From the NCBI RefSeq assembly GCF_009617895.1, contig NZ_BLAW01000001.1, positions 859,001 to 923,000 of the forward strand: a stretch of 64,000 nucleotides of DNA, in the 5' to 3' direction. Both the position numbers and the translations under genes were made by a program. Within the stretch, counting starts at the first letter, position 1. Each line of letters begins with the position of its first letter. The stretch comes from Prolixibacter sp. SD074. Its GTDB lineage: Bacteria > Bacteroidota > Bacteroidia > Bacteroidales > Prolixibacteraceae. The notes beneath the pieces are model-generated. The model had not been told where the DNA came from. It saw nothing but the letters and a program-made list of their open reading frames with translations, and ran no database searches. Of this stretch, positions 1 to 64,000 are shown piece by piece.

Positions 1-304
1 TTACATCAGGATAATTATCTTTGACAAAATTCAGCACATCACCAATCCGACTGTTAAGCGTTGGTTCGCCCGAACCGGAAAAAGTGATATAATCAATTGT
101 AGGATTGTTGCTCATAAAATCTTTGAGTTCAGCAATCACTTTATCGTATTTTACGTATTCAAGCCTATCGGTCGTTAGTTTGGTGGTTTTCCCTACTTCA
201 CAATACACGCAATTTAGCGAGCACACTTTTTTAGGGATTAAATCAATCCCAAGCGACATTCCCAACCTTCGCGAAGGTACCGGGCCAAAGAGATATTTAT
301 ACAT
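1..304 (-). CDS. Radical SAM protein, N-terminal part (cut by window edge)
   Basis: About 101 codons are visible before the gene runs off the left edge. The start carries GPVPSRRLG followed by SLGID, then C28-x3-C32-x2-C35 (CSLNCVYC), the ligands of a radical SAM 4Fe-4S cluster, and later a GSGEP motif of the SAM-binding region. This start signature belongs to a family of small radical SAM proteins of unknown substrate, common in clostridia, archaea and some Bacteroidota. The ATG directly follows the TAA of the upstream gene, so it is probably translated from the same mRNA as the four-Cys and CGGC proteins. The specific reaction cannot be inferred. Confidence 0.85.
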   Translation of the reverse strand, partial: MYKYLFGPVPSRRLGMSLGIDLIPKKVCSLNCVYCEVGKTTKLTTDRLEYVKYDKVIAELKDFMSNNPTIDYITFSGSGEPTLNSRIGDVLNFVKDNYPDV

Positions 305-514
305 TTATTTTAGTTTTGAATTAATGTGCCCATCAGGCATCATGTTGTCCGGGTGATAAATACCCGCTTCTTCTTTTTGATAGCGGACACATGCTGTCCA
401 ATTTCCAAAACAATACTGTTGTATCCATGACTCATCTATTTTACCTTGTTCCCGATAAAATTTCATGGGACAAACCGGGAACCATTTGCATTTTTTGTGC
501 TTATAATCAATCAT
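305..514 (-). CDS. Small four-cysteine protein of unknown function
   Basis: A 69-residue protein starting MIDYKHKKC. It has two Cys pairs, C9-x5-C15 and C35-x6-C42, and a conserved-looking stretch with YCxGxWxxCVRYQ, then HPDxMxPDG. The spacing suggests a Zn or Fe-S site. I recall related proteins being labelled uracil-DNA glycosylase in databases, which the short length does not support. An upstream ATG at 553 is in frame, but the start at 514 overlaps the preceding gene by only 8 bases and fits the family better. It sits between a CGGC protein and a radical SAM enzyme in a tight operon. Confidence 0.6.
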   Translation of the reverse strand: MIDYKHKKCKWFPVCPMKFYREQGKIDESWIQQYCFGNWTACVRYQKEEAGIYHPDNMMPDGHINSKLK

Positions 515-956
515 ATGATAGTCTGGTTTGTTCATTAAAAAGAGTAGGTGCAATGAGTTCCTGCCATTCTTCAGATTCCCATGTTTTTAACTTTTGATGG
601 GTTAACCAATATTTTTGCGGGATGGGATGCGTGCCTACAACCACCGGAATTTTATATTTTTCTTCAATAAACTGCTTAAAATAAGTCGTATAAGGACATG
701 GTGGGTAGCCTACTACCAAACCGGTGGCCAGATGTATCACTTCAACCCCGTTTTTAATCATTTCTTCGGGAGCATGTTCAATGTTTCCGCCCGGGCAGCC
801 GCCACATGTAGTATAAGCCGCCAGTTCTAAGTTGGTGTCATCATCATACGTGCTAAATGCCCCTTCATGGTTTTTCATGGCACGAAAGCATTTCCCGCCG
901 GCGCAATTCCGATAGCGGTCGCAAATAATGATTCCTAATTTCTTTGATTTTGTCAT
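507..956 (-). CDS. CGGC domain protein
   Basis: 149 residues with a redox or metal-type cysteine pattern: ICDRYRNCAGGKC near residues 11-23, CGGCPGG near residues 52-58, and GYPPCPY near residue 85. CGGC is the signature of the CGGC domain family, proposed to bind metal. Its biochemical role is not established. It is encoded in the same direction and tightly coupled with the downstream small Cys-rich protein and radical SAM protein, so a role in redox or metallocofactor chemistry is plausible but inferred. Confidence 0.75.
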   Translation of the reverse strand: MTKSKKLGIIICDRYRNCAGGKCFRAMKNHEGAFSTYDDDTNLELAAYTTCGGCPGGNIEHAPEEMIKNGVEVIHLATGLVVGYPPCPYTTYFKQFIEEKYKIPVVVGTHPIPQKYWLTHQKLKTWESEEWQELIAPTLFNEQTRLSYD

Positions 957-1006
957 TTTTATTTATTTAAGTATGAATATTTGCAAAAAAATTTCGTTGA
1001 AAAAAC

Positions 1007-1396
1007 TTAATCATGGTATTTCTTTTCCTTAATCTCGAAGCAGTTACCTGATTTATCCCAAATAAACAGAAGATTTGGCTTGTTATCCCTTTGAATATTG
1101 TTGACTTTATAGCCTTTATTTATGCACCGGGTTATTAGTTCATCTCTATTGGACATTTCAAGACAGACATGTGCAAGCCCTTTATTTATATTTTCAGGTA
1201 AAACAAACAATTCAAAAGCTACCTGGTCGTTTTTGCACAAATAAGCAGGTAAACTTTTATCAATTCCGAAAATAGTATGACTTAAAGTAGTCGGTAATTC
1301 AAATTGATATTCGATATGAAATCCAAGAATGTTCTGGTAAAAATCAATTACCTCATCAACAGAATTAATATTTAATGCGACATGGTTTATTTTCAT
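1007..1396 (-). CDS. VOC (glyoxalase/dioxygenase) family protein
   Basis: 129 residues, the length of a single vicinal-oxygen-chelate unit. It starts MKINHVALNINSVDEVIDFY and contains the two beta-alpha-beta-beta-beta modules typical of glyoxalase I/bleomycin resistance proteins. Candidate metal ligands are the His near residue 5 and HVCLE near residue 78, with a late Glu near residue 122 in CFEIKE. Its start abuts the stop of the zinc-ribbon gene (no intervening bases), so the two are probably translationally coupled. The substrate is unknown. Confidence 0.75.
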   Translation of the reverse strand: MKINHVALNINSVDEVIDFYQNILGFHIEYQFELPTTLSHTIFGIDKSLPAYLCKNDQVAFELFVLPENINKGLAHVCLEMSNRDELITRCINKGYKVNNIQRDNKPNLLFIWDKSGNCFEIKEKKYHD

Positions 1397-1633
1397 CTAT
1401 CCCTTATTCCTTTTTTCGTTCAATAATTCTTCCCGAATCATTGTATGGCCACATTTCGGACATTTTAGTGTAGTACACTTTACTCCCTGTTGATGCGGTA
1501 TTTTTTCACCACATTTGGCGCAAATGCAAAACCCTCCAACACTGTATCCTCCGCCGTTATTTCTTCCTCTGCCGCCGCCGGTTCCTTGTCCGTGGCCCAG
1601 GCCAAAACCGCTGTTTCTTTCTAATTCAGACAT
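1397..1633 (-). CDS. Gly-rich zinc-ribbon protein
   Basis: 78 residues. The N-terminal half is a low-complexity Gly/Arg/Asn stretch. The C-terminal half has ICAKCGEK and [10 protein letters not shown], two CxxC knuckles that form a zinc ribbon, plus extra Cys at GFC and VKC. Similar small proteins occur next to NifB-like and DsrE-like genes in archaea and clostridia (from memory, not checked). It may be a metal chaperone or a small electron-transfer partner for the neighbouring reductase. Function not assigned. Confidence 0.6.
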
Positions 1634-1660
1634 TTTAATATAGTTTTAAGTTTGTTTGTG

Positions 1661-3514
1661 TTAAATTTTCTTTGCTGTTTTATAAGCGCCATGAATTGCA
1701 TCTTGTGCTTTACCGGGTTTTAGGGCATCACCAATAATGTGAATGGGTTTATCCTGTTTTATATTTTTAAACGGATTATACGATTTCATTCCGGTAGCCA
1801 ATACGATAACATCAATATTTTCTATGGTTTGCTTATAATCCGGTCCTTCGATTTGAACCTTATCATCACAAATTTTTTGGACTTTTGTGTTCAAAAAAAC
1901 ATTTACGTTTTCGTGTTGAAGTGTTTTCAAAGTAAATTTTTGTTCAAGCAATTCCATTCCTCTGGCAATTTCGCTCAGCATTTCAACGAGAAAAACGTTG
2001 TTTCCTTTTGATAGTAATTTAACGGCTATCTCTGTTCCTATCAATCCGCCACCCACTACAAGAACCCGTTTATTTTCAGGTAAATTGTGGTTTTCTAGCA
2101 CTTCAGCCCAATAGTATTTTTTCAGTCCTTCAATTGGAGGTATAGCAGGTTTTGAACCTGTTGCCACTATTATTTCATCGAAATTTGAAAAATCTTCAAT
2201 GCTTGCCCCCTTTTTAACAATTTCTATATTTCTGTCCTGAATTTCTTTTTTCAAATAATCCACAATTTTTATCAGAGAGTCTTTGTGTGGAGGCAAAGGA
2301 GCCAGCAGAAACTGTCCTCCAAGTTTGTCTTTTTCATAAAGGGTTACTTTATGACCACGTTGGTGAAGTGAAATAGCGGCCTGCATGCCGGCAAGCCCGC
2401 CACCGACAATCACAATATTCTTGTTTACAGATGCTTTTTCAATAACTTCTTTTTCGTGTCCGACAGCAGGATTTACCGAACATCCGAGGCCATTGCCACT
2501 TCTTACACCGCCCAGACAACCTTCGCTACATGCTAAGCACGGACGAAGATTACCTTTTACTTTACCTAAATATTTGCCTGCAAATTCAGGGTCTGCTAAT
2601 AATGCGCGGCCTATGGCAACGAAATCTGCCTTAAATTCATTTAGAACTTTATCAACATCTTTAAACTCATTGATTTGACCGACGTAAATTACGGGAATAC
2701 CTGCTGCTTCTTTAATTTTATTGGCCAATTCCCACGTTTTACCTTTAGGAACAAACATGTGTTGAAAAAACCAGGGTGGAGTACTGCAAGCCGTTCCTGC
2801 CGATACATGAATTGCCTCTACTGACTTTTCTTTTAATATTTTTGAAAACTGAATCATTTCATCCACCTTAATTCCGTCAGGAATCATTTCATCACCACTT
2901 ATTCTGACAATTACAGGTAGATGGGTAGCAGATTTTACTGCATCTAAAATCTGTAAAGGAAACCTTACCCTGTTTTCAAAACTTCCGCCGTAATCATCAG
3001 TTCTGTTGTTGACCTTTGGAGAAATAAACTGAGCTGCGAGATAGCCATGCCCGAATTGTAACTCGATAATATCAAAACCTGCTTTTTCTGCTCTTTTGGC
3101 GGCATTGGCAAATAAACTCACAACTTGTTTAATATCATTTGCATCCATTTGCTTTGGACTTGCACCACCATTTTCGCAGGCTATATCGGTTGACGACACG
3201 AAATAATTTCCCGGAATTTTGGGGTTTGTCATACGGCCCGGATGATTCAGGTGGGCAATGACTTTTGTGTCAAACTGATGAATGGTATCGGTCAGTTTTT
3301 TTAATCCTTCAATTTTGTCGTCGCTGTCAATACCCATTTGAGTTGGCAATTCTCTCAATCCTTTGTCTAAATAAAGAGGTTCGGGTGTTAAAGCTCCAAT
3401 AAACCCGCTTCTGGCTTTGTAAAACTCCAGATGCCTTTCGGTAACTACACCTGTATTATCGCTATATCCTGTTTTTACAGGCGCAAATATGAATTTGTTT
3501 TTTAAATTTAACAT
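1661..3514 (-). CDS. FAD/FMN Fe-S oxidoreductase (2,4-dienoyl-CoA reductase / old yellow enzyme type)
   Basis: 617 residues, close to the usual 640-670 of the FadH/trimethylamine dehydrogenase family. Residues 1-320 form the FMN TIM barrel (HLNHPGRM, ELQFGHGYLAAQFISP). A 4Fe-4S motif C-x2-C-x3-C-x11-C follows (CLACSEGC with a later C). Then come two Rossmann folds: GGGLAGMQAA near 368 for FAD and GGGLIGTE near 490 for NAD(P)H. Such enzymes reduce activated C=C bonds. It lies 27 bases upstream of the zinc-ribbon gene. The true substrate is unknown. Confidence 0.88.
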   Translation of the reverse strand: MLNLKNKFIFAPVKTGYSDNTGVVTERHLEFYKARSGFIGALTPEPLYLDKGLRELPTQMGIDSDDKIEGLKKLTDTIHQFDTKVIAHLNHPGRMTNPKIPGNYFVSSTDIACENGGASPKQMDANDIKQVVSLFANAAKRAEKAGFDIIELQFGHGYLAAQFISPKVNNRTDDYGGSFENRVRFPLQILDAVKSATHLPVIVRISGDEMIPDGIKVDEMIQFSKILKEKSVEAIHVSAGTACSTPPWFFQHMFVPKGKTWELANKIKEAAGIPVIYVGQINEFKDVDKVLNEFKADFVAIGRALLADPEFAGKYLGKVKGNLRPCLACSEGCLGGVRSGNGLGCSVNPAVGHEKEVIEKASVNKNIVIVGGGLAGMQAAISLHQRGHKVTLYEKDKLGGQFLLAPLPPHKDSLIKIVDYLKKEIQDRNIEIVKKGASIEDFSNFDEIIVATGSKPAIPPIEGLKKYYWAEVLENHNLPENKRVLVVGGGLIGTEIAVKLLSKGNNVFLVEMLSEIARGMELLEQKFTLKTLQHENVNVFLNTKVQKICDDKVQIEGPDYKQTIENIDVIVLATGMKSYNPFKNIKQDKPIHIIGDALKPGKAQDAIHGAYKTAKKI

Positions 3515-3598
3515 ATTGCCAGGTTTAAAATAAACATTTACTATTTAACAGGATCCCATACAACCAGTATTAAAGCTCCTTTTTTAGACCAGACTCAT

Positions 3599-4354
3599 TT
3601 AAGTTTTCAATATAGCCGGTAATACTTGTGCCCGGCTATGATTGGCCATTTCTTTAATGTGGTTCAATGTATCAGCCGAAACAGGGATTTGAATTTCGTT
3701 GCGATTAAAGTGTCCGGCTTTTAGCCGTTCGATAGTTATGTATAATCTGAAAGGTTCTTTTTCGCTACGAGATAAAATCAGATTGTCAGCCATTTCCTCT
3801 AACTGTGCTATTTCTTCTTTTTTTGCCGATGTGCTTACTGAAATAATATAGGTTAAATGAGTATTACGTTTTATTGTTTCTTTGATTTTACTAAAAATAA
3901 GCGCTCCATAAGTGGGTGAAAAGAGTAAAAGATTTAAAGCTGAGACGAAAACCATGATGCCCGGACCATTATCGGGCAATTGTTTTGTAGCGAAACCAAC
4001 AGCCTGTTCCCAAACTACCGGTTTTACCAGGTTGGCATCAACAAGCTGTTTGTTTATTTGCTCATAGCCCTGTATTTGTGTATTGAGACGAATGAAAATA
4101 ATGTTTTCATCAAAGTCATTCATGTCTGTTCCTGTAATATTTTTTACGCTTTTTGCCACAAATTCAGGGGAAGGATATTGCAATGAAATGATAACAGCAC
4201 TTCCCCCGCTTTTTAACCACGATGATAAAAAGTATTCCCCGATAAGCGGCTTCCCTGAGCCTCCAGGCCCGGTAATGATGGTTGTCGATTTTACGGGCAA
4301 TCCGTCGGGGATAATTTTATTAAACCAGTCAATATTTGTTTTTAACGTTTCCAT
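3599..4354 (-). CDS. RecA/RAD55-like ATPase domain protein
   Basis: 251 residues, a single KaiC/RAD55-type P-loop domain. The Walker A at residues 28-35 reads GPGGSGKP, with Pro where Thr/Ser normally follows the Lys. A hydrophobic GIMVFVSALNLLLFS strand is the probable Walker B region. No second ATPase domain is present, unlike cyanobacterial KaiC. It begins one base after the stop of the zinc-ribbon transposase-like gene, so the two are likely co-translated. A sensory or regulatory ATPase is more likely than a recombinase, given the redox operon around it (inference). Confidence 0.65.
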   Translation of the reverse strand: METLKTNIDWFNKIIPDGLPVKSTTIITGPGGSGKPLIGEYFLSSWLKSGGSAVIISLQYPSPEFVAKSVKNITGTDMNDFDENIIFIRLNTQIQGYEQINKQLVDANLVKPVVWEQAVGFATKQLPDNGPGIMVFVSALNLLLFSPTYGALIFSKIKETIKRNTHLTYIISVSTSAKKEEIAQLEEMADNLILSRSEKEPFRLYITIERLKAGHFNRNEIQIPVSADTLNHIKEMANHSRAQVLPAILKT

Positions 4355-4355
4355 T

Positions 4356-4784
4356 TTAATTATTCTTAAGTTCTTGTAGTTGCATTCCTTTTAAGTATTC
4401 TACTATTTTTTGTTTCATAATGTCGGTTTCGGGCATACCTCTGATTTTTTTCACCATTCGTAAAATGGGTTCATAGCGCTTGTGTCCAAGTTCTTTTTGA
4501 AGTTTTAGAGCCGAAACATTTTCTCCTGTTGCACTCAGGTAGGCAATAACGGACAGCCAATATTGTAGCGGTAAATTACTGTTCTCCATAATAGTGCCTT
4601 TTTTTAATGAAGTTCTGTAATTACATTCTTTACACTCAAATTTTTTTTTGTCATTCTTCCAATAATGTGTTTTATTTTTGCATTTTTTACAAATTATTCC
4701 TTGTTGCTCCTTGATCTCCTTTAAAATCCGGATACAAATTTCTTCTTTACTAAAAAATTTATAGTAATCTCTAAATTTCTTCAT
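4356..4784 (-). CDS. Stand-alone IS1595-type zinc-ribbon protein (no transposase catalytic domain)
   Basis: 142 residues. The N-terminal half has a zinc ribbon (CKKCKNK and CKEC), followed by a helical part with LKKGTIMENSNLPLQYW and ENVSALKLQKELGH, matching the N-terminal DNA-binding region of IS1595/ISXO2 transposases. Those transposases are about 300 residues with a DDE/N nuclease domain, which is absent here. No terminal inverted repeats flank the gene. It is the first gene of the operon and is separated by one base from the ATPase, which suggests a domesticated DNA-binding regulator. A decayed transposase is the alternative. Confidence 0.65.
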   Translation of the reverse strand: MKKFRDYYKFFSKEEICIRILKEIKEQQGIICKKCKNKTHYWKNDKKKFECKECNYRTSLKKGTIMENSNLPLQYWLSVIAYLSATGENVSALKLQKELGHKRYEPILRMVKKIRGMPETDIMKQKIVEYLKGMQLQELKNN

Positions 4785-4909
4785 AATGTAAAGATAACAA
4801 AATTAGGTCAAATAGCGGATAATTATTTAAAAATAAATTATCGAAAGGAAATTTATACAAAACACGAATTAAAACACAATTGGGCGTGCATTTTGAGCGC
4901 AGTTACCCA

Positions 4910-4947
4910 AAAAAAGGCAGTAAGTATGCAAACCTACTGCCTTTTTT
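4910..4947. terminator. Bidirectional intrinsic terminator
   Basis: A 13-bp perfect stem: the A6 run with GGCAGTA at 4910-4922 pairs with TACTGCC and a T6 run at 4935-4947, with a 12-base loop. It works as a terminator on either strand and separates the HigBA pair from the zinc-ribbon operon. It sits inside a wider imperfect repeat (CACAATTGGGC near 4875, GCCCAACTGTG near 4952). Confidence 0.85.
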
Positions 4948-4997
4948 CAGGGCCCAACTGTGCCTTAATTCCTAAAATGTTATGCTTTCGTACTTTT

Positions 4998-5306
4998 TTA
5001 TTCGAATTTGATGGAAATGTCTAAATGTCCACCTAATCCTTCGTTAATGATTCTTTGTAATGTCGAAAATCGGATGTCTTTTAAATTTCTTTCCAATTTT
5101 GAAATGTAGGATTTGTTTGTTCCTGCTAGTTCAGCCAATTGTTCTTGGGTGAGACCTTTATCCTCTCTGGCTTGTTGAATTAATACTCCAAGTTTGAAAG
5201 CGTCATATTCTGTTTCAAATTCCTCACGTTTTTCAGTTCCTCTTTTGCCGATTTTTTCATCGACAAACTGGTCAAGGCTTTTCATGTTTTTATTTTTTGC
5301 TTTCAT
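4998..5306 (-). CDS. higA: HigA-type XRE antitoxin
   Basis: 102 residues with a Cro/C1 HTH at about 43-98: LGVLIQQAREDKGLTQEQLAE, then AGTNKSYISKLERN. The acidic N-terminal segment is typical of the HigA/antitoxin partner of gp49-like toxins. Its start overlaps the 3' end of the toxin gene by 17 bases, the usual toxin-first order of higBA. It should bind and neutralise HigB and autorepress the operon (family knowledge). An internal Met at codon 8 is an alternative start. Confidence 0.8.
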   Translation of the reverse strand: MKAKNKNMKSLDQFVDEKIGKRGTEKREEFETEYDAFKLGVLIQQAREDKGLTQEQLAELAGTNKSYISKLERNLKDIRFSTLQRIINEGLGGHLDISIKFE

Positions 5307-5630
5307 AATATTCTTTTTTTATTTGTTCTGCTCTCTCAATTTGTTGTTTTTGTGTTTTTTGTGTTTTCTTTTGAAACCCGTGACCTACAACTACGATATT
5401 GTCCAAGTCGAAAAAGCAAAAAATCCTAAAAATGTTATTTCCTACTTGAACCCTAATTTCGTAAAGTCCAGTCGTGTTTTTCAGATGTTTTAAATAATTC
5501 TCGGGAATTCGGTCAATTTCCTCAATGACCTTTAAGGTCCAAATAATTTTCTTTTTTACCTTATCGGTTTGGTCTTCGTAAAAATCCTCAAAGTAATTTT
5601 TGAAGAAATATAGTTCCCGTTTTTATTCAT
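5290..5630 (-). pseudogene. higB: HigB-type toxin, frameshifted just after the start
   Basis: From 5620 downward the minus strand encodes RELYFFKNYFEDFYEDQ, then GLYEIRVQVGNNIFRIFCFF and GFQKKTQKTQ, ending EYYESKK. This is a full RelE-superfamily gp49/HigB ribonuclease of about 110 residues. No start codon lies in that frame: an in-frame TAA sits just upstream. An ATG at 5628-5630 is one base out of frame across an A5 tract (T run 5620-5624). Adding one A would give MNKKRELYFF. It is therefore a one-base deletion, a sequencing error or a slippage switch. The 17-base overlap with the antitoxin is intact. Confidence 0.75.
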
Positions 5631-6256
5631 AGAACAAATATACAAAAAGTCGTCCAATTAGACAACTTTTCATTTCTTTTGTATGAAGCACAACAACGTA
5701 GTTGTATACTGCAGGTGCGTTATATATTGTATATGCTTTGTTTTTCAATCGTCTGTTAATCTATGTTTTTACCCTTCAAAAAGATGTCCAGCGGACTTTT
5801 TATTTTTGCAAGAGATTTAGTGCTCACGTGGGTGTAAATCTCTGTTGTTGTACTCGATTCATGTTTTGGTATTGTTTGGAGGGGCGCCCCATATCCATTT
5901 CGGGTTCAGGGTGACAATGGCTACTTGTTCGTTCGATTTGGTGATCGATTCTCATCTTGTTAGTTATTTCGGTTCCTCAATGTAGAAAAATTGCTCAAAA
6001 CCGGGCATCGGGTTCCCCATCCAAACCCCTTTTCCGGTTGTCATAATTTTCGTTCACCTGCCAGATCCGACCGTTCACCATAAAAAATCGGCCACTCGTC
6101 AAAATGTTTGGCACAAAAGAGCTTTTTTACTTAAGTTGAAAACTTATTCGTTTACAGGACAGGAAAACGGGAACTTTTGAGCGATGTGGGAACAGCGGGG
6201 CAGGAAGGCGGGGCTTTCTTTTTTTGTGTCTTTAGCCATTGGCCCGCATCTTGGGA
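5631..6256. other. Intergenic region with hairpins, no gene found
   Basis: About 620 bases without a convincing gene. Two hairpins are visible: AAAAAGATGTCC/GGACTTTTT at 5778-5802 and a 9-bp perfect stem AGAGATTTA/TAAATCTCT at 5811-5843. Base composition changes from AT-rich to GC-richer around 5.85 kb, which may mark the edge of the accessory segment. Short open frames here show no recognisable protein. Confidence 0.5.
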
Positions 6257-7195
6257 CTAATGATTGTTCAGAGGTGCAGACACGGTTTCGTGTACGCTAT
6301 CATAATAGGGCTCGATGTGTACGCCGATGTGTGTTTGGCGTCCGTATTTGTCCCGCATTTGCCGCTCTACTTCGGTGGCAATCATGTGGGCCGCTTCCAC
6401 CGAAAGTTCTTTGTCCACTTTTACATGTACTTCAATAGCAAAGTAATTCCCAATTTTTCGGGTCCGTAAATTGTGATAAGCTTTTACACCCGAAACTCCC
6501 TGGATGGTGGCTGCAATTTCGTCCTCTAGTTTTTTGGGCAATGAACTTTCGAGCAACTCTTTCACGCTTGGATTCGCCAGGTCCCAGGCAACTTTTACAA
6601 TAAAGAGACTAACGATGATACTGGCAATGGGATCGAGTACCCGCCATTTCTCACCCAGAAAAATTGCTCCGGAAATTCCGATGGCGGTTCCAACCGAGGA
6701 AAAAGCATCGGAGCGATGATGCCATGCATTGGCGATCACCGCCGAACTGTTGATTCTTTTCCCGGTCTTTATGGTGTACCAATACAAACCCTCTTTAAGA
6801 AGAATGGCTACCAGGGCGGCTACCAGCGCAATGATTCCGGGTTGGGTAATGATTTCTCCTTTCAGGGCGCTGATGACCTTTTGTAATCCGGTCCAGAAAA
6901 TGCCGACACCTACCACCATTAATCCAAAACTAATCAACATGGTGGCAAATGTTTCAAATTTCCCATGTCCGTAATGATGGTCACCGTCCCGCTCTTTGCT
7001 GGATGCCCGGATGAATACCAGGACAATGATGTCGGTGACAAAATCGGAAAGCGAGTGAATGCCGTCGGCCAGCATAGCACCACTTTTCCCAACTATTCCA
7101 GCCATTATTTTACCAACGGATAGTAACAAGTTGGTGAAAAATCCAACCAGTGTCACCTTGTTTACCTGTTTTAACCGATCAACGTTCTCAATCAT
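6257..7195 (-). CDS. Cation diffusion facilitator (CDF) family transporter
   Basis: 312 residues, typical CDF length. Six membrane segments occupy about residues 12-205. The metal sites appear as ADGIHSLSDFVTD near residue 43 (HxxxD) and WHHRSDAFSS near residue 157. HYGHGKFE is the conserved loop after TM2. The C-terminal 90 residues form the cytoplasmic dimerisation domain (YHNLRTRKIGNYFAIEVHV). It exports Zn, Fe, Mn or similar divalent cations in exchange for protons; the exact metal cannot be read from sequence. It stands alone upstream of the mosaic repeats. Confidence 0.92.
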   Translation of the reverse strand: MIENVDRLKQVNKVTLVGFFTNLLLSVGKIMAGIVGKSGAMLADGIHSLSDFVTDIIVLVFIRASSKERDGDHHYGHGKFETFATMLISFGLMVVGVGIFWTGLQKVISALKGEIITQPGIIALVAALVAILLKEGLYWYTIKTGKRINSSAVIANAWHHRSDAFSSVGTAIGISGAIFLGEKWRVLDPIASIIVSLFIVKVAWDLANPSVKELLESSLPKKLEDEIAATIQGVSGVKAYHNLRTRKIGNYFAIEVHVKVDKELSVEAAHMIATEVERQMRDKYGRQTHIGVHIEPYYDSVHETVSAPLNNH

Positions 7196-7312
7196 GAATG
7201 CTCTTCCGAATTTTATGTTTCCTGCTAAAGGTGCATGGATGTTAAATTACGCCAAATTCTCAGATATATACCACTAAAACGTGTTTGAATTAATTCTATA
7301 TATGCCAGTTAT

Positions 7313-7979
7313 AATTGTTCCTGTTGTTCGCTCAAAACCTTCGACCTTCGACCTTTGACCTTTGACTTTTGACTTTCAACCTTTGACTTTTGACTTTTGA
7401 CTTTTAAATCATATCGTGTTCTAAAAAACAAGCGCACCGGTCACCAGCTACTACGTAGGGGTTATGCAGGTAGAAGTTCCACGCAAAACCCGCAAAGAAC
7501 CGCAAAAGGTTTTCCACTGATGGCGCGCACGGATGGATCTTGATAGATAAACACCGAGTTCCTGTTGTTAGGATTGTTCCTGTTGTTCGCTCAAAACCTT
7601 CGACCTTCGACCTTCGACCTTCGACCTTCGACTTTTGACCTTTGACTTTTGACTTTTGACTTTCAACCTTTGACTTTTGACTTTTGACTTTTGACTTTTG
7701 ACTTTTAAATCATATCGTGTTGTAAAAAACAAGTGCACCGGTCACCAGCTACTACGTAGGGGTTATGCAGGTAGAAGTTCCACGCAAAACCCGCAAAGAT
7801 ACCCGCAAAGAACCGCAAAAGGTTTTCTACTGATGGCGCGCACGGATGGATCTTGATAGATAAACACCGAGTTCCTGTTGTTAGGATTGTTCCTGTTGTT
7901 CGCTCAAAACCTTCGACCTTCGACCTTCGACCTTTGACCTTTGACCTTTGACAATTACAGGTTGCGCTATCGCCTTCCC
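7313..7979 (-). repeat. Mosaic repeat element, two tandem copies with heptamer arrays
   Basis: Read on the minus strand, the order is an end segment GCGATAGCGCAACCTGTAA (about 7956-7974), a heptamer array 7911-7952, a body of about 160 bases (7708-7874), a second array 7598-7707, a second body (7407-7560) and a third array 7339-7407. The heptamers are variants of RAARGTC. Each body runs from GGTGTTTATCTATC to ACACGATATGA. The same bodies recur on the plus strand at 21.96-22.14, 23.68-23.84 and 23.94-24.10 kb. Confidence 0.9.
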
Positions 7980-8348
7980 GTTTTCCTCGAAATCGAACAT
8001 TACCATCACATCCTGTGCTTCGGCAGCTATTTCACCTTTGTCGTTCAGTATTTGGTGGTAAACGCCAAAGCTTGTTTTCTTAATGAAATTAATTCTGGAA
8101 CGGATGGCCCAAATCTGGCGCTTGCCGTCCTTCAGTTTTGGAACTACCCGGTGCACCTTTCCCCTGGTGACGAAGCTGATGAACGGAGCATTGATTTCCA
8201 CGGACTCATAATCGATAAAATGGTCGAGGGCACTTTCCACACCTACCAGCAGCTCTTCAAAGTCGTGCTGATGAGGTTCATTGCCCGACGCCGCTATTTC
8301 CCTGGCTCCTTCCTCTGTGAGCTTGTATATATCGAAGAGTTGCTTCAT
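7881..8348 (-). CDS. Chimeric ORF: AraC-type sensor half joined to thioesterase-like end, repeat-encoded tail
   Basis: 156 codons from the ATG at 8348. Residues 1-85 (MKQLFDIYKL, HQHDFEEL, APFISFVTRGKVHRVVP) look like the cupin-type N-terminus of an AraC regulator. From about INFIKKTSFGVYHQIL to DVMVMFDFEENGK it matches instead the C-terminal half of YbgC-like acyl-CoA thioesterases. The last 22 or so residues, rich in GQRSKVEGRRSKV, are the heptamer repeat translated. Neither the AraC HTH nor the thioesterase active-site half is present. It is probably a deletion fusion, perhaps non-functional. Confidence 0.55.
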   Translation of the reverse strand: MKQLFDIYKLTEEGAREIAASGNEPHQHDFEELLVGVESALDHFIDYESVEINAPFISFVTRGKVHRVVPKLKDGKRQIWAIRSRINFIKKTSFGVYHQILNDKGEIAAEAQDVMVMFDFEENGKAIAQPVIVKGQRSKVEGRRSKVLSEQQEQS

Positions 8349-8901
8349 GGCAACCAAAGATAAAGAATCGGAGCTTTTTCCATGTATGGTGCCTGCAATT
8401 ATTTGTAATGCGACCTGGGTGAGCCTCTCTTTTTCTTTTGCCGGTTTTCTCCTCTATATGTTTTCTAAAGAGAAAGTGGAAGATGAGTTTATTGAACGCC
8501 TCCGCTACATGAGCCTGGCGAAATCGTTGCTCCTAACCTGGCTGATAGCATCGGTTTTATTCCTTACCAGCGATGAATTGCAGCTGAGGGGATTTTATAT
8601 TCTGCAATTCCAGCTCTTCTTATATGTGGTGATTTATAATTACTACAAGAAATGGAAGTTTATGGTCGCTTACCCCTTTAAAGCATGTGTTGTGAAAAAT
8701 TTGTTGAAAGTAGAACGGGCCAAAAAAAATCTCACACAAGCTGATTTGGCTAAGCTGGTTTTTGTCAGCCGGCAAACCATTAATGCTATCGAGTCTGGAA
8801 AATATGTTCCATCATCGGTGCTTGCATTAAAAATAGCACAGGTTTTCGAAACAAGCGTTAATGAGATTTTTGAATTGGAAGAGTCTGATTGGGCGAAATA
8901 A
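8347..8901 (+). CDS. Membrane segment fused to XRE helix-turn-helix
   Basis: 184 codons from an ATG at 8347; the frame stays open further upstream. Residues to about 110 contain three hydrophobic stretches (WVSLSFSFAGFLLYMF, LLLTWLIASVLFLT, LQFQLFLYVVIYNYY). The C-terminal 67 residues are a complete XRE HTH (VKNLLKVERAKKNLTQADLA, RQTINAIESGKYVPS). In Bacteroidota such HTH proteins usually follow a separate small membrane protein gene; here both lie in one frame. A GTG near 8690 may start the HTH separately. The ATG overlaps the start of the opposite-strand chimeric ORF, so the 5' end may be rearranged. Confidence 0.6.
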   Translation: MATKDKESELFPCMVPAIICNATWVSLSFSFAGFLLYMFSKEKVEDEFIERLRYMSLAKSLLLTWLIASVLFLTSDELQLRGFYILQFQLFLYVVIYNYYKKWKFMVAYPFKACVVKNLLKVERAKKNLTQADLAKLVFVSRQTINAIESGKYVPSSVLALKIAQVFETSVNEIFELEESDWAK

Positions 8902-8902
8902 T

Positions 8903-8947
8903 AAGCCACCCGTGTAGGATGGATGAGCATCCTGTTGCGGGTGGCTT
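8903..8947 (+). terminator. Intrinsic terminator after the membrane/HTH gene
   Basis: AAGCCACCCG at 8903-8912 pairs with CGGGTGGCTT at 8938-8947, with an inner AGGATG/CATCCT stem and a short T run. It begins two bases after the stop codon. Confidence 0.8.
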
Positions 8948-8972
8948 TTGGCTATTTGGTTCAATTCGGATT

Positions 8973-9446
8973 TCAATAATCCAGTGTCACAATGCGTCCT
9001 TTCGTAAAATTGAAGAACTTGTCTTTCTGCGCTACCTGAACGCCTTCCATCAAATCATCCGGTGTGTAGCCGGCGATTTTCAGACAGGTGGGACAAGCCA
9101 TCACCGGAATACCCTTGTCGACCAGTTGCTTCACATAGGTGTGGAACGATTCAAAGTCTGTATAGGTCATGTCCTTGGCATTTTTCACCAACAGTTCCAC
9201 TGCATGGATATCCATATAAACAACTACGTCTTTATCCGTGGCCATCATGGTGGCCATCTTTAGTGGCATTAATACCCGGTGCGGGTCGTCATAGCCTTGG
9301 GTGATGTGAATAAATACTCCATCTTTGGGGGCAACGGCTTCGGCAACCGTTTTTTGCCCTTCGGTGGAAACACTGCTTGTTTTTGGTTTTTGGTTACAAG
9401 AGACGAACAATAATCCAATTAAAAGTAAGAATCCTAAGTTTTTCAT
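8973..9446 (-). CDS. DsrE-like periplasmic lipoprotein
   Basis: 157 residues. MKNLGFLLLIGLLFVSC is a lipoprotein signal with its lipobox Cys at residue 17. The rest is a DsrE/DsrF-like alpha/beta fold (IHITQGYDDPHRVLMPLKMATMM, VVVYMDIHAVELLVK) with ACPTCLKIAGY near residue 117, the CxxC position used for sulfur relay in this superfamily. It is probably an outer- or inner-membrane-anchored sulfur or redox protein. It lies alone between a terminator and heme o synthase. Confidence 0.75.
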   Translation of the reverse strand: MKNLGFLLLIGLLFVSCNQKPKTSSVSTEGQKTVAEAVAPKDGVFIHITQGYDDPHRVLMPLKMATMMATDKDVVVYMDIHAVELLVKNAKDMTYTDFESFHTYVKQLVDKGIPVMACPTCLKIAGYTPDDLMEGVQVAQKDKFFNFTKGRIVTLDY

Positions 9447-9685
9447 TGTATTAGTTATTTGGTTAACGAAATCTGGCCTTGCGGCTTTATTAGTTGTTTG
9501 AATAATGAGTGGGGGTTACTGCTTCAGGTTTAGGATCTCAAGATACGAAAAACCCATGAAATGGGAAGGTATGGTAATAAGTTATTGGGCAGGGTTAAAG
9601 CCATGTACCCAATATGTATTTGCAGGGATACTGGTTGGCTGATTGTTTCCCGACAAAATGTCTTGTGTCTGTTTCCCGGAAGTCA

Positions 9686-10555
9686 TTATATCAATGGGTC
9701 TATAATCATCGCGATGATGAGTGCCAGTACAAAGTAGTTGATGCTCATAAAATACCGGAACGGATTGAAATCGAAGTAAGCTTTTCGCAGAAGCTTCGAG
9801 AATAAGGCAATCAACCAGGCGGCGGCGAAAAAGACCATTACCTTGAAGAAAGCGGTAATGACCAGTCCCGAAAAGACAATCAATGCCCCGATAATTGCGG
9901 TAGCGACCGTCCAGATAAAGATGGCCCGCTTAATTTGTTCGGGTGTCAGTACCGAAGTGATGGACGGAAAACCGGCCACTTCGTATTCTTTACCATATTT
10001 CAGCATGAGTAGCCAGAAGTGGGGTACCTGCGAAATGAAGAAGAAAACGGTGAGCACCAACAACCGGATATCGAGCAATGCTCCACCGCCGGCGACCCAA
10101 CCTACAGCGGGAGGGATGGCGCCAATTACGCTTCCCGGGATAACCGCAAATGCTGTCACCCGTTTCAGGGGCGTGTATATACCGTTGTACCAAATGAACG
10201 CCATAAAACCGAGTATGACGGCTTCCAGGTTACTGCCAATGTAAATAATCCAGGTTCCGGCCAGAATTTCGATGGCGGATATCAGTAAAACATTCCGTTC
10301 CGATATGCGTCCGGATGGCAACGGGCGGTTCCGGGTGCGTTCCATCAACGCATCTTTGTCCCTATCCTGGTAATGGTTCAGGGCAGCCGAACCACAAGCC
10401 AGAACAAAAATCCCAAGCATGGGTAAGACGACATTCGAGTCGATGTGCTTGTTGGCCAATACATAACCTGCCAGGGTCGTCAGCGCCACCACAAACGTAA
10501 TCCGCGTCTTGTTCAGTTCGAGCAGTATGCTAAAGAAATCTTTCAGTTGTTTCAT
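9686..10555 (-). CDS. cyoE: Heme o synthase (protoheme IX farnesyltransferase)
   Basis: 289 residues with eight or nine membrane helices. The UbiA-family motifs are clear: NHYQDRDKDALMERTRNRPLPSG near residue 60 binds Mg-farnesyl diphosphate, and YGKEYEVAGFPS near residue 185 is the second conserved loop. It transfers farnesyl to heme b to give heme o, the cofactor of the bo-type oxidase encoded divergently 500 bases away. Starting at MKQLKDFF gives normal family length. Confidence 0.93.
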   Translation of the reverse strand: MKQLKDFFSILLELNKTRITFVVALTTLAGYVLANKHIDSNVVLPMLGIFVLACGSAALNHYQDRDKDALMERTRNRPLPSGRISERNVLLISAIEILAGTWIIYIGSNLEAVILGFMAFIWYNGIYTPLKRVTAFAVIPGSVIGAIPPAVGWVAGGGALLDIRLLVLTVFFFISQVPHFWLLMLKYGKEYEVAGFPSITSVLTPEQIKRAIFIWTVATAIIGALIVFSGLVITAFFKVMVFFAAAWLIALFSKLLRKAYFDFNPFRYFMSINYFVLALIIAMIIDPLI

Positions 10556-11078
10556 GTTCTTACCAATGTTTCAATAAAAACCAATTGTGCGACAAAAAGT
10601 TCTCCCGTCGAAATTGCTCTTAGAATTTTTAATTCGGGCAAATGACGAAATCTTTTCTGTCCCCGTTGCATTATTTAGACAAAATAAAAATAAATTTGCG
10701 ACTGTTTTGTAAAATATGGAAGGTTATTTAACTTTTCATATTTAAAATTGTTGAATGACTGTAATCATGTTTTGCACGAACGGATAAAAGTGGCGGTAAG
10801 TAGTTTAACAAGAGCATGATAAAATCATTTAATAGAAGTTCATATATTTTAACAGTTGGTTGATAGGTGTTTGAGTGGATGGTCGGGAACAAACCATATT
10901 TGAAAAAGGGTGAGTTATGTTTCCTACTGAAGAAAAACGTCAATTTTTATTTGTTTGGGTGCTAAGTGGCTTGATTCGTTTTGTTTTGCCCTCCCAAAAT
11001 TGAAGAAAATGCTTGTTGATACATGGAAGAAGTCCTATGAAATTGATTAAATCTCATATAAATGTTGCGAGGAACTCA
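10556..11078. other. Divergent promoter region between cyoE and cyoABCD
   Basis: About 520 AT-rich bases between two diverging respiratory genes, presumably carrying both promoters. I found no exact TAnnTTTG with a well-placed -33 element, no clear operator palindrome and no recognisable gene; the small frames here look like chance. Confidence 0.5.
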
Positions 11079-12089
11079 ATGATGAAAAAAAATCGTTACA
11101 AATCTTTAATGGGAGTGGTATTGTTGCTGGCCACGGTTCTCCTGAGCAGTTGTAGCAATATGGTAGTGCTCGATTCGAAGGGATCAATCGGTAGCGAGGA
11201 AGCTTTCCTGATCAAGATCGCATTCATCCTGATGTTGATCGTGGTTCTTCCCGTTTTTGTTATGGTCATTTGGTTTTCGGTGCGGTACCGGGCTTCCAAC
11301 AAAAAGGCAACCTACAAGCCTAACTGGGCCCACTCACACAAGATTGAGCTGGTAGTATGGTTGGTGCCTATTGCTATTGTGGCGGCCCTTTCGTATCTGA
11401 CCTGGGTCAAAACCCACCAACTGGATCCGTACAAACCGATTGTATCGGATGTCAAACCGGTTCGTGTCGAAGTCATTTCCACCGACTGGAACTGGCTGTT
11501 CATTTACCCCGATTACAACATCGCGGTGGTTAACCACCTGGTCTTCCCGGCCAACACACCGGTGAATTTTCGTCTGACATCAGCCTCGGTGATGACTTCG
11601 TTCTTTATTCCGCAGTTGGGAAGTCAGATTTACGTGATGGCTGGTATGCGGACTAAATTGCACCTGCAGGCCGATCACGAAGGAACCTACCTTGGGCAAA
11701 ACATCGAGTATAGTGGTACAGGATATGCAACCATGCACTTCGATGCGGTGGCCACTTCAAAGGAAGAGTTCGAAGATTGGGTGGAAAAAGCCAAACAATC
11801 GCCTGATGTATTGAATATGGCTACCTACGAAAAATTCGCGCAACCCAATACCGACTACCCGGTAACAACTTATTCATCGGTTGCACCCAAGCTGTTCGAC
11901 CATGTGATGATGCAGTTCATGGGATGGATGGGGGGTACCGACCACGCAATGAAAATGACGGACGATATGAATGATACACACCATATGCACGGAATGCAGG
12001 ATTCTACACAGATGCAGGAAGAGCACGGTCCAATGATTATGCAGTCCGATTCGGGACACGTACATACTAAAACAATGGAGGACAAATAA
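11079..12089 (+). CDS. cyoA: Cytochrome bo-type quinol oxidase subunit II
   Basis: 336 residues from the ATG at 11079; an in-frame ATG at 11013 would only add a non-signal extension. Lipoprotein signal with LLSSCSN, two membrane helices ([42 protein letters not shown]), then a cupredoxin domain. The CuA ligands Cys-x3-Cys of cytochrome c oxidases are missing; instead it reads [19 protein letters not shown], as in quinol oxidases. A His/Met-rich tail (residues 285-330, [14 protein letters not shown]) may bind copper. First gene of cyoABCD. Confidence 0.92.
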
Positions 12090-12090
12090 T

Positions 12091-14088
12091 ATGTTTGGAA
12101 AGTTGACCTTATCGGATATACCGTACAACAATCCGATCATCATGGGGGCCGTGGTTAGTTCTACGTTTTTAGCCCTGATAATTATCGGCTTAATAACCTA
12201 CTTTAAAAAGTGGCCGTACTTGTGGCACGAATGGTTTACCAGTGTCGATCACAAGCGTATTGGTGTGATGTACATCATCCTGGCGCTGGTGATGATGTTG
12301 CGCGGTTTCGCTGACGCGATTATGATGCGTGGACAGCAGGCCATGGCAGCTGGTTCTGATCCGGGATACCTGACACCGCATCACTACGACCAGATTTTCG
12401 GTTCGCATGGTACCATCATGATCGTCTTCGTGGCCATGCCTTTTGTAATTGGTTTGATGAACCTGGTGATTCCTCATCAGATTGGTGCACGGGATGTGGC
12501 CTTTCCGGTGCTGAACTCGGTTAGTTTCTGGCTGACGGCTGCCGGTGCCGGTTTGATTATGATTTCACTCGGTGTGGGTGAGTTTTCCAATACCGGCTGG
12601 TTCGGAATTGCACCTCTTTTCGAAAAAACATATAATCCCGGAGTGGGGGTCGACTACTGGATGTGGGCTTTCCAGATAGCGGGGGTCGGGTCGCTCCTTA
12701 GCGGGGTGAACTTCCTGGTGACCATTGTGAAGATGCGCGCACCGGGCATGACATGGATGAAAATGCCGTTGTTCACCTGGACAACCCTGACCACAAACGT
12801 ATTAATGATTTTGTCGTTTCCGGTGATTACCGGTGCATTGTTACTGTTGACGCTTGACCGTTACCTGGGCATGCACTTCTTCACCAACGATATGGGGGGT
12901 AACATGATGATGTGGAACAACCTGTTCTGGATGTGGGGCCACCCGGAAGTATACATTGTGGTTCTTCCGTCCTTCGGTATTTTCTCCGAAGTGGTGGCTA
13001 CTTTCTCACGAAAAAAACTCTTTGGTTACGTATCGCTGGTTTGGGCGACTGCGGCCATTATGATTCTTTCTTTCACTGTATGGTTACACCACTTCTTCAC
13101 GATGGGTAACGATACGAATGTGAATATTTTCTTCGGAATTGCGACGATGGCCATTGCGATACCCACCGGGGTGAAAGTGTACGACTGGCTCTTTACCATG
13201 TACCGGGGGCGTATTACGTTTGCTACACCGATGTACTGGGTCATGGGCTTCCTTACACTCTTCGTGATTGGGGGAATGACCGGAGTACTGATGGCGATTC
13301 CGCCGGCTGACTTCGTCGTACACAACAGTCTGTTCCTGATTGCCCACTTCCACAATATGCTGATTCCGGGTGCGCTGTTCGGCTACTTTGCCGGATTGGC
13401 CTACTGGTTCCCGAAAGTATTCGGTTTCCATCTCGATGAGAAATGGGGCAAGCGTGCCTTCTGGGGATGGGCCGTCGGTTTCTTTGTTGCATTTATGCCG
13501 TTGTATGTACTCGGGTTCATGGGAATGCCGCGTCGTATGGCACACTACGATAACATGGCGTGGCAACCCTGGTTGATTGTGGCTGCCGTTGGCGCCCTGA
13601 TTGTCGGTGCCGGTATCCTGTCGCAGTTGATTCAGATTTATATCAGTATTCGCGACCGTAAGAAAAACGTCGACCTGACCGGTGACTCCTGGGAAAACGG
13701 ACGCACACTGGAGTGGATGAGTTCTTCACCGCCGCCGGTATATAACTTCGCAGTGATTCCGAAAGTGGATGAACTCGACGAATGGTGGGCCATGAAAGAG
13801 AATGGTACCGCTTATCAGCGTCCGGCTGAATACCACGATATTCACATGCCGAAAAACGTAGCCCGCGGACCGATTATCGGTGGTTTTGTACTGGCCTTCG
13901 GATTTGCTATGGTTTGGTATATCTGGTGGTTGGCCATTGCGGCTATCATTGGGGTAATTGCTACCGTGATTATCGGCTCATCACACGACGGTGAGGAATA
14001 CGTTATTCCGGCTGCCGAAGTGAAACGGATCGAAGACGAGCGTTTCGGGCAACTGGCCGCTGCCATGGAAGAAAAGAAGAATAACTAA
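12091..14088 (+). CDS. cyoB: Cytochrome bo-type quinol oxidase subunit I
   Basis: 665 residues, the expected length, with about 15 membrane helices. It carries [10 protein letters not shown] (low-spin heme ligand), [12 protein letters not shown] (CuB His and cross-linked Tyr), HHFFTMG (two CuB ligands) and [14 protein letters not shown] (high- and low-spin heme ligands). This is the catalytic subunit that reduces O2 to water and pumps protons. One base separates it from cyoA. The C-terminal part with [18 protein letters not shown] is typical of CyoB. Confidence 0.96.
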
Positions 14089-14102
14089 AAAATCAGACAG
14101 TA

Positions 14103-14714
14103 ATGAATACTAACGTTTCACAAAACGCGGTACATACAGCAGACGCGGAACATCCCAACCATGGTGAGATTCGGACCTTCGGGTTCTGGATTTACCTCAT
14201 GAGCGACCTGGTTCTGTTTTCTGTGCTCTTCGCTACCTATGCGGTAATCGGTTTTAACAGTGCCGGTGGCCCCACAGGAAAAGATTTGTTCGACATACCT
14301 TACCTGTTTGTCGAAACCATGTTCCTGTTGCTGAGTAGTGTGGCTTTCGGCTTTACGATGATTGCCATGCACAACAACAAAAAGCAACGGGTTATCACCG
14401 GGTTGATCGTTACCGCCTTGCTTGGCCTTGGCTTCATCGGGATGGAGATTCACGAATTCGTTTCGATGATTGGTGAAGGAGCCAGCCCCGATCGCAGTGG
14501 ATTCCTTTCCGCCTTCTTCACGTTGGTTGGAACCCACGGTGCCCACGTTACCTTCGGGATCATCTGGATTGCTACCATGATTGGACAGATTGCCAAATCG
14601 GGTATCACCGAAGGTATCAGTTCCCGTATGATGCGCCTCAGCCTTTTCTGGCACTTCCTCGACATTGTCTGGATTGGCGTATTCAGCTTTGTTTACCTGT
14701 TGCACGTTGTGTAA
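14103..14714 (+). CDS. cyoC: Cytochrome bo-type quinol oxidase subunit III
   Basis: 203 residues with five membrane helices, matching CyoC/COX3. Markers are TFGFWIYLMSDLVLFSVLFATY, FVETMFLLLSSVAFG, and GTHGAHVTFGIIW followed by LFWHFLDIVWIGVFSFVYL. It stabilises subunit I and is a membrane subunit without redox centres. Starts 14 bases after cyoB in the same operon. Confidence 0.94.
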   Translation: MNTNVSQNAVHTADAEHPNHGEIRTFGFWIYLMSDLVLFSVLFATYAVIGFNSAGGPTGKDLFDIPYLFVETMFLLLSSVAFGFTMIAMHNNKKQRVITGLIVTALLGLGFIGMEIHEFVSMIGEGASPDRSGFLSAFFTLVGTHGAHVTFGIIWIATMIGQIAKSGITEGISSRMMRLSLFWHFLDIVWIGVFSFVYLLHVV

Positions 14715-14758
14715 CGGCTTTGACGAATTTAATTGTAGAAAATTAAAAAAGACATACT

Positions 14759-15082
14759 ATGAGTCAAGTACATAACGAGGAGATGGGAGCCAAGATTACC
14801 ACGAAAGCCTATGTCGTAGGTTTTGTCCTGGCCTTGCTGCTTACCATCGTATCATTCGGAATGGCTATGAGCGGTGCGTTCAGCCGCACGGCTACCATTG
14901 TGGGATTGTTTATTGCTGCTTTCGCCCAGATGGTGGTACACTTGCACTACTTCCTGCACCTCGACCGATCGTCGGCGCAGCGCTGGAACGTGATTGCCCT
15001 GCTGTTTACCGCAATGTTGTTATTTATCTTCGTAGGCGGAACGCTTTGGGTAATGTATACGCTCAACTCGCGGATGATGTAA
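14759..15082 (+). CDS. cyoD: Cytochrome bo-type quinol oxidase subunit IV
   Basis: 107 residues with three membrane helices (AYVVGFVLALLLTIVSFGMAM, ATIVGLFIAAFAQMVVHLHYF, WNVIALLFTAMLLFIFVGGTLW). VVHLHYFLHL is the conserved CyoD segment. Small assembly or stability subunit and the last gene of the operon. Confidence 0.92.
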   Translation: MSQVHNEEMGAKITTKAYVVGFVLALLLTIVSFGMAMSGAFSRTATIVGLFIAAFAQMVVHLHYFLHLDRSSAQRWNVIALLFTAMLLFIFVGGTLWVMYTLNSRMM

Positions 15083-15460
15083 AAAAACAGATAAGACCAA
15101 CGGGAGTGTTGCAACTCGTTTGTATCCTCCCGCTGCTTTCCATTGATTATTGTTCGAAATCAAATGATTATTGGTTTGTCTGTAACGATCCGGCTCGCAC
15201 CGGGAGTAGGTAGTTGGATTTGGGCTCATCCGGGTTCGGCGGGGCGGGCGGGCCCTGCCTTTTCGGTCAAGGTTTGTTAGCTGGCGGAAACTGTTCTTCC
15301 CGAAGCGATGTTCCAACGTCCGGAAAAATACGATGTTAAAGGTACGAATATTCGTGATTTATCAGAACAGGGGACTAGATGGCTAATCAAAGTGCAAAAG
15401 TTTGCAACATGTCCTCCCCTGGAGGCCGGAGGGGGAGTTTTTCGGGATCAAATTCAATTA
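15083..15460. other. Intergenic region after cyoD
   Basis: A hairpin CGGGAG/CTCCCG at 15101-15132 could end the cyo transcript but lacks a T run. A CCTCC/GGAGG-type palindromic repeat ending in GTTTTT lies at about 15411-15441, the same family as copies near 21.58 and 21.8 kb. No gene seen. Confidence 0.5.
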
Positions 15461-15958
15461 TCACCAGAGGTTAAGTTCGGTTTCCACATTGTTTAAACTA
15501 TCAGTTATATCATTCCTGAATTGGAAAGCATCCTCTAAGAATTTCTGATAGTTATGATCTCCGAGGGTTCGCGGCCCTTTAATATTTTTATTGAAATTGA
15601 TGTAACCGTAAAAAATCTGCTCTTCGTCGAGGTAACCATCTTTATCGACGTATTCTTCTTCAATACAGATCTCTAATAATCCCAATTCAAACCATAACCA
15701 CCATTTCTTCCAGTACATACCGCCCTTTCCACCATCGCTTTTGCTTTGAATAACCGGGTCGTAAATATCAATGCAAACACCCCACTCTTTAAATGTTTCG
15801 GGTTTATCGAAATTTTCGATACTGTATTTGATATCGGAGGCCAGTTTTCTTTGTTCAGGAGGAGTTTCTGGTTGTCCGGCAACAAAGTCCACAAAGCTTC
15901 TTAGTACCTGAAGTTCGTTTAATGTTTCTTTGCCGATAATGTAATAGTTGTCACTCAT
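15461..15958 (-). CDS. Hypothetical protein (165 aa)
   Basis: 165 residues, soluble and acidic, no signal peptide or membrane segment. It has aromatic-rich stretches such as GGMYWKKWWLWFELG and EEQIFYGYINFNK. I do not recognise the family. Its ATG overlaps the stop of the decayed gene upstream (ATGAGTGA arrangement), as in small operons of immunity-type genes, but no toxin partner is visible here. Confidence 0.6.
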   Translation of the reverse strand: MSDNYYIIGKETLNELQVLRSFVDFVAGQPETPPEQRKLASDIKYSIENFDKPETFKEWGVCIDIYDPVIQSKSDGGKGGMYWKKWWLWFELGLLEICIEEEYVDKDGYLDEEQIFYGYINFNKNIKGPRTLGDHNYQKFLEDAFQFRNDITDSLNNVETELNLW

Positions 15959-16258
15959 TTTCGTCGAATTGTTCTAACCCGTGGTGATGCGTAAAACGAA
16001 ATTTGTTTCCTTCGTAATCGAACGTATTCCAGTGTTGGATCGTTAACAACAATCGCAACGCAGTTGTCGAACGGCGAACTTGTAAGATTGGTAACATCAT
16101 CAATCCAGTAATCGTATCATTTTAATGATGTTGCCCTTGTAATCAAAAATGTAGTTCTGGTAGGTTAACCATCTGCCAGGTTCTGTTAAATTGAGCGGGA
16201 TCATGTCAAAACCCAGCTTCTCGAAATCTGATTGATAAAATTCGTCGTATTCTTCCAT
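15951..16258 (-). pseudogene. Decayed small gene with two frameshifts
   Basis: From ATG 16258 it reads MEEYDEFYQSDFEKLGFDMI and on to DYKGNIIKMIRLLD, stopping at 16100. A second frame continues with IDDVTNLTSSPFDNCVAIVV, and a third ends WNTFDYEGNKFRF, HHHGLEQFDENE, stopping at 15951 and overlapping the next gene's start. The three protein-like pieces in successive frames suggest one broken gene of about 100 residues of unknown family. The last two frames could alternatively be chance. Confidence 0.45.
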
Positions 16259-16284
16259 GTTGGTGTATCATTTTTGGGGCTTTA

Positions 16285-16317
16285 AACTTTTCCAAGGTTC
16301 CGGACTTTGGAAAAGTT
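16285..16317. terminator. Inverted repeat, probable terminator
   Basis: Perfect 11-bp stem AACTTTTCCAA (16285-16295) with TTGGAAAAGTT (16307-16317) and an 11-base loop, lying downstream of the 249-residue hypothetical gene on the minus strand. Confidence 0.6.
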
Positions 16318-16350
16318 AAGCGTTACGTTCGTTTCTACTCTCAAACGGTG

Positions 16351-17100
16351 TTAGTCATGAAAATCGGAAAAATCGTCATAAAAGGCCAGAGGATATTGTC
16401 CGGACGGTAAACGTTTTTTTTGCTTCATGAAATTTGGGATATGAAGCGTACTCGCTTTGAATTCTTTTTTGAGTCCGGATTGTATCGTGTGCCAGTTATT
16501 ATTACTGTGTACCCAATGTTGGGTCGGGCCTTGATCGTCTAAATACACAACTTCCGAGCCTCCTATTTTTTCGAAAAACGCCTTCACCTTCTTTCTAAAT
16601 GAGTTTACATATTCCAGGAAAACTCCATCATTATTTTCGGTAAATGCCTTGCAAAAACTCCACCACCGGTTGTGATAGTAGTTATAAAAATCGTGAAACG
16701 TATCGTTGTAAATGGTTCCGTAATCAACATCGTTGGTGTTATCTCTTAACTCAAAACAAACACTGTTGATAGCTTCATCAATTTCACTTTTCACATATCC
16801 ATGCTGCTTAAGCCAGGACAAATCGTAAACCTGGTTTCCATACTTTTCTATGAGCATATGAAGCAAGTAGAACTCATCGGTTAGCCAAAGCGATCTATCC
16901 GCGTTGGGATGCTCTATTTTACCCAAAGCCACATATTGAAATGGGGGAGTTCTATCGTCACCTTCCAGTCCGAAGTCGAATATGTCGTAATAACCAAAAG
17001 TAACTCCGGTATGGAAGCGTGATGATAAATCGCGGGCTAACGACTCGATGCTACTGGTATCGAGTTGGTGACGACCTATTATGTGAACATCATGTCCCAT
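16351..17100 (-). CDS. Hypothetical protein (249 aa)
   Basis: 249 residues starting MGHDVHIIGRHQLDTSSIES. Soluble, rich in aromatic and acidic residues (FHDFYNYYHNRWWSFCKAF, GGSEVVYLDDQGPTQHWVH). No signal peptide, membrane helix or known catalytic motif was seen and I do not recognise the family. It starts three bases after the stop of the type IIG restriction-modification gene and could be co-transcribed with it, which makes an accessory or defence-linked role possible but unproven. Confidence 0.65.
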   Translation of the reverse strand: MGHDVHIIGRHQLDTSSIESLARDLSSRFHTGVTFGYYDIFDFGLEGDDRTPPFQYVALGKIEHPNADRSLWLTDEFYLLHMLIEKYGNQVYDLSWLKQHGYVKSEIDEAINSVCFELRDNTNDVDYGTIYNDTFHDFYNYYHNRWWSFCKAFTENNDGVFLEYVNSFRKKVKAFFEKIGGSEVVYLDDQGPTQHWVHSNNNWHTIQSGLKKEFKASTLHIPNFMKQKKRLPSGQYPLAFYDDFSDFHD

Positions 17101-17103
17101 CGG

Positions 17104-18990
17104 TTAATGGTTTGAAGTTTCTACTATCGCGATTTCCTCATCTGTTAAACCATATAACTGATAAACCATCTGGCCGATTTCTTTGTCTGTTTTTTCGATC
17201 TCTGATTGCAGGATTTGGGCTTCCGCTTTTTTTCCTTCGAACAACTCCATCCACTCCATTTCATCCGATTTGGTGAGTACTTTAGCAACGGGTCGTGACC
17301 CGTTGTTGAGACGCTCCTTGTTGGCTGATTTGATTGCTTTATTGAGTTCTTTGATGAATTCCGAAAAGTCAAGTTTGTGCCAGTTTTCGAGCTTTCGACT
17401 CAGTTTATCCGAACCGGTTTGCGATTTCAGGTATTTATTGAATCCGCTTACCCTTGTTTGTATAAGCTCGGTTGAGCGTGTACGTTCAGAAGCTAACTCT
17501 CCAAGCCGGGCGGTTTGTGCTTCATTAGCCTTTGGTACCGGGAAATGTTCGAAATAAACTTTCCGTATTTCGCGGGTCCCACCCTGTAGTTCGGGGCAGT
17601 TGTACCATATCCAACGCTTTGCCAACGATGAATTGAATACCGCTGTTAGATACAGCAGCGAAACAGACTCGTCCTGTGCCGTTAAAATAAAGCTTTTATC
17701 ATTACTTAGATATCCACTTTCATCATGCACGAACGGAAATACCGAAGTCATGTTGGGATAAATGATTTTGGGTTTGGCAAACTCTTCATGGTAGCCAATG
17801 CTATCCTGGGTTTCAAACCATTCTCCTTTTGTTTTCTTGCGTGCCCCGCTATCTCCTGTCTGTTTTAACCGGTCGTAACCAAATGAAAGTAAATGTTGTT
17901 TTATAGCAGGATATTCTTCGATATCCAATTTTAGGGAGGGAAACGTGCCAATTAGGTATTCAAAATCAGTGATTCCATATCCTGCAATATTGCGTCCCCT
18001 CACCATGGGATGAATAATTTCAGCGCTTTTAGCATCTTCTTTAATCAATCTCTTTCGCGTTTCTTCATCAATAAAAAAAGCATCATTGTAACCCGTTTTT
18101 ATTCCATAATTAATACTTATCGGTAATTCCTTTAATTCGGAACCATTTTGTTTCATTCTCTCCAGTATCCTGAAATCGCTGTGCGGTTGGATACTCCATT
18201 CATTTTCACCGAATCGGGAGGAAGGATAGTCATAAATATTCGCTTTTACTTCGGAGAGAAAATCACCCTGATAGGTCTTTCTATTCAATGATAAGACTTG
18301 TACTTTTTCCTTGATTTTATCCTTTTGAGTCACAAAAATGCTAACATAGGTGGTAGCTTCCTGAAAAAATTGAATGTCACCAAAATTGAGTAGCTGCCGC
18401 AAGCCTGTTTTCGATAAAAATTTCCTTAAGGGTTTGCCATAAGCTACCAACATCCATTTATTGGGCATGATGTAGGATTGCCTACCACCATCTTTTAATA
18501 AATTGTAGCCGCGCTCGGTGAAAAGGCAATACAAGTCAGCACCTTTGTCGAATGCCTCATAGCCACAGCTTTTGAGCTTTTCACTCATTTCTCCCATCGA
18601 CTGCAGCTGTACGTATGGCGGATTTCCAATCACCACGTCGAAGCCACCGGTGTATTCGGGGCGGAAGGCGTGTTCGCGGGTGGAGCAGGGGAGCATGCTC
18701 CCCGGTTGGCCGCCCAGCCCATGTTTCGCCCGGTTATTTTGTATGTAGGCCAGCGTGTTATCGAACTGGTCGTTCGATGTGATTTCTTTTTGGTTGAATT
18801 TTTTCGCCCAGAGGTGAAATTGTGTTTTTCCTCTGTGGGGAGCATGCTCCCCTGATCCGGACAGAGTGACAGCTTCATGCGTCGGAGCATGCTCCGACGT
18901 TTCCCGATAGGAAGTATGTACCCCCGCATCGGAGCATGCTCCGATGTCCCTGCATGCTCCGGCGTTGTGCGCCCCATGGCGATATTGCAT
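17104..18990 (-). CDS. Type IIG restriction-modification protein, C-terminal part with RAYT C-half
   Basis: Second open frame of a frameshifted Eco57I-like gene. From about nt 18640 it encodes GGFDVVIGNPPYVQLQ, the amino-methyltransferase motif IV, followed by the target-recognition region (NYGIKTGYNDAFFIDEETR, VRGRNIAGYG, IIYPNMTSVFPF) and a C-terminal helical part ending LYGLTDEEIAIVETSNH. Upstream of NPPY it holds WAKKFNQKEITSNDQ and AYIQNNRAKHG, the C-terminal half of a REP-associated tyrosine transposase domain. The first 60 or so residues are palindrome-derived (SEHAP peptides) and do not mark a true start. Confidence 0.85.
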   Translation of the reverse strand: MQYRHGAHNAGACRDIGACSDAGVHTSYRETSEHAPTHEAVTLSGSGEHAPHRGKTQFHLWAKKFNQKEITSNDQFDNTLAYIQNNRAKHGLGGQPGSMLPCSTREHAFRPEYTGGFDVVIGNPPYVQLQSMGEMSEKLKSCGYEAFDKGADLYCLFTERGYNLLKDGGRQSYIMPNKWMLVAYGKPLRKFLSKTGLRQLLNFGDIQFFQEATTYVSIFVTQKDKIKEKVQVLSLNRKTYQGDFLSEVKANIYDYPSSRFGENEWSIQPHSDFRILERMKQNGSELKELPISINYGIKTGYNDAFFIDEETRKRLIKEDAKSAEIIHPMVRGRNIAGYGITDFEYLIGTFPSLKLDIEEYPAIKQHLLSFGYDRLKQTGDSGARKKTKGEWFETQDSIGYHEEFAKPKIIYPNMTSVFPFVHDESGYLSNDKSFILTAQDESVSLLYLTAVFNSSLAKRWIWYNCPELQGGTREIRKVYFEHFPVPKANEAQTARLGELASERTRSTELIQTRVSGFNKYLKSQTGSDKLSRKLENWHKLDFSEFIKELNKAIKSANKERLNNGSRPVAKVLTKSDEMEWMELFEGKKAEAQILQSEIEKTDKEIGQMVYQLYGLTDEEIAIVETSNH

Positions 18991-20339
18991 GCCCTCGCCG
19001 ATACCGATTTTATTTTTTGTACGATTTTAGGTAGTTCTTCTTCTTCGCAAACCAGCAACATATGGGCATGGTCGCCACAAATATTGTAGGCCAGAATATT
19101 CAGTTTATCTTCATTCGCAATTTCCGCAATGGTTTTCGTTACTATTTCTTCCTCCTTTTCTGATAGCCAAACTGGTTCGCCTGTTTTGACAAGATTGTCG
19201 GACATTCGCTGCGAGTAGCGGGAGTTATGCGTAGCCGTTGTGATATGCCAGGCCTTTTTCTTCTTTTTCTGAAAAATATTCGGAAATTCTTTTTGCCAGT
19301 TAAAGGCTTTTTCTCCGGCAATATTAGGGTCGTCAATCAGTGAGTTACCACATTTAATGTTGTTGCTGAGTGTGTTTAGTTTGCGCCCTTTTTGGGCGGT
19401 TCGTAACCAAAGCGATAGCTTGGCAATTTCAACCGATTCTTCGTTCAGGTCGACGCCATAAATGTTTTTCTCCAGAATGTCGGTTGTAATATCCGGGAAA
19501 ACCAAGGCGCCGCCAAGTAGTTGCCCACGCAACTCGTCAACTTTACGATGCTCGTTTATCAGGAATTCCAGCGCCTGGTTTAAAAACGCGCCCGAACCGC
19601 AGGCCGGGTCGAGAATGGTTAACGACAGGAGCCAGTTGCGATAGTCTTCCAGTTTTTTGTCGAGGGCACGTACAATATCTTTTTTCCGGTTTCTCCTTCC
19701 TTTGGCATATTCCTCATCAACAATTCCCAGTTCTTTCCGTTTTTCCCCGCAAAGTTTTCCAATCGTATTTTCAACAATGTATTTGGTAATGTATTTCGGG
19801 GTATAAAATATGCCGTCTTTTTTCCGCCTGTCGGCAGACAACGGGACATGCCCCGCTATTGCGGCAATTGCCGCAATCTCGCCCAGCGAATGTTCAAAAA
19901 TATGTCCGAGGATATTGACATCTACATCGGTCTCGAAATCGTAACTACTTAACCGCAGGGTGTGTTCGTAAAGAAGATCATCGTCGATGGTAATATTGTC
20001 GAGTATCTCGTCAGGAGTAAAAAGTCCGCCGTTATATGCGAAAATTTCCTCCCGATTGCCTTTTTTAGGCCGACCCTTATATAATACATTAAAATATTGC
20101 CTGAAAATATCGTAAAGCCTTTTGGATTCACCAAAGGCAACATCATCCTTCCATTTTTCAATAATCTGACTAATAGAATTAGCCGGAACCAAAAGCCGGT
20201 CTTCGGCAAAAAAAATAAATAGAAAGCGATCGAGTAGTTTTTGTGTTTTTTTGAAAAGCAGGAGTTTATCTGTCTCCGGATTATTTTTTACCAGGTTGTT
20301 GTAAATCGCTTCGCTGGCAAAAAGTGGAGGCTTAACCAT
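18630..20339 (-). CDS. Type IIG restriction-modification protein, N-terminal part with RAYT N-half
   Basis: First frame of the same gene. It has LLDRFLFIFFAEDR, DVDVNILGHIFEHSL, FYTPKYITKYIV, then methyltransferase motif I LDPACGSGAFLNQ (nt about 19574-19610) and NIYGVDLNEESVEIAKLSLW. At about residue 362 an insertion begins (AWHITTATHNSRYSQRM, then NICGDHAHMLLV), a Y1/RAYT-like domain. After about nt 18925 this frame is out of register and its last 95 residues are artefactual. The N-terminal nuclease region expected in this family is missing; the start MVKPPLF lies in a tandem repeat. Confidence 0.85.
   Translation of the reverse strand: MVKPPLFASEAIYNNLVKNNPETDKLLLFKKTQKLLDRFLFIFFAEDRLLVPANSISQIIEKWKDDVAFGESKRLYDIFRQYFNVLYKGRPKKGNREEIFAYNGGLFTPDEILDNITIDDDLLYEHTLRLSSYDFETDVDVNILGHIFEHSLGEIAAIAAIAGHVPLSADRRKKDGIFYTPKYITKYIVENTIGKLCGEKRKELGIVDEEYAKGRRNRKKDIVRALDKKLEDYRNWLLSLTILDPACGSGAFLNQALEFLINEHRKVDELRGQLLGGALVFPDITTDILEKNIYGVDLNEESVEIAKLSLWLRTAQKGRKLNTLSNNIKCGNSLIDDPNIAGEKAFNWQKEFPNIFQKKKKKAWHITTATHNSRYSQRMSDNLVKTGEPVWLSEKEEEIVTKTIAEIANEDKLNILAYNICGDHAHMLLVCEEEELPKIVQKIKSVSARACNIAMGRTTPEHAGTSEHAPMRGYILPIGKRRSMLRRMKLSLCPDQGSMLPTEEKHNFTSGRKNSTKKKSHRTTSSITRWPTYKITGRNMGWAANRGACSPAPPANTPSAPNTPVASTW
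18688..18963. repeat. Cluster of GGAGCATGCTCC palindromes (REP-like)
   Basis: Four perfect palindromes share the 12-base core GGAGCATGCTCC: 18688-18703 and 18837-18852 (16 bp, flanked G/C), 18880-18899 (20 bp, CGTC flanks) and 18927-18946 (20 bp, CATC flanks). A fifth degenerate half is at 18951-18963. They sit within and just after the RAYT-like domain and are translated as EHAP-type peptides. Confidence 0.85.
18709..19255 (-). mobile_element. RAYT/Y1-like HUH domain embedded in the restriction-modification gene
   Basis: The insert carries WHITTATHNSR, a GDHAHMLL segment with the HUH pair (His-Ala-His codons at nt 19062-19070), IVQKIKSVSAR, then after the palindrome cluster WAKKFNQKEIT and LAYIQNN, whose Tyr (nt 18745-18747) is the candidate nucleophile. 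These are the landmarks of REP-associated tyrosine transposases of the IS200/IS605 superfamily. It lies between methyltransferase motifs I and IV, and apart from the G5 frameshift the host frame continues on both sides. Confidence 0.75.
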
Positions 20340-20514
20340 TTACTAATTGTTTCCCCGGACAAAAAGTGGAGGCTTAACCATTTACTAATTGTTTCCCCGG
20401 ACTAAAATAAGCGTTTAAGCATTTGTTAATTGCTTCACCATGCAAAAGGCGGCCGTTTTAGCATTTGCTAATGACTTCGCTGGCGGAAAGTGGTGGTTTT
20501 TGCATGTACGAATG
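20306..20514. repeat. Five tandem 42-bp repeats at the 5' end of the type IIG gene
   Basis: Units 20306-20347, 20348-20389, 20390-20430, 20431-20472 and 20473-20514. The first two are nearly identical (shared AAAAAGTGGAGGCTTAACCA); the others are diverged. The first unit contains the ATG and first 11 codons of the restriction-modification ORF, and in-frame stops precede it. The remaining bases to 20708 hold no recognised gene. Confidence 0.85.
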
Positions 20515-20708
20515 GCGGTGGTACATAAGGGTATGGTTAAAATCATTGTGGTATCCTGGCTCTTTTATGTCAAAGAACATCGGTTGGATCTGAGAATTTT
20601 ATCATAAATTAGTACACAGTTAAACATCCGGACAGTCGTAACCTTAATTAAATTTTCGGAAATGGTTCAATTAACCGTTCCATACGTTGAATTAAAATTT
20701 TTCTAACC

Positions 20709-21422
20709 ATGCTACAAAAATTAAGATCCAATAGCCGATCTACCGAAGTGGGTGCGGCTACGACTCGTATAACCAAGGCGTACAAGAACGCCAACCTAAC
20801 TACCGACAGTTATCTGGACGGGCTCATCACCGGGCTGTCGGCTGAAAATAACCTACTTACCAAGGCTATCGACCGCTCGAAGACGGAGTCGCAGCTGGAG
20901 GAGAAGGATGAGGTACGCGATGATAAATTGCGCGCCCTTTATTACTTCCTGCTTGGACAGACGAACCATCCCGGCCCGGCTGTCCGCTCGGCTGCGGAAA
21001 CCCTGATGCCTGTGTTCGATAAATATGGCCTGGCCATCGTGAATGATAGCTATGCGACTGAGACCACGCTGGTGAAATCGCTGCTCGACGATTTGGGCGA
21101 GGCTTCGCTGGAGGTATCCATCACGGCGGTAGCCGGTACAGCCGAACTGATTGCCCAACTGCAGGCCGCACAGGATGATTTTGAGAACTTCAGGGTGGTG
21201 TACCAAACCGAGAAAGGGAAGGAGGAGAAACTGGAAAGTGCGACCTCCATTAAAAAACGGATGGTCCGGACCATTAACGATAAGCTGGTGGTGCACCTCC
21301 GGGCTATGCTCAATATAGATGAAGCGCTGTACGGCGGTTTTGTGGGGGCGGTATCGACCATTATCGCCGAGAATAACGAAGAGGTGAAGAAACGCCGCAA
21401 AAAGCCGGAACCGGCTGCATAA
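20709..21422 (+). CDS. DUF6261 family protein
   Basis: 237 residues, mostly helical, no signal peptide. It begins MLQKLRSNSRSTEVGAATTRI and ends with a basic KKRRKKPEPAA tail. The helical pattern with LRALYYFLLGQTNHPGPAVRSAA resembles DUF6261 proteins, which occur in many copies in Bacteroidales and have no known function. It is a single-gene unit followed by a terminator. Confidence 0.7.
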   Translation: MLQKLRSNSRSTEVGAATTRITKAYKNANLTTDSYLDGLITGLSAENNLLTKAIDRSKTESQLEEKDEVRDDKLRALYYFLLGQTNHPGPAVRSAAETLMPVFDKYGLAIVNDSYATETTLVKSLLDDLGEASLEVSITAVAGTAELIAQLQAAQDDFENFRVVYQTEKGKEEKLESATSIKKRMVRTINDKLVVHLRAMLNIDEALYGGFVGAVSTIIAENNEEVKKRRKKPEPAA

Positions 21423-21494
21423 TACAGGCCTTCGGGCCAACACCCCGGGTTACGACTTCGTTGGTTTTTCCCATAAGTGGCTATTGTATAGCCG

Positions 21495-21528
21495 TCCGCC
21501 TCGCCTCACCGGTGGGGCGGATTTTTTT
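21495..21528 (+). terminator. Intrinsic terminator after the DUF6261 gene
   Basis: TCCGCC (21495-21500) pairs with GGCGGA (21516-21521), with a CACCGGTGG inner arm and a T7 run at 21522-21528. Confidence 0.75.
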
Positions 21529-21570
21529 ATAACCATTCTATCACGGTACACTGACTTTTATGTAACATGG

Positions 21571-21830
21571 CTCGCGACGTGTCCTCCGCTGAGGAGGTGT
21601 TTTTGAATTGCCTCAACTATTTTAATGTCTTGTGGAAAACTTACTGGTAATTATCCTCCCTCTTTAATTCCCCCTCCAAAGGGGGACAGCGCGCCAACTA
21701 TTCAACCAGATAAACGTTATTGCTCCATTTTTTAGCCATCCTGATTTTTCCAATTCATTCAATGCAATAAATGTTCGCGACGTGTCCTCCTCCGGAGGGG
21801 GTGGCCGACAGGCCGGAGGAGGAGTTTTTA
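21571..21830. repeat. CCTCC/GGAGG palindromic repeats
   Basis: Two copies share the lead GCGACGTGTCCTCC (about 21573-21587 and 21778-21791) followed by GGAGG-rich complementary arms and a GTTTTT or GTTTTTAA tail; a related arm CCCCCTCCAAAGGGGG lies near 21670. They are the same type as the copy at 15.41 kb and the palindrome inside the element at 25.9-26.1 kb. No gene lies in this stretch. Confidence 0.65.
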
Positions 21831-21879
21831 AGTGGACAATGAGAAATGCTCCATCCAGGTTCCGAACAAGAGGAACAGC

Positions 21880-22245
21880 GCAGCCCAACCTGTAACTGTC
21901 GAAGGTCAAAAGTCAAAAGTCAAAAGTCAAAAGTCGAAGGTTTTGAGCGAACAACAGGAACAGCTATAATAACAGGAACTCGGTGTTTATTTATCAAGAT
22001 CCATCCGTGCGCGCCATCAGTAGAAAACCTTTTGCGGTTCTTTGCGGGTATCTTTGCGGGTTTTGCGTGGAACTTCTACCTGCATAACTCCTACGTAGTA
22101 GCTGGTGACCGGTGCACTTGTTTTTTACAACACGATATGTTCTACGGGCAAACTGAATGAGAGAAAGCGGGAAGACGGGAAGGCGATAGCGCAACCTGTA
22201 ACTGTCGAAGGTCGAAGGTCCTGAGCGAACAACAGGAACAGCTAA
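21880..22245 (+). repeat. Mosaic repeat element, plus-strand copy
   Basis: End segment AACCTGTAACTGTC at 21887-21900, heptamer array to about 21943, TTTTGAGCGAACAACAGGAAC, then the 160-base body ending ACACGATATG at 22139. A second end segment GGGAAGGCGATAGCGCAACC lies at about 22179-22200, with a short heptamer run and AACAACAGGAACAGC. Confidence 0.88.
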
Positions 22246-22345
22246 GCTTAACCTGAAACCAAAAATAATCCCCATCCGGGCGGAACCAGATGGGGATGAA
22301 ATATATAGAATTGTTTTGGTATTGCTATTCCGCGGAAGCGACGGG

Positions 22346-23359
22346 TTATTTCCGGTCGGCTCCCTGGCGGTCGAGCATCCAACCGGGGTATTCGGGAGTT
22401 AGCTTGCTAACTTCACCGAGTTGGGCGAGTTCGTCGTCGGACAGCTGTACTTTTACTGAGCTGAGGTTGTCGGCCAGCTGCTCCGGCTTCTTGGCTCCCA
22501 CAATCACGGTGGTGACGGCTTCTTGGTGCAACAGCCAGGCAAGGGCAATTTGTGCCACGGAGACATCTTTGGCTGTGGCTATTTTGCGCATCACATCGAT
22601 GATGTCGAAAGCTTTGTCCTTGTTCACCGGCGGAAAATCGTAATTAGCACGGCGTCCTTCGCCCGATTCCACGTCGCGGCCATATTTACCGCTGAGCAAA
22701 CCTCCGGCCAATGGACTCCAGACCATCAATCCGAGTTTTTGGTCGAGGAGGAGCGGCACCAGCTCGCGCTCAAGGTCGCGTCCGGCAATGGTATAATAGG
22801 CCTGCAGCGAAACGAACTTGCTGAGGTGCTCGCGGGCCGAGATGCCCAGCGCTTTCATGATTTGCCAGGCAGCGAGGTTGCTGCACCCGATGTAACGAAC
22901 CTTGCCCGCTTTCACCAGCGAATCGAGTGCGCCGAGGGTTTCCTCCAGCGGTGTCAGCGCATCGAAGCCGTGGATCTGGTACAGGTCGATGTAATCCAAG
23001 TTCAGCCGTTTCAGGCTCTCGTCGGCCTGCTGCAGGATATGTTTACGGGTTAAACCCGAATCGTTAGGGCCTACGCCCATCTCGCCGCGCACCTTGGTAG
23101 CAACGACCAGCTCATCACGGTTTAGTCCCAAATCGCGGATGGCCTGTCCGGTCATCTGCTCGCTGAGGCCCTCGCTGTACACGTTGGCCGTGTCGATGAA
23201 GTTAATGCCGCCGTCAACGGCCTGCTTCACCAGGGCATTGACCTGCTCCTGCGGCAGGGCCCCGATGGACGTCCACATACCGCGTCCGCCAAAAGTCATG
23301 GTCCCCAGACACAGTTCCGATACTTTTAATCCGGTATTTCCTAATAGGTTGTACTTCAT
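22346..23359 (-). CDS. Aldo/keto reductase
   Basis: 337 residues, full length for an AKR TIM barrel. The catalytic tetrad is visible: DTANVYS (Asp and Tyr), VATKVRGE (Lys) and LYQIHGFD (His). VGAKKPEQLADNLSS is the NADPH-binding C-terminal motif. It reduces aldehydes or ketones with NADPH; the substrate is unknown. It stands alone between repeat regions. Confidence 0.92.
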   Translation of the reverse strand: MKYNLLGNTGLKVSELCLGTMTFGGRGMWTSIGALPQEQVNALVKQAVDGGINFIDTANVYSEGLSEQMTGQAIRDLGLNRDELVVATKVRGEMGVGPNDSGLTRKHILQQADESLKRLNLDYIDLYQIHGFDALTPLEETLGALDSLVKAGKVRYIGCSNLAAWQIMKALGISAREHLSKFVSLQAYYTIAGRDLERELVPLLLDQKLGLMVWSPLAGGLLSGKYGRDVESGEGRRANYDFPPVNKDKAFDIIDVMRKIATAKDVSVAQIALAWLLHQEAVTTVIVGAKKPEQLADNLSSVKVQLSDDELAQLGEVSKLTPEYPGWMLDRQGADRK

Positions 23360-23680
23360 AATACGTGTTTTTTGTTAGTTGTTTTTTCAGCGTGGAATGC
23401 TGTTTTTTGTGTTGTCGTTTACTGGTCTAAACCGCCGGAAGGGCTGAAAGGTTGAATGGGGCAGGGATTGTTTTGATTCTTTAACGTTTCTGAGCCGGCA
23501 TTTCTATTTTAGCCTGGTCGGTGCGGCGCAACAGCTTATCCGTTTCAATTTGAGCCGGAATGTGCGCCTCTGGCTGTCGCGCGTATGCCAACCCGGGTGA
23601 TTAATCATTAACCCCTTCGTGGTAACATGGTGCGAAGGATGGCGCAATGAATGAATGTTCCCGATCTGGAATCAGTGTTA
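23360..23680. other. Intergenic, nothing recognised
   Basis: About 320 bases upstream of the aldo/keto reductase gene, presumably holding its promoter. No gene, hairpin or family repeat was identified before the mosaic repeats begin. Confidence 0.4.
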
Positions 23681-24105
23681 TCGGTATTTATCTATCAATA
23701 TCCATCCGTGCGCGCCATCAGTGGAAAACCTTTTACGGTTCTTTGCGGGTATCTTTGCGGGTTTTGCGTGGAACTTCTACCTGCATAATTCCTACGTAGT
23801 CGTTGGTGACCGGTGCGCTTGTTTTTTACAACACGATATGATTTAAAAGTCAAAAGTCAAAAGTCGAAAGTCAAAGGTCGAAAGTCAAAAGTCAAAAGTC
23901 AAAAGTCAAAAGTCGAAGGTCAAACATCCTGAACGAACAACAGGAACTCGGTGTTCATCTATCAATATCCATCCGTGCGCGCCATCAGTGGAAAACCTTT
24001 TGCGGTTCTTTGCGGGTATCTTTGCGGGTTTTGCGTGGAACTTCTACCTGCATAACCCCTACGTAGTAGTTGGTGACCGGTGCGCTTGTTTTTTACCTGT
24101 AACTC
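23681..24105 (+). repeat. Mosaic repeat element, two further plus-strand copies
   Basis: Body at 23681-23841, heptamer array 23844-23923 (mostly AAAAGTC, some GAAAGTC and GAAGGTC), GAACGAACAACAGGAAC, then a second body 23940-24097. The last body is joined directly to ACCTGTAACT, the element end segment, four bases before the stop codon of the ABC transporter gene. Confidence 0.88.
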
Positions 24106-24108
24106 CGT

Positions 24109-25872
24109 TCAGCTTGCCATCTTGCCGTCTTTCAGCATTTGCACGGCATCGGCGAGGGAGCCGGCGCGGGTGACTTCCCCGGAGTTGACGAAGTAAATCT
24201 CGTCGGCATTGGCAATGGTATTCAACCGGTGCGCGATGATCACTTTCGTGGTGTGTGTTGGCAACTTCTGCAGGATTTCGTTAAGCAGCTGTTCGGTCAC
24301 GGTATCAATATTGGCCGTAGCTTCGTCGAGGATGAGCAGGTCGGGTTGCCCCAAAACGGCGCGCATAAAAGCGACGAGCTGCTTTTGCCCCAGACTGATG
24401 CCATCGCCCGATACGTCGACTTTGGTATCCAGACCTTCATCGAAGCGTTGCAGCAATGATTCGAGCCCGGTATTGTGAAAAAGTTTCGTTAGCTCACCGT
24501 TCTTGTATTCCCGGTAGGCGTCGTTGCCATAAAGAATATTGTCGCGGATGGTGCCACTGAAGAGAAACGGTTCCTGCAGGATGAATCCGATTTTGCCGCA
24601 GCGTTCTTCCGGTGCATAAGAACCGATGTTTTTACCATCGAGCCATACTGTTCCGCTGGTGGGGTCGTACAAACGGGAAATGAGTGAGGCGGTGGTTGTT
24701 TTTCCGCCACCGGTCGGCCCGACGAAAGCGTATGTTTTTCCTTTTTCCAAATCGAAATTGATGTGGTGCAACACTTCGGTGCCGTTGGGATAGGTGAACG
24801 ATACATCCCGGAAGGATAGGAGCGCCTTTGATTCGCCTTCTTCACTGGCGTCGAGCAGCGGCATGTTGTTCTCCATGTTTAGTATTTTCGCAATGCGATC
24901 CCAGGCGGCCAGCGCTATTTGGAAACTGGCCCATAACGACGCAAGTTGTCGTAAGGGATTGTAGAAATTGGTAATGTACGCAAGAAAACTGATGAGCAAC
25001 CCGATGGTGAAATGGTTGGTGGAGATGAGATAGATTCCGAAGGTTAGCACCACCAGTTGCCCGATGTTGGAAAAGAAGGTGTATACCGGCATGAAGAGGT
25101 TGTTGGCGATGCCTGCTTTCACGGAGGTGTTGTAATTGTCCTTGTTAACCTCATCGAACCGTTTCCGGAAATAGTCACGGCGGTTAAATGCCACAATGAC
25201 CTTGAAATTGTTGAGGCTTTCCTGTACTTCGGAGCTGAGGTTGGCCACGCTGGTGAGGTTAATGGCATTGCGTTTCTTTGCCCACGGTGAGGCAAACCGG
25301 GTGATAAACCAGATAATGACCACAGGTGCCAGGGCAGCGGCTCCCAGCGGCAGATTGATGGAGAGCAGGAAGATGCCGGCGCCAATCATGATGAGGATGG
25401 AGCGGACAAACTGCATCAGCGACTGCGATAAGAACTGGTTCACCTTGTCGGTGTCGTTGTTGAGTCGCGAGATGAGGTCGCCGGCTTTGTTCTGGTTGAA
25501 GAAATCGTAGGGTAGTTCCTGCAGCTTGTTGAACAGGGCATTGCGCAGGTTGAAGAGCATGTGTTGTCCCACGGTGCCCATCAGCTTGGTTTGCAGGTAG
25601 CCGGCAAACAGTGAAATGATATACATCACCAGCAGGATGCCGCTGAAAACGAGTACACCGTGAAACTGTTTGGTCTGTATGTACGCATCGATGGTGTGCC
25701 CGATGAGCAGCGGGCCCAGCAAGGTGAGGGCTGCGGCCACCTGCATGGCGATAAACGCCGTGATGAGGATGCGTTTTTCTTCGACCATGTGCGATACCAA
25801 CGATTTCAGCAAGGCAAAAGTCGATTTCTTTTTTCCGGTTTCACCGGAGGATGTATAGAGGTTATAATCCAT
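24109..25872 (-). CDS. ABC exporter half-transporter (canonical Walker B subunit)
   Basis: 587 residues: six-helix exporter domain (about 30-320) fused to an ATPase domain. Walker A is GPTGGGKTTT, Walker B LLILDEATANID with the catalytic Glu, H-loop VIIAHRLNTI. The signature is degenerate (ISLGQKQL rather than LSGGQ). Paired with the neighbouring half-transporter it would form a heterodimeric multidrug or lipid exporter with one intact ATP site, like TM287/288 or BmrCD (family knowledge). It is downstream of its partner in the same direction, with a MITE-like element between. Confidence 0.9.
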   Translation of the reverse strand: MDYNLYTSSGETGKKKSTFALLKSLVSHMVEEKRILITAFIAMQVAAALTLLGPLLIGHTIDAYIQTKQFHGVLVFSGILLVMYIISLFAGYLQTKLMGTVGQHMLFNLRNALFNKLQELPYDFFNQNKAGDLISRLNNDTDKVNQFLSQSLMQFVRSILIMIGAGIFLLSINLPLGAAALAPVVIIWFITRFASPWAKKRNAINLTSVANLSSEVQESLNNFKVIVAFNRRDYFRKRFDEVNKDNYNTSVKAGIANNLFMPVYTFFSNIGQLVVLTFGIYLISTNHFTIGLLISFLAYITNFYNPLRQLASLWASFQIALAAWDRIAKILNMENNMPLLDASEEGESKALLSFRDVSFTYPNGTEVLHHINFDLEKGKTYAFVGPTGGGKTTTASLISRLYDPTSGTVWLDGKNIGSYAPEERCGKIGFILQEPFLFSGTIRDNILYGNDAYREYKNGELTKLFHNTGLESLLQRFDEGLDTKVDVSGDGISLGQKQLVAFMRAVLGQPDLLILDEATANIDTVTEQLLNEILQKLPTHTTKVIIAHRLNTIANADEIYFVNSGEVTRAGSLADAVQMLKDGKMAS

Positions 25873-25910
25873 GTACTGTTTTTCAATTTCTTTTTTCTTT
25901 TACTCACCCC

Positions 25911-26125
25911 GAGGGTGTCCGAAAAGTCAGTTTTACATTTCAATAACTTACAATATGTAAGTAACGGTACCGCGACAACCCCTATCCCGAATTCCCGGGA
26001 CCATGAAGGGGACTTCAAAGCCGCCCCTTCAGGGGAGCTCCGAGGCTTCGGAGGGAGGGGTAAATCCAAGATTGCCTTCAATTTGAAAGTTAACACTTTT
26101 CCAATTCAACTTTTCGGACATCCTC
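25911..26125. mobile_element. MITE-like element with 17-bp terminal inverted repeats
   Basis: GAGGGTGTCCGAAAAGT at 25911-25927 is matched by ACTTTTCGGACATCCTC at 26109-26125 (16 of 17 complementary). The 215-base interior has no gene but holds a GC-rich palindromic segment (CCCCTTCAGGGGAGCTCCGAG near 26022-26045). It lies between the two ABC half-transporter genes. No clear target-site duplication was found. Confidence 0.65.
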
Positions 26126-26148
26126 TTCCCCTCCTACAAGTAAAGAGG

Positions 26149-26181
26149 GGGTGGGCCGGAACTACTTTGACTGGCCCACCC
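26149..26181 (-). terminator. Hairpin downstream of the first ABC gene
   Basis: A 9-bp stem GGGTGGGCC (26149-26157) with GGCCCACCC (26173-26181), about 50 bases after the stop codon at 26230. There is no good T run, so termination is uncertain. Confidence 0.4.
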
Positions 26182-26229
26182 TGACCCTTTGTCCGTTGCA
26201 GGTTTGATGGACAATGAGAGAGGCTTGTA

Positions 26230-27987
26230 TTATGATGGGGTTGTTTCATAGTGGCTGGTGCTTTTTTGCGACTGGTAAATCTGCATGTACTCCGGTGAGG
26301 TTTCCAGTAGGTTTTCGTGTCTCCCGGCTGCGACCACTTCGCCTTCCATCAGGAGGATGATTTGTTCGTAGTGTTTTACCGGTGCTATTTTCTGTGTAAC
26401 CGAAATCAAGGTCAAACCGGGGTAATTCTTTAATACGTTTCCAATGATTTTCTGTTCGGTTTGCTGGTCGACCCTTGCGGTGAAGTCGTCGAGCAGCAGG
26501 ATTTTCGGGTTTAGCGCCAGCGCCCGGGCCAGCATGATGCGCTGCTTTTGTCCGCCCGAAAGACTGGTTCCCCGCTCCGAAACCAGCGTATCCAGTTTCT
26601 TCGGAAGTGATTTGATAAACTCTTTCAGCTCGGCTGTTTCGATGGCTTTCTCCAGTGACTCGTCGGTTACTGTATCGCTGAAGGCAATGTTTTCGCGCAG
26701 GCTCAGGTTGAACATCACGCTGTCCTGAAAGACGAAGCCAATCTGGTTATGAAACGTTTCTTTCCGGTAATCGTCAAGCGGAATATTGTCGAACAGTACC
26801 GTTCCTTCGTTGGGATGAATCAATCCCGTCAGGAGATACAACAATTGTGTTTTTCCGGCTGCTGTCGGTCCGATGATGGCTGTTTGCGAACCGCCTTTAA
26901 TGTTCAGCGAGACGTTCTTCAATGCCGGCTTTCCTTCGTACGATACCGTTACATGCTTCAGTTCGATATTACCTTCGATTGGTTTTTCGATGGTGCCCTT
27001 GTCGACGGTTTCCGGCGCTTTCATCACCTTGTCAATCCGCTCGTAAGAAGCTGTTGCCTTCGCGATGGCGTTGCTCATGAACCCAATGACGATGATGGGG
27101 AAGATGAGAATGGCCACGTAGCTGTTAAAGGCGGCAAAATTACCCAGCGTCATACTTCCGTTGATGACGTAATGTCCTCCGAGTGCCAGGATGGTCAGGG
27201 TCGCCAGGTTCGCCACGAAAGTGATGATTGGAATAAGCGTGGCAAACAAAGTGAGAATGGAGACGCCTAAATCTTTTGCTTCGGTATTCGCCGACAGGAA
27301 TTTCCGGTATTCGGCTTGCTGTGCATTCATTACGCGGATAATAGCGGCACCCAAAACGCTTTCGTTGATGACCTTGTTGAGCCAATCGACAACTTCGCGG
27401 CTACGTTTGAACAGCACGCGCACCCGCTTCAGTACCATGTAAAAGGCAAATCCGATGATGGGAATCATGGTAATCACCGGAAGGGCCAGTTTCCAGTTGA
27501 TGGTGAGGAGGAGCACGCAGGTTCCGAGGATGACAAACACCGAAGAAACAATGGAAGCCACAGCCTGGGCTACAAATGTTTTCACCGAATCCATGTCGGA
27601 AGTGAGGTTGGTGAGCAGCTTCGACGGATTGTTTTCCCGGATAAAAGAAAAACTCTGCCGCGATATTTTGTTGGAGAGTTTTTCCCGGAGGTCGAAGGCG
27701 ACCCGCTCGGAAGCGTATGTCTGCACAATGGCCTGCAGATAAGTGAAGGCGAAAATAGCCAGTGTGACGACTAAAAATTGAATGGCGATACTTTTGAATA
27801 TATAATGGCCGCTGTTGAATGTGTCGATTCCTTGTGAAATAATTTTCGGAATGACCAGGTTGGCCGCGTTCCTCAGCAGGGCAAACAGTACCAGCAGTGC
27901 GACCATCATCCGGTACGGCTTCAGCAAACCAAACAGATTAACTTTCTTTCCCGGGCGGGTATTATCTTGTTTTTGTCTTTTCTGCAT
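26230..27987 (-). CDS. ABC exporter half-transporter (degenerate Walker B subunit)
   Basis: 585 residues from ATG 27987 (MQKRQKQDN); an upstream in-frame ATG at 28023 is less likely. Six-helix exporter domain, then ATPase: Walker A GPTAAGKTQ, a canonical signature SLSGGQKQR, and Walker B ILLLDDFTARVD with Asp in place of the catalytic Glu. The H-loop is SVTQKIAPV, lacking the usual His. These changes complement the partner at 24109-25872, as expected for an asymmetric heterodimeric exporter. Confidence 0.9.
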   Translation of the reverse strand: MQKRQKQDNTRPGKKVNLFGLLKPYRMMVALLVLFALLRNAANLVIPKIISQGIDTFNSGHYIFKSIAIQFLVVTLAIFAFTYLQAIVQTYASERVAFDLREKLSNKISRQSFSFIRENNPSKLLTNLTSDMDSVKTFVAQAVASIVSSVFVILGTCVLLLTINWKLALPVITMIPIIGFAFYMVLKRVRVLFKRSREVVDWLNKVINESVLGAAIIRVMNAQQAEYRKFLSANTEAKDLGVSILTLFATLIPIITFVANLATLTILALGGHYVINGSMTLGNFAAFNSYVAILIFPIIVIGFMSNAIAKATASYERIDKVMKAPETVDKGTIEKPIEGNIELKHVTVSYEGKPALKNVSLNIKGGSQTAIIGPTAAGKTQLLYLLTGLIHPNEGTVLFDNIPLDDYRKETFHNQIGFVFQDSVMFNLSLRENIAFSDTVTDESLEKAIETAELKEFIKSLPKKLDTLVSERGTSLSGGQKQRIMLARALALNPKILLLDDFTARVDQQTEQKIIGNVLKNYPGLTLISVTQKIAPVKHYEQIILLMEGEVVAAGRHENLLETSPEYMQIYQSQKSTSHYETTPS

Positions 27988-28197
27988 AGTATGAACTTCC
28001 TTCAACCGGCAAAGAAAAACCAAATTTCTGATTTTTCTTTATATATATCGGAGAAATACCGATAGAACCGGTCAGGTGATCGTTGTTAATCTATATGAAT
28101 ACGAATGGTGGGAAATTTTGTTCTACACCGGCAGAAAAAGAACGACCAACTCACTTCCAGACTTTGTTAAATATTTTTAAAAGCGTTTTCAAAGTTG

Positions 28198-28205
28198 TAT
28201 CTTTA
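28198..28205 (+). promoter_or_regulatory. Possible -7 promoter element
   Basis: TATCTTTA matches seven of eight positions of the Bacteroidota -7 consensus TAnnTTTG, 30 bases before the LytTR gene start. No well-spaced -33 TTG was found, so this is weak. Confidence 0.3.
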
Positions 28206-28235
28206 AATTCGTGAGCCATTTATTGCCCAACGACC

Positions 28236-29081
28236 ATGTTTGATTATCTGAATAAACCATATCCGTTTAACGATGATTTTAAGCGTAATCTGCGGATAAT
28301 CCCCGGAATCAGTTTGGCTGTGTTTCTATTCCTGATACTCTATAAACCCCTTGATTTATCGGTTCTTGATTTGTACGACAAGGTGTACCTTTTACTCGGT
28401 TTTGCTTTGGTAACATTGTTTTCACTGGGCATCAATTTGTTGGTTTTGCCAGCCGTTTTTCCGGGCATTTTCCTTTCCGGGAAATGGAAGGTTAAGCATG
28501 AAATTTTCTGGAATCTTTGGATTTTGATGACCATTACCGTTGGGTACTTTTTTTATGCGCGGCTGACGGGTTTGTACGAATTGAACTTTGACACGCTCAT
28601 CCGGATTTTATTGTTCGGTATTATTCCGGTATCGCTGCTGATTGTCATTAACCAGGACCGGCAGCTCAAAATGAACCTTCATTCGGTTGACGGTTCCCCG
28701 GATGGTCCGACAACTGTTCTGGTCAATTTTCCATCGAAATACAAAAGGGGAAACGCCCAGGTAAACCTGCATGATTTGGTAATGATTCATTCGGCTCAAA
28801 ACTATATCGAGATATACTATAAGGAGGATGGGCAACTGCGAAAGATGATGGTCCGGAATACATTGGAAAACGCCATGAGACAGGTGAAACGCTTTCCGCA
28901 TATTATTCGTTGTCACCGCACTTGTATCGTGAATGTGAAGTATGTTACCCGCATGCGAAGCAGCCAGCATGGTTACCATATCCAACTCGATGGAGTTCCT
29001 GATGAACTGCATGTGTCCCGTTCCTTTGCCCCGCGTTTCCGCGAAATTTACGATAAACTGCACGAACCAAAACTGTTTTAA
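28236..29081 (+). CDS. LytTR DNA-binding regulator with membrane domain
   Basis: 281 residues. The N-terminal 140 have four hydrophobic helices (ISLAVFLFLILY, VYLLLGFALVTLFSLGINLLVL, IFWNLWILMTITVGYFFYA, LIRILLFGIIPVSLLIVI). The C-terminal 110 form a LytTR domain: LHDLVMIHSAQNYIEIYY, LRKMMVRNTLENAM, IRCHRTCIVNVKYV. It is a membrane-tethered transcription regulator without a receiver domain, of a type common in Bacteroidota; the signal and target are unknown. It lies divergent from the ABC exporter genes and may respond to envelope stress (inference). Confidence 0.88.
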   Translation: MFDYLNKPYPFNDDFKRNLRIIPGISLAVFLFLILYKPLDLSVLDLYDKVYLLLGFALVTLFSLGINLLVLPAVFPGIFLSGKWKVKHEIFWNLWILMTITVGYFFYARLTGLYELNFDTLIRILLFGIIPVSLLIVINQDRQLKMNLHSVDGSPDGPTTVLVNFPSKYKRGNAQVNLHDLVMIHSAQNYIEIYYKEDGQLRKMMVRNTLENAMRQVKRFPHIIRCHRTCIVNVKYVTRMRSSQHGYHIQLDGVPDELHVSRSFAPRFREIYDKLHEPKLF

Positions 29082-29254
29082 GCCGGTTCAGCCCTAAAGC
29101 GGGAAGTCAAAACCTTATCTGTTCATTTCGTCCCTGGGCCATTGAAGTCTTCACCATTTATTCCTATTTTACTCATAAAGGAAAGAGAATGCGCCCGGAC
29201 GAATTTCGTGGCACTATTTTCTCTCTCCTGGACAAATTATTAACAGGCAACCCA

Positions 29255-30733
29255 ATGAATGTTCTTTTAGTTAACCCGCAATGTGCCGATACGTTCTGGA
29301 GTTTTAAATATGCACTTCGGTTTATCGCCCGGAAGGTCGCCAATCCGCCTTTGGGATTGTTGACTGTTTCGGCGTTATTGCCGGCGGCATGGGAGAAAAA
29401 ACTGGTCGATATGAATTTATCTCCCTTGCGGGAAGAGGATGTTCGGCGCGCCGATTTGGTATTCATCAGTGCCATGGATATTCAGCGACATTCGGTATTA
29501 AATATCATTCGGATGTGCCGTAACCTGAATAAAAAAATGGTGGCAGGCGGGCCACTCTTTACCAGTGAGCCGGAAGAATGGCCCATGATTGATTACCTGG
29601 TGTTGAATGAAGCAGAAATAACCCTTTCCAAATTTTTGGAGGACTTGGAGAAAGGAACTCCTAAACACCTGTATCAAACCAACGAGTTCCCTTCACTCAA
29701 TACTTCACCGGTACCGGATTATTATCTTTTGAACCTGAACCGATACGCCACACCGAGCCTGCAGTATTCGCGCGGATGCCCGTTCGATTGTGAGTTTTGT
29801 GATATCACCGCACTGTTTGGGCGTAAGGTTCGTACCAAAACAGCTGAACAGGTAGTTGCTGAACTGGAAAACCTGTTCCGGTTAAATCACCGGGGAAACA
29901 TCTTTTTTGTGGATGATAATTTCATTGGGAACAAAGCACGGCTGAAAAAAGAGCTTCTTCCGAAATTGATTGCCTGGATGGAAAAACGAAATTATCCTTT
30001 CCGGTTCAATACCGAAGCGAGCATTAATCTGGCTGATGATGAAGAGCTGATGCGCCTGATGGGGAAGGCCGGATTTGAAAGTGTGTTCGTGGGAATTGAA
30101 ACACCCGAACAGGCCAGCCTGGCAGGATGCAACAAAATGCAGAATACCGGACGGAACCTGGTGGAAGATGTCCGGAAAATGCAACGATTTGGGCTGCAGG
30201 TTTCGGGTGGGTTTATAGTCGGTTTTGACCATGATTCCCCATCTGTTTTTCAACGTCAGATTGATTTTATTCAGCAGAGCGGTATCGTGACTGCCATGGT
30301 TGGCTTGTTGAATGCGCCAAAGAAAACCAAACTGTACCAGCGGCTTAAAGATGAGAAGCGCCTGTTGGATGTGAGTTCGGGAAACAATACAGACTTTAGT
30401 ATGAATTTTATCCCCCGGATGAACATCGATTTTCTGATGGAAGGATACCGTCAGGTGCTGAAGGAAATTTATAGTTACAAACCCTATTATCAACGAGTCC
30501 GGCAATTCTTGAAGATTTATAAGCCAGGGCTGCATTTCCACCGGAAAATGACCTTCGGCAACATAAAGGCGTTAATACGTTCCATGTTAGTTTTGGGAGT
30601 ATTGAAACAAGGTCAGTTCTATTACTGGAGGTTGTTTGCCTGGACCATTTTTCATTGCCCTGAAAACTTCCCCGAAGCGATTACACTAGCCATCTATGGC
30701 TATCATTTTCGTAAGATTTATTCCATCGCTTAA
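29255..30733 (+). CDS. B12-binding-type radical SAM protein
   Basis: 492 residues from ATG 29255 (MNVLLVNPQ), the normal start of the cobalamin-binding domain; an upstream in-frame ATG at 29189 adds an unrelated 22 residues. Residues 1-150 are the B12-type Rossmann domain, then the radical SAM core with RGCPFDCEFCD near residue 175 and later FVDDNFIGNK and FNTEASINLADDEE. A DUF4070-like C-terminal part follows (MNFIPRMNIDFLMEGY). Such proteins often methylate or modify lipids or secondary metabolites. The substrate is unknown. Confidence 0.88.
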   Translation: MNVLLVNPQCADTFWSFKYALRFIARKVANPPLGLLTVSALLPAAWEKKLVDMNLSPLREEDVRRADLVFISAMDIQRHSVLNIIRMCRNLNKKMVAGGPLFTSEPEEWPMIDYLVLNEAEITLSKFLEDLEKGTPKHLYQTNEFPSLNTSPVPDYYLLNLNRYATPSLQYSRGCPFDCEFCDITALFGRKVRTKTAEQVVAELENLFRLNHRGNIFFVDDNFIGNKARLKKELLPKLIAWMEKRNYPFRFNTEASINLADDEELMRLMGKAGFESVFVGIETPEQASLAGCNKMQNTGRNLVEDVRKMQRFGLQVSGGFIVGFDHDSPSVFQRQIDFIQQSGIVTAMVGLLNAPKKTKLYQRLKDEKRLLDVSSGNNTDFSMNFIPRMNIDFLMEGYRQVLKEIYSYKPYYQRVRQFLKIYKPGLHFHRKMTFGNIKALIRSMLVLGVLKQGQFYYWRLFAWTIFHCPENFPEAITLAIYGYHFRKIYSIA

Positions 30734-30865
30734 TTCCATCAATTCTAGCTCAATTCCGGGAAATTGCTACCGGAACGTTAAATCCATCTTAAAAATCAGA
30801 TAGCCTTCGGGAATTTTCGCACAGACTTTGTTGATATACGAAAAGACATAATAATCTCAAAAAAT

Positions 30866-32191
30866 ATGAGTGCAAATATTCCGGGCTACGACGGTAAGCG
30901 GCTGGTTATTCTGGGAGGTGGTTTTGCAGGGCTTACCCTCGCCCGAAAACTGGCGAAAAGTGAGTTTCAGATTGTTTTGGTTAACAAGCATAATTATCAC
31001 CAGTTTCAACCTTTGTTATATCAAGTGGCAACAGCAGGCCTTGAGCCTAGTGCCATCGCTTTTCCGTTAAGGAAAGTTTTTCAGGACAACCAGAATGTTC
31101 ATTTTCGCAAAGCGGAAATACAAAGTGTGGATTTCGACAGTAAGGTAGTACATACCAGTGTAGGAACGATTCATTATGACTACCTGGTGAATGCCATGGG
31201 AGCCGGAACCAACTTCTTTGGCAATAAAGAGATTCAGAAGCGTTCGTGGGGGTTAAAGAGTATACCCGAATCGTTGGCCTTGCGCAACCACATCCTGATG
31301 AATCTTGAACGGGCTTCCAGTATCGATGATGAGAAGAAACGGCAGGAATTACTGACCATCGTGATTGTGGGGGGCGGCCCGACGGGGGTGGAAGTGGCTG
31401 GTGCGTTAGCCGAAATGCGCAAATGGATTATTCCACGCGATTACCACGAGATTGACCACAAGAAGGTGAAAATAGCCGTGGTAGAAGCTTCCGGTAAGCT
31501 ATTGGGACATATGTCGGAGAAATCGCACAAAGCAGCCGAGGATTTTCTTAAATCGCTGGAGGTTGAGGTGTATAACGGCATTGCGGTGGATTCGTATAAT
31601 GGAGACGAGGTAACGCTTTCGAATGGCGAAAAACTGCCCTGCAATACATTGGTGTGGGCGGCAGGTGTGAAAGGAATGCCGGTAAAAGGGATTCCCGCAG
31701 AACTGATTGATAAACGTGATCGCATAGCCGTTGATGAGTTCAATTGCATAAAAGGGCAGGAGCATGAGTTTGCCATCGGTGATATAGCGACAATGCAAAC
31801 AGAAAAGTATCCGCATGGTCATCCGCAGGTGGCGCAGGTGGCGATTCAGCAGTCAAGTTTGTTAGCGAAAAATCTCCTGCGCCTTGAAAAAAATGTGCCG
31901 TTGAAACCATTCCGATATAGTGATAAAGGAACCATGGCTACTGTTGGGCGCAACAAGGCGGTAGTTGATTTGCCTTTTTACAGTTTTCGCGGATTCTGGG
32001 CCTGGCTGGTCTGGATGTTTGTCCACCTGATGGCTATCGTAGGCGTAAAAAACCGGTTGCTTATTTTCATCAACTGGGTTTGGAACTATGTATTCTACGA
32101 CCAGTCGTTGCGGCTGATTATCTCGCCGGCCAAACACCCGAAGCACAAAGAAGTGCCGCCAGCCAATCAAATGGAAACGTCATCGAATTGA
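30866..32191 (+). CDS. ndh: Type II NADH dehydrogenase (NDH-2)
   Basis: 441 residues. FAD motif LGGGFAGLTLARKL near residue 14, NADH motif IVIVGGGPTGVEVAGALAEM near residue 167, and the FAD site TLVWAAGVKG and FAIGDIA. The C-terminus has an amphipathic/hydrophobic membrane anchor (FWAWLVWMFVHLMAIVG, LLIFINWVWNYVFYD). It is a single-subunit NADH:quinone oxidoreductase at the inner membrane that could feed quinol to the bo-type oxidase encoded 18 kb away. Single-gene unit. Confidence 0.92.
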   Translation: MSANIPGYDGKRLVILGGGFAGLTLARKLAKSEFQIVLVNKHNYHQFQPLLYQVATAGLEPSAIAFPLRKVFQDNQNVHFRKAEIQSVDFDSKVVHTSVGTIHYDYLVNAMGAGTNFFGNKEIQKRSWGLKSIPESLALRNHILMNLERASSIDDEKKRQELLTIVIVGGGPTGVEVAGALAEMRKWIIPRDYHEIDHKKVKIAVVEASGKLLGHMSEKSHKAAEDFLKSLEVEVYNGIAVDSYNGDEVTLSNGEKLPCNTLVWAAGVKGMPVKGIPAELIDKRDRIAVDEFNCIKGQEHEFAIGDIATMQTEKYPHGHPQVAQVAIQQSSLLAKNLLRLEKNVPLKPFRYSDKGTMATVGRNKAVVDLPFYSFRGFWAWLVWMFVHLMAIVGVKNRLLIFINWVWNYVFYDQSLRLIISPAKHPKHKEVPPANQMETSSN

Positions 32192-32198
32192 TATATTT

Positions 32199-32220
32199 CC
32201 GGGAAACCGGGAATTTTTTT
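32199..32220 (+). terminator. Short hairpin with T7 between convergent genes
   Basis: CCGG-GAAA-CCGG at 32199-32210 followed by GAA and T7 (32214-32220), eight bases after the NDH-2 stop. The stem is short but the T run is good. Confidence 0.45.
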
Positions 32221-32230
32221 GCCTTGTTAT

Positions 32231-32857
32231 TTATGACGTGCCGCCCAGATGGAAAGCAATCCGGACTCCTTCGGTAACCATGTTGGCCCCGATGATGCCC
32301 AGAATCAGTCCCATAATCTTACTCATCACCACGATGATTTTGTGACCTACCAGCCGAAGGATGTAGTCGCTGTAGACGAAAGCGAGGTAGGTGAGGAGAA
32401 TCATCACGCCAAAAATAACCGACGTGATAACCACGTGCCAGCCATTGCTCTCTGTTACGTAGTTCATAGCAGTGACGATCGTTCCCGGTCCGGCCAGAAT
32501 GGGAATAGCCAGCGGTGAAATAGCCATCCCTTCATCAATGGCAATCTTGTCGGAATGGTGGATGGTGGATTTTTTGGACTGCAACATTTCGAAGCCTACA
32601 AAAAATACCAGGATTCCACCGGCAATTTTGAAACCGGGAATCGTAAGTCCGAAAACCATAAAGATATATTTTCCGACGACGATAAAGCAGAGCACGATAA
32701 TGAATGCAGTGAATGTAGCCGATTTCGCGATCCGTTTGCGGGTGGGAAAATCCGCTTCATCAGTCAGGCTTAAAAAAATCGGAATGTTCGTAATGGGATT
32801 CATGATGGCGAAAAATCCCATGAATACAGTGAGCGAAAAACTGAGGAGATGATTCAT
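32231..32857 (-). CDS. MarC family membrane protein
   Basis: 208 residues with six membrane helices. FFAIMNPITNIPIFLSLT near the start and AISPLAIPILAGPGTIVTAM near residue 112 are the two MarC signature motifs (NPxxxxP and PLAxPxxAGPG). MarC-family proteins are inner-membrane proteins of uncertain transport function, formerly linked to antibiotic resistance. Convergent with NDH-2. Confidence 0.9.
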   Translation of the reverse strand: MNHLLSFSLTVFMGFFAIMNPITNIPIFLSLTDEADFPTRKRIAKSATFTAFIIVLCFIVVGKYIFMVFGLTIPGFKIAGGILVFFVGFEMLQSKKSTIHHSDKIAIDEGMAISPLAIPILAGPGTIVTAMNYVTESNGWHVVITSVIFGVMILLTYLAFVYSDYILRLVGHKIIVVMSKIMGLILGIIGANMVTEGVRIAFHLGGTS

Positions 32858-32976
32858 ATTACTATTTTTGACCGATAATTATAGTTATTGAACAATTTAC
32901 GGAACTTCTGGTTGGACTAACCAGCCGTTTTTATGGTTAAATGTAAAACAAGTGTGCCGAAATAATTGCTGAACGA

Positions 32977-33423
32977 ATGAATAAACTACTGTTAGTCTTT
33001 TTGATAATGGTTGTGGGGAGCCTGGTTGCCTGGCAGGGAGCCATCAATGCCCAATTGGGAAAAATGTTGTCCCATCCGTTGCAGGCCGCTTTTATCTCCT
33101 TCCTGGGAGGAACTTTGGCGCTTGCTGCTGCATTGTTTATCATGCAAATTGGTTTTCCATCTCTTCATGCAGTGAAAGGCATCCCGCCATATTTGATGAT
33201 TGGCGGCTTGCTCGGAGCCATATTCGTCACCAGTGTCATTTTGTTTATACCCAAAATCGGTGTGGCTAATGTATTGATTGCAGCGGTGGCGGGCCAACTC
33301 ATTTTGTCGCTCATTATTGATAATTATGGTTTGCTGGGCGTCCCGAAACAACCAATTGCAGTCAGCCGCGTTGCCGGAACACTGTTGGTGATTGCCGGCC
33401 TGTATTTGGTGAATAAGAAGTAG
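32977..33423 (+). CDS. DMT superfamily protein (YdcZ/DUF606 type)
   Basis: 148 residues with five hydrophobic helices. VAWQGAINAQLGK and ISFLGGTLAL are the DUF606 signature, followed by VIAAVAGQLILSLIIDNYGLLG in the second half. These are small inner-membrane proteins related to EamA transporters; substrate unknown. It is convergent with the alanine racemase gene, 10 bases apart. Confidence 0.85.
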   Translation: MNKLLLVFLIMVVGSLVAWQGAINAQLGKMLSHPLQAAFISFLGGTLALAAALFIMQIGFPSLHAVKGIPPYLMIGGLLGAIFVTSVILFIPKIGVANVLIAAVAGQLILSLIIDNYGLLGVPKQPIAVSRVAGTLLVIAGLYLVNKK

Positions 33424-33433
33424 GCAGTATATT

Positions 33434-34591
33434 TTATTCAGCCGGAATTACTCTTCTTTCGATGTTCAGTGGAAGCCGCGAAAGGACTTCGTAGTTAAGG
33501 GCATTGCTGATATCGCTAAAGGCCGATACGTTGATTTCGGTGTCGCCCTGTCGCCCGATGATAACTACCTGGTCGCCGATTTTGACTTCAGGAATTGCCG
33601 AGATGTCGACAACAACCATGTTCATGTTTACCACACCAATCACATTGCAGCTACGGCCACGAATGAGCACCCGTCCTTTGTTGCTCAGTGATCGGCTGTA
33701 GCCAGTGGCATATCCTACCGGGACAAGTGCCGTGAGGGTTTCCTGCTGTGCCAGAAAATGGTTTCCGTAGCCAACAAATTCGCCTGTTTTAATAATTTTA
33801 ACGGACATCACTTTGCTTTCCCAACCTAAAATCCGGTGTAACGGATCGGTACGGTTTTTCTTGTGGTTAATAAAGTGGATAAAAGTTTCTGCACTCGGCC
33901 AAAAGCCATATTGCATAATACCAATGCGTACCAAATCGAACCGTGCTGCCGGATAGACAAAGGCAGCAGCTGAGTTGGCCACGTGCCTGTAACGAGGCCT
34001 GATATCGCTTTTTTCCAGGATAGCGCTCATTTGCCGGTAACGCTTTATTTGCTTTTGGATACGAACATAGTTCGAAACACTTTCCGCGCCAGCGAGATGT
34101 GTACAGAAACCCTCTACCTCAAAATTCTCTGGTTGCATTTTGATGACATTGATGGCTTCAATCAGCTCATTCATGTTAAGGCCGGTCCGGTTCATACCAG
34201 TCTCCACTTCAATGTGGATTTTGGCGGGTTTGCCCAAATTGCGCGCTTCTTCAAGTGCTACTTCCAACCGTTCCAGGTTGAAGACAAAAAACTCAAAATT
34301 TTTTTCGATGGCTTCGCGTAAGTGTTCGTTGGAGATGTACCCCATAATAACCACCGTACTTTTTTTTGTCAGGCTGCGGCAAACCCGTTGTGCTTCGTCG
34401 AAATTGAAAACAGAAAAATGATTAATTCCGGCTTTTTCAAGCATGGGAACCATCTGCTCAATGCCATGGCCATACGCATTGGCTTTGACAACCGAGGATA
34501 TTTTGACATTTTTTCCGAGCTTTTTTTTCAAAAACCGGATATTGTTGATGAGGGCGCTTTCTTTTAGCGTAATGACGGAGGTTTCCTGCAT
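33434..34591 (-). CDS. alr: Alanine racemase
   Basis: 385 residues. The PLP lysine lies in VVKANAYGHG near residue 38, and the opposing catalytic Tyr in GYATGYSRSLSNKG near residue 292. RHVANSAAAF and DLVRIGIMQYG are also conserved. It makes D-alanine for peptidoglycan. It follows the M20 hydrolase gene with a 15-base gap, so both are probably one operon. The TGY-S variant is slightly atypical but within the family. Confidence 0.92.
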   Translation of the reverse strand: MQETSVITLKESALINNIRFLKKKLGKNVKISSVVKANAYGHGIEQMVPMLEKAGINHFSVFNFDEAQRVCRSLTKKSTVVIMGYISNEHLREAIEKNFEFFVFNLERLEVALEEARNLGKPAKIHIEVETGMNRTGLNMNELIEAINVIKMQPENFEVEGFCTHLAGAESVSNYVRIQKQIKRYRQMSAILEKSDIRPRYRHVANSAAAFVYPAARFDLVRIGIMQYGFWPSAETFIHFINHKKNRTDPLHRILGWESKVMSVKIIKTGEFVGYGNHFLAQQETLTALVPVGYATGYSRSLSNKGRVLIRGRSCNVIGVVNMNMVVVDISAIPEVKIGDQVVIIGRQGDTEINVSAFSDISNALNYEVLSRLPLNIERRVIPAE

Positions 34592-34606
34592 GAGAAATGA
34601 TTGATT

Positions 34607-35740
34607 TTAGGTTAGCAACATTTTGTAGAGTACTTGAAAAATATTCATCCCGGCACCTAATATATCATCCGGGAAATTGAATTCGGGATTGTGCAACTGA
34701 GGTTGCCCGGGGCCGGAGCCTAGCCCGAAGAAGCCACCTTTGTACTTCTGCGTATAATAGGAGAAGTCTTCTGACCATTTAAAAGGTTGTTCCCTGTACC
34801 CGAAAGTCAGTCCCGTTTTCCGTGCTGCATCCTCCAGCATGTCGACACATTGGTCATCATTGACCAGTGCCGGGAAATCTTCGATATAGGAGATGACATG
34901 TTTCAGTCGTTTGCTATCGGCGGCTTTTTCAACTACCTGCTCGGCAAGCCGCGTCATTTTCTGCATGTCGTTGTTCTCGTAGGCACGAAGGGTAACCATC
35001 ACTTCAGCGTCGCCCGGTGTGGTGCCAAAAGTAACCTCGCCCATGCGGATGTGCACAATGGTAAGGAGGGCAAGGTTGCTGAATGCTGATTTATTTTCGG
35101 CAATTTCCGATAGTCCGTGAATGATTTGTTCGATGGCTCTCACCGGGCTGATTCCATTTTCCGGCTCGGCCGCATGGGATGTTTTTCCCGTTAACCGGAT
35201 GATCATTCCTTTGGATGCTGCCGAAAAAGTGCCTTTGCGTAAAACAATTTCTCCCTTCGGGATACCCGGAATGTTGTGCAATCCGAAAATATAATCGGGC
35301 GCTATATCGGCGAACGCCGCTGATTCAACTACATCGCGGGCGCCCTGCTCCACTTCTTCAGCTGGTTGAAAGAGCAATATGGCCCTGCCTTTCTCCGGAC
35401 GATTTTCAGCAATGAAAGGTGCGAGGCCAGCCACCATCGACATATGTCCGTCGTGCCCGCAAGCGTGAGATACTCCGTCATTTTGCGAGGCGTAAGGTAC
35501 ATCGGTGTGTTCCGGAATGGGCAATGCATCGAGCTCAGCGCGAAACATCACGGTAGGGCCGGGATGCTTCCCTTCGAAAACGAAGGCTTTTCCGGTGTGG
35601 CTTATATCGATGGTTTTATCGGGGTGGTAGCGCTGCACGAATTCGCGGATCCGGGCTGAGGTCTGCTTTTCCCGGTTCGATAATTCGGGGTGTTGGTGCA
35701 AAGTATGTCTTAGTTCGATGATGTCCTGAATGGTTGACAT
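34607..35740 (-). CDS. M20 family amidohydrolase
   Basis: 377 residues. HACGHDGHMSMVAG near residue 92 gives metal ligands, LFQPAEEVEQGARDVV near 124 the catalytic Glu pair, FGLHNIPG near 152 and the lid domain TGKTSHAAEPENGISPV near 180. It belongs to the IAA-amino acid hydrolase/N-acyl amino acid amidohydrolase group (M20D), cytoplasmic. It probably cleaves N-acylated amino acids. The gene precedes alr. Confidence 0.92.
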   Translation of the reverse strand: MSTIQDIIELRHTLHQHPELSNREKQTSARIREFVQRYHPDKTIDISHTGKAFVFEGKHPGPTVMFRAELDALPIPEHTDVPYASQNDGVSHACGHDGHMSMVAGLAPFIAENRPEKGRAILLFQPAEEVEQGARDVVESAAFADIAPDYIFGLHNIPGIPKGEIVLRKGTFSAASKGMIIRLTGKTSHAAEPENGISPVRAIEQIIHGLSEIAENKSAFSNLALLTIVHIRMGEVTFGTTPGDAEVMVTLRAYENNDMQKMTRLAEQVVEKAADSKRLKHVISYIEDFPALVNDDQCVDMLEDAARKTGLTFGYREQPFKWSEDFSYYTQKYKGGFFGLGSGPGQPQLHNPEFNFPDDILGAGMNIFQVLYKMLLT

Positions 35741-36057
35741 AAACCTTCATTTTTAAAATGAAAACGAACAATTTTGAAAGGTGAAGCGGAATGAAACAGC
35801 AACTCGCAATTTTTCATGGCTTCCAGGAAGGTCCCTTCCTTCATCAGGTCAGCCTCGAATAATTCCAATTTTCCTTTGGATTCATTGGCTATATCCAGCA
35901 GGTGCTGATATTTGGCGGTATTCGATTTATTGCGAACGGTTGTTCTTACGTTGTAGCCTTCGTCGAGCAACTGCTTCAATATCCATGAAGCTACATAGCC
36001 CGAACCACCTGTTACGAGAATCGGTTTGGAGGAATCAATTTGCACACTTGTCTTCAT
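35710..36057 (-). pseudogene. Truncated NAD-dependent epimerase/dehydratase
   Basis: The first 95 residues match an extended SDR of the dihydroflavonol reductase type: KPILVTGGSGYVASWILKQLL (Rossmann GxxGxxx), then RTTVRNKSNTAKYQHL and LFHSASPF. After about nt 35770 the match ends and the frame runs into the upstream region and first codons of the M20 gene, stopping at 35710. Normal length is about 340, so the catalytic YxxxK half is missing. A 3' deletion remnant. Confidence 0.75.
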
Positions 36058-36165
36058 ACCGTATTATTTTTACATTCGTTTTTTTGAGGCAGTTTGTTTA
36101 ATAGTCTGAATCGTTTCCTTTTAACAAAGGATACGTGATCGATGTTCTGATGAATTCCGGTAGTG

Positions 36166-37029
36166 TTAATTATCCGATGGTTTTTGATGTTTTCGTTCCT
36201 GTTCCCCAAACCGCCCGTAAATGTGCCCGATAATTTCGTTAGCGCTGGTTTCGATGGGTTTGTTGGTCACATTGATGACGGTAAAACCACCACGTTCGAA
36301 AATCATTTTGGCGTATTGCAATTCATCATTAACGATACGTTTGTCGGTATAGCTTGGATTGCTACCATACCCCAGTTGCGAAAGTCGTTTATGTCGCTGT
36401 GCGACTAGATAGCTGATGTTAATGGAAAGACCGAAAACCCGACGTGGGTCAACATTGAACAGTTCTTCGGGAGGTGCTATGCCCTTTACCAGCGGGACAT
36501 TGGCTACTTTCCAGCCAAACATCGATATATACACCGAGAGGGGGGTTTTACCGCTCCGTGAGACACCGGTCAGTATAATTTCCGCGTCTTTTAGCCGCCT
36601 GGGATTTAAGCCGTCATCCTGGTTCAAAGCATATTCAATGGCCTCAATACGGTCGTAATATTGCGCATTGATACGCCTGTAAAGACCGGGTACATTCACA
36701 CTTATCAAACCAATTTTGTTCTCCAGGTAATTGGCCAGAGGCCCCATGAAATCGATTTCCTCTACACCTTCTTCCCGGCAGGACTTTAGCAGTTCATGCC
36801 GCAGATCGGAGTTGACCATGGTGTGCGTAATTAAAGCGTTGGTCTTTTTGGCCCGCAAAACCACCTCTTTGATTTTTTCATTGCTTTGGACATTTGGAAT
36901 AATGATAACCGGGATTTTGTTATCAGGATACTGAATAAGGAGGGACTGGACCATGGTGTGGCCGGCAACTCCCCGGCCTCCGGAAACTACAAAAAGTTTA
37001 TCGGCCGGTTTTTTCTCAACGTTTTCCAT
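36166..37029 (-). CDS. PEP synthase/PPDK regulatory kinase-phosphorylase
   Basis: 287 residues of the DUF299/PSRP family. VSGGRGVAGHTMVQSLLIQY opens the protein, and the P-loop-like GVSRSGKTPLSVYIS lies near residue 155. DPRRVFGL and the C-terminal NKPIETSANEIIGHIYGR are also conserved. It is an ADP-dependent kinase and Pi-dependent phosphorylase that inactivates and reactivates pyruvate phosphate dikinase or PEP synthase (family knowledge). No target gene lies in this window. Confidence 0.9.
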   Translation of the reverse strand: MENVEKKPADKLFVVSGGRGVAGHTMVQSLLIQYPDNKIPVIIIPNVQSNEKIKEVVLRAKKTNALITHTMVNSDLRHELLKSCREEGVEEIDFMGPLANYLENKIGLISVNVPGLYRRINAQYYDRIEAIEYALNQDDGLNPRRLKDAEIILTGVSRSGKTPLSVYISMFGWKVANVPLVKGIAPPEELFNVDPRRVFGLSINISYLVAQRHKRLSQLGYGSNPSYTDKRIVNDELQYAKMIFERGGFTVINVTNKPIETSANEIIGHIYGRFGEQERKHQKPSDN

Positions 37030-37212
37030 AGCTTTTGTGCTGATAAATAAATTGATTCATTCCGGTAATTCCTGTTTTTCGGGAAAATACCGGATGAGTA
37101 TTCTTATATATTACGAATAATTCCATGAATTACAGGTGAAGGACGTCCCGGTAAATCACGGAATTAAACTCTGCGTTGAAAAAAGAAACGAAAACCGCGT
37201 GCGCGGAACAAG

Positions 37213-39141
37213 CTATTGTTTCATCTCAGCGTTATTTTTATTTGAACCTTTCAGATAGGCATCAAGGAAAGTCAGGATTTTTCCGTAACCGCTAATTTCA
37301 TTTTCTTTTTTTCTGAAACCATGGCCCTCATCGGGGAAGACGACATATTCGACCGGAACATTGTTCTGTTTCATCGCGTTGACAATTTCATCCGATTCGA
37401 CCTGCAGCACACGTGGGTCGTTTTTACCCTGCAGCACCATCACCGGATTTTTGATCTGGTCGGCATGGAACAGTGGCGAAATATTGTAGAGACGAACCGA
37501 ATCAGCAGTGAAAGGATCACCCATCTCGGCATAAAGCGCTTTCCGGAAAGATTCCCAGTAAGACGGAATGGACTTCAGGGTACGCAACCAGTTGGTAACG
37601 CCAAACAAATCGACACCCACTTTGAACTCATCCGGATGGAAGGTCATGGCAGCCATGGTCATGTAACCGCCATAAGAACCGCCGATGATTCCAATTTTTT
37701 CCGGATCGATGTAATCGAGTGTTTGCAGGTACTTTTTGCCGTAGATGCAGTCCATTAAATCTTTATCTCCGTGATTCTGATCATCCATCTTGTAGAAGGT
37801 TTTTCCATAGCCACTGCTGCCCCGGTTATTCACCGCAAGGATCGCGTAATCGTGGTTCACCAGGTATTGAATCAGTGCGAAGTAACCGGTTCGGGACTGA
37901 CCTCCCGGGCCTCCGTGTACCCAAATCAACGCAGGCACTTTGTTGTCGGCAGATGCATTGACGGGCTTATAGAAGATAGCCGGTATTTTCAAGCTATCGA
38001 AAGAGTTGAACCGTACCACTTCAGCTGAAACCAAATCATCCGGGTTGATGTCCGGGTTCAGCGAGTTGGTCAGTTTTTTCAGATCCTTCGTTTCGAAATT
38101 ATAGACATAAATGTTGGTGGGAGCCTTGGACGTTCCAACCGAAAGACGCATCATGTCTTCGTTATCCGAAATGGATACACCAAGAATATTTCCATCAGGA
38201 ATATCCGGAAAGGTGACTTCCTGTCCTGTAGCATTATCCATTACAATAATTTTGGTTCGGGCATCCTCATTCACACCAATTACGCGGTATTTTTCGTTCT
38301 CCGAATTGTAGCTGAATGCAACGTCCCAGTCGGTTTGATAAAGCGGCTCGCGGCTTCCGTCAGCAATATTGTATTTTACGAGGTCCATGAACTCCGAATC
38401 GGCATCGGTACGGTAGAAGAAGGAACTGCCATCTTTGCTAAAGCCCGATGCAGCATAAATACCCGGGAAATCGGGCTGGGAAATCTCCGTGCGTTGTCCG
38501 TTTTTCATACCTGTGAGGAAGAGTTTGGTTTCACTGGTCGTAATATTTTGTGTCAGTGCCAGGTATTTCTCATCCCAGGAGATACCGTCAATCTCGAGTC
38601 CATCGTTGTTTTGATAAATCATTTCCGGCTTCCAGTCGCCGATTTTCATTTTATATAAATCGAAGAAACGCGGATCGCGCTTATTCGACAGGTAATACAT
38701 GGCTGTTTTATCTTTATTCCAGCCGGCGAAATTGGCTTTCTCCTTTTCGGCCGGCGTCAAATCCACAACGGTGCTGTCAGGCGAAAGCAGATAGAGATGA
38801 CTGATTTCATTCCCACCTTTATCGGCTGAATAGATGATTTGGTCGGTTCCCGGAACATAGTCAACCGGGAAAATAGACTCGACCCTGGAATCGGTTATTT
38901 GCTGTTTCGTTCCATCATCGAGGTTGATTTCGTACAAGTTGTAAATCCCTGATTCATTGCTGCATATCAGTAGTTTGGGTTCATCGGCATTAAACTGTCC
39001 TCCAAAAATGGATTTATTCTTGTAAAACTGATCGATGGAATACTGTTTTACCGTGCGTTGAGGTTCTGCCGGTTTCTGTTTGCAGGCAAACATAGCAAAC
39101 GTTATCAGCAGAATGGAAGTGTGAAAGGCTGTTTTTTTCAT
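37213..39141 (-). CDS. S9 family peptidase (prolyl oligopeptidase/acylaminoacyl type), lipoprotein
   Basis: 642 residues. MKKTAFHTSILLITFAMFAC is a lipoprotein signal, lipobox Cys at residue 20. Residues 50-370 form a WD/Tol-like beta-propeller and 385-635 an alpha/beta hydrolase. The triad is the Ser of GGSYGGYMTM near 491, the Asp of GKNDPRV near 576 and the His of EGHGF near 608. It cleaves short peptides in the periplasm or at the outer membrane. Single-gene unit. Confidence 0.92.
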   Translation of the reverse strand: MKKTAFHTSILLITFAMFACKQKPAEPQRTVKQYSIDQFYKNKSIFGGQFNADEPKLLICSNESGIYNLYEINLDDGTKQQITDSRVESIFPVDYVPGTDQIIYSADKGGNEISHLYLLSPDSTVVDLTPAEKEKANFAGWNKDKTAMYYLSNKRDPRFFDLYKMKIGDWKPEMIYQNNDGLEIDGISWDEKYLALTQNITTSETKLFLTGMKNGQRTEISQPDFPGIYAASGFSKDGSSFFYRTDADSEFMDLVKYNIADGSREPLYQTDWDVAFSYNSENEKYRVIGVNEDARTKIIVMDNATGQEVTFPDIPDGNILGVSISDNEDMMRLSVGTSKAPTNIYVYNFETKDLKKLTNSLNPDINPDDLVSAEVVRFNSFDSLKIPAIFYKPVNASADNKVPALIWVHGGPGGQSRTGYFALIQYLVNHDYAILAVNNRGSSGYGKTFYKMDDQNHGDKDLMDCIYGKKYLQTLDYIDPEKIGIIGGSYGGYMTMAAMTFHPDEFKVGVDLFGVTNWLRTLKSIPSYWESFRKALYAEMGDPFTADSVRLYNISPLFHADQIKNPVMVLQGKNDPRVLQVESDEIVNAMKQNNVPVEYVVFPDEGHGFRKKENEISGYGKILTFLDAYLKGSNKNNAEMKQ

Positions 39142-39547
39142 GAGTTATATTTTTAAGTTGTAGGGTTGTTGTATGCTTGTATTACCGCAGCTTTGTTGCT
39201 TGAAGAAATGACTAGAGGTTCTTCCATCTGAAGTATTTACTGCGATAATCAGGGTTAAATCGGGGGCAATTATCAATCTGAACGAAAAATCATGATTCTT
39301 CTGTCCTGTGTTTAGTGTTTTATAAATTTACACTCTTTTCGTGAGAATAAAAATAGGAGGAGGAGGGGGATTTTACCTGGTAATTTGGCTAGATGGTCAC
39401 CTTATCAGGATAACAATTGTTGTATATTTATTGGCATAGAATAATTATCCGGAGTAAAAAAATGAAGGAAGCAGAAGGTTTTGGAAAAAAAACTGCAGAT
39501 TCCCAATTGAACCTGCAGCATTTGAGTGATAATATATATGGGCACGT
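39142..39547. other. Intergenic, nothing firm
   Basis: About 400 AT-rich bases upstream of the S9 peptidase gene; presumably its promoter. A CTGCAG pair near 39493-39518 may form a weak hairpin. No gene seen. Confidence 0.4.
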
Positions 39548-40099
39548 TTAAACATGTGGGAGGAAATTCCCTTTTTCGTCTATGAAAAGGGTTTTTTTCT
39601 GTTCTCCCCTGGTTAATCTTACCACATAATGTTTAACGTGATCTTCTCCAACGGTTATCAATTCCTTGTCTTTGGAGATGTTCCAATCTTTGTACTGGCT
39701 TTTGGCAATCGCATCTTCAATGTTCATTGGTAATTCTATATCTTTTAGCACCTCGCGCATTCTCACCAGATTCCCATTTTTTCCGTAGACTGCATTGATA
39801 CGGCCACCGTGGCTGGTTTTAATGTAGACCTCGTATTGATCTGGTTTTTTTTCTTTCTTCGCCAATTTCGGATTGATCACATCCCAGCCGTATTTTTTAA
39901 AGACATAAGGGAAAGTATGCCATTGAATGGGTTGGCCATCTGCTACATCTTTTTGTACTGCCTGTGTAACGGCTTGAGGAACCTGATTCCGGTCAATGAC
40001 CAACTTTTCCATTGGTACCTGTACTTTCATCTTCTGCTGTGCGAAGCCCTGCAGGGTAAAGGCCAGCACAATCATACTTGCTAAAATTAACTTTTTCAT
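39548..40099 (-). CDS. Exported PepSY-like protein
   Basis: 183 residues with a clear signal peptide (MKKLILASMIVLAFTLQGFAQ). The mature part appears to have two PepSY-like repeats: VPQAVTQAVQKDVADGQPIQWHTF and the later MNIEDAIAKSQYKDWNISKD, each followed by a YEVYIKT or HYVVRLT strand pair. This fits periplasmic BLIP-like/DUF2874 proteins of Bacteroidota, of unknown role. Lies alone. Confidence 0.7.
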   Translation of the reverse strand: MKKLILASMIVLAFTLQGFAQQKMKVQVPMEKLVIDRNQVPQAVTQAVQKDVADGQPIQWHTFPYVFKKYGWDVINPKLAKKEKKPDQYEVYIKTSHGGRINAVYGKNGNLVRMREVLKDIELPMNIEDAIAKSQYKDWNISKDKELITVGEDHVKHYVVRLTRGEQKKTLFIDEKGNFLPHV

Positions 40100-40464
40100 G
40101 ACCCCTGAGATTTTGAGTTTAACATCTTTATCCTTTTAATCACTGATTGTAGTGGGCCTGCCATTCGGCAGGTAGCCAGTGGTATATTTTTTCACGCTAA
40201 CCGGAAGAGAAAAATATTTCCGGAAGCTGTATATCGTTCAGCATCTTTTTTATTCCAGACATGATTATCTTCTTTTTGGCATATCAAACAATGTATTCTG
40301 AATTGGGTTGGCGTAGTATCCTCATTTTTAGGATATTTTAGCTGACAAGGGCGTGGTTTAACACTTGTTCAGGAAAAAGCAGGCATATGCAACATTTTGC
40401 AACATTTGAATGGTTGTGTTGGTGTGTAATGTATTTATGGATAGTTGGTAACAGGAGTGATTTC
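40100..40464. other. Intergenic, nothing firm
   Basis: 365 bases between the PepSY-like gene and the end of the TonB receptor gene, both on the minus strand. Only a short direct repeat GCAACATTTTGCAACATTT near 40389-40407 was noticed. No gene or clear terminator. Confidence 0.4.
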
Positions 40465-42996
40465 TTACAATGCCAACCTGACGGACAGACGGGGAGAGAA
40501 TGGGACTGATTCCGTGTTAATTTTGAGAGTGCTGGTGTCGTCGAGCGGTACAGTTTCGAATGAGGAGTATTTAATGTTGTAGTTATTGAATAGGTTGAGA
40601 ATGGAAAATGCCAGCTCGCCCCTGATTTTTGATGATGAAAAACGGTAGGTCACCGAAACATCGGTACGTTGGTAATCGGGTTCGGTATATGAACCCGGGT
40701 CAGTCGGATCTGTGTAGAGTGGAAAACCGCTTCCGTAAATATAGTTTGCCGATAAGTAAAAAGGTTTCAGATGAATAATCCCGGCCAGTTTCAGCTCATG
40801 TCGTTGATCCTGCGGCGCCCGTTGGTATTCCGTCGTCAGAAATTTTTCTTCTGCTTTGCCCAACGAATAGGAAAGCCATATGGAATGGCCATGAAAGTCC
40901 TTTTTCAGGAACAGGTCGATTCCATAGCTTCGTCCTTTTCCGTGTATATGGGTTTGAACTCCGGTTTCCGGGTCGGTGCGGAATTGCGTTAAACCTTCAA
41001 TATTTTTGTAATATCCTTCCAGGCTGGCCAGAAAGCTTTTTCCATGAAGGGACCAGCCGCTCACATAGTGTGTTGCTTTTAATACCGGAACATCTGTTCC
41101 ATCGGAGCCAAACCACAGGTATTGATAGTTCCCAAGAGCATCGATAACGGTACTTTTACTGATGAATTGGTTGAAAATACCCCATGCTGCGTTAAACTTC
41201 ACCGATTGATTGACGGGAATACTGGCTGAAATTCTCGGCTGGATGAACAACTTTTGTTGCTCAAACGGTAAGTCGAACCGAAAACCACCTTTTAACTGAA
41301 TATTTCCGGGAAGGGCAATGTGATCCTGAGCATAGAAGTTGAGTCGCTGCAAGTCAGCTTTCTGCGATGACAGATTGATTTGTGTTGTATCGTTGACCAA
41401 CTTCACCTGGTCGGCAATCAGTCCGAAACCTGTTTCCATAGTATGCTGCTTGCTGACTGCAAAACGGTTGGTATTCTTAAACGAAAACTGCGAAACCTGG
41501 TTGTCGGTGTTAGAATTGCTCCAGCTAGCCAGTCCTCTTCCCTTGCCAAACCGGTTTTGGTAATCACTTCTAACATTATTATCGAGGCTGGAGTATTCAA
41601 TGGTCATGCTGGAGGTATTTCCTTTATTCCAGTTCTTTCCGTAATAAATAGCTCCACCCAGCTGTCTGTTATCTTCCTGTGTGGATTTGGAGATATCAAG
41701 CTGCGTGTTTGCCTGGTTTAGCGTGTATTTGAACTGGTCTTCACCGCCCAGCAGACTGACGTAGAACAAGTCGCCGCCGTCGCTGCGTGTCGAAAAACGA
41801 ATATTGGCGTCGTGGAAGGTGTAGTCGGGCCGGATATTTACATTGATGGAGTTTTGTCCTTGTCCGCCGACGGGTTCCATTCCCTGACCACCCGTTGGTG
41901 CCGTTGTGGTTCCGGTATATACCACATCATCGGTATTGTAGAGATTGTAATAGGTTTGCCGGAAGGCCAACAGGATGGATGACTTTTTCGAAAGAGGAAC
42001 TTCCAGCATGCCGTTAGCCGTGACATTGTTCAGTGCCAGGTTGAGCCCGGGTTTGTATGTGGAACCGTTTTTCCCGGCGATATTGATAATGCCGCCAACC
42101 CGTTCTCCGTAACGGGCATCATAACCGCCTTTCAGGACTTGAACGTCTTTTACAACCAATGGATTGACCGCACTAATGTTGTCGTTAAAGTTTTTTAGTC
42201 CCCACAGCGTAAATCCATCGAAAAGCACCTGACTGTTTCCTTCGTAACTGCCCCAGATGATCAATCCGTTGGATTGCTCGCCAGCCGCCAGAACACCCGG
42301 TTGCAATCGTAGCAGATTAAACACCGAGTTGTCGTCGTTTCCGGGAAGAAACTGCACTATCTGGTGATTCAGGCGCATGACACCGGGGGCATCTCCAATT
42401 TGTGTTGCCTTCTCTACGACTTTGTTGGCAACAACAATCTCTTTCAATCCAATGCTGGATGGCGTGAGGATGAACCGGTAGTTGTTGCCGGGAACGCAAA
42501 TCGTATCGAGAATGTAGTGTCCTAAATGTGAAATACGGATGTGAAAAATGCTGTCGGTTGAGGAGATGTAGCGGAAACTTCCTTTTAAATCCGTGGCCAG
42601 GCCCTGGTCGTTTATCAAAACATTGGAGTAGGGAAGTGGTTCGTGAGTAATGGCTTCCAAAACTTGTCCCGAAAGAGAAAATGCTTTCGGGGCCCCCGGT
42701 TTTTTTTCTTCCGGAAGGATAAGAAAGACATTGCCCCTTTTTCGGTAATTGAAAGGTATACTTTTCAGTAATGCGCCGAATAGTTCTTCGGGAGTATCGA
42801 ACGAACCGGAAACAGAAACCTGGTATTGAGCCAGGGCGTTGTCATTGAAAGAGAGATGAAAGTTGTATTTATCGCGTAAGCCGATCAAAACCTGGTTCAA
42901 TGCCGTATTTTGCGCGTTGACTTTATATTTCTGGCCGGAGGCAGAGGTAACAAAGGCTGCAAGAATGAAAATGACGACAACGATTTTTCGCTTCAC
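40465..42996 (-). CDS. TonB-dependent receptor with STN domain
   Basis: 843 residues. Signal peptide (VVVIFILAAFVTSASG), STN signalling domain at about 25-95 (NTALNQVLIGLRDKYNFHLSF), a carboxypeptidase-like beta domain at 108-185, plug domain (PGVLAAGEQSNGLIIWGSYEG, VQVLKGGYDARYGERVGGIIN) and a 22-strand barrel ending SVPFSPRLSVRLAL. It imports a large or scarce ligand using TonB energy and signals occupancy through the FecR-like protein encoded 3 bases upstream. No SusD partner follows, so a siderophore, cofactor or peptide is likelier than a glycan (inference). Confidence 0.92.
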   Translation of the reverse strand: MKRKIVVVIFILAAFVTSASGQKYKVNAQNTALNQVLIGLRDKYNFHLSFNDNALAQYQVSVSGSFDTPEELFGALLKSIPFNYRKRGNVFLILPEEKKPGAPKAFSLSGQVLEAITHEPLPYSNVLINDQGLATDLKGSFRYISSTDSIFHIRISHLGHYILDTICVPGNNYRFILTPSSIGLKEIVVANKVVEKATQIGDAPGVMRLNHQIVQFLPGNDDNSVFNLLRLQPGVLAAGEQSNGLIIWGSYEGNSQVLFDGFTLWGLKNFNDNISAVNPLVVKDVQVLKGGYDARYGERVGGIINIAGKNGSTYKPGLNLALNNVTANGMLEVPLSKKSSILLAFRQTYYNLYNTDDVVYTGTTTAPTGGQGMEPVGGQGQNSINVNIRPDYTFHDANIRFSTRSDGGDLFYVSLLGGEDQFKYTLNQANTQLDISKSTQEDNRQLGGAIYYGKNWNKGNTSSMTIEYSSLDNNVRSDYQNRFGKGRGLASWSNSNTDNQVSQFSFKNTNRFAVSKQHTMETGFGLIADQVKLVNDTTQINLSSQKADLQRLNFYAQDHIALPGNIQLKGGFRFDLPFEQQKLFIQPRISASIPVNQSVKFNAAWGIFNQFISKSTVIDALGNYQYLWFGSDGTDVPVLKATHYVSGWSLHGKSFLASLEGYYKNIEGLTQFRTDPETGVQTHIHGKGRSYGIDLFLKKDFHGHSIWLSYSLGKAEEKFLTTEYQRAPQDQRHELKLAGIIHLKPFYLSANYIYGSGFPLYTDPTDPGSYTEPDYQRTDVSVTYRFSSSKIRGELAFSILNLFNNYNIKYSSFETVPLDDTSTLKINTESVPFSPRLSVRLAL

Positions 42997-42999
42997 GGT

Positions 43000-43869
43000 T
43001 TAGTGGCTTTGTTCAATCTGGTATACTTTTTTTGACTGTTTTACAAAGGTAAGGCCAAATGGTTCACAAACATACTGCAGCACTTCGATAACAGGCATAT
43101 TTCGCGTAAAATTTCCGGTGTAGGTATAGTCCATATTTTCCTTCGCCTTGATTTGAACGTTGTATTGGCGTTCAATTTCCTGGAATACCAGGTTGATTGG
43201 TGTTCCGGTAAAGATAAACATATCGTGCATCCAGGCATTGGACTGTTTTACATTGTAATGGGCCACCACCTTCAGGTTTCCGTTCTTTTCCAGGTATGCA
43301 TGTTCGTCAGGACGAAGAATAATATTCTCGTGTGTAACAATGGATTCGACCCGTACTTTACCTGTAAAACAGGTTACTTTGTAATCATCGCCACGGGCGT
43401 AGATGTTGAAGCTGGTACCCAAAACAGTTACCTCACCGTATTTTGAAATTACATCAAACTGTTTTCCTTTTTGTACCTGGAAAAATCCTTCGCCGTCCAG
43501 TTTTACAGAACGGGCTACTTTCCACCAGTACGGGTGATAGGTGAGGGTAGAACCTGCATTCAGGTTGACCGTTGAACTGTCGGGAAGAAGGGCCGCTACG
43601 TGTTGACCTGCCGGAGCAATAACCTTGTTTGTGTAGAACCTGAGGAAGCTGGCCGTAGCCAATAAAACAATGATGACGGCGGCTGCAGCCATCCGGTAGG
43701 AATGTAATCTTCGAATGGGTGTCGACTGCTCCGTTTGGCCGCTCATCTTTTGCGAAAGCGCGTTCCAGACATCTTCCTTCGACCTCGGGTAGGGAAATCC
43801 GATCTCAGGATACTGGTCCGGCGGCTTTTCTCGGAAACGGTTGTCGTTATATGGTAAGTTCTTCTTCAT
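43000..43869 (-). CDS. FecR-family anti-sigma/sensor protein
   Basis: 289 residues. A cytoplasmic N-terminus with PYPRSKEDVWNALSQKM is followed by one membrane helix (MAAAAVIIVLLATASFL, about 75-92), the FecR domain (LLPDSSTVNLNAGSTLTYH, GEGFFQVQKGKQFDV) and a C-terminal STN-like segment (NLVFQEIERQYNVQIKA). It relays ligand binding by the receptor to the ECF sigma factor. It starts immediately at the end of the sigma gene. Confidence 0.92.
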   Translation of the reverse strand: MKKNLPYNDNRFREKPPDQYPEIGFPYPRSKEDVWNALSQKMSGQTEQSTPIRRLHSYRMAAAAVIIVLLATASFLRFYTNKVIAPAGQHVAALLPDSSTVNLNAGSTLTYHPYWWKVARSVKLDGEGFFQVQKGKQFDVISKYGEVTVLGTSFNIYARGDDYKVTCFTGKVRVESIVTHENIILRPDEHAYLEKNGNLKVVAHYNVKQSNAWMHDMFIFTGTPINLVFQEIERQYNVQIKAKENMDYTYTGNFTRNMPVIEVLQYVCEPFGLTFVKQSKKVYQIEQSH

Positions 43870-44361
43870 TTAATTCTCCATCGTCTTTTTCAGGAATGCC
43901 AGGGCATTCTTCATTCTTTTCTCAACAGCTTTGACACTCAAGCCTAAATTAGCGGCTATTTCGTGGTATTTGAATTCATCCATCCGGCTCATCAGAAAAA
44001 CCGTTCGTTGTTTTTCCGGCATTTGCCGAAGAGCGGTTTCATAACGTTTTTCCAGTTCTTTGTACTGGAGTTGATCTTCCGGACTTTCTTCCTGGTTACG
44101 GGATTGGTGATGTTGTTTAATGGAAAAGTTAACAGCCAGTTTGTGTCGGCGGTAGGAACTGACAAACAGGTCGCCGGCCATTTTGTACAACAGGCCTTTA
44201 ATGTTGTCTGGCTTCACCAGGTATTTCTTTTCCCATAACCGCATGAACGTATCCTGTGCAATATCGGTGGCCAGTTCCGGGTCGCCTGAACGATAGTACA
44301 CATAATTGCGAATGGCATCAAAATGAGCGTCGAATAATTCTTTAAATTCTTCTTGTGTCAA
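43870..44361 (-). CDS. ECF RNA polymerase sigma factor (FecI-like)
   Basis: 163 residues with region 2 (YYRSGDPELATDIAQDTFMRLWEK, about 24-48) and region 4 (LRQMPEKQRTVFLMSRMDEFKY, GLSVKAVEKRMKNALAFLKK). This is the sigma-70 family group used with FecR and TonB receptors in Bacteroidota to switch on uptake operons. It is first of the three-gene unit sigma-fecR-receptor and presumably activates its own promoter. Confidence 0.92.
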   Translation of the reverse strand: MTQEEFKELFDAHFDAIRNYVYYRSGDPELATDIAQDTFMRLWEKKYLVKPDNIKGLLYKMAGDLFVSSYRRHKLAVNFSIKQHHQSRNQEESPEDQLQYKELEKRYETALRQMPEKQRTVFLMSRMDEFKYHEIAANLGLSVKAVEKRMKNALAFLKKTMEN

Positions 44362-44418
44362 AGGAACCTTATTTTGTATAGGCGAATTTACAAAACGCTT
44401 TTCAATTGTTGCTTTTTA

Positions 44419-44445
44419 AAGCCCCCGGCGTTACAGCCGGGAGCA
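44419..44445 (-). terminator. Probable terminator of the lipoprotein gene
   Basis: GC-rich stem GCCCCCGGC/GCCGGGAGC around 44421-44444 followed on the minus strand by CTTTAAAAAG, about 80 bases after the lipoprotein stop. Confidence 0.5.
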
Positions 44446-44522
44446 TGAAAAATGAATTCTGTTGTCCGCCAGAATTCCAAGATGGCGGTTTTCTTCCTGT
44501 GCGATGACCTTCGCTTTGACTG

Positions 44523-45461
44523 TTAAAGCTTTTGTGACAGGCAGAATTCCCGGATGGTCATTTCGGTGGTTCCATCGCTGGTGGTTACTGTTACCACATT
44601 GTCACAGGTGCCATCTCCGTAATCCACTACCGCGAATATTACACCGTTTTGCGAGTAGGTAATCTCGCCTTCCGTGATAAAACGGCATTCTCCTGTTTTT
44701 ATCAGCGGACTGGTGATGACATAACTGTACTCGTTTCCATCCGAATCGGTAACCTGGACCGAACCGGTTATTTCAATCATATCATCTGCCGGATCGAGTT
44801 CGGTATCCAGACCGGTTACCCAGGTGCGGGTTTTGTCGGAGATACGTTGAACCGTGGTTCCGTCAGGCATGGTAAAGGTCAGGTTGCTGGTGCAGCTGAA
44901 TACCTGTTCTGTAACAGCGTCGCCAGTGTAGACGCGGGTAAGGGTACCATCAATACCGATGGAATCGACGCTGAAGTTTTCGAACGTAACGGTTCGGGTA
45001 CTGCCATCGGTAAACATTGGGGCCGAAATGGTAATGGTGATAGTTCCGCTCAGTATGCGACCATTGGCCAGCACAGTACTGTCGCCGTAATCGATGGCAA
45101 TGGTTTTGGGGAATGCCGAATCTCCCATGGCAATATTAACATTCGGGCAAACACCATTGCGGTAGCGTTTGTGGAAACTATAGTAATGTCCAAAGCCATG
45201 ACCTTCGGTCAGATCGGCACTTTTGAGCGCGCTGGTATAGTCGTCAATTGCAGACTCTGCAGTAGAAATGAAATCCACTTCATAATTTACTTCTTCGGAA
45301 ACTGCTTCTACTGTACTTTGATCGCTTATGATGGCAGAAACTGATTTGGTCAGTTGTGCATCGGTAATCTCGGGTGTAGACTCAAGGTCAGCCGCTTTTT
45401 CACTGCAACTAAATAGTGTAACACCTGCTATTACGGCCATTGCTAATACTAGATTTCTCAT
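44523..45461 (-). CDS. Hypothetical lipoprotein (312 aa)
   Basis: 312 residues. MRNLVLAMAVIAGVTLFSC is a lipoprotein signal with Cys at residue 19. The mature protein is rich in Thr, Ser and Asp beta-strand patterns (ILSGTITITISAPMFTDGSTRT, VTVTTSDGTTEMTI) and has a GHGFGHYYSFHKRYRNGVC segment. I do not recognise a family. It lies upstream of the sigma/FecR/receptor unit in the same direction, with a terminator-like hairpin between, so a functional link is only possible. Confidence 0.6.
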   Translation of the reverse strand: MRNLVLAMAVIAGVTLFSCSEKAADLESTPEITDAQLTKSVSAIISDQSTVEAVSEEVNYEVDFISTAESAIDDYTSALKSADLTEGHGFGHYYSFHKRYRNGVCPNVNIAMGDSAFPKTIAIDYGDSTVLANGRILSGTITITISAPMFTDGSTRTVTFENFSVDSIGIDGTLTRVYTGDAVTEQVFSCTSNLTFTMPDGTTVQRISDKTRTWVTGLDTELDPADDMIEITGSVQVTDSDGNEYSYVITSPLIKTGECRFITEGEITYSQNGVIFAVVDYGDGTCDNVVTVTTSDGTTEMTIREFCLSQKL

Positions 45462-45818
45462 GTCATTGATGTTTTGGTTAATTAATAATTTTAACCTTAC
45501 ACCGAATGATTGACGAGTTACCCTACCAACTTTTTAATAAATATTCGGTTAACCTGAAAAACTTTTGCCATCCTTGTTGAACACTTTCGGAGATGCACGG
45601 TTTGCCATTGTTGTCACAAATAATTCTAATGGTCCATGCTATGTGATTTCGATTGTGGAAAATGAATATATTGTATGTTGTTAGGACACATTGTTGATTT
45701 GGGTAGGTGACCAATATTTCTTCTAAGACTTATTCAATGCTTATATTTTTCAACAATTATTGCGTGTTCATTTGGCCTGGCAGTTTTATCTTAGCAATTT
45801 ATTTTCAGATACGACGAA
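45462..45818. other. Divergent promoter region
   Basis: 357 AT-rich bases between the lipoprotein gene (minus) and the WalJ-like gene (plus). No gene seen; no strongly matching promoter on either strand. Confidence 0.4.
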
Positions 45819-46580
45819 ATGATTGAAATATGTGCCATTGCATCGGGGAGTAACGGAAATTGTTATTACGTGGGAAATGAGACGGAGGCTGTGCTCATTG
45901 ATTTGGGAATATCGACCAAACAGGCGGTGCAGCGAATGGCCGAAAAAGGACTGGATTTGCAGAAGATTAAAGCGGTTTTCGTTTCTCATGAACACGCCGA
46001 TCATGTGCGCGGTGTCCGGGTATTCTCTAACCGATATAACATCCCGGTTTATTTTACGGCACAAACCTATCTGAAGCTCTCCCGGAGAGTGCAACCCAAC
46101 AGTCCTCGTTTTTTCAAACCCGGCGAGTCGGTTTCTATTGGTTCTATCACGGTACATTCTTTCCTGAAAAATCACGATGCCGTAGAGCCTTGCAGTTTCA
46201 GTATTCAGTTGGATGACAAATACATTGGCGTGTTTACCGATATCGGGGAACCCTGCGAGAATTTACATCACCATTTCACACACTGTCAGGCGGTTTTTCT
46301 GGAAACCAACTACGACGAACCGATGCTGATGAATGGTCCGTATCCATATTATCTAAAACAGCGGGTTGGATCGAAAAACGGGCATTTGTCAAACTTTCAG
46401 GCGCTAAATTTAGTACAGGAAAAAGCAGGAGAGGAGTTGGTCCTGATTTTTTTGTCCCATATTTCGGCTGAGAACAATACGCCGGAGCTGGCAATGGAGT
46501 CATTCAGTTTGTTATCAGATAAATATGATGTGCGGTTAACCTCGCGCTATGCGCCAACCGATGTGGTCAGAATTGAATAG
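45819..46580 (+). CDS. MBL-fold metallohydrolase (WalJ/YycJ-like)
   Basis: 253 residues. ASGSNGNCYYVG at the start and FVSHEHADHVRGV near residue 55 (HxHxDH zinc site), FLKNHDAVEP and GVFTDIGEP as further metal ligands, and a C-terminal HISAENNTPELA. This is the YycJ/WalJ group, linked in Firmicutes to the WalRK locus and DNA/cell-wall coordination. In Bacteroidota it is a stand-alone gene, as here. Confidence 0.88.
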   Translation: MIEICAIASGSNGNCYYVGNETEAVLIDLGISTKQAVQRMAEKGLDLQKIKAVFVSHEHADHVRGVRVFSNRYNIPVYFTAQTYLKLSRRVQPNSPRFFKPGESVSIGSITVHSFLKNHDAVEPCSFSIQLDDKYIGVFTDIGEPCENLHHHFTHCQAVFLETNYDEPMLMNGPYPYYLKQRVGSKNGHLSNFQALNLVQEKAGEELVLIFLSHISAENNTPELAMESFSLLSDKYDVRLTSRYAPTDVVRIE

Positions 46581-46609
46581 TTGAGATTCATTCTTTTCTG
46601 CATTATGTA

Positions 46610-46617
46610 TATATTTG
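46610..46617 (+). promoter_or_regulatory. Possible -7 promoter element of the fumarase gene
   Basis: TATATTTG is an exact match to the Bacteroidota -7 consensus TAnnTTTG, about 90 bases before the start codon. The -33 element is not evident, so confidence is limited. Confidence 0.4.
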
Positions 46618-46705
46618 TTACGCTTTACAATGAATAATAGGGTGCTTTTGGCTTTCGCCGAAAGCATTCGCGATAAGCATTTAATAAAATATTTGGGATA
46701 AAATC

Positions 46706-48310
46706 ATGGCTGAATTTAAGTACCAAAAACCTTTTCCTGTAAAGGAAGAAAAGACGCAATACCGTCTTCTGACAAAAGATTTTGTATCTACCGTGGAGTT
46801 TGACGGCCGTAAAATTTTGAAAGTGGATCCGAAAGGCCTTGAATTGCTGGCACAGGAAGCGATTGCTGACGTATCGTTCTACCTTCGTCCGGCACACCTT
46901 GAAAAAGTAGCCAGGATTCTGGACGATCCGGAAGCAACGGATAACGACCGTTTCGTAGCTTACACACTACTGAAAAACTCCGAAGTTTCGGCCAGTGGCG
47001 ATTTGCCTACGTGCCAGGATACCGGAACCGCTATTGTGATAGCTAAGAAAGGTGAAGATGTTTACACCGGTGTGGATGATGCTGAATTCTTGTCGAAGGG
47101 AATTTTTAATACCTACGGCGATCGTAACCTTCGTTACTCGCAAGTGGTGCCTTATACCATGTTCGATGAGAAAAATACCGGGACCAATCTTCCGGCTCAG
47201 ATTGATGTTTACTCCAAGCCCGGCAATTCATACGAATTCCTTTTCCTGACCAAGGGAGGTGGTTCGGCTAATAAAACGTATCTGTATCAGCAAACCAAGT
47301 CGTTGTTGAACGAAGAGTCGCTGACCATATTTATTAAGGAGAAAATCAGGGACCTGGGAACAGCAGCTTGCCCTCCTTATCACCTGGCGATTGTGATTGG
47401 CGGAACTTCTGCCGAAGGCAACCTGAAAACGGTAAAACTGGCATCAGCAGGTGATTTGGACAACCTGCCTACTGAAGGAAACGATGGTGGACAGGCATTC
47501 CGTGATTTGGAATGGGAGGCCAAAGTGCAGAAAATAGCCGAAGAGTCTGGCATTGGCGCCCAGTTTGGCGGTAAATATTTCACGCACGATGTACGGGTGA
47601 TTCGTTTGCCACGTCATGCGGCGTCCTGTCCGGTGGGCGTGGGCGTAAGCTGTAGTGCCGATCGTAACATCAAGGCAAAAATTACCGAAGAAGGTATTTT
47701 TGTGGAGCAGATGGAAAAAAATCCGGCTCGTTTCCTTCCGGCGAAAGCTCCGGAATTGGCTTCTCCGGTAGAAATTGATTTGGATCAGCCCATGGGCGAT
47801 GTGCTGAAGGAACTGACCAAATATCCGGTGAAAACCCGTTTGAATTTGAAAGGCACGCTGATTGTTGCCCGCGATATCGCCCATGCAAAAATCAAGGATA
47901 TGGTTGATAGGGGCGGACCGTTGCCTGAGTATTTTAAGAATCATCCGGTTTATTATGCCGGACCGGCAAAAACTCCGGTAGGAATGCCTTCAGGTAGTTT
48001 TGGCCCGACAACGGCCAACCGGATGGACCCGTATGTAGATCTGTTCCAAAGTATGGGTGGTTCCATGATTATGCTGGCCAAGGGAAACCGCTCGAAGGTG
48101 GTAACCGATGCTTGTAAGCAACACGGTGGTTTCTATCTGGGTTCCATTGGCGGACCGGCGGCTATCCTGGCCAAGGATAACATCAAATCCGTTGAAGTGG
48201 TTGATTTCCCTGAACTGGGAATGGAAGCTGTCCGGAAAATCCGGGTGGAAAACTTCCCGGCTTTCATTATCGTTGACGATAAGGGAAACGATTTCTTCGA
48301 AATGTTGTAA
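46706..48310 (+). CDS. Class I fumarate hydratase
   Basis: 534 residues, the size of the iron-sulfur class I fumarases FumA/FumB with both alpha and beta parts fused. Cluster-ligand regions are [11 protein letters not shown] near residue 100, [10 protein letters not shown] near 220 and [13 protein letters not shown] near 310. The beta part has [16 protein letters not shown] and [13 protein letters not shown]. It interconverts fumarate and malate in the citric acid cycle and is oxygen-sensitive. Single gene with its own terminator. Confidence 0.94.
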
Positions 48311-48335
48311 ATCGGTTTTACACGACATTATATAC

Positions 48336-48369
48336 AAAGCTGCATCATTTGGTGCGGCTTTTCTTTTTT
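48336..48369 (+). terminator. Intrinsic terminator after fumarase
   Basis: AAAGCTGCATC (48336-48346) pairs with GGTGCGGCTTT (48351-48361, two G-T pairs), followed by a T-rich run to 48370. Confidence 0.78.
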
Positions 48370-48558
48370 TAAGTTGCAGCAGTAAATAATTGCTGTTGAG
48401 TAACCAACATATAATTACTTTGTGGCCGGCTTCTTTTTATCGCTTTTTTGTTAAACGGACATAAACATTCGGGCAAAATTGCGGTTATTCTCTAAGTTAT
48501 TTGCTGACCATTCTTAACTGGCGGAGTTTTGAAAATATTTTAAAAACAATTTTTCATT

Positions 48559-49938
48559 ATGGAGCAAAATAAACGCAGTAACCGAAAAATACTGCTGGTG
48601 CTTTTTGTGGGTGTTCTGATGGGAGCCCTGGATATTTCCATTGTCGGACCGGCCATTCCGTCTATTTCAAAGGATATTGCTGTCAGTCAGCGTTTACTCG
48701 GATGGATTTTTTCAATCTATGTGTTGTTCAACCTGGTGGGAATATCGCTGTTTGCCAAGCTTTCCGACCGTTTTGGACGACGGAACATCTACATGCTTTC
48801 TGTTTTACTGTTCGCTGTTGGGTCACTTATTGTTGCACTTTCACACACTTTCGAGATGCTTATGGTGGGACGTGCTGTGCAGGGATTTGGTTCGAGCGGT
48901 ATTTTCCCGGTGGCTTCTGCAGTAGTGGGAGATGTGTTTCCGCCTGAGAAACGTGGCCGGATTTTAGGTTTCATCGGAGCGGTTTTCGGACTGGCTTTCA
49001 TTATCGGGCCGGTTTTGGCTGGAACCATGTTGTCGTTCTTTCCATGGAACTACCTTTTCCTGATTAATCTGCCAATTGCTGCGCTCATCATGTGGGGAAG
49101 CTTCCGCATTTTGCCCAATAAAAGCATTGAAAGTTCTTCGGTACTCGACTGGAAGGGAATTGTTTTGCTTGGACTTTTGCTTGGGGCGTTTGCTTTGGGT
49201 ATCAACCGTACCAGCACTTTAGGCTTTTTCAGCAGCTTGGCATCCATCCGGGTATTACCCTTTTTAATTGCTTCGCTGGCATTCCTTTTTGTGTTTGTCC
49301 GGGTTGAGAAAAATGCAAAAACCCCGGTAGTACGGGTGAATATGTTTCAGGGCCGGCAAATACGATTGGTGGCTCTCATCGCTTTTGGAACGGGAGTTTT
49401 GCAGGCTTCCTTTGTGTTTGTTCCCGATTTTGTGGTGGATGTTTTTGGCGTAACTTCGGCGAAAGCCAGCTTCATGTTACTTCCCGCCGTACTCGCCATT
49501 GCGGTTGGTTCGCCTCTGTTTGGACGCATGCTTGATTCGCTTGGCTCACGTGTTGTGATATTAATTGGATTAGTTATAGCGACTGTTGGTTATTACCTGA
49601 TGCATGAAGTGGAAGGGAGCCGCACTTTCTTTTACCTTTCCGGAGCGTTGATTGGCCTGGGGCTTTCGGTTCCGTCGGGAAGTTCGTTGCGCTACATCAT
49701 GTTAAACGAAGTATCGGCAGCCGAACGTGCCACTACACAGGGGCTGGTGACCATTTTTATCAGCATCGGGCAGATGCTGGGGGGAGCGATCATCGGAGCT
49801 GTGACAGCGTCAGAAGAAGGAATTAAAGGTTACCAAAACCTGTTTCTTTATCTGGCGGTGATGATTCTTGCAATGACTCTTTTCTCGGTACGGCTAAAAA
49901 GTCGCAAAGTTGAGCTGGCAACCAGCGTCAGGGAATAA
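48559..49938 (+). CDS. MFS transporter (drug:proton antiporter type)
   Basis: 459 residues with about 14 hydrophobic helices. GALDISIVGPAIPSIS is motif D1-like, LSDRFGRRNIYM the loop 2-3 motif A and GRAVQGFGSSGIFPVASAVVGD motif C of antiporters. It probably exports drugs or metabolites with protons. It stands alone, with a fumarase terminator upstream and TrhO convergent downstream. Confidence 0.88.
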   Translation: MEQNKRSNRKILLVLFVGVLMGALDISIVGPAIPSISKDIAVSQRLLGWIFSIYVLFNLVGISLFAKLSDRFGRRNIYMLSVLLFAVGSLIVALSHTFEMLMVGRAVQGFGSSGIFPVASAVVGDVFPPEKRGRILGFIGAVFGLAFIIGPVLAGTMLSFFPWNYLFLINLPIAALIMWGSFRILPNKSIESSSVLDWKGIVLLGLLLGAFALGINRTSTLGFFSSLASIRVLPFLIASLAFLFVFVRVEKNAKTPVVRVNMFQGRQIRLVALIAFGTGVLQASFVFVPDFVVDVFGVTSAKASFMLLPAVLAIAVGSPLFGRMLDSLGSRVVILIGLVIATVGYYLMHEVEGSRTFFYLSGALIGLGLSVPSGSSLRYIMLNEVSAAERATTQGLVTIFISIGQMLGGAIIGAVTASEEGIKGYQNLFLYLAVMILAMTLFSVRLKSRKVELATSVRE

Positions 49939-50092
49939 AAAGAGGATTTTATCACTGAAAATCTATTCAGCCGAAAGGTTGAAGCCGTCAAAATAAATAG
50001 CCAACTCCTTATCGGATGTTGGGCTAAATTTGTGATATATGGATTGAAAATTTAGGTGTTTTTCTATTTAAATAAGTGAGACAAATATTTTT

Positions 50093-51130
50093 TTATTTGC
50101 TTGCTTCCAGTTTCTTTCTTAAACCGAGACTGGCACGGTTTCTTTTCCGGTTACCGAATTGATATTTTTTTTTGCGTGCGCCGGTATTCTTTTCCGGATC
50201 ACGCTTTTCGTCACGACATTCATCTGAACAACAACCATCGTACTGAGCCGCACATTCAGGGCACTGAATGAAGAGCAGGTGGCAGGCATGATTGGAACAG
50301 TTGGTATGGGTGTCGCAAGGTTTGCCGCATTGATGACAATGCGAAATGACTTGACCGTCCACACTTTCGCCCATTCGCTCGTCGAATACAAAGTTTTTAC
50401 CTACAAAGCGTGAGGTAATATTTTCAGCTTTGATTTGTCGGGCATATTCCAGAATTCCACCGTGCAGCTGGTTTACATCGTTGAAACCAAAATGACGAAG
50501 GTAAGCGCTGGCCTTCTCACAACGAATACCGCCGGTACAGTAAAGTAGTATTTTCTCATCTTTCTTATCCTGCAACTGCTCTGCCACCATTTCAATCTCT
50601 TCGCGGAAAGTATCTGCTTCAGGACAAATGGCACCTTCGAAGTGGCCAATTTCACTTTCGTAGAAATTGCGCATGTCCACAATGATGGTATCATCTTTAC
50701 CGGCTAGTTCATGAAATTCCAGCGCACTGAGATGTTTTCCTACATTGGTTACATCAAAAGTTCGTTTATCAAGCCCATCGGCCACAATTTTCGGACGAAC
50801 TTTAACGGTCAGTTTGTAGAAGGATTTGCCGTCGTCTTCAATGGCGTATTTTATGGGAATATCCTTCAATAAGTCGAATTTTATCAATGTTTCCATGAAG
50901 GCTTCCATGGTGTGTCCAGGGACACTCATTTGCGCATTGATACCTTCGCGGGCAATATAAATGCGCCCGAAACATCCCAGCGGGAACCATTCACGATAAA
51001 GTTGATCACGGATTTCACCCGGGTTATCAATGTAGTGATAACGGTAAAACGAAATGGTTTTCCGGTTGAAAGTCTCCGCCATCAGTTGCTTTTTCAGCTC
51101 TTCCTTATTAATTCGATTGTAAAGAAACAT
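50093..51130 (-). CDS. trhO: tRNA uridine(34) hydroxylase, rhodanese-like TrhO
   Basis: 345 residues. The N-terminal half has GRIYIAREGINAQMSVP, and the rhodanese domain the catalytic Cys in LLYCTGGIRCEKASAYLR near residue 180. The C-terminus carries a Cys-rich zinc region (CHQCGKPCDTHTNC, IQCPECAAQYDGCC) and a basic tail. TrhO (YceA) makes 5-hydroxyuridine at tRNA wobble position 34 using O2 (family knowledge). Single-gene unit. Confidence 0.92.
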   Translation of the reverse strand: MFLYNRINKEELKKQLMAETFNRKTISFYRYHYIDNPGEIRDQLYREWFPLGCFGRIYIAREGINAQMSVPGHTMEAFMETLIKFDLLKDIPIKYAIEDDGKSFYKLTVKVRPKIVADGLDKRTFDVTNVGKHLSALEFHELAGKDDTIIVDMRNFYESEIGHFEGAICPEADTFREEIEMVAEQLQDKKDEKILLYCTGGIRCEKASAYLRHFGFNDVNQLHGGILEYARQIKAENITSRFVGKNFVFDERMGESVDGQVISHCHQCGKPCDTHTNCSNHACHLLFIQCPECAAQYDGCCSDECRDEKRDPEKNTGARKKKYQFGNRKRNRASLGLRKKLEASK

Positions 51131-51229
51131 CTTATTGAAATGTGGTCTAAATTAATATAGTGCAAAGGTAATTTTTTCGGGAATTTTCACAAATGGCTTG
51201 TGTTGATGCAGGCAAAAATTTCGTCGCAT

Positions 51230-51261
51230 AAAAAAAACCGTAGCCAGGCGGATACGGTTTT
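51230..51261 (-). terminator. Terminator of the efflux operon
   Basis: On the minus strand AAAACCGTA (from 51261) pairs with TACGGTTTT (to about 51234) around a 10-base loop, followed by further Ts. It lies 36 bases after the TolC stop. Confidence 0.82.
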
Positions 51262-51296
51262 GTATACAGTATGGAAGGATGTTCTCCTCCGAAAAG

Positions 51297-52637
51297 TTAC
51301 TCAAATATGTGTTTACCCACAGCAGCCTGCAGGTCATATACGCTTAATGCATAATCAATTTGGGACTTGAGTAGTAGTAACTGGCTGTTCGACACGGCTG
51401 TGGTGGCATCCAACAAATCAAGGTTGGTAATGACGCCCGCCTTGTAGCTGGTTTCGGCCAGAGAAAAGGCGTCACGCGCCTGTTTCAGCTGGAGTTCGAA
51501 CTGTTTTACCTTTTGCTCTGCTGTTTCGACATTTGCGGAGTTTTGAATTACATCACTTGCTACTTCCCGTTGTAACCGTTCTGTTTCGTAAATGGAAGTT
51601 TGTATCCCTGATTTAGCCAGTAGTCTTTGATTTTTGTTTCGGTTTGCATCAAAAATCGGAATGTGAAAATCCAAACCAGCTACATAGTTTGGTTTGAACT
51701 GATGCAGGTCTGGAATGTAACCGTTTTTTGCTCCGGCCGAAACAAAGGCTTTCAGACTGGGTGTATTCTCCGATTTAATCAGATTCAAATTTAATTCTGC
51801 TAACCGAATTTTTTCGCGGGCAATCTTCATTTCATCACGATTGCGGACAGCCAGGTTGATCATGGTATCAGGAAGGATAGCCGGTCGTTCTACGGTCAGC
51901 TTTTCCTTCACAAAATGATGCGTTGTTTCTGGTTCTCCAAGAAGCGTGTTTAGCACAGCCTGCTGAACACGGATAGACGACAGAATATCCAGTTTCTCAC
52001 TTTTCACTCCGGAAATTTTCACTTTCGTGGAAAGTTCCTCGTATTGGGTTGCCGAGCCGGTTTTTCTCTTTTTTACGATGAAATCGAGATGGTGTTGCAA
52101 ATTGGCCAACTGCTCGTTTTTGATATCAATCGCATCCTGCAGGAAAAGCAAACTGTAGTAGGTATGAATAGCGCGGATAGTCAATTGTTGCTTTACCTGT
52201 TGCAGCGTTTGTTGTCCAAGCTTTTTGGTTTCCTGCTGATAAGCTATATTTGCAGCGGTTTTTCCAAAATCGGAGATGGATTGACTGACATTGATAGTTG
52301 CCGCATAATTATCATTCGGATTCATTTGAATTTCTCCGGATCCGGGCAGAGTAAATTTGGTCACAGGCCCAATGTGCGAATAACTGGCATTGGCACTTAC
52401 GTTGGGGTAATGTCCCGAGCGGGCCAGTTCGATTTGCGTGTCTGCTCTTTTTACGGCTTCTTCAGCTTCTTTTACCGAAGGATAACTGCTGACAACTTTG
52501 CTGATGATGCTGTCCAGCGAAAGCGAATCGGTTGCCGTTGTCTCCATAGCGACCGCTTCAGTTTGTGCCTGTACAGGCTGATGAAATGCCATTAGTGTGG
52601 CAATGAGCAATAGTAAAATAGGGTATTTCTTAATCAT
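51297..52637 (-). CDS. TolC family outer-membrane efflux protein
   Basis: 446 residues. Signal peptide (YPILLLLIATLMAFHQPVQAQ) then two OEP repeats with long coiled helices: SVKEAEEAVKRADTQIELARS and, in the second, VETAEQKVKQFELQLKQA. It forms the outer-membrane channel of the tripartite pump. The start overlaps the MFS gene by 8 bases; last gene of tetR-hlyD-mfs-tolC. Confidence 0.92.
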   Translation of the reverse strand: MIKKYPILLLLIATLMAFHQPVQAQTEAVAMETTATDSLSLDSIISKVVSSYPSVKEAEEAVKRADTQIELARSGHYPNVSANASYSHIGPVTKFTLPGSGEIQMNPNDNYAATINVSQSISDFGKTAANIAYQQETKKLGQQTLQQVKQQLTIRAIHTYYSLLFLQDAIDIKNEQLANLQHHLDFIVKKRKTGSATQYEELSTKVKISGVKSEKLDILSSIRVQQAVLNTLLGEPETTHHFVKEKLTVERPAILPDTMINLAVRNRDEMKIAREKIRLAELNLNLIKSENTPSLKAFVSAGAKNGYIPDLHQFKPNYVAGLDFHIPIFDANRNKNQRLLAKSGIQTSIYETERLQREVASDVIQNSANVETAEQKVKQFELQLKQARDAFSLAETSYKAGVITNLDLLDATTAVSNSQLLLLKSQIDYALSVYDLQAAVGKHIFE

Positions 52638-54261
52638 GATTCACTCGATTTTTAGCTTCCAGTTTTTTCCTGGTATGTAGCCAGAAAACCGGTATTCCAC
52701 CAATTATTGTGATGATAGCGGCTATCAAAAAGTCATCGTCAATCCCCTGAATGAAAGCTTCACTGCTTACGTGACCGATTAGTAGCGATTTTGCCTGCAT
52801 AGCCGCAGTTCCCATGGAACTTCCGGTTGTATGCTGAATGTAACCAGTCATGTTTTGGGTCACCTGATGAAAAGTTTCTGAATTCAGATTCAGGGCTTCA
52901 CCATAAATTGTGGAATGGTATTTTGTTCGTGAGGTAAGAAGAGTTGCGAGAATTGCTACACCAAAACTTCCTCCCAACTGACGAATGACATTAAATAATC
53001 CGGATGCCTGTGCCATCTGGTCCCTCGAAATCTCGAGGAGGGAGATTGCACTCAGCGGGGTAAAGATGATCCCCATCGCCAGTCCCCGAATGTACAGGGA
53101 AAGCATGATATAGTTGTGCTCAGTAAGCCTCGAAAACAGACTATTTAGGTAGAAGCTGAGCGCCAGGAGGATAATCCCCAGAATTACCGGAATCTTAGCA
53201 TTAAACTTATCGGCAAACCGGCCGGCAAGCGGTGAGGCAGACCCCTGAATAAACCCAATGGGCAGGAAAACGGCCCCCGCCTGAATAGCTGTGTATCCCA
53301 GTGAATTTTGCAAATACAGGGGCAACAGGAACGTACTTCCGAACATGCCAATTCCGAAGATGAACATGATGAGATTGCTAATGGCAAAATTATGGTTTTT
53401 CAGCAATTTCAAATCCACCAATGGTTTTTTCACATTTAATTCAGTAACAATAAACACTGTCAAAGCAATAGCCGATATGGCAAAACAGGCCAGAATCAAT
53501 GGGGCATGCCATCCTCCACTGTTGGTCGCCGCATTTCCCTCCGACAAGGCATAGAGCAACACGGGCAGAAAAATACTTACCGACAAAAAGCCGATCAAAT
53601 CAAATTTTCCCACCTTGGGGTTGATGTATTCCTTCTGGATGATCACGGTGAAGATCATACCGATGATCCCTATCGGGACATTGACGTCGAACATGAGCTC
53701 CCAGCTGAAATTATCGACCAGGTACCCCCCAATCAGCGGGCCGAACGAAACCGACGCCGCCGCCGAAATAGACCAGAATCCAAGGGCTGTTCCACGTTGT
53801 TCCGGCGGAAATTCGCGGGTGATGATGGCCATCCCGATAGGCATTAGGGAACCGGCTCCTAATCCCTGGATAACCCGGGAAAAAATAAGCATATCCTCGT
53901 TGCCCGACATTCCACACATCATGGAACCGAAAGTGAACAGGAACAAACCGAAAAAATACATTCGCTTGTGCCCAAACCGGTCGGCAAACCAACCGGAAGT
54001 TGGAAGCATGACGGCCATGGCCAGCATGTAAGCTGTCAGTACCCATTCTATTTTATCGATGTTCACACCAAAGGAGGCCATGATCTTTGGTAAACCCACA
54101 TTAACAATGGTGGCATCCAATACCGCCATAAAGGTTCCGATCATAACATTTCCCAAAACCCACCAACGATAAAACTTACTTTTGGGATGATACGATGAGT
54201 CTCTGTTCCGGAGAATCCGCCTGATTCGGTGGGCAAGCGTTATTTTCCGTAAATGGCTCAT
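52630..54261 (-). CDS. DHA2-type MFS efflux pump (EmrB/QacA family)
   Basis: 543 residues with 14 membrane helices. FMAVLDATIVNVGLPKIMASFG is the DHA2 TM1 motif, WFADRFGHKRMYFFG motif A and SRVIQGLGAGSLMPIGMAII motif C. Inner-membrane proton-driven drug exporter working with the HlyD-type adaptor (4-base overlap upstream) and TolC. Substrates unknown; the family exports uncouplers and lipophilic antibiotics. Confidence 0.93.
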   Translation of the reverse strand: MSHLRKITLAHRIRRILRNRDSSYHPKSKFYRWWVLGNVMIGTFMAVLDATIVNVGLPKIMASFGVNIDKIEWVLTAYMLAMAVMLPTSGWFADRFGHKRMYFFGLFLFTFGSMMCGMSGNEDMLIFSRVIQGLGAGSLMPIGMAIITREFPPEQRGTALGFWSISAAASVSFGPLIGGYLVDNFSWELMFDVNVPIGIIGMIFTVIIQKEYINPKVGKFDLIGFLSVSIFLPVLLYALSEGNAATNSGGWHAPLILACFAISAIALTVFIVTELNVKKPLVDLKLLKNHNFAISNLIMFIFGIGMFGSTFLLPLYLQNSLGYTAIQAGAVFLPIGFIQGSASPLAGRFADKFNAKIPVILGIILLALSFYLNSLFSRLTEHNYIMLSLYIRGLAMGIIFTPLSAISLLEISRDQMAQASGLFNVIRQLGGSFGVAILATLLTSRTKYHSTIYGEALNLNSETFHQVTQNMTGYIQHTTGSSMGTAAMQAKSLLIGHVSSEAFIQGIDDDFLIAAIITIIGGIPVFWLHTRKKLEAKNRVNHD

Positions 54262-55271
54262 TGTCTAATAATTTTAATGACTGATGACATTCCGGCCATC
54301 AGATTGAATTGACTGATTTCTTCGTTGTTATCTGCTTTGTCGATTGATATTTTTACCGGGACACGCTGCGTAACTTTCGTAAAGTTTCCGGAAGCGTTGT
54401 CTGGCGGAATGAGTGCAAACTGCGAAGCGGCGTTGGAACCGATGTAGAAAATCCTTCCAGAAAAAGTTACTCCCGGATACGCGTCGATGGTGAATTTGGC
54501 CTGTTGGCCATTTTTGATTTCACCAACGTTGGTTTCTTCCAGGTAAACGGTTATCCAGTAATCATGATGGTTCGAAATGGTTACTACCGATTGGCCAGGT
54601 TGTGCCATATCGCCTTGCAATAACCAACGCTTGGCTATGACTCCGCTAATGGGGGCGTAAAGTTTGGTATTATCTAACGAAGCTTCAATTACACCTACTT
54701 GTGATTTGGCTGTATTAATAGCAGCTTTGGCACTTTTAATCTGCGATTGCACCACCTGAAGCTGTTTGAGCGCGGCCTGATAAGTAGCTGACGACGCTTC
54801 AAAAGCCTTTTGCAAATGCTCATACTTCTCCTGTGTGATTACTCCGCCATTGAATTGCGTTTTTCCACGATCCAAATCATCTTTGCTTTTGCTCAGGTTT
54901 ACCTTCAGCACCTTCAGGTTTTCTTTATAATATTCGTATTGTGCCTGTGCCTGGACCAATGCTGTTTGCGCCTGTTCAACCGCGGCCTCAGCCTGAACTT
55001 TTTGAGCCAGCAAATCAGTGCTGTCCAGTTCGGCCAAGAGTTTTCCTTTTTGTACAGTGTCTCCTTCATCCACATACATCTTTTCGATGCGTCCCATCAT
55101 CTTGGCGCTAACGGCAACCTTGTCCGCATCTACATACGCATCATCCGTTTTGATATAATGCGTGTATTCTTTGTAATAATACCATCCAATGCCTAAAACG
55201 ACGGCAATTACAATGGCCAGGGGAAGGTAAACCCTGACAACCTTTCCTTTTTTCTGATTCTTTTCGGTCAT
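54258..55271 (-). CDS. HlyD/EmrA-type membrane fusion protein
   Basis: 337 residues. One N-terminal helix (VYLPLAIVIAVVLGIGWYYY), then a lipoyl/barrel half DKVAVSAKMMGRIEKMYVDEGD, a long coiled coil of about 100 residues (QAEAAVEQAQTALVQAQAQY) and the second half LYAPISGVIAKRWLLQGD. Periplasmic adaptor that joins the MFS pump to TolC. It starts 27 bases after tetR. Confidence 0.93.
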   Translation of the reverse strand: MTEKNQKKGKVVRVYLPLAIVIAVVLGIGWYYYKEYTHYIKTDDAYVDADKVAVSAKMMGRIEKMYVDEGDTVQKGKLLAELDSTDLLAQKVQAEAAVEQAQTALVQAQAQYEYYKENLKVLKVNLSKSKDDLDRGKTQFNGGVITQEKYEHLQKAFEASSATYQAALKQLQVVQSQIKSAKAAINTAKSQVGVIEASLDNTKLYAPISGVIAKRWLLQGDMAQPGQSVVTISNHHDYWITVYLEETNVGEIKNGQQAKFTIDAYPGVTFSGRIFYIGSNAASQFALIPPDNASGNFTKVTQRVPVKISIDKADNNEEISQFNLMAGMSSVIKIIRQ

Positions 55272-55298
55272 ATATTCTTTATAGCTATTTTTTAATTT

Positions 55299-55919
55299 CT
55301 ACTTCAAAATTCCCCGAATAAAAACTTCGGTAAACAAATTTGTTTTCTCCAGGAGCACAGAGTACTCTTCGTCATCCAGAAAGAAGTATTCCTTATTTTT
55401 AATGAAGGTACTTCGCAGTCCCCGAAGTATATCGATAAATAAAGCAGCCAGTTCGTCGGGATCATCCTTTCGAAATAAACCACTCTCCATTCCCTGTTTT
55501 AATACATCACTCATGATTGTAGTCTCTTTAGCTTTCGAACGTATCCATGACTCGTTCATGAGCGTTTTGAATTCCATGAGATTACTCATCTTAAACCGAC
55601 TGAGATTTAAAAAGGTGCGGAACAATTCCATCCGGGTTTTCACAAAGTTTCGAATCATTTGATCGGGAACCCCTGATTGTTCCATATTGCGTCGGAGATT
55701 TTTGATGAATTCATCGTGCTCCTTATCAACAACATGAATATAAAGATGCTCCTTGTCAGGGAAATAGTAATAGAGCGAAGCTTTGGAGATACCCAGATCT
55801 GAAGCAATTTCACGCATGAACGTTTTTTCCAGACCATAAATTCCGAAACGTCGCTGTGCCGCCTCAATTATTCGATTGAGTTTCTCTGTGTTTCCTCCGG
55901 TATGTTTTACCTGAACCAT
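55299..55919 (-). CDS. TetR family repressor
   Basis: 206 residues. N-terminal HTH: RIIEAAQRRFGIYGLEKTFM, IASDLGISKASLYYYFPDKE (about 12-57). The C-terminal ligand domain is helical. As first gene of the efflux operon it probably represses its own promoter and is released by pump substrates. A palindrome upstream overlaps the likely promoter. Confidence 0.92.
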   Translation of the reverse strand: MVQVKHTGGNTEKLNRIIEAAQRRFGIYGLEKTFMREIASDLGISKASLYYYFPDKEHLYIHVVDKEHDEFIKNLRRNMEQSGVPDQMIRNFVKTRMELFRTFLNLSRFKMSNLMEFKTLMNESWIRSKAKETTIMSDVLKQGMESGLFRKDDPDELAALFIDILRGLRSTFIKNKEYFFLDDEEYSVLLEKTNLFTEVFIRGILK

Positions 55920-55931
55920 TCTCTTATTCTA

Positions 55932-55962
55932 TTTGACCTTATTGTTAGAAGGGTCAAAAATA
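55932..55962 (-). promoter_or_regulatory. Probable TetR operator overlapping the -7 element
   Basis: Half-sites TTTGACC (55932-55938) and GGTCAAA (55952-55958) form an inverted repeat. The minus strand at 55955-55962 reads TATTTTTG, an exact TAnnTTTG match, so a bound repressor would cover the promoter. It lies 13-43 bases from the tetR start. Confidence 0.5.
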
Positions 55963-56202
55963 ATACAATCATATCGTAGAAATGTTTCGTAAATCTTAAA
56001 TATTTAGCGGAAGATAAAAGAATCTATGTGATCATTTTTTAACAACATTATGACAATAAGTGCCTTGAATACTTAAGGTGAAGTCAAGAATATTTGATGT
56101 TCCTTCACCTAAACTGTTATTTATTAATAGCTCTGTTCGGGTAGACGGATGTACAAGTGGAATATTTTATTTGGAAGGATTTTTTAACAAAATAGGGTGA
56201 TT

Positions 56203-56934
56203 TTAACCGATGGGATGCAGTACACTGAAAAGGGTCATGAATCCGGAAAACAGCGTAATCAAGATACAGATTTTCTGAAACAAGCTGACCGAAACAACCC
56301 GACTGAGCTTTTGACCAATGAGAATCCCAAAAATCATGATGGGAAGTTGAAAGGCTGTTATTTTCAGTGTTTGAACGGTAAGCATATGACTGAAGGCATA
56401 TCCGATGATGGCCAGTGTAGCAGTTGCAATATTGAAATAGGCGAACTTGCCCCGAAAATCGTCGTTGGAAACATTGAGTGAGGTGAGAAAAAGGGCAAGG
56501 GGAGGACCACTGATGGACGTGAAGCCTCCGAGAAATCCGCTGGTCAAACCAGCCGTTACTGAACCGCGTAAAGGATCTTTGATTTTAAAACGAAATCCTT
56601 TTAAAAAGGCAACGGAAACAATAATAAGCATTGCTCCCACAAATATTTTGAACGGACGATCTTCGATGAAATTCAGTAATATCACACCAGGGATGGTTCC
56701 GATAACTCCCCAGATTGGGATCTTCAGGGTGTACCGGTTTAGTTTCAGGTTCGGTATTTTCAAAATAATCTGCGTGGAAGTAAGCAGGTTAAACAGGGTT
56801 AGTACCGGGATGACTACTTTGGCCGGATAAAAAATGAGCAGAAAAGGCATGGCAAGCAGGGCAAAGCCAAAACCTGTCAAACCCTTTAGTACTGATGCAA
56901 ATAGTATGACTATTGCGATGAATACCCATTCCAT
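56203..56934 (-). CDS. TauE/SafE family permease
   Basis: 243 residues with about eight helices. LKGLTGFGFALLAMPFLL near residue 17 and the repeat-related GFLGGFTSISGPPLALFLTSL near 132 are the paired family motifs. TauE/SafE proteins export sulfite, sulfoacetate or related anions. A YeiH-type gene and pseudogene next door also relate to sulfur-anion export, so this may be a small sulfur-anion locus (inference). Confidence 0.88.
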   Translation of the reverse strand: MEWVFIAIVILFASVLKGLTGFGFALLAMPFLLIFYPAKVVIPVLTLFNLLTSTQIILKIPNLKLNRYTLKIPIWGVIGTIPGVILLNFIEDRPFKIFVGAMLIIVSVAFLKGFRFKIKDPLRGSVTAGLTSGFLGGFTSISGPPLALFLTSLNVSNDDFRGKFAYFNIATATLAIIGYAFSHMLTVQTLKITAFQLPIMIFGILIGQKLSRVVSVSLFQKICILITLFSGFMTLFSVLHPIG

Positions 56935-56943
56935 AGTTTTTGG

Positions 56944-57216
56944 TTAATTGAGAACCAGGATGGAGGAGACGGAAACTAGGGTCCAGAGAACCAGTCCCAT
57001 CAGGACGGGCCACCATCCTGCTGATTTTATGTCTTTTTTCGAAATTCCTGCTCCGATGAAGAGCAGCGCCACCAACAAGCTCTTTTCTCCCAGCCTTCAG
57101 CCAGCTCAGATGTTTAAAAGTACGGCTTCTTTGAGAGATATAATGAGCAACATTCATGGCTACTACAAATAACGGAATGAACCACGGAATGTTGATGCGG
57201 TTATCATTTTTATTTT
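56944..57216 (-). pseudogene. YeiH-family exporter remnant
   Basis: One frame encodes INIPWFIPLFVVAMNVAHY, then after a frameshift near 57095 another encodes KSLLVALLFIGAGISKKDIK and WWPVLMGLVLWTLVS, ending LVLN at 56944. This is the last quarter of a YeiH/PF03601-type membrane protein. About 250 upstream codons are missing. An intact, differently composed YeiH gene starts 280 bases away on the other strand. Confidence 0.78.
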
Positions 57217-57455
57217 GTTAATACTGCGATGAGGGCGACTAATTCTTTTACTATACTAATATTAATGCAAAGCTACACCGAAGTCATAGGGAAAACAAAT
57301 AACTAAATATTATTGGTTATAATGATATGTTATTGTTTTGAATAGAGTCGATAAAACATTTAATTTTTCCGGTTTTAGCGGGATATAGAGTTATGTTATA
57401 ACCTGGTGTTATTGGTCATAAAGAAATGGAAGCAAAATAATAAACAGACATGTCA

Positions 57456-57463
57456 TATTTTTG
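57456..57463 (+). promoter_or_regulatory. Possible -7 promoter element of the YeiH gene
   Basis: TATTTTTG fits the -7 consensus TAnnTTTG exactly, 28 bases before the start. The -33 TTG is not evident. Confidence 0.38.
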
Positions 57464-57491
57464 AGGCGTCTAACAAAAAGAATATAGAAAT

Positions 57492-58520
57492 ATGCTTCAG
57501 CGAAAAAGAAAGGTGCATGTAATTCATGGTGTTTTATTTGTGGTGTTGTTTGCTTGTTCTGCTTTTTATATATCAGAATTTAAAATAATAAGGTATCTGT
57601 CATTCAGCCCTCTTATTATAGGTATTGTATTAGGTATGTTATATGGTAATACTTTAAAAAAGCATATGCCGGAAGAGTGGTTACCGGGAATAAATTTTAG
57701 CTCGAAAAAGATTTTACGGCTGGCCATTATTTTATACGGTTTTAAATTGACTTTTCAGAATGTCCTGGATGTCGGTATGTCCGCTATCATTATTGATATT
57801 GTCATTATTACCGTGACGCTGGGACTCGGAATATTACTGGGTAAATTAATGAAGATAGACAAGGAAATTGCCTTGTTAACCAGTACTGGAAGTGCTATTT
57901 GTGGTGCAGCAGCAGTGTTGGGTATGGAGTCGGTGTTGAATAACAAACCGTATAAAACTGCTATTGCAGTATCTACTGTGATTATTTTTGGAACAACGGC
58001 TATGTTTTTGTATCCCGTGTTATATAGGAGTGGAATTTTGCATCTGACTAGCCAGCAATGGGGACTTTATACCGGTGCTACAGTGCATGAAGTTGCCCAT
58101 GTGGTAGGAGCCGGGAATGCAATGAGCAAAAGCATTTCAGGAACTGCTATTATCGTAAAAATGATACGGGTTATTTTTTTAGCTCCGGTACTGTTAATAT
58201 TTGCGTTTATTGTTGCAAAATCAAAACGAACTGTAGGTGACTCATCTAAAACTGCTAAAATTACCATTCCCTGGTTTGCCTTTGGATTTTTGGCTGTTAT
58301 CGGATTTAATTCCTTTAATTTGCTGCCGAAAGACTTGGTTAGTGTAATTAACTATATCGACACGTTTTTGTTGACTATTGCTATGACGGCTTTAGGAATG
58401 GAAACTCATCTTAAGCAATTTAAAGAAGCAGGTATTAAACCCTTTATATTAGCGTTTATATTATTTATATGGTTAATTTTAGGAGGACATTTTGTCGTTA
58501 GATATTTATCGGCATTGTAG
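57492..58520 (+). CDS. YeiH-family putative anion exporter
   Basis: 342 residues with 10-11 membrane helices. ILYGFKLTFQNVLDVG, STGSAICGAAAVLGMESVL near residue 130 and YTGATVHEVAHVVGAGNAMS near residue 195 are the conserved YeiH motifs. Called putative sulfate exporter; the true substrate is not firmly known. The gene is clearly AT-richer than its neighbours, which suggests acquisition by transfer. Confidence 0.9.
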   Translation: MLQRKRKVHVIHGVLFVVLFACSAFYISEFKIIRYLSFSPLIIGIVLGMLYGNTLKKHMPEEWLPGINFSSKKILRLAIILYGFKLTFQNVLDVGMSAIIIDIVIITVTLGLGILLGKLMKIDKEIALLTSTGSAICGAAAVLGMESVLNNKPYKTAIAVSTVIIFGTTAMFLYPVLYRSGILHLTSQQWGLYTGATVHEVAHVVGAGNAMSKSISGTAIIVKMIRVIFLAPVLLIFAFIVAKSKRTVGDSSKTAKITIPWFAFGFLAVIGFNSFNLLPKDLVSVINYIDTFLLTIAMTALGMETHLKQFKEAGIKPFILAFILFIWLILGGHFVVRYLSAL

Positions 58521-58594
58521 AAAAAACTTGTGTGATTAGAACGTAGATTCATAACGAATTGTTATGATATACCAAAGAACGTTTAGTAACTTCC

Positions 58595-58620
58595 GGCTTG
58601 GCCATTGTGGCCAGGCCTTT
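58595..58620 (+). terminator. Terminator after the YeiH gene
   Basis: GGCTTGGCCA (58595-58604) pairs with TGGCCAGGCC (58608-58617) around a 3-base loop, followed by TTT. Confidence 0.65.
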
Positions 58621-58700
58621 AAAATTACATGCGATTGGTAATTGTTGTCAGGGCACAGTTGATTATTTACTTTGTGTATAAATATTTATATTGCTGTTAG

Positions 58701-59594
58701 TCAAAATGATGTATTATAGTTTTTCGTGAAGTCGACAAAGTACTTTACGTTTCCGGTTAGCGGTCCTTTGGGGTAGGCAAAGCGGAATTTTCGTTTGATA
58801 TTCAGTCCCTTCACTGGAATTATTTTCAGAGTGTTAAGTTGAATTTCCTTATGGATGGCATTCACAGAAACGAGACCGATTCCGTTGAAGCGGGGAAGAA
58901 AATTTTTGATGGCTTCCGTACTTCCCAGATGAAGAATGACATTCAGCCGGTCGAGCGGATAGCCGGCACTTTTCAGGTATTGCTCAATAACTTCCAGTGT
59001 TCCTGAGCCTCTTTCGCGTACTACCAACGGAATGTGCTGAAGTTCGGCGAGTGTGCCGTTCGCATTCCGGCCAAATTTGCAAGTATGGCCTGCAATGACC
59101 ACAATTTCGTCATCCGAAAAATCAACGTACTGCAAATCGGTTTTGCTGGAATAGTTTTCTACCATTGCTAAATCAATCCGGTTTTCCTGCAGTTTTTGCT
59201 CCATCTCAAAGGAGTTGCCGTTGATTAAACTGACCTCAATATCGGGGTAGCGGGTATGGAATGCCGCGATAACTTCGGGAATTACATACTGCGAAATGGT
59301 GGAACTGGCTCCTAATCGCAGTGAACCGGAGAAGGTTTGCTTTAGGGTACCGAGTTCGTATTGCAGTTCATCGTAAAGGATGTGTGTTTTCTGGGCATAC
59401 CGGTATACGATTTCTCCGGCTGCTGTCAAGGTTATTCGGTTTCCTTTTCGGTTGAAGAGGGCGAGGCCCAACGTGTTTTCCAGTTCACGAATGTGACGGG
59501 TAACAGCAGGTTGACTGATGTACATCTCCTGGGCTGCTTTGGTAAAACTCAAATTATTGGCGACAGCCAGAAAAACCTGGTAGCGGTAATCCAT
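58701..59594 (-). CDS. LysR family transcription regulator
   Basis: 297 residues. N-terminal HTH: FLAVANNLSFTKAAQEMYISQPAVTRHIRELE. The effector domain follows (LRLGASSTISQYVIPEVIAAF, PLVVRERGSGTLEVIEQYLK), resembling the CysB/CbbR/YeiE group. It is convergent with the YeiH gene; in E. coli the LysR regulator YeiE neighbours yeiH (established), so control of the YeiH gene here is plausible. A betaine-operon role is the alternative. Confidence 0.88.
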   Translation of the reverse strand: MDYRYQVFLAVANNLSFTKAAQEMYISQPAVTRHIRELENTLGLALFNRKGNRITLTAAGEIVYRYAQKTHILYDELQYELGTLKQTFSGSLRLGASSTISQYVIPEVIAAFHTRYPDIEVSLINGNSFEMEQKLQENRIDLAMVENYSSKTDLQYVDFSDDEIVVIAGHTCKFGRNANGTLAELQHIPLVVRERGSGTLEVIEQYLKSAGYPLDRLNVILHLGSTEAIKNFLPRFNGIGLVSVNAIHKEIQLNTLKIIPVKGLNIKRKFRFAYPKGPLTGNVKYFVDFTKNYNTSF

Positions 59595-59658
59595 GCGATT
59601 GTTTTAAAACGTCCACATCAAAAATAGAACGAATTTTGGGTGAATAGTCTTTTTCATG

Positions 59659-59704
59659 AAAAAATCCTGAACAGGATTGCTTGGCAACTACCTGTCCAGG
59701 ATTT
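59659..59704 (-). terminator. Terminator of the glycine betaine operon
   Basis: On the minus strand AAATCCTGGACAGG pairs with CCTGTTCAGGATTT (13 of 14 pairs) around a 15-base loop, then T6. About 100 bases after the binding-protein stop. Confidence 0.82.
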
Positions 59705-59806
59705 AAAATGATAATAGAGTTCGTCTTTACTCAGTATCGTTTATTCATATACCGAAAAAGCATCAGAGTTTTTCGGCTATTAACGTTTGTTTCGTCGAGT
59801 AAAAAC

Positions 59807-60691
59807 TTAGTTGGTTTGCTTCTTGAACCAGCCATCGACCAGTTCCTTATGTTCGTCGTACCATTTTTTTGCAGCCTGATCTTCCTTACCGGGAGCGGCT
59901 TCAACGGCCAACATCAATGAACCGAGAAGGTCGTCATCCATCTTGAAGTTGCTGAAGAAAGTGGCAGCTTCCGGATTTTTAGCAGCCCATCCTTTGGTTG
60001 CATAGGTTGAGATGTTTTCTGCTTCACCCATTACTTTTTTTGGATCCTTCAAAATTTTCAGTTTCCATTTAGCAAACATGGTATGAGGCTTCCAGCCGGT
60101 AACCACAATCCACTCTTTTCTGTCGTACGCTTTCTTCAAAGAGGCAAGCATTCCGGCTTCACTTGAGGTGACTAATTCGTAATTCAGACCGTAATCTTTA
60201 ATTACTTTCTGAGTAATTTTCATGATACCGGCTCCCGGGTTGATACCGATAATTTTGCCTTCGAATTTGTCTTTGTATTCGTTCAACTGGTTGATGGAAC
60301 CGATGGTAACGTAATCAGGAACAACTAATCCCAGACGACCATCTTTGTAAATGGTCCCCAGTTTTTCAATTTTATCGCCGAACTTGTCAAGGTAGGGCTT
60401 GTGCGTAATTGGGCTCCAAACCTCCATGAAAACATTGGCATCGCCTTTGGCAACAGCTGCAAATACAGGTGCTACGTCGGCATTAATCAAATCAACTTTG
60501 TAGCCATGTGCTTCCAGGGCTACTTTGGCTAAGTGAGTGTCAGCGATACACTCCGACCAGTTTACCATGGCAATGGTCACTTTTTTCTGAGCGCCTTTTT
60601 CAGAATTTTTCTTCTTTGAACCACCACAGGATGTGAGCATCAGTGCTGCGGCTGAGATGATAGTGAGTTTTCGTAATAAATTCATATTCAT
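59807..60691 (-). CDS. Glycine betaine ABC transporter binding lipoprotein
   Basis: 294 residues. Lipoprotein signal LTIISAAALMLTSCGG, then an OpuAC-type fold: VTIAMVNWSECIADTHLAKVAL, VFMEVWSPITHKPYLDKFGD and VVTGWKPHTMFAKWKLKIL. Several Trp residues (in NWSE, EVWSP, TGWKPH) suit the aromatic cage for quaternary amines. Last gene of the operon, 3 bases after the permease. Confidence 0.92.
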   Translation of the reverse strand: MNMNLLRKLTIISAAALMLTSCGGSKKKNSEKGAQKKVTIAMVNWSECIADTHLAKVALEAHGYKVDLINADVAPVFAAVAKGDANVFMEVWSPITHKPYLDKFGDKIEKLGTIYKDGRLGLVVPDYVTIGSINQLNEYKDKFEGKIIGINPGAGIMKITQKVIKDYGLNYELVTSSEAGMLASLKKAYDRKEWIVVTGWKPHTMFAKWKLKILKDPKKVMGEAENISTYATKGWAAKNPEAATFFSNFKMDDDLLGSLMLAVEAAPGKEDQAAKKWYDEHKELVDGWFKKQTN

Positions 60692-60694
60692 TTA

Positions 60695-61510
60695 TTATTT
60701 AGATTTTCCAAGATGTTGTGTTATGCGGTCGAGAATGATGGCCAACAGTACAACGGCCAAACCACCTTCGAATCCCATTCCGATGCGTAACTGGCTGATT
60801 CCCTGAAGAACAATTTCACCCAGTCCTTTGGCACCAATCATGCTGGCAATTACGACCATCGAGAGGGCCATCATAATGGTTTGGTTAACCCCAGCCAGAA
60901 TGGAAGGCATCGCCAGCGGCACCTGAACTTTTACCAGCAATTGCCTCGAAGTAGCACCAAATGCTTTTGTCGCCTCGACAATGTCTTCGGGTACCTGATT
61001 GATACCTAAAGAGGTAAGCCTGACCACCGGTGGCATTGCAAAAATGATGGTCGCAAACGCTCCGGGGACCGTTCCTAAACCGAAAAACAGTACTGCCGGT
61101 ATCAAATAAACGAAAGCCGGCATGGTTTGCATAAAGTCCAGTATTGGGCGGATGATTTTGTTGGCTGTTTGGCTTCTCGCAGACCAGATTCCCAGGGGTA
61201 TTCCAATTGCGAGTGCCGTGATGGCGGAGGACAATACCAGGGCAAAAGTTTGCATGGTTTGATCCCAGTAGCCCATCCCGTAGATGAATAACAGGCCAAA
61301 GAGTGTCAGAAATCCATTTCCTATTCCGGCCTGCCAAAAGGCGATTCCGGCCATAAACGCGATGGTGATATAAAATGGCAGCCAGACCCAGAACCCCTCG
61401 ACCGCCCCGATGAAATTGGTCATTCCATAGTTGACGCCGTCGAAGAAACCGGAGAAGTTGGCAGTCAGCCAATTGATGAATTGTTCAATATAGGTTCCGA
61501 TATCAATCAT
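60695..61510 (-). CDS. Glycine betaine ABC transporter permease
   Basis: 271 residues with about six membrane helices. DFMQTMPAFVYLIPAVLFFGLG and the EAA loop VVEATKAFGATSRQLLVKVQVPLA (EDIVEATKAFGAT, near residue 175) identify a ProW/OpuAB permease. It overlaps the ATPase gene by 4 bases and imports glycine betaine or proline with it. Confidence 0.93.
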   Translation of the reverse strand: MIDIGTYIEQFINWLTANFSGFFDGVNYGMTNFIGAVEGFWVWLPFYITIAFMAGIAFWQAGIGNGFLTLFGLLFIYGMGYWDQTMQTFALVLSSAITALAIGIPLGIWSARSQTANKIIRPILDFMQTMPAFVYLIPAVLFFGLGTVPGAFATIIFAMPPVVRLTSLGINQVPEDIVEATKAFGATSRQLLVKVQVPLAMPSILAGVNQTIMMALSMVVIASMIGAKGLGEIVLQGISQLRIGMGFEGGLAVVLLAIILDRITQHLGKSK

Positions 61511-62733
61511 AAGTCAATGGCATTTTGAATGATTTCCTTAATCTCTTTGTTATCCTTCCCGGTCATCTCAACAATGATGGAAGTTTGTGATACCAATCCT
61601 AACAGGAAATTCTCCTCGTTTACTACCGGAATAGGAAGATCCGTCTCTGTCAGAAGTGGCAGCATATTTTCCACGGTTGTATCAGGGTACACCGAGTGGA
61701 CTTCTGTATTAACGATTTCTTCGATGCTTTTGGCACCTTGTTTTTTCGCTTCCAGAACATCTTTCAGTTGGACAAATCCAATGAAAGTCCGGTTGGTCCG
61801 GATAACAGGAAGTGTTTTCAATCCGGCTTCCCGCATTTTGCGGATGACCACTTCCGGACCGTCTTTTTTTAATCGTGCTACGGTCGGTTTTTCAAACATC
61901 ACCGAAGCAGCAGTTATAATTCTTCCCCGCTCAACTTTCTCGACAAATGATTTGACATAATCGTCAGCCGGTGCCGTCAGGATATCTTCAGATGTGCCTA
62001 CCTGGACGATCTCACCATCTTTCATGATAGCAATTCGGTCACCCAGTTTAATGGCTTCATCCAGGTCGTGCGTAATAAACACGATGGTTTTCTGCATCTT
62101 CTCCTGTAAGATCAGAAGTTCGTCTTGCATTTGGTTGCGAATCAGGGGATCAAGCGCCGAAAATGCCTCATCCATCAGCAGTACTTCCGGGTCGTTGGCC
62201 AATCCTCTTGCCAGGCCTACACGCTGCTGCATTCCACCGGAAAGTTCGGAAACTTTCATGTCTTCGTAACCTTCGAGTCCAACCAGTACGATTGTTTCCC
62301 GGGCTTTCTGTTCACGTTCTTCTTTCGTGATCCCCTGAATTTCAAGGCCAAAAGCAACATTGCTCAGAACGGTCCGGTGCGGAAGCAGGCCAAAATGCTG
62401 AAATACCATCGCAAATTCTTTCCTTCTGATATTTAGCAATTCTTTGTCGGTCGAACGGGTAATGTCCTGCTCGTTCACAATGATTTTGCCTGCTGTTGGC
62501 TCAATGAGCCGGTTGATGCACCTAAGCAGGGTGGATTTTCCACTTCCCGAAAGGCCCATGATTACAAAAATTTCACCCTCTTCGATGTTCAGGCTGGTTT
62601 TGTTCACAGCCACTGTACATCCGGTAGACGATAAAACCTCGGCTTTGCTTTTCCCTTCGCGGGACTGTTTCAAAGCCTTTTCCCTATTTTTACCAAAGAT
62701 CAGGTAAAGGTCTTCAATGAGAATCTTCGTCAT
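61507..62733 (-). CDS. Glycine betaine ABC transporter ATPase with CBS domains
   Basis: 408 residues. Walker A GLSGSGKSTLLR near residue 60, Q-loop VFQHFGLLPHRTV, signature ELSGGMQQRVGLARGLA and Walker B VLLMDEAFSALD. The C-terminal 130 residues hold two CBS domains (LPVIRTNRTFIGFVQLKDVL, IPVVNEENFLLGLVSQTSII), which in OpuA sense ionic strength or c-di-AMP. Second gene of the operon, 10 bases after the porin. Confidence 0.94.
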   Translation of the reverse strand: MTKILIEDLYLIFGKNREKALKQSREGKSKAEVLSSTGCTVAVNKTSLNIEEGEIFVIMGLSGSGKSTLLRCINRLIEPTAGKIIVNEQDITRSTDKELLNIRRKEFAMVFQHFGLLPHRTVLSNVAFGLEIQGITKEEREQKARETIVLVGLEGYEDMKVSELSGGMQQRVGLARGLANDPEVLLMDEAFSALDPLIRNQMQDELLILQEKMQKTIVFITHDLDEAIKLGDRIAIMKDGEIVQVGTSEDILTAPADDYVKSFVEKVERGRIITAASVMFEKPTVARLKKDGPEVVIRKMREAGLKTLPVIRTNRTFIGFVQLKDVLEAKKQGAKSIEEIVNTEVHSVYPDTTVENMLPLLTETDLPIPVVNEENFLLGLVSQTSIIVEMTGKDNKEIKEIIQNAIDL

Positions 62734-62743
62734 ACGCTTTTAA

Positions 62744-63892
62744 TTAAAAGTAGTAACCAATGTTGATGTTGAACCAGGAGTGCCACTTGTTGTCCGAGCC
62801 CTGGCCCAGTCCATGTCCCCACGGTCCAAACCAGTCCTGGTTTTTACCTGATGCATAATCAACGTAGGTGTACAATCCTGCTTTCGTTGAAATCAGTGAT
62901 CCAACTACGTTCATTTGGGTATCGAGGAAGCCATCAACATTTTTATTCATGTAGTTATAGTCTTCATAAAACTGAATGCTGGTAAACGGTCCCCAATTCA
63001 TTGGAATCGTATACGCAACACCAGCCGTGTAAACCTGGCCTTCTTTGGCAACCTGGTAAGTAGAGTTATAGGCGGCCATGGTCACCGTATTTGTGTTCGC
63101 ATCTGAATTATACGCATAAGTCAGCGCTTCCAGTTTCACATTTAACTGCTGCTTGGGCAGAAAGTTTCCGTCGAAGTGGGCAGCAAACGCATAATGATCG
63201 CCATTACTTTTGGTTACGTGGTTAAATAACCGACCGTATTCAGCAGAAACACCTATTTCGTTGTGACCGAATTTACGGGTGATCCGACCGTTCCATTGAC
63301 CGCGTTCTTCATCATCGCCGGCTACATCGTAAGAGTAACGGGCCGGGTCGACTCCGTAACCACTGGAACCATCGGAAAAGTTATTCCAGGTTTTCCCACC
63401 TTCGGCATTCTTATAGAAGGCCATCATAAAGGCCCAGTCGTCGGTTGAGTGAACCAGTTTGATACCGGTGTCGTAGTCATCTTCCAACCCGATATAATAA
63501 GGAAGGTTGAAAAACCAGGAATGACTGGCATAAGGCAGTGCGCCAAATGGGACCTGGTTCACACCAATCTGGAGTTGTGTTTTGGGCGTGAAATCGTATC
63601 CAACAAAACCTTGTTTCAGCATTCCACCACCAAAATCTGACGGGTAGAACCGGTATTCGGCATTCAGAAATAATTTGTTGTAACGTGCTTTTGCGTTGAT
63701 CCTAAACATGTCGAGTACAAAGTCACCGCCTACATCGGTGTTGGCTTTGTCCCATGCTTTGTAGCGGTAGTTGAAACGCAGCGCTCCGCCAATCTTAAGA
63801 CTTTTTTCTTTTTTTTCGTTTTGAGAAAATAGAGGGGTAATTAAAAATAATAGTAATCCAGTAATTAAAATCTTCCTTTTACTAATAACCAT
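62744..63892 (-). CDS. Outer-membrane porin (OprO/OprP-like)
   Basis: 382 residues. Signal peptide (RKILITGLLLFLITPLFSQ), then beta-barrel strands with alternating aromatics (GALRFNYRYKAWDK, LFLNAEYRFYPSDFGGGML, TQLQIGVNQVPFGALPY) and a C-terminal strand ending FNINIGYYF with terminal Phe. It resembles phosphate-selective porin O/P proteins. As first gene of the betaine operon it probably passes betaine or related solutes across the outer membrane (inference). Confidence 0.85.
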   Translation of the reverse strand: MVISKRKILITGLLLFLITPLFSQNEKKEKSLKIGGALRFNYRYKAWDKANTDVGGDFVLDMFRINAKARYNKLFLNAEYRFYPSDFGGGMLKQGFVGYDFTPKTQLQIGVNQVPFGALPYASHSWFFNLPYYIGLEDDYDTGIKLVHSTDDWAFMMAFYKNAEGGKTWNNFSDGSSGYGVDPARYSYDVAGDDEERGQWNGRITRKFGHNEIGVSAEYGRLFNHVTKSNGDHYAFAAHFDGNFLPKQQLNVKLEALTYAYNSDANTNTVTMAAYNSTYQVAKEGQVYTAGVAYTIPMNWGPFTSIQFYEDYNYMNKNVDGFLDTQMNVVGSLISTKAGLYTYVDYASGKNQDWFGPWGHGLGQGSDNKWHSWFNINIGYYF

Positions 63893-63940
63893 AATTTAAT
63901 TGTTTGATTTAAAATGATGTCTCTAAATTTTAAGGCATCA

Positions 63941-63992
63941 ACTCCAGTTTAGAACTTCTGGAGTGTTAGATATGTTCTGTGCGACAAAAGTA
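63941..63992 (-). promoter_or_regulatory. Promoter element and leader palindrome of the betaine operon
   Basis: On the minus strand 63985-63992 reads TACTTTTG, an exact TAnnTTTG -7 match; the -33 box would lie beyond the window. Between it and the start, ACTCCAG (63941-63947) and CTGGAGT (63958-63964) form a perfect 7-bp inverted repeat that could be an operator or leader hairpin. Confidence 0.45.
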
Positions 63993-64000
63993 TTTCTTTG

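Follow-up and report, generated by a model that had tools for sequence, protein, structure and literature searches.

MmeI-like and Eco57I Type IIG (IIL) restriction enzymes (PDB 5hr4; BpuSI, 3s1s; DrdV, 7lo5; PADLOC PDLC03609, a model of 1,066 residues) consist of a nuclease motif, a helical spacer, an N6-adenine methyltransferase, and a TaqI-like specificity domain, in that order. RAYT/TnpA_REP proteins (REP_Tyr_transpos; PDB 4er8) are free-standing and have the Tyr motif YIxxNP. The TnpAs of IS200/IS605 (IS608 and ISDra2) are compact insertion-sequence transposases. Inteins and homing endonucleases are nuclease-like modules that occupy one defined position in a conserved gene and are patchily distributed on the host-gene tree, and rickettsial palindromic elements occur inside genes. 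PMC3733652 likewise reports REPs inside genes. TnpA_REP subclass 2.4, as described in PMC6006769, is abundant in Bacteroidetes, has REPs inside the tnpA_REP gene itself, and has the printed motifs NH[IFV]H, WQ, and YIxNNP; the authors put unexpectedly long TnpA_REP proteins aside as fusions or annotation errors. Our literature searches returned no relevant match for a RAYT/Type IIG fusion.

The gene analyzed here lies in a window of 64,000 nucleotides from Prolixibacter sp. SD074 (contig NZ_BLAW01000001.1, positions 859,001 to 923,000) and belongs to a family of fused genes. The family shares its domain order and the motifs D...ExK, FYTP, DPACGSG, and NPPY with the Type IIG enzymes, from which it differs by the additional HUH/Tyr domain that separates motif I from motif IV; the PDLC03609 profile matched the fused proteins in three separate stretches. 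The insert resembles RAYT/TnpA_REP in the Y1 HUH fold, the HUH pair, the conserved Trp, the Tyr helix YIxNN, and the lineage-linked palindromes, but it is not a free-standing gene, its Tyr motif is YIxNNRxKH, and its palindromes lack the GTAG foot of canonical REPs (a foot was near 10 of 161 palindromes, compared with about 12 by chance). As in subclass 2.4, REP-like palindromes are within its own gene, here without a GTAG foot; however, they are also in the restriction-enzyme parts, and the motifs DHxH, W[TA], and YIxNNR(xKH) differ from those printed for that subclass. The HUH half matched IS200/IS605 TnpA in sequence (E of approximately 1e-5) and in fold, whereas the insert is part of a long protein. 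Palindromic DNA is tolerated in coding genes as with REPs and rickettsial elements, but here the carrier gene also encodes a hairpin-nuclease-like domain whose lineage the palindromes track. The nuclease-like module at a fixed site and its patchy distribution recall inteins and homing endonucleases; no intein domain was among the Pfam matches of the window ORFs and scanned homologues.

We consider it probable that a REP/RAYT-like system is housed in an MmeI/Eco57I-like Type IIG gene, of which the window holds a decayed copy, and that the insert acts on ssDNA hairpins. A RAYT-type Y1 (HUH + Tyr) ssDNA-processing domain would sit in a fixed loop leading from the SAM-binding half (motif I) to the catalytic motif IV, and would most likely recognize and cut or rejoin single-stranded hairpins of the palindromes of approximately 24 bp. 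Since the palindromes are in loops of the same gene, enzyme and presumed substrates would be housed in one gene.

The first-pass annotation had proposed a single gene that would combine DNA methylation, possible restriction, and a single-strand nuclease/ligase fold. The motifs that it named (DPACGSGAF, HAH, the Tyr of AYIQNN, and NPPY) were in place on the minus strand (Table 1), and the Y1/RAYT-like HUH/Tyr domain between methyltransferase motifs I and IV was confirmed by the motifs and by Pfam Y1_Tnp. However, the stretch was not one reading frame but two, and homology crossed from ORF A to ORF B within the insert. Pfam detected Eco57I/MmeI_Mtase and Y1_Tnp in ORF A (the latter with 33.8 bits against a cut-off of 23, which together with the HUH pair and the downstream Tyr places the insert in Y1_Tnp), and Eco57I and TaqI_C in ORF B. 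The NCBIfam profile REP_Tyr_transpos was matched in halves, positions 22–89 in ORF A (HUH half, 30.7 bits) and 96–140 in ORF B (Tyr half, 20.6 bits), both below the curated equivalog cut-off of 80. Residues 1–9 of ORF A were outside the homology and residue 10 aligned with approximately residue 210 of most homologues; thus, about 200 N-terminal residues were absent together with the nuclease motif, and a genome search without an in-genome positive control did not find the missing part elsewhere. The window copy therefore has no PD-(D/E)XK nuclease of the kind that defines Type IIG enzymes, and its N6-adenine methyltransferase motifs X, I, and IV and specificity domain are distributed over two frames, which form one chain in homologues. 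These results indicated that the window copy is a degraded member of the fused family, frame-shifted in the insert and deprived of its N-terminal nuclease. The proposed combination in a single gene was thus not supported for this copy.

Table 1. Coordinates of features of the fused gene in the window
Feature	Position	Strand	Basis
ORF A, 569 aa: MmeI_hel-like spacer, methyltransferase motifs X and I, HUH half of insert	18630..20339	-	Profile and homology comparison
ORF B, 628 aa, in a frame different from ORF A: Tyr half of insert, motif IV NPPY, TaqI_C, conserved C-terminus	17104..18990	-	Profile and homology comparison
Motif X region KDGIFYTP	19797..19820	-	Read from sequence; FYTP invariant in 48 homologues
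Motif I DPACGSGAF	19584..19610	-	Read from sequence; DPACGSGAFL invariant in 48 homologues
RAYT-like insert, bounded by FPNIF and GGFDVVIGNPPY	18649..19271	-	Sequence and homologue comparison
HUH motif, HAH of GDHAH	19062..19070	-	Both His invariant in 24, 48, and 55 homologues
Conserved Trp directly ahead of fourth strand (HLWAKKF)	18808..18810	-	Invariant in 24, 48, and 55 homologues
Presumed catalytic Tyr of AYIQNN	18745..18747	-	Invariant in 24, 48, and 55 homologues
Motif IV NPPY	18613..18624	-	Invariant in 48 homologues
TaqI_C specificity domain, ORF B residues 380–485	17536..17853	-	Pfam
Spacer between two palindromes, where the reading frame shifts by eye	18896..18930	-	Sequence reading; frame change between ORFs by homology
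Palindrome CATCGGAGCATGCTCCGATG, hypervariable loop	18927..18946	.	Palindrome search
Palindrome CGTCGGAGCATGCTCCGACG, hypervariable loop	18880..18899	.	Palindrome search
Palindrome GGGGAGCATGCTCCCC, hypervariable loop	18837..18852	.	Palindrome search
Palindrome GGGGAGCATGCTCCCC, after Tyr helix	18688..18703	.	Palindrome search
Palindrome CAACGGGTCACGACCCGTTG, C-terminal region (elements there in some homologues too)	17286..17305	.	Palindrome search

The insert contained four GGAGCATGCTCC palindromes, compared with an expectation of 0.07 for the window in shuffles, and no other exact copy was present in the 3.96-Mb genome. The palindromes were considered as a cause of the frameshift in the window copy, and this idea was dropped because, by eye, the frame change falls in the spacer between two palindromes and not inside one.

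A frame-shifted and truncated copy could reflect a chance event or assembly artefact limited to the window, but this explanation has virtually no chance of being right: it was refuted by numerous independent assemblies with an identical architecture, among them those of three named strains (Tangfeifania, Chlorobaculum, and Flavobacterium). The fused architecture was present in many Bacteroidota and in neighboring phyla, with the insert at one fixed site. When the 80 best of 188 relatives from a GTDB scan were kept, 67 had the domain at the same site and in a single frame, and 50 of these 67 loci were complete ORFs of at least 1,100 aa; within the order, the insert domain was detected in 24 of 295 genomes and lay in an open frame of at least 1,100 aa in 17 of these 24. 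The architecture is thus not an isolated case, as the first-pass annotation had suggested. Apparent frame breaks in two further homologues, L139 and L160, were checked at four places; three were runs of N in the assembly and one was a small deletion without a palindrome, and none of these was counted as evidence.

The catalytic centers of the intact proteins were conserved jointly. In an alignment of 48 full-length proteins, the D, E, and K of the nuclease motif (D88, E102, and K104), FYTP, DPACGSG, HUH, W, Y, and NPPY were all invariant, their roles being assigned from known motifs. Pfam MmeI_N scored above its cut-off in L138 and L150, and L114 had only sub-threshold matches to MmeI_N/HSDR_N. 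In the insert core, dN/dS was 0.03–0.30 in all eight chosen pairs, by an approximate count in which some dS values exceeded 1. The structural model of the insert had a pLDDT of 83.6, with values below 50 only at residues 93–109, a variable loop. A Foldseek search of the PDB gave 4er8, a RAYT with a REP hairpin, as its top match (E = 2e-5, TM 0.46–0.48), so that the predicted fold is closest to RAYT, as the first-pass annotation had proposed.

The joint conservation of three catalytic centers and the low dN/dS would also suit an insert that is a working third domain of a defence enzyme, cutting hairpins in invading ssDNA (phage, plasmid, or transforming strands), with the palindromes as by-products or self-marking. 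The best PADLOC match of two isolate proteins was the Type IIG model PDLC03609, and four of the nine genes scanned next to five loci encoded RhuM (two), Fic, or SEC-C/HEPN, the other five being metabolic, regulatory, or peptidase-like. Against this, relatives without the insert are common, and restriction should therefore not need it; the insert spreads independently of its host enzyme; and the short ORFs L153 and L098 have a RAYT domain but, of the host protein, no more than its first residues or its near flank. We regard this explanation as unlikely, although it is compatible with a RAYT-like system acting on hairpins of its own gene. Restriction and methylation may operate alongside the insert in intact members, and the insert may have a role in defence.

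The insert added approximately 170–360 residues between motifs I and IV, where insert-free relatives have two residues and some relatives have unrelated shorter inserts of 21–75 residues. The history of the site was analyzed with a non-redundant set of 87 of 105 genes, in which close relatives remain because redundancy was judged by one identical stretch. Genes lacking landmarks (26 fused, eight control) and the gappy row L138 were omitted from the methyltransferase tree, which comprised 60 of 87 fused genes and 28 of 36 controls. On the methyltransferase tree, a single origin of the insert was rejected (p-AU = 3e-50), and at least nine changes of insert state were forced. Among the genes in which every landmark was present (66 of 87), identity of the insert was uncorrelated with that of its host (Spearman rho = -0.014), compared with 0.688 between host N and MT1; between the insert halves, rho was 0.521. 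The absence of correlation and the rejection of one origin led us to conclude, at the level of sequence comparison, that the insert is an exchanged module with repeated gain or loss. This goes beyond the first-pass annotation: the insert has switched hosts many times and was not merely inherited with the gene.

The module is swapped between restriction genes at one site, most simply by recombination over the conserved flanks GNSLI...EFP and GGFDVVIGNPPY, and ordinary homologous recombination could achieve this exchange without any action of the insert. This leads to the alternative of a passive cassette, in which the loop tolerates a RAYT-like, another shorter, or no insert, homologous recombination swaps them, and the palindromes multiply through slippage or gene conversion with no part played by HUH activity. 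The unrelated inserts that some relatives have at this position agree with it, as does the pair L053/L108, in which similarity already starts upstream of the insert, near GNSLI, a pattern that recombination would leave; C-terminal halves were also swapped among relatives without a RAYT insert. However, invariant HUH, Trp, and Tyr residues and low dN/dS are unexpected for a passive spacer, and the palindromes were nearly absent without a RAYT insert and tracked insert lineage even outside it, which makes a passive cassette distinctly unlikely. In the fused genes L101/L103, identities were 0.99 for N, 0.98 for MT1, 0.97 for the insert, and 0.34 for the C-half. The insert as a specific driver of target-domain swapping was rejected, since the half after NPPY also swaps in the insertless pairs L189/L190 and L191/L193.

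Oriented palindromes of approximately 24 bp were found in loops of 63 of 66 fused genes compared with 1 of 36 relatives without a RAYT insert, where fused genes had been sampled by insert similarity and controls by flank matches, neither at random, and the G+C limit for palindromes was fixed after the data were seen. One further control, L191, carried a comparable A+T-rich palindrome that fell under the G+C limit and is not included in the 1 of 36. The inserts held 95 palindromes against a mean of 0.3 and a maximum of 2 in 20 codon shuffles. These counts and the correlations below used HUH-anchored limits or unique positions. The palindromes had the consensus AACAAGGGG-N6-CCCCTTGTC with lineage-specific variants, and were located close to the nuclease motif, ahead of motif X, within insert loops, and in the C-terminal region. 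Their similarity was correlated with that of the insert (rho = 0.496, 0 of 500 permutations), also for palindromes outside the insert (rho = 0.252, 1 of 500), and not with that of MT1 (rho = -0.09 and -0.06). This showed that palindrome sequence tracks the lineage of the insert, even outside it, and not that of the flanking enzyme, in support of the link to palindromic DNA that had been proposed for this locus. Overall, the earlier interpretation was partly supported. On this basis, the insert may act on the ssDNA hairpins of its own gene and may have generated the palindromes.

The palindrome was also considered as the recognition site of the restriction enzyme. Its similarity was unrelated to that of the segment following NPPY (rho = 0.022 and -0.042), and this candidate was rejected, the test being partial because the segment comprised 130 residues and not the whole specificity domain.

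As regards orientation, 113 palindromes were forward, 8 reverse, and 40 ties, a bias that could stem from within-gene copying or from a role at the RNA level. Such a predominance of one direction along the coding strand, in inverted repeats with short centers, would be compatible with palindromes that act mainly as mRNA hairpins, for translation pausing or RAYT binding for self-regulation, and not as DNA substrates. This is very improbable in our estimation, since the presence and place of palindromes differ between close relatives, they are read in different frames, and the relatives whose structures are solved include complexes with ssDNA hairpins.

Besides the missing GTAG foot and the lack of a nuclease domain and a continuous frame in the window copy, the spread of the palindromes speaks against the REP/RAYT-like reading: in some genomes, similar ones were in other genes or intergenic. 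The strict consensus occurred in 26 genomes, in 12 of which the order-wide scan found no insert. All 11 copies of AAGGGGACATGTCCCCTT in 27 genomes were on fused genes or RAYT fragments by coordinates, whereas GGAGCATGCTCC had 22 copies in 27 genomes, of which 16 were on fused genes, three on a RAYT-only ORF, one downstream of a broken fused gene, one on another Type IIG gene, and one on another gene. That the palindromes are confined strictly to the fused gene, as in the window genome (four of four), was therefore dropped as a general rule.

Self-movement of the insert may also be considered. An unlikely extension of the hairpin-processing reading is that the RAYT module is self-moving, homing-like, and specialized for restriction genes; with its HUH nuclease acting on palindromes self-seeded in the loops of the host gene, the module would copy itself together with them from one restriction gene to another and rewrite loops of its own protein. 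If true, a restriction enzyme would be editing its own gene.

The new elements are the insert as an exchanged module, the oriented palindromes in the fused genes, and the tracking of insert lineage by palindrome sequence. A RAYT-like domain is here tied physically to a restriction enzyme with its catalytic motifs kept, and since it occurs with lineage-tracking palindromes in one gene, with named strains at hand (among them Flavobacterium psychrotolerans RB1R5 and Tangfeifania diversioriginum DSM 27063), it offers a compact system to test whether RAYTs make and move palindromes. The repeated acceptance of a whole nuclease-like domain by a loop of a restriction enzyme bears on the diversification of such genes and on their annotation. 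At present, annotation of the fused proteins is split: PADLOC calls them Type IIG, and Pfam Y1_Tnp flags a transposase.

The window copy of the fused gene, an MmeI/Eco57I-like Type IIG restriction-modification gene with a RAYT-like insert, consisted of two ORFs on the minus strand, in different frames and with overlapping ends. The motif coordinates of the first-pass annotation were correct when read on the minus-strand translation. Compared with homologous locus L087, the best among 10 relatives tried, frame A corresponded to residues 217–697 and frame B to residues 673–1266, indicating that the frame change falls inside the insert. The N-terminus of most homologues was approximately 200 residues longer than that of the window copy. 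In intact homologues this N-terminal part carried a nuclease motif, and MmeI_N was above its cut-off in two of three strains scanned; the window copy lacked the part, and a genome search found no match to it elsewhere in the same genome. The best interpretation of the window copy is that the gene has decayed. At window 20318–20401, immediately upstream of the region of homology in ORF A and at the expected position of the nuclease part, a 42-bp unit was present in two exact head-to-tail copies.

ORFs of the window copy of the fused gene and their domain matches
ORF	Coordinates	Strand	Domains
ORF A	18630–20339	minus	MmeI_hel (just below cut-off), MmeI_Mtase/Eco57I, HUH half of Y1_Tnp (Pfam)
ORF B	17104–18990	minus	Eco57I + TaqI_C (Pfam); Tyr half of REP-associated transposase (NCBIfam)

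Among the 295 genomes searched within the order, 55 had a match to a 127-residue query spanning the junction. By our count, the insert domain was found at high similarity in 24 of the 295, the window's included, with an open frame of at least 1,100 aa in 17 of the 24; two genomes (G046 and G279) gave weak insert matches with short ORFs, and in the remainder the match was mostly to the methyltransferase flank. At the level of the phylum, a profile search matched 71 of 395 genomes, and only six, the window's among them, exceeded 74 bits. The GTDB contig scan confirmed 188 relatives, of which the best 80 were kept. In 67 of these 80 loci the domain was located between GNSLI and NPPY in a single frame, in agreement with the earlier proposal that the fusion is a maintained architecture. 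Of the other 13, five left the contig after GNSLI, five had one flank that was broken or variant, and three were short RAYT-only ORFs (L098, L145, and L153). The first residues of L098 and L153 resembled the start of the host enzyme, as expected after internal deletion in a fused gene. L145 (5947–6567), which is related to the insert, was short and free-standing, with no visible host-enzyme pieces, and is a possible free form of the domain. Record titles for the best 80 of the 188 relatives named Bacteroidota, Chlorobiota, Ignavibacteria, Cloacimonadota, and Neomarinimicrobiota, and complete fused genes were present in three named strains.

Both HUH histidines and the Tyr, on which the first-pass annotation had based its assignment, were invariant in 24 insert domains and also in 55 insert regions, as were the Trp and the Asn and Arg following the Tyr. 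In 48 full-length proteins, D88/E102/K104 (called a nuclease motif by pattern), FYTP, DPACGSG, HUH, Trp697, Tyr718, and NPPY were jointly invariant. The dN/dS values of the insert core and of the methyltransferase core were both 0.03–0.30 in eight chosen pairs, and we infer that the insert is under selection as an enzyme. The predicted structure of the insert alone (pLDDT 83.6; below 50 only at residues 93–109, a hypervariable loop) showed the anticipated HUH/RAYT fold, with a RAYT-REP hairpin complex (PDB ID: 4er8) as the top match (E 2e-5), followed by the IS608 and ISDra2 transposases, both also matched by sequence; TM-scores across these matches were modest (0.34–0.61). The strands and helices of the insert recurred in place in a 1,200-residue model (pLDDT 79.6, pTM 0.54), whose whole-chain fold matches included BrxX/PglX, CamA, BpuSI, MmeI, and DrdV.

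Insertless relatives read, for example, EFPEIF-KN-GGFDVVIGNPPY, and fused genes add approximately 170–360 residues at that point. Other relatives had shorter unrelated inserts at the same site; in L187, L188, L204, L205, L219, and others, a K/E-rich, helical-looking insert of approximately 60–75 residues occupied this motif I–IV loop. In a tree built from the region preceding the insert together with motif IV, comprising 60 fused and 28 other rows (88 in total), the fused state required 16 changes, at least nine of them forced by well-supported branches. The fused genes had been collected by insert similarity, so their frequencies differ from those in nature. A single clade of fused genes was rejected (lnL 898 lower, p-AU 3e-50). 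Across 2,145 pairs of 66 genes, insert identity was unrelated to methyltransferase identity (rho −0.014); agreement between two host-enzyme parts was 0.688 and between insert halves 0.521. The inserts of L058 and L083 were 92% identical (dS 0.39) and their enzymes 63% identical (dS 1.23), and one genome (G027) had a fused and an insertless copy (L068 and L078) that were sisters on the tree. These results are explained most economically by a REP/RAYT-like module that resides in restriction genes and is exchanged between them. The module may move itself, help defence, or both. The near-identical fused genes L101 and L103 (N-terminal part 99%, insert 97%) were very different in sequence from just past NPPY nearly to the C-terminus, a specificity-half swap that also occurs in insertless pairs.

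The fused genes contained perfect or near-perfect palindromes of 16–32 bp, which were densest in the insert (2.3 per kb) and the loop before motif X (2.0 per kb), against 0.19–0.38 per kb in the rest of the gene. At least one with arms of at least 8 and G+C of at least 40% was present in 63 of 66 fused genes vs 1 of 36 relatives without a RAYT insert, and 36 of the 66 had one outside the insert; the inserts contained 95, where 20 codon shuffles gave 0.3 on average. The consensus was AACAAGGGG-N6-CCCCTTGTC, mostly oriented one way along the gene (113 vs 8, 40 ties). The reading phase of the palindromes varied (96, 60, and 5), so that the same DNA encodes peptides such as TRGHVPLS or NKGINPLV. 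Insert and other-site palindromes of the same gene shared 7.24 of 8 half-arm bases, against 5.45 between genes (34 genes; 0 of 2,000 permutations). Palindrome similarity tracked the insert lineage (rho 0.496; 0.252 for palindromes outside the insert) and did not follow that of the flanking enzyme. In at least four of nine close pairs (L112/L124, L097/L105, L048/L138, and L116/L126), whole elements were present in one gene but not its partner. Palindromes of the fused genes lacked the GTAG foot described for known substrates of TnpA_REP (PMC8266576). In L067, an expanded tandem array (DESYYHNQGGENYDHNKG) after the Tyr helix lengthened the loop by well over 100 residues with the frame open.

Similar elements in other genes and intergenic DNA of some genomes count against a tidy picture. 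The strict-consensus palindrome was found in 26 genomes, 14 of 24 with the insert vs 12 of 271 others (p 4e-11). In four of those 12 (G114, G187, G279, and G288) the element was in relatives of the fused restriction gene, and L235 of G288, missed by the junction-query search, resembles a truncated piece of a fused gene. Several similar proteins of G263 (L259–L261) had a palindrome of this kind in frame (peptide TRGLIPLL), and L260, the one scanned, is a two-component propeller/SpoIIE protein. Another was in frame in a different Type IIG gene of G016 (L216; DUF7149/DUF7814, MmeI_Mtase), with no RAYT insert within the 839 aa read.

Neither part of the fused protein is new in kind: one is a Type IIG enzyme, the other a RAYT-like Y1 nuclease. 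According to a paper on TnpA_REP (PMC6006769), REPs inside the tnpA_REP gene are recorded for subclass 2.4, although its motifs differ from those of the insert, and unexpectedly long proteins were discarded. We found no report of a Type IIG-RAYT fusion in the open-licence papers searched.

Genome G340 had a different RAYT, of the YIENNP type, in frame inside a 1,167-aa DUF1156 protein (L221:1–3501, minus strand), which we take to be methyltransferase-like; judged by eye, it also contained several in-frame repeats. This is possibly a second, independent RAYT in a defence-type gene. In G555, one ORF (L227:3–1406, minus strand) encoded an HSDR_N type I restriction domain and then a RAYT with near-identical repeats (GGFSNPPNYPNGGQECPPSF) on either side, an arrangement resembling insertion of a REPtron into a restriction gene. 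RhuM, Fic, and SEC-C/HEPN genes were located downstream of three of the fused genes (L138, L096, and L114).
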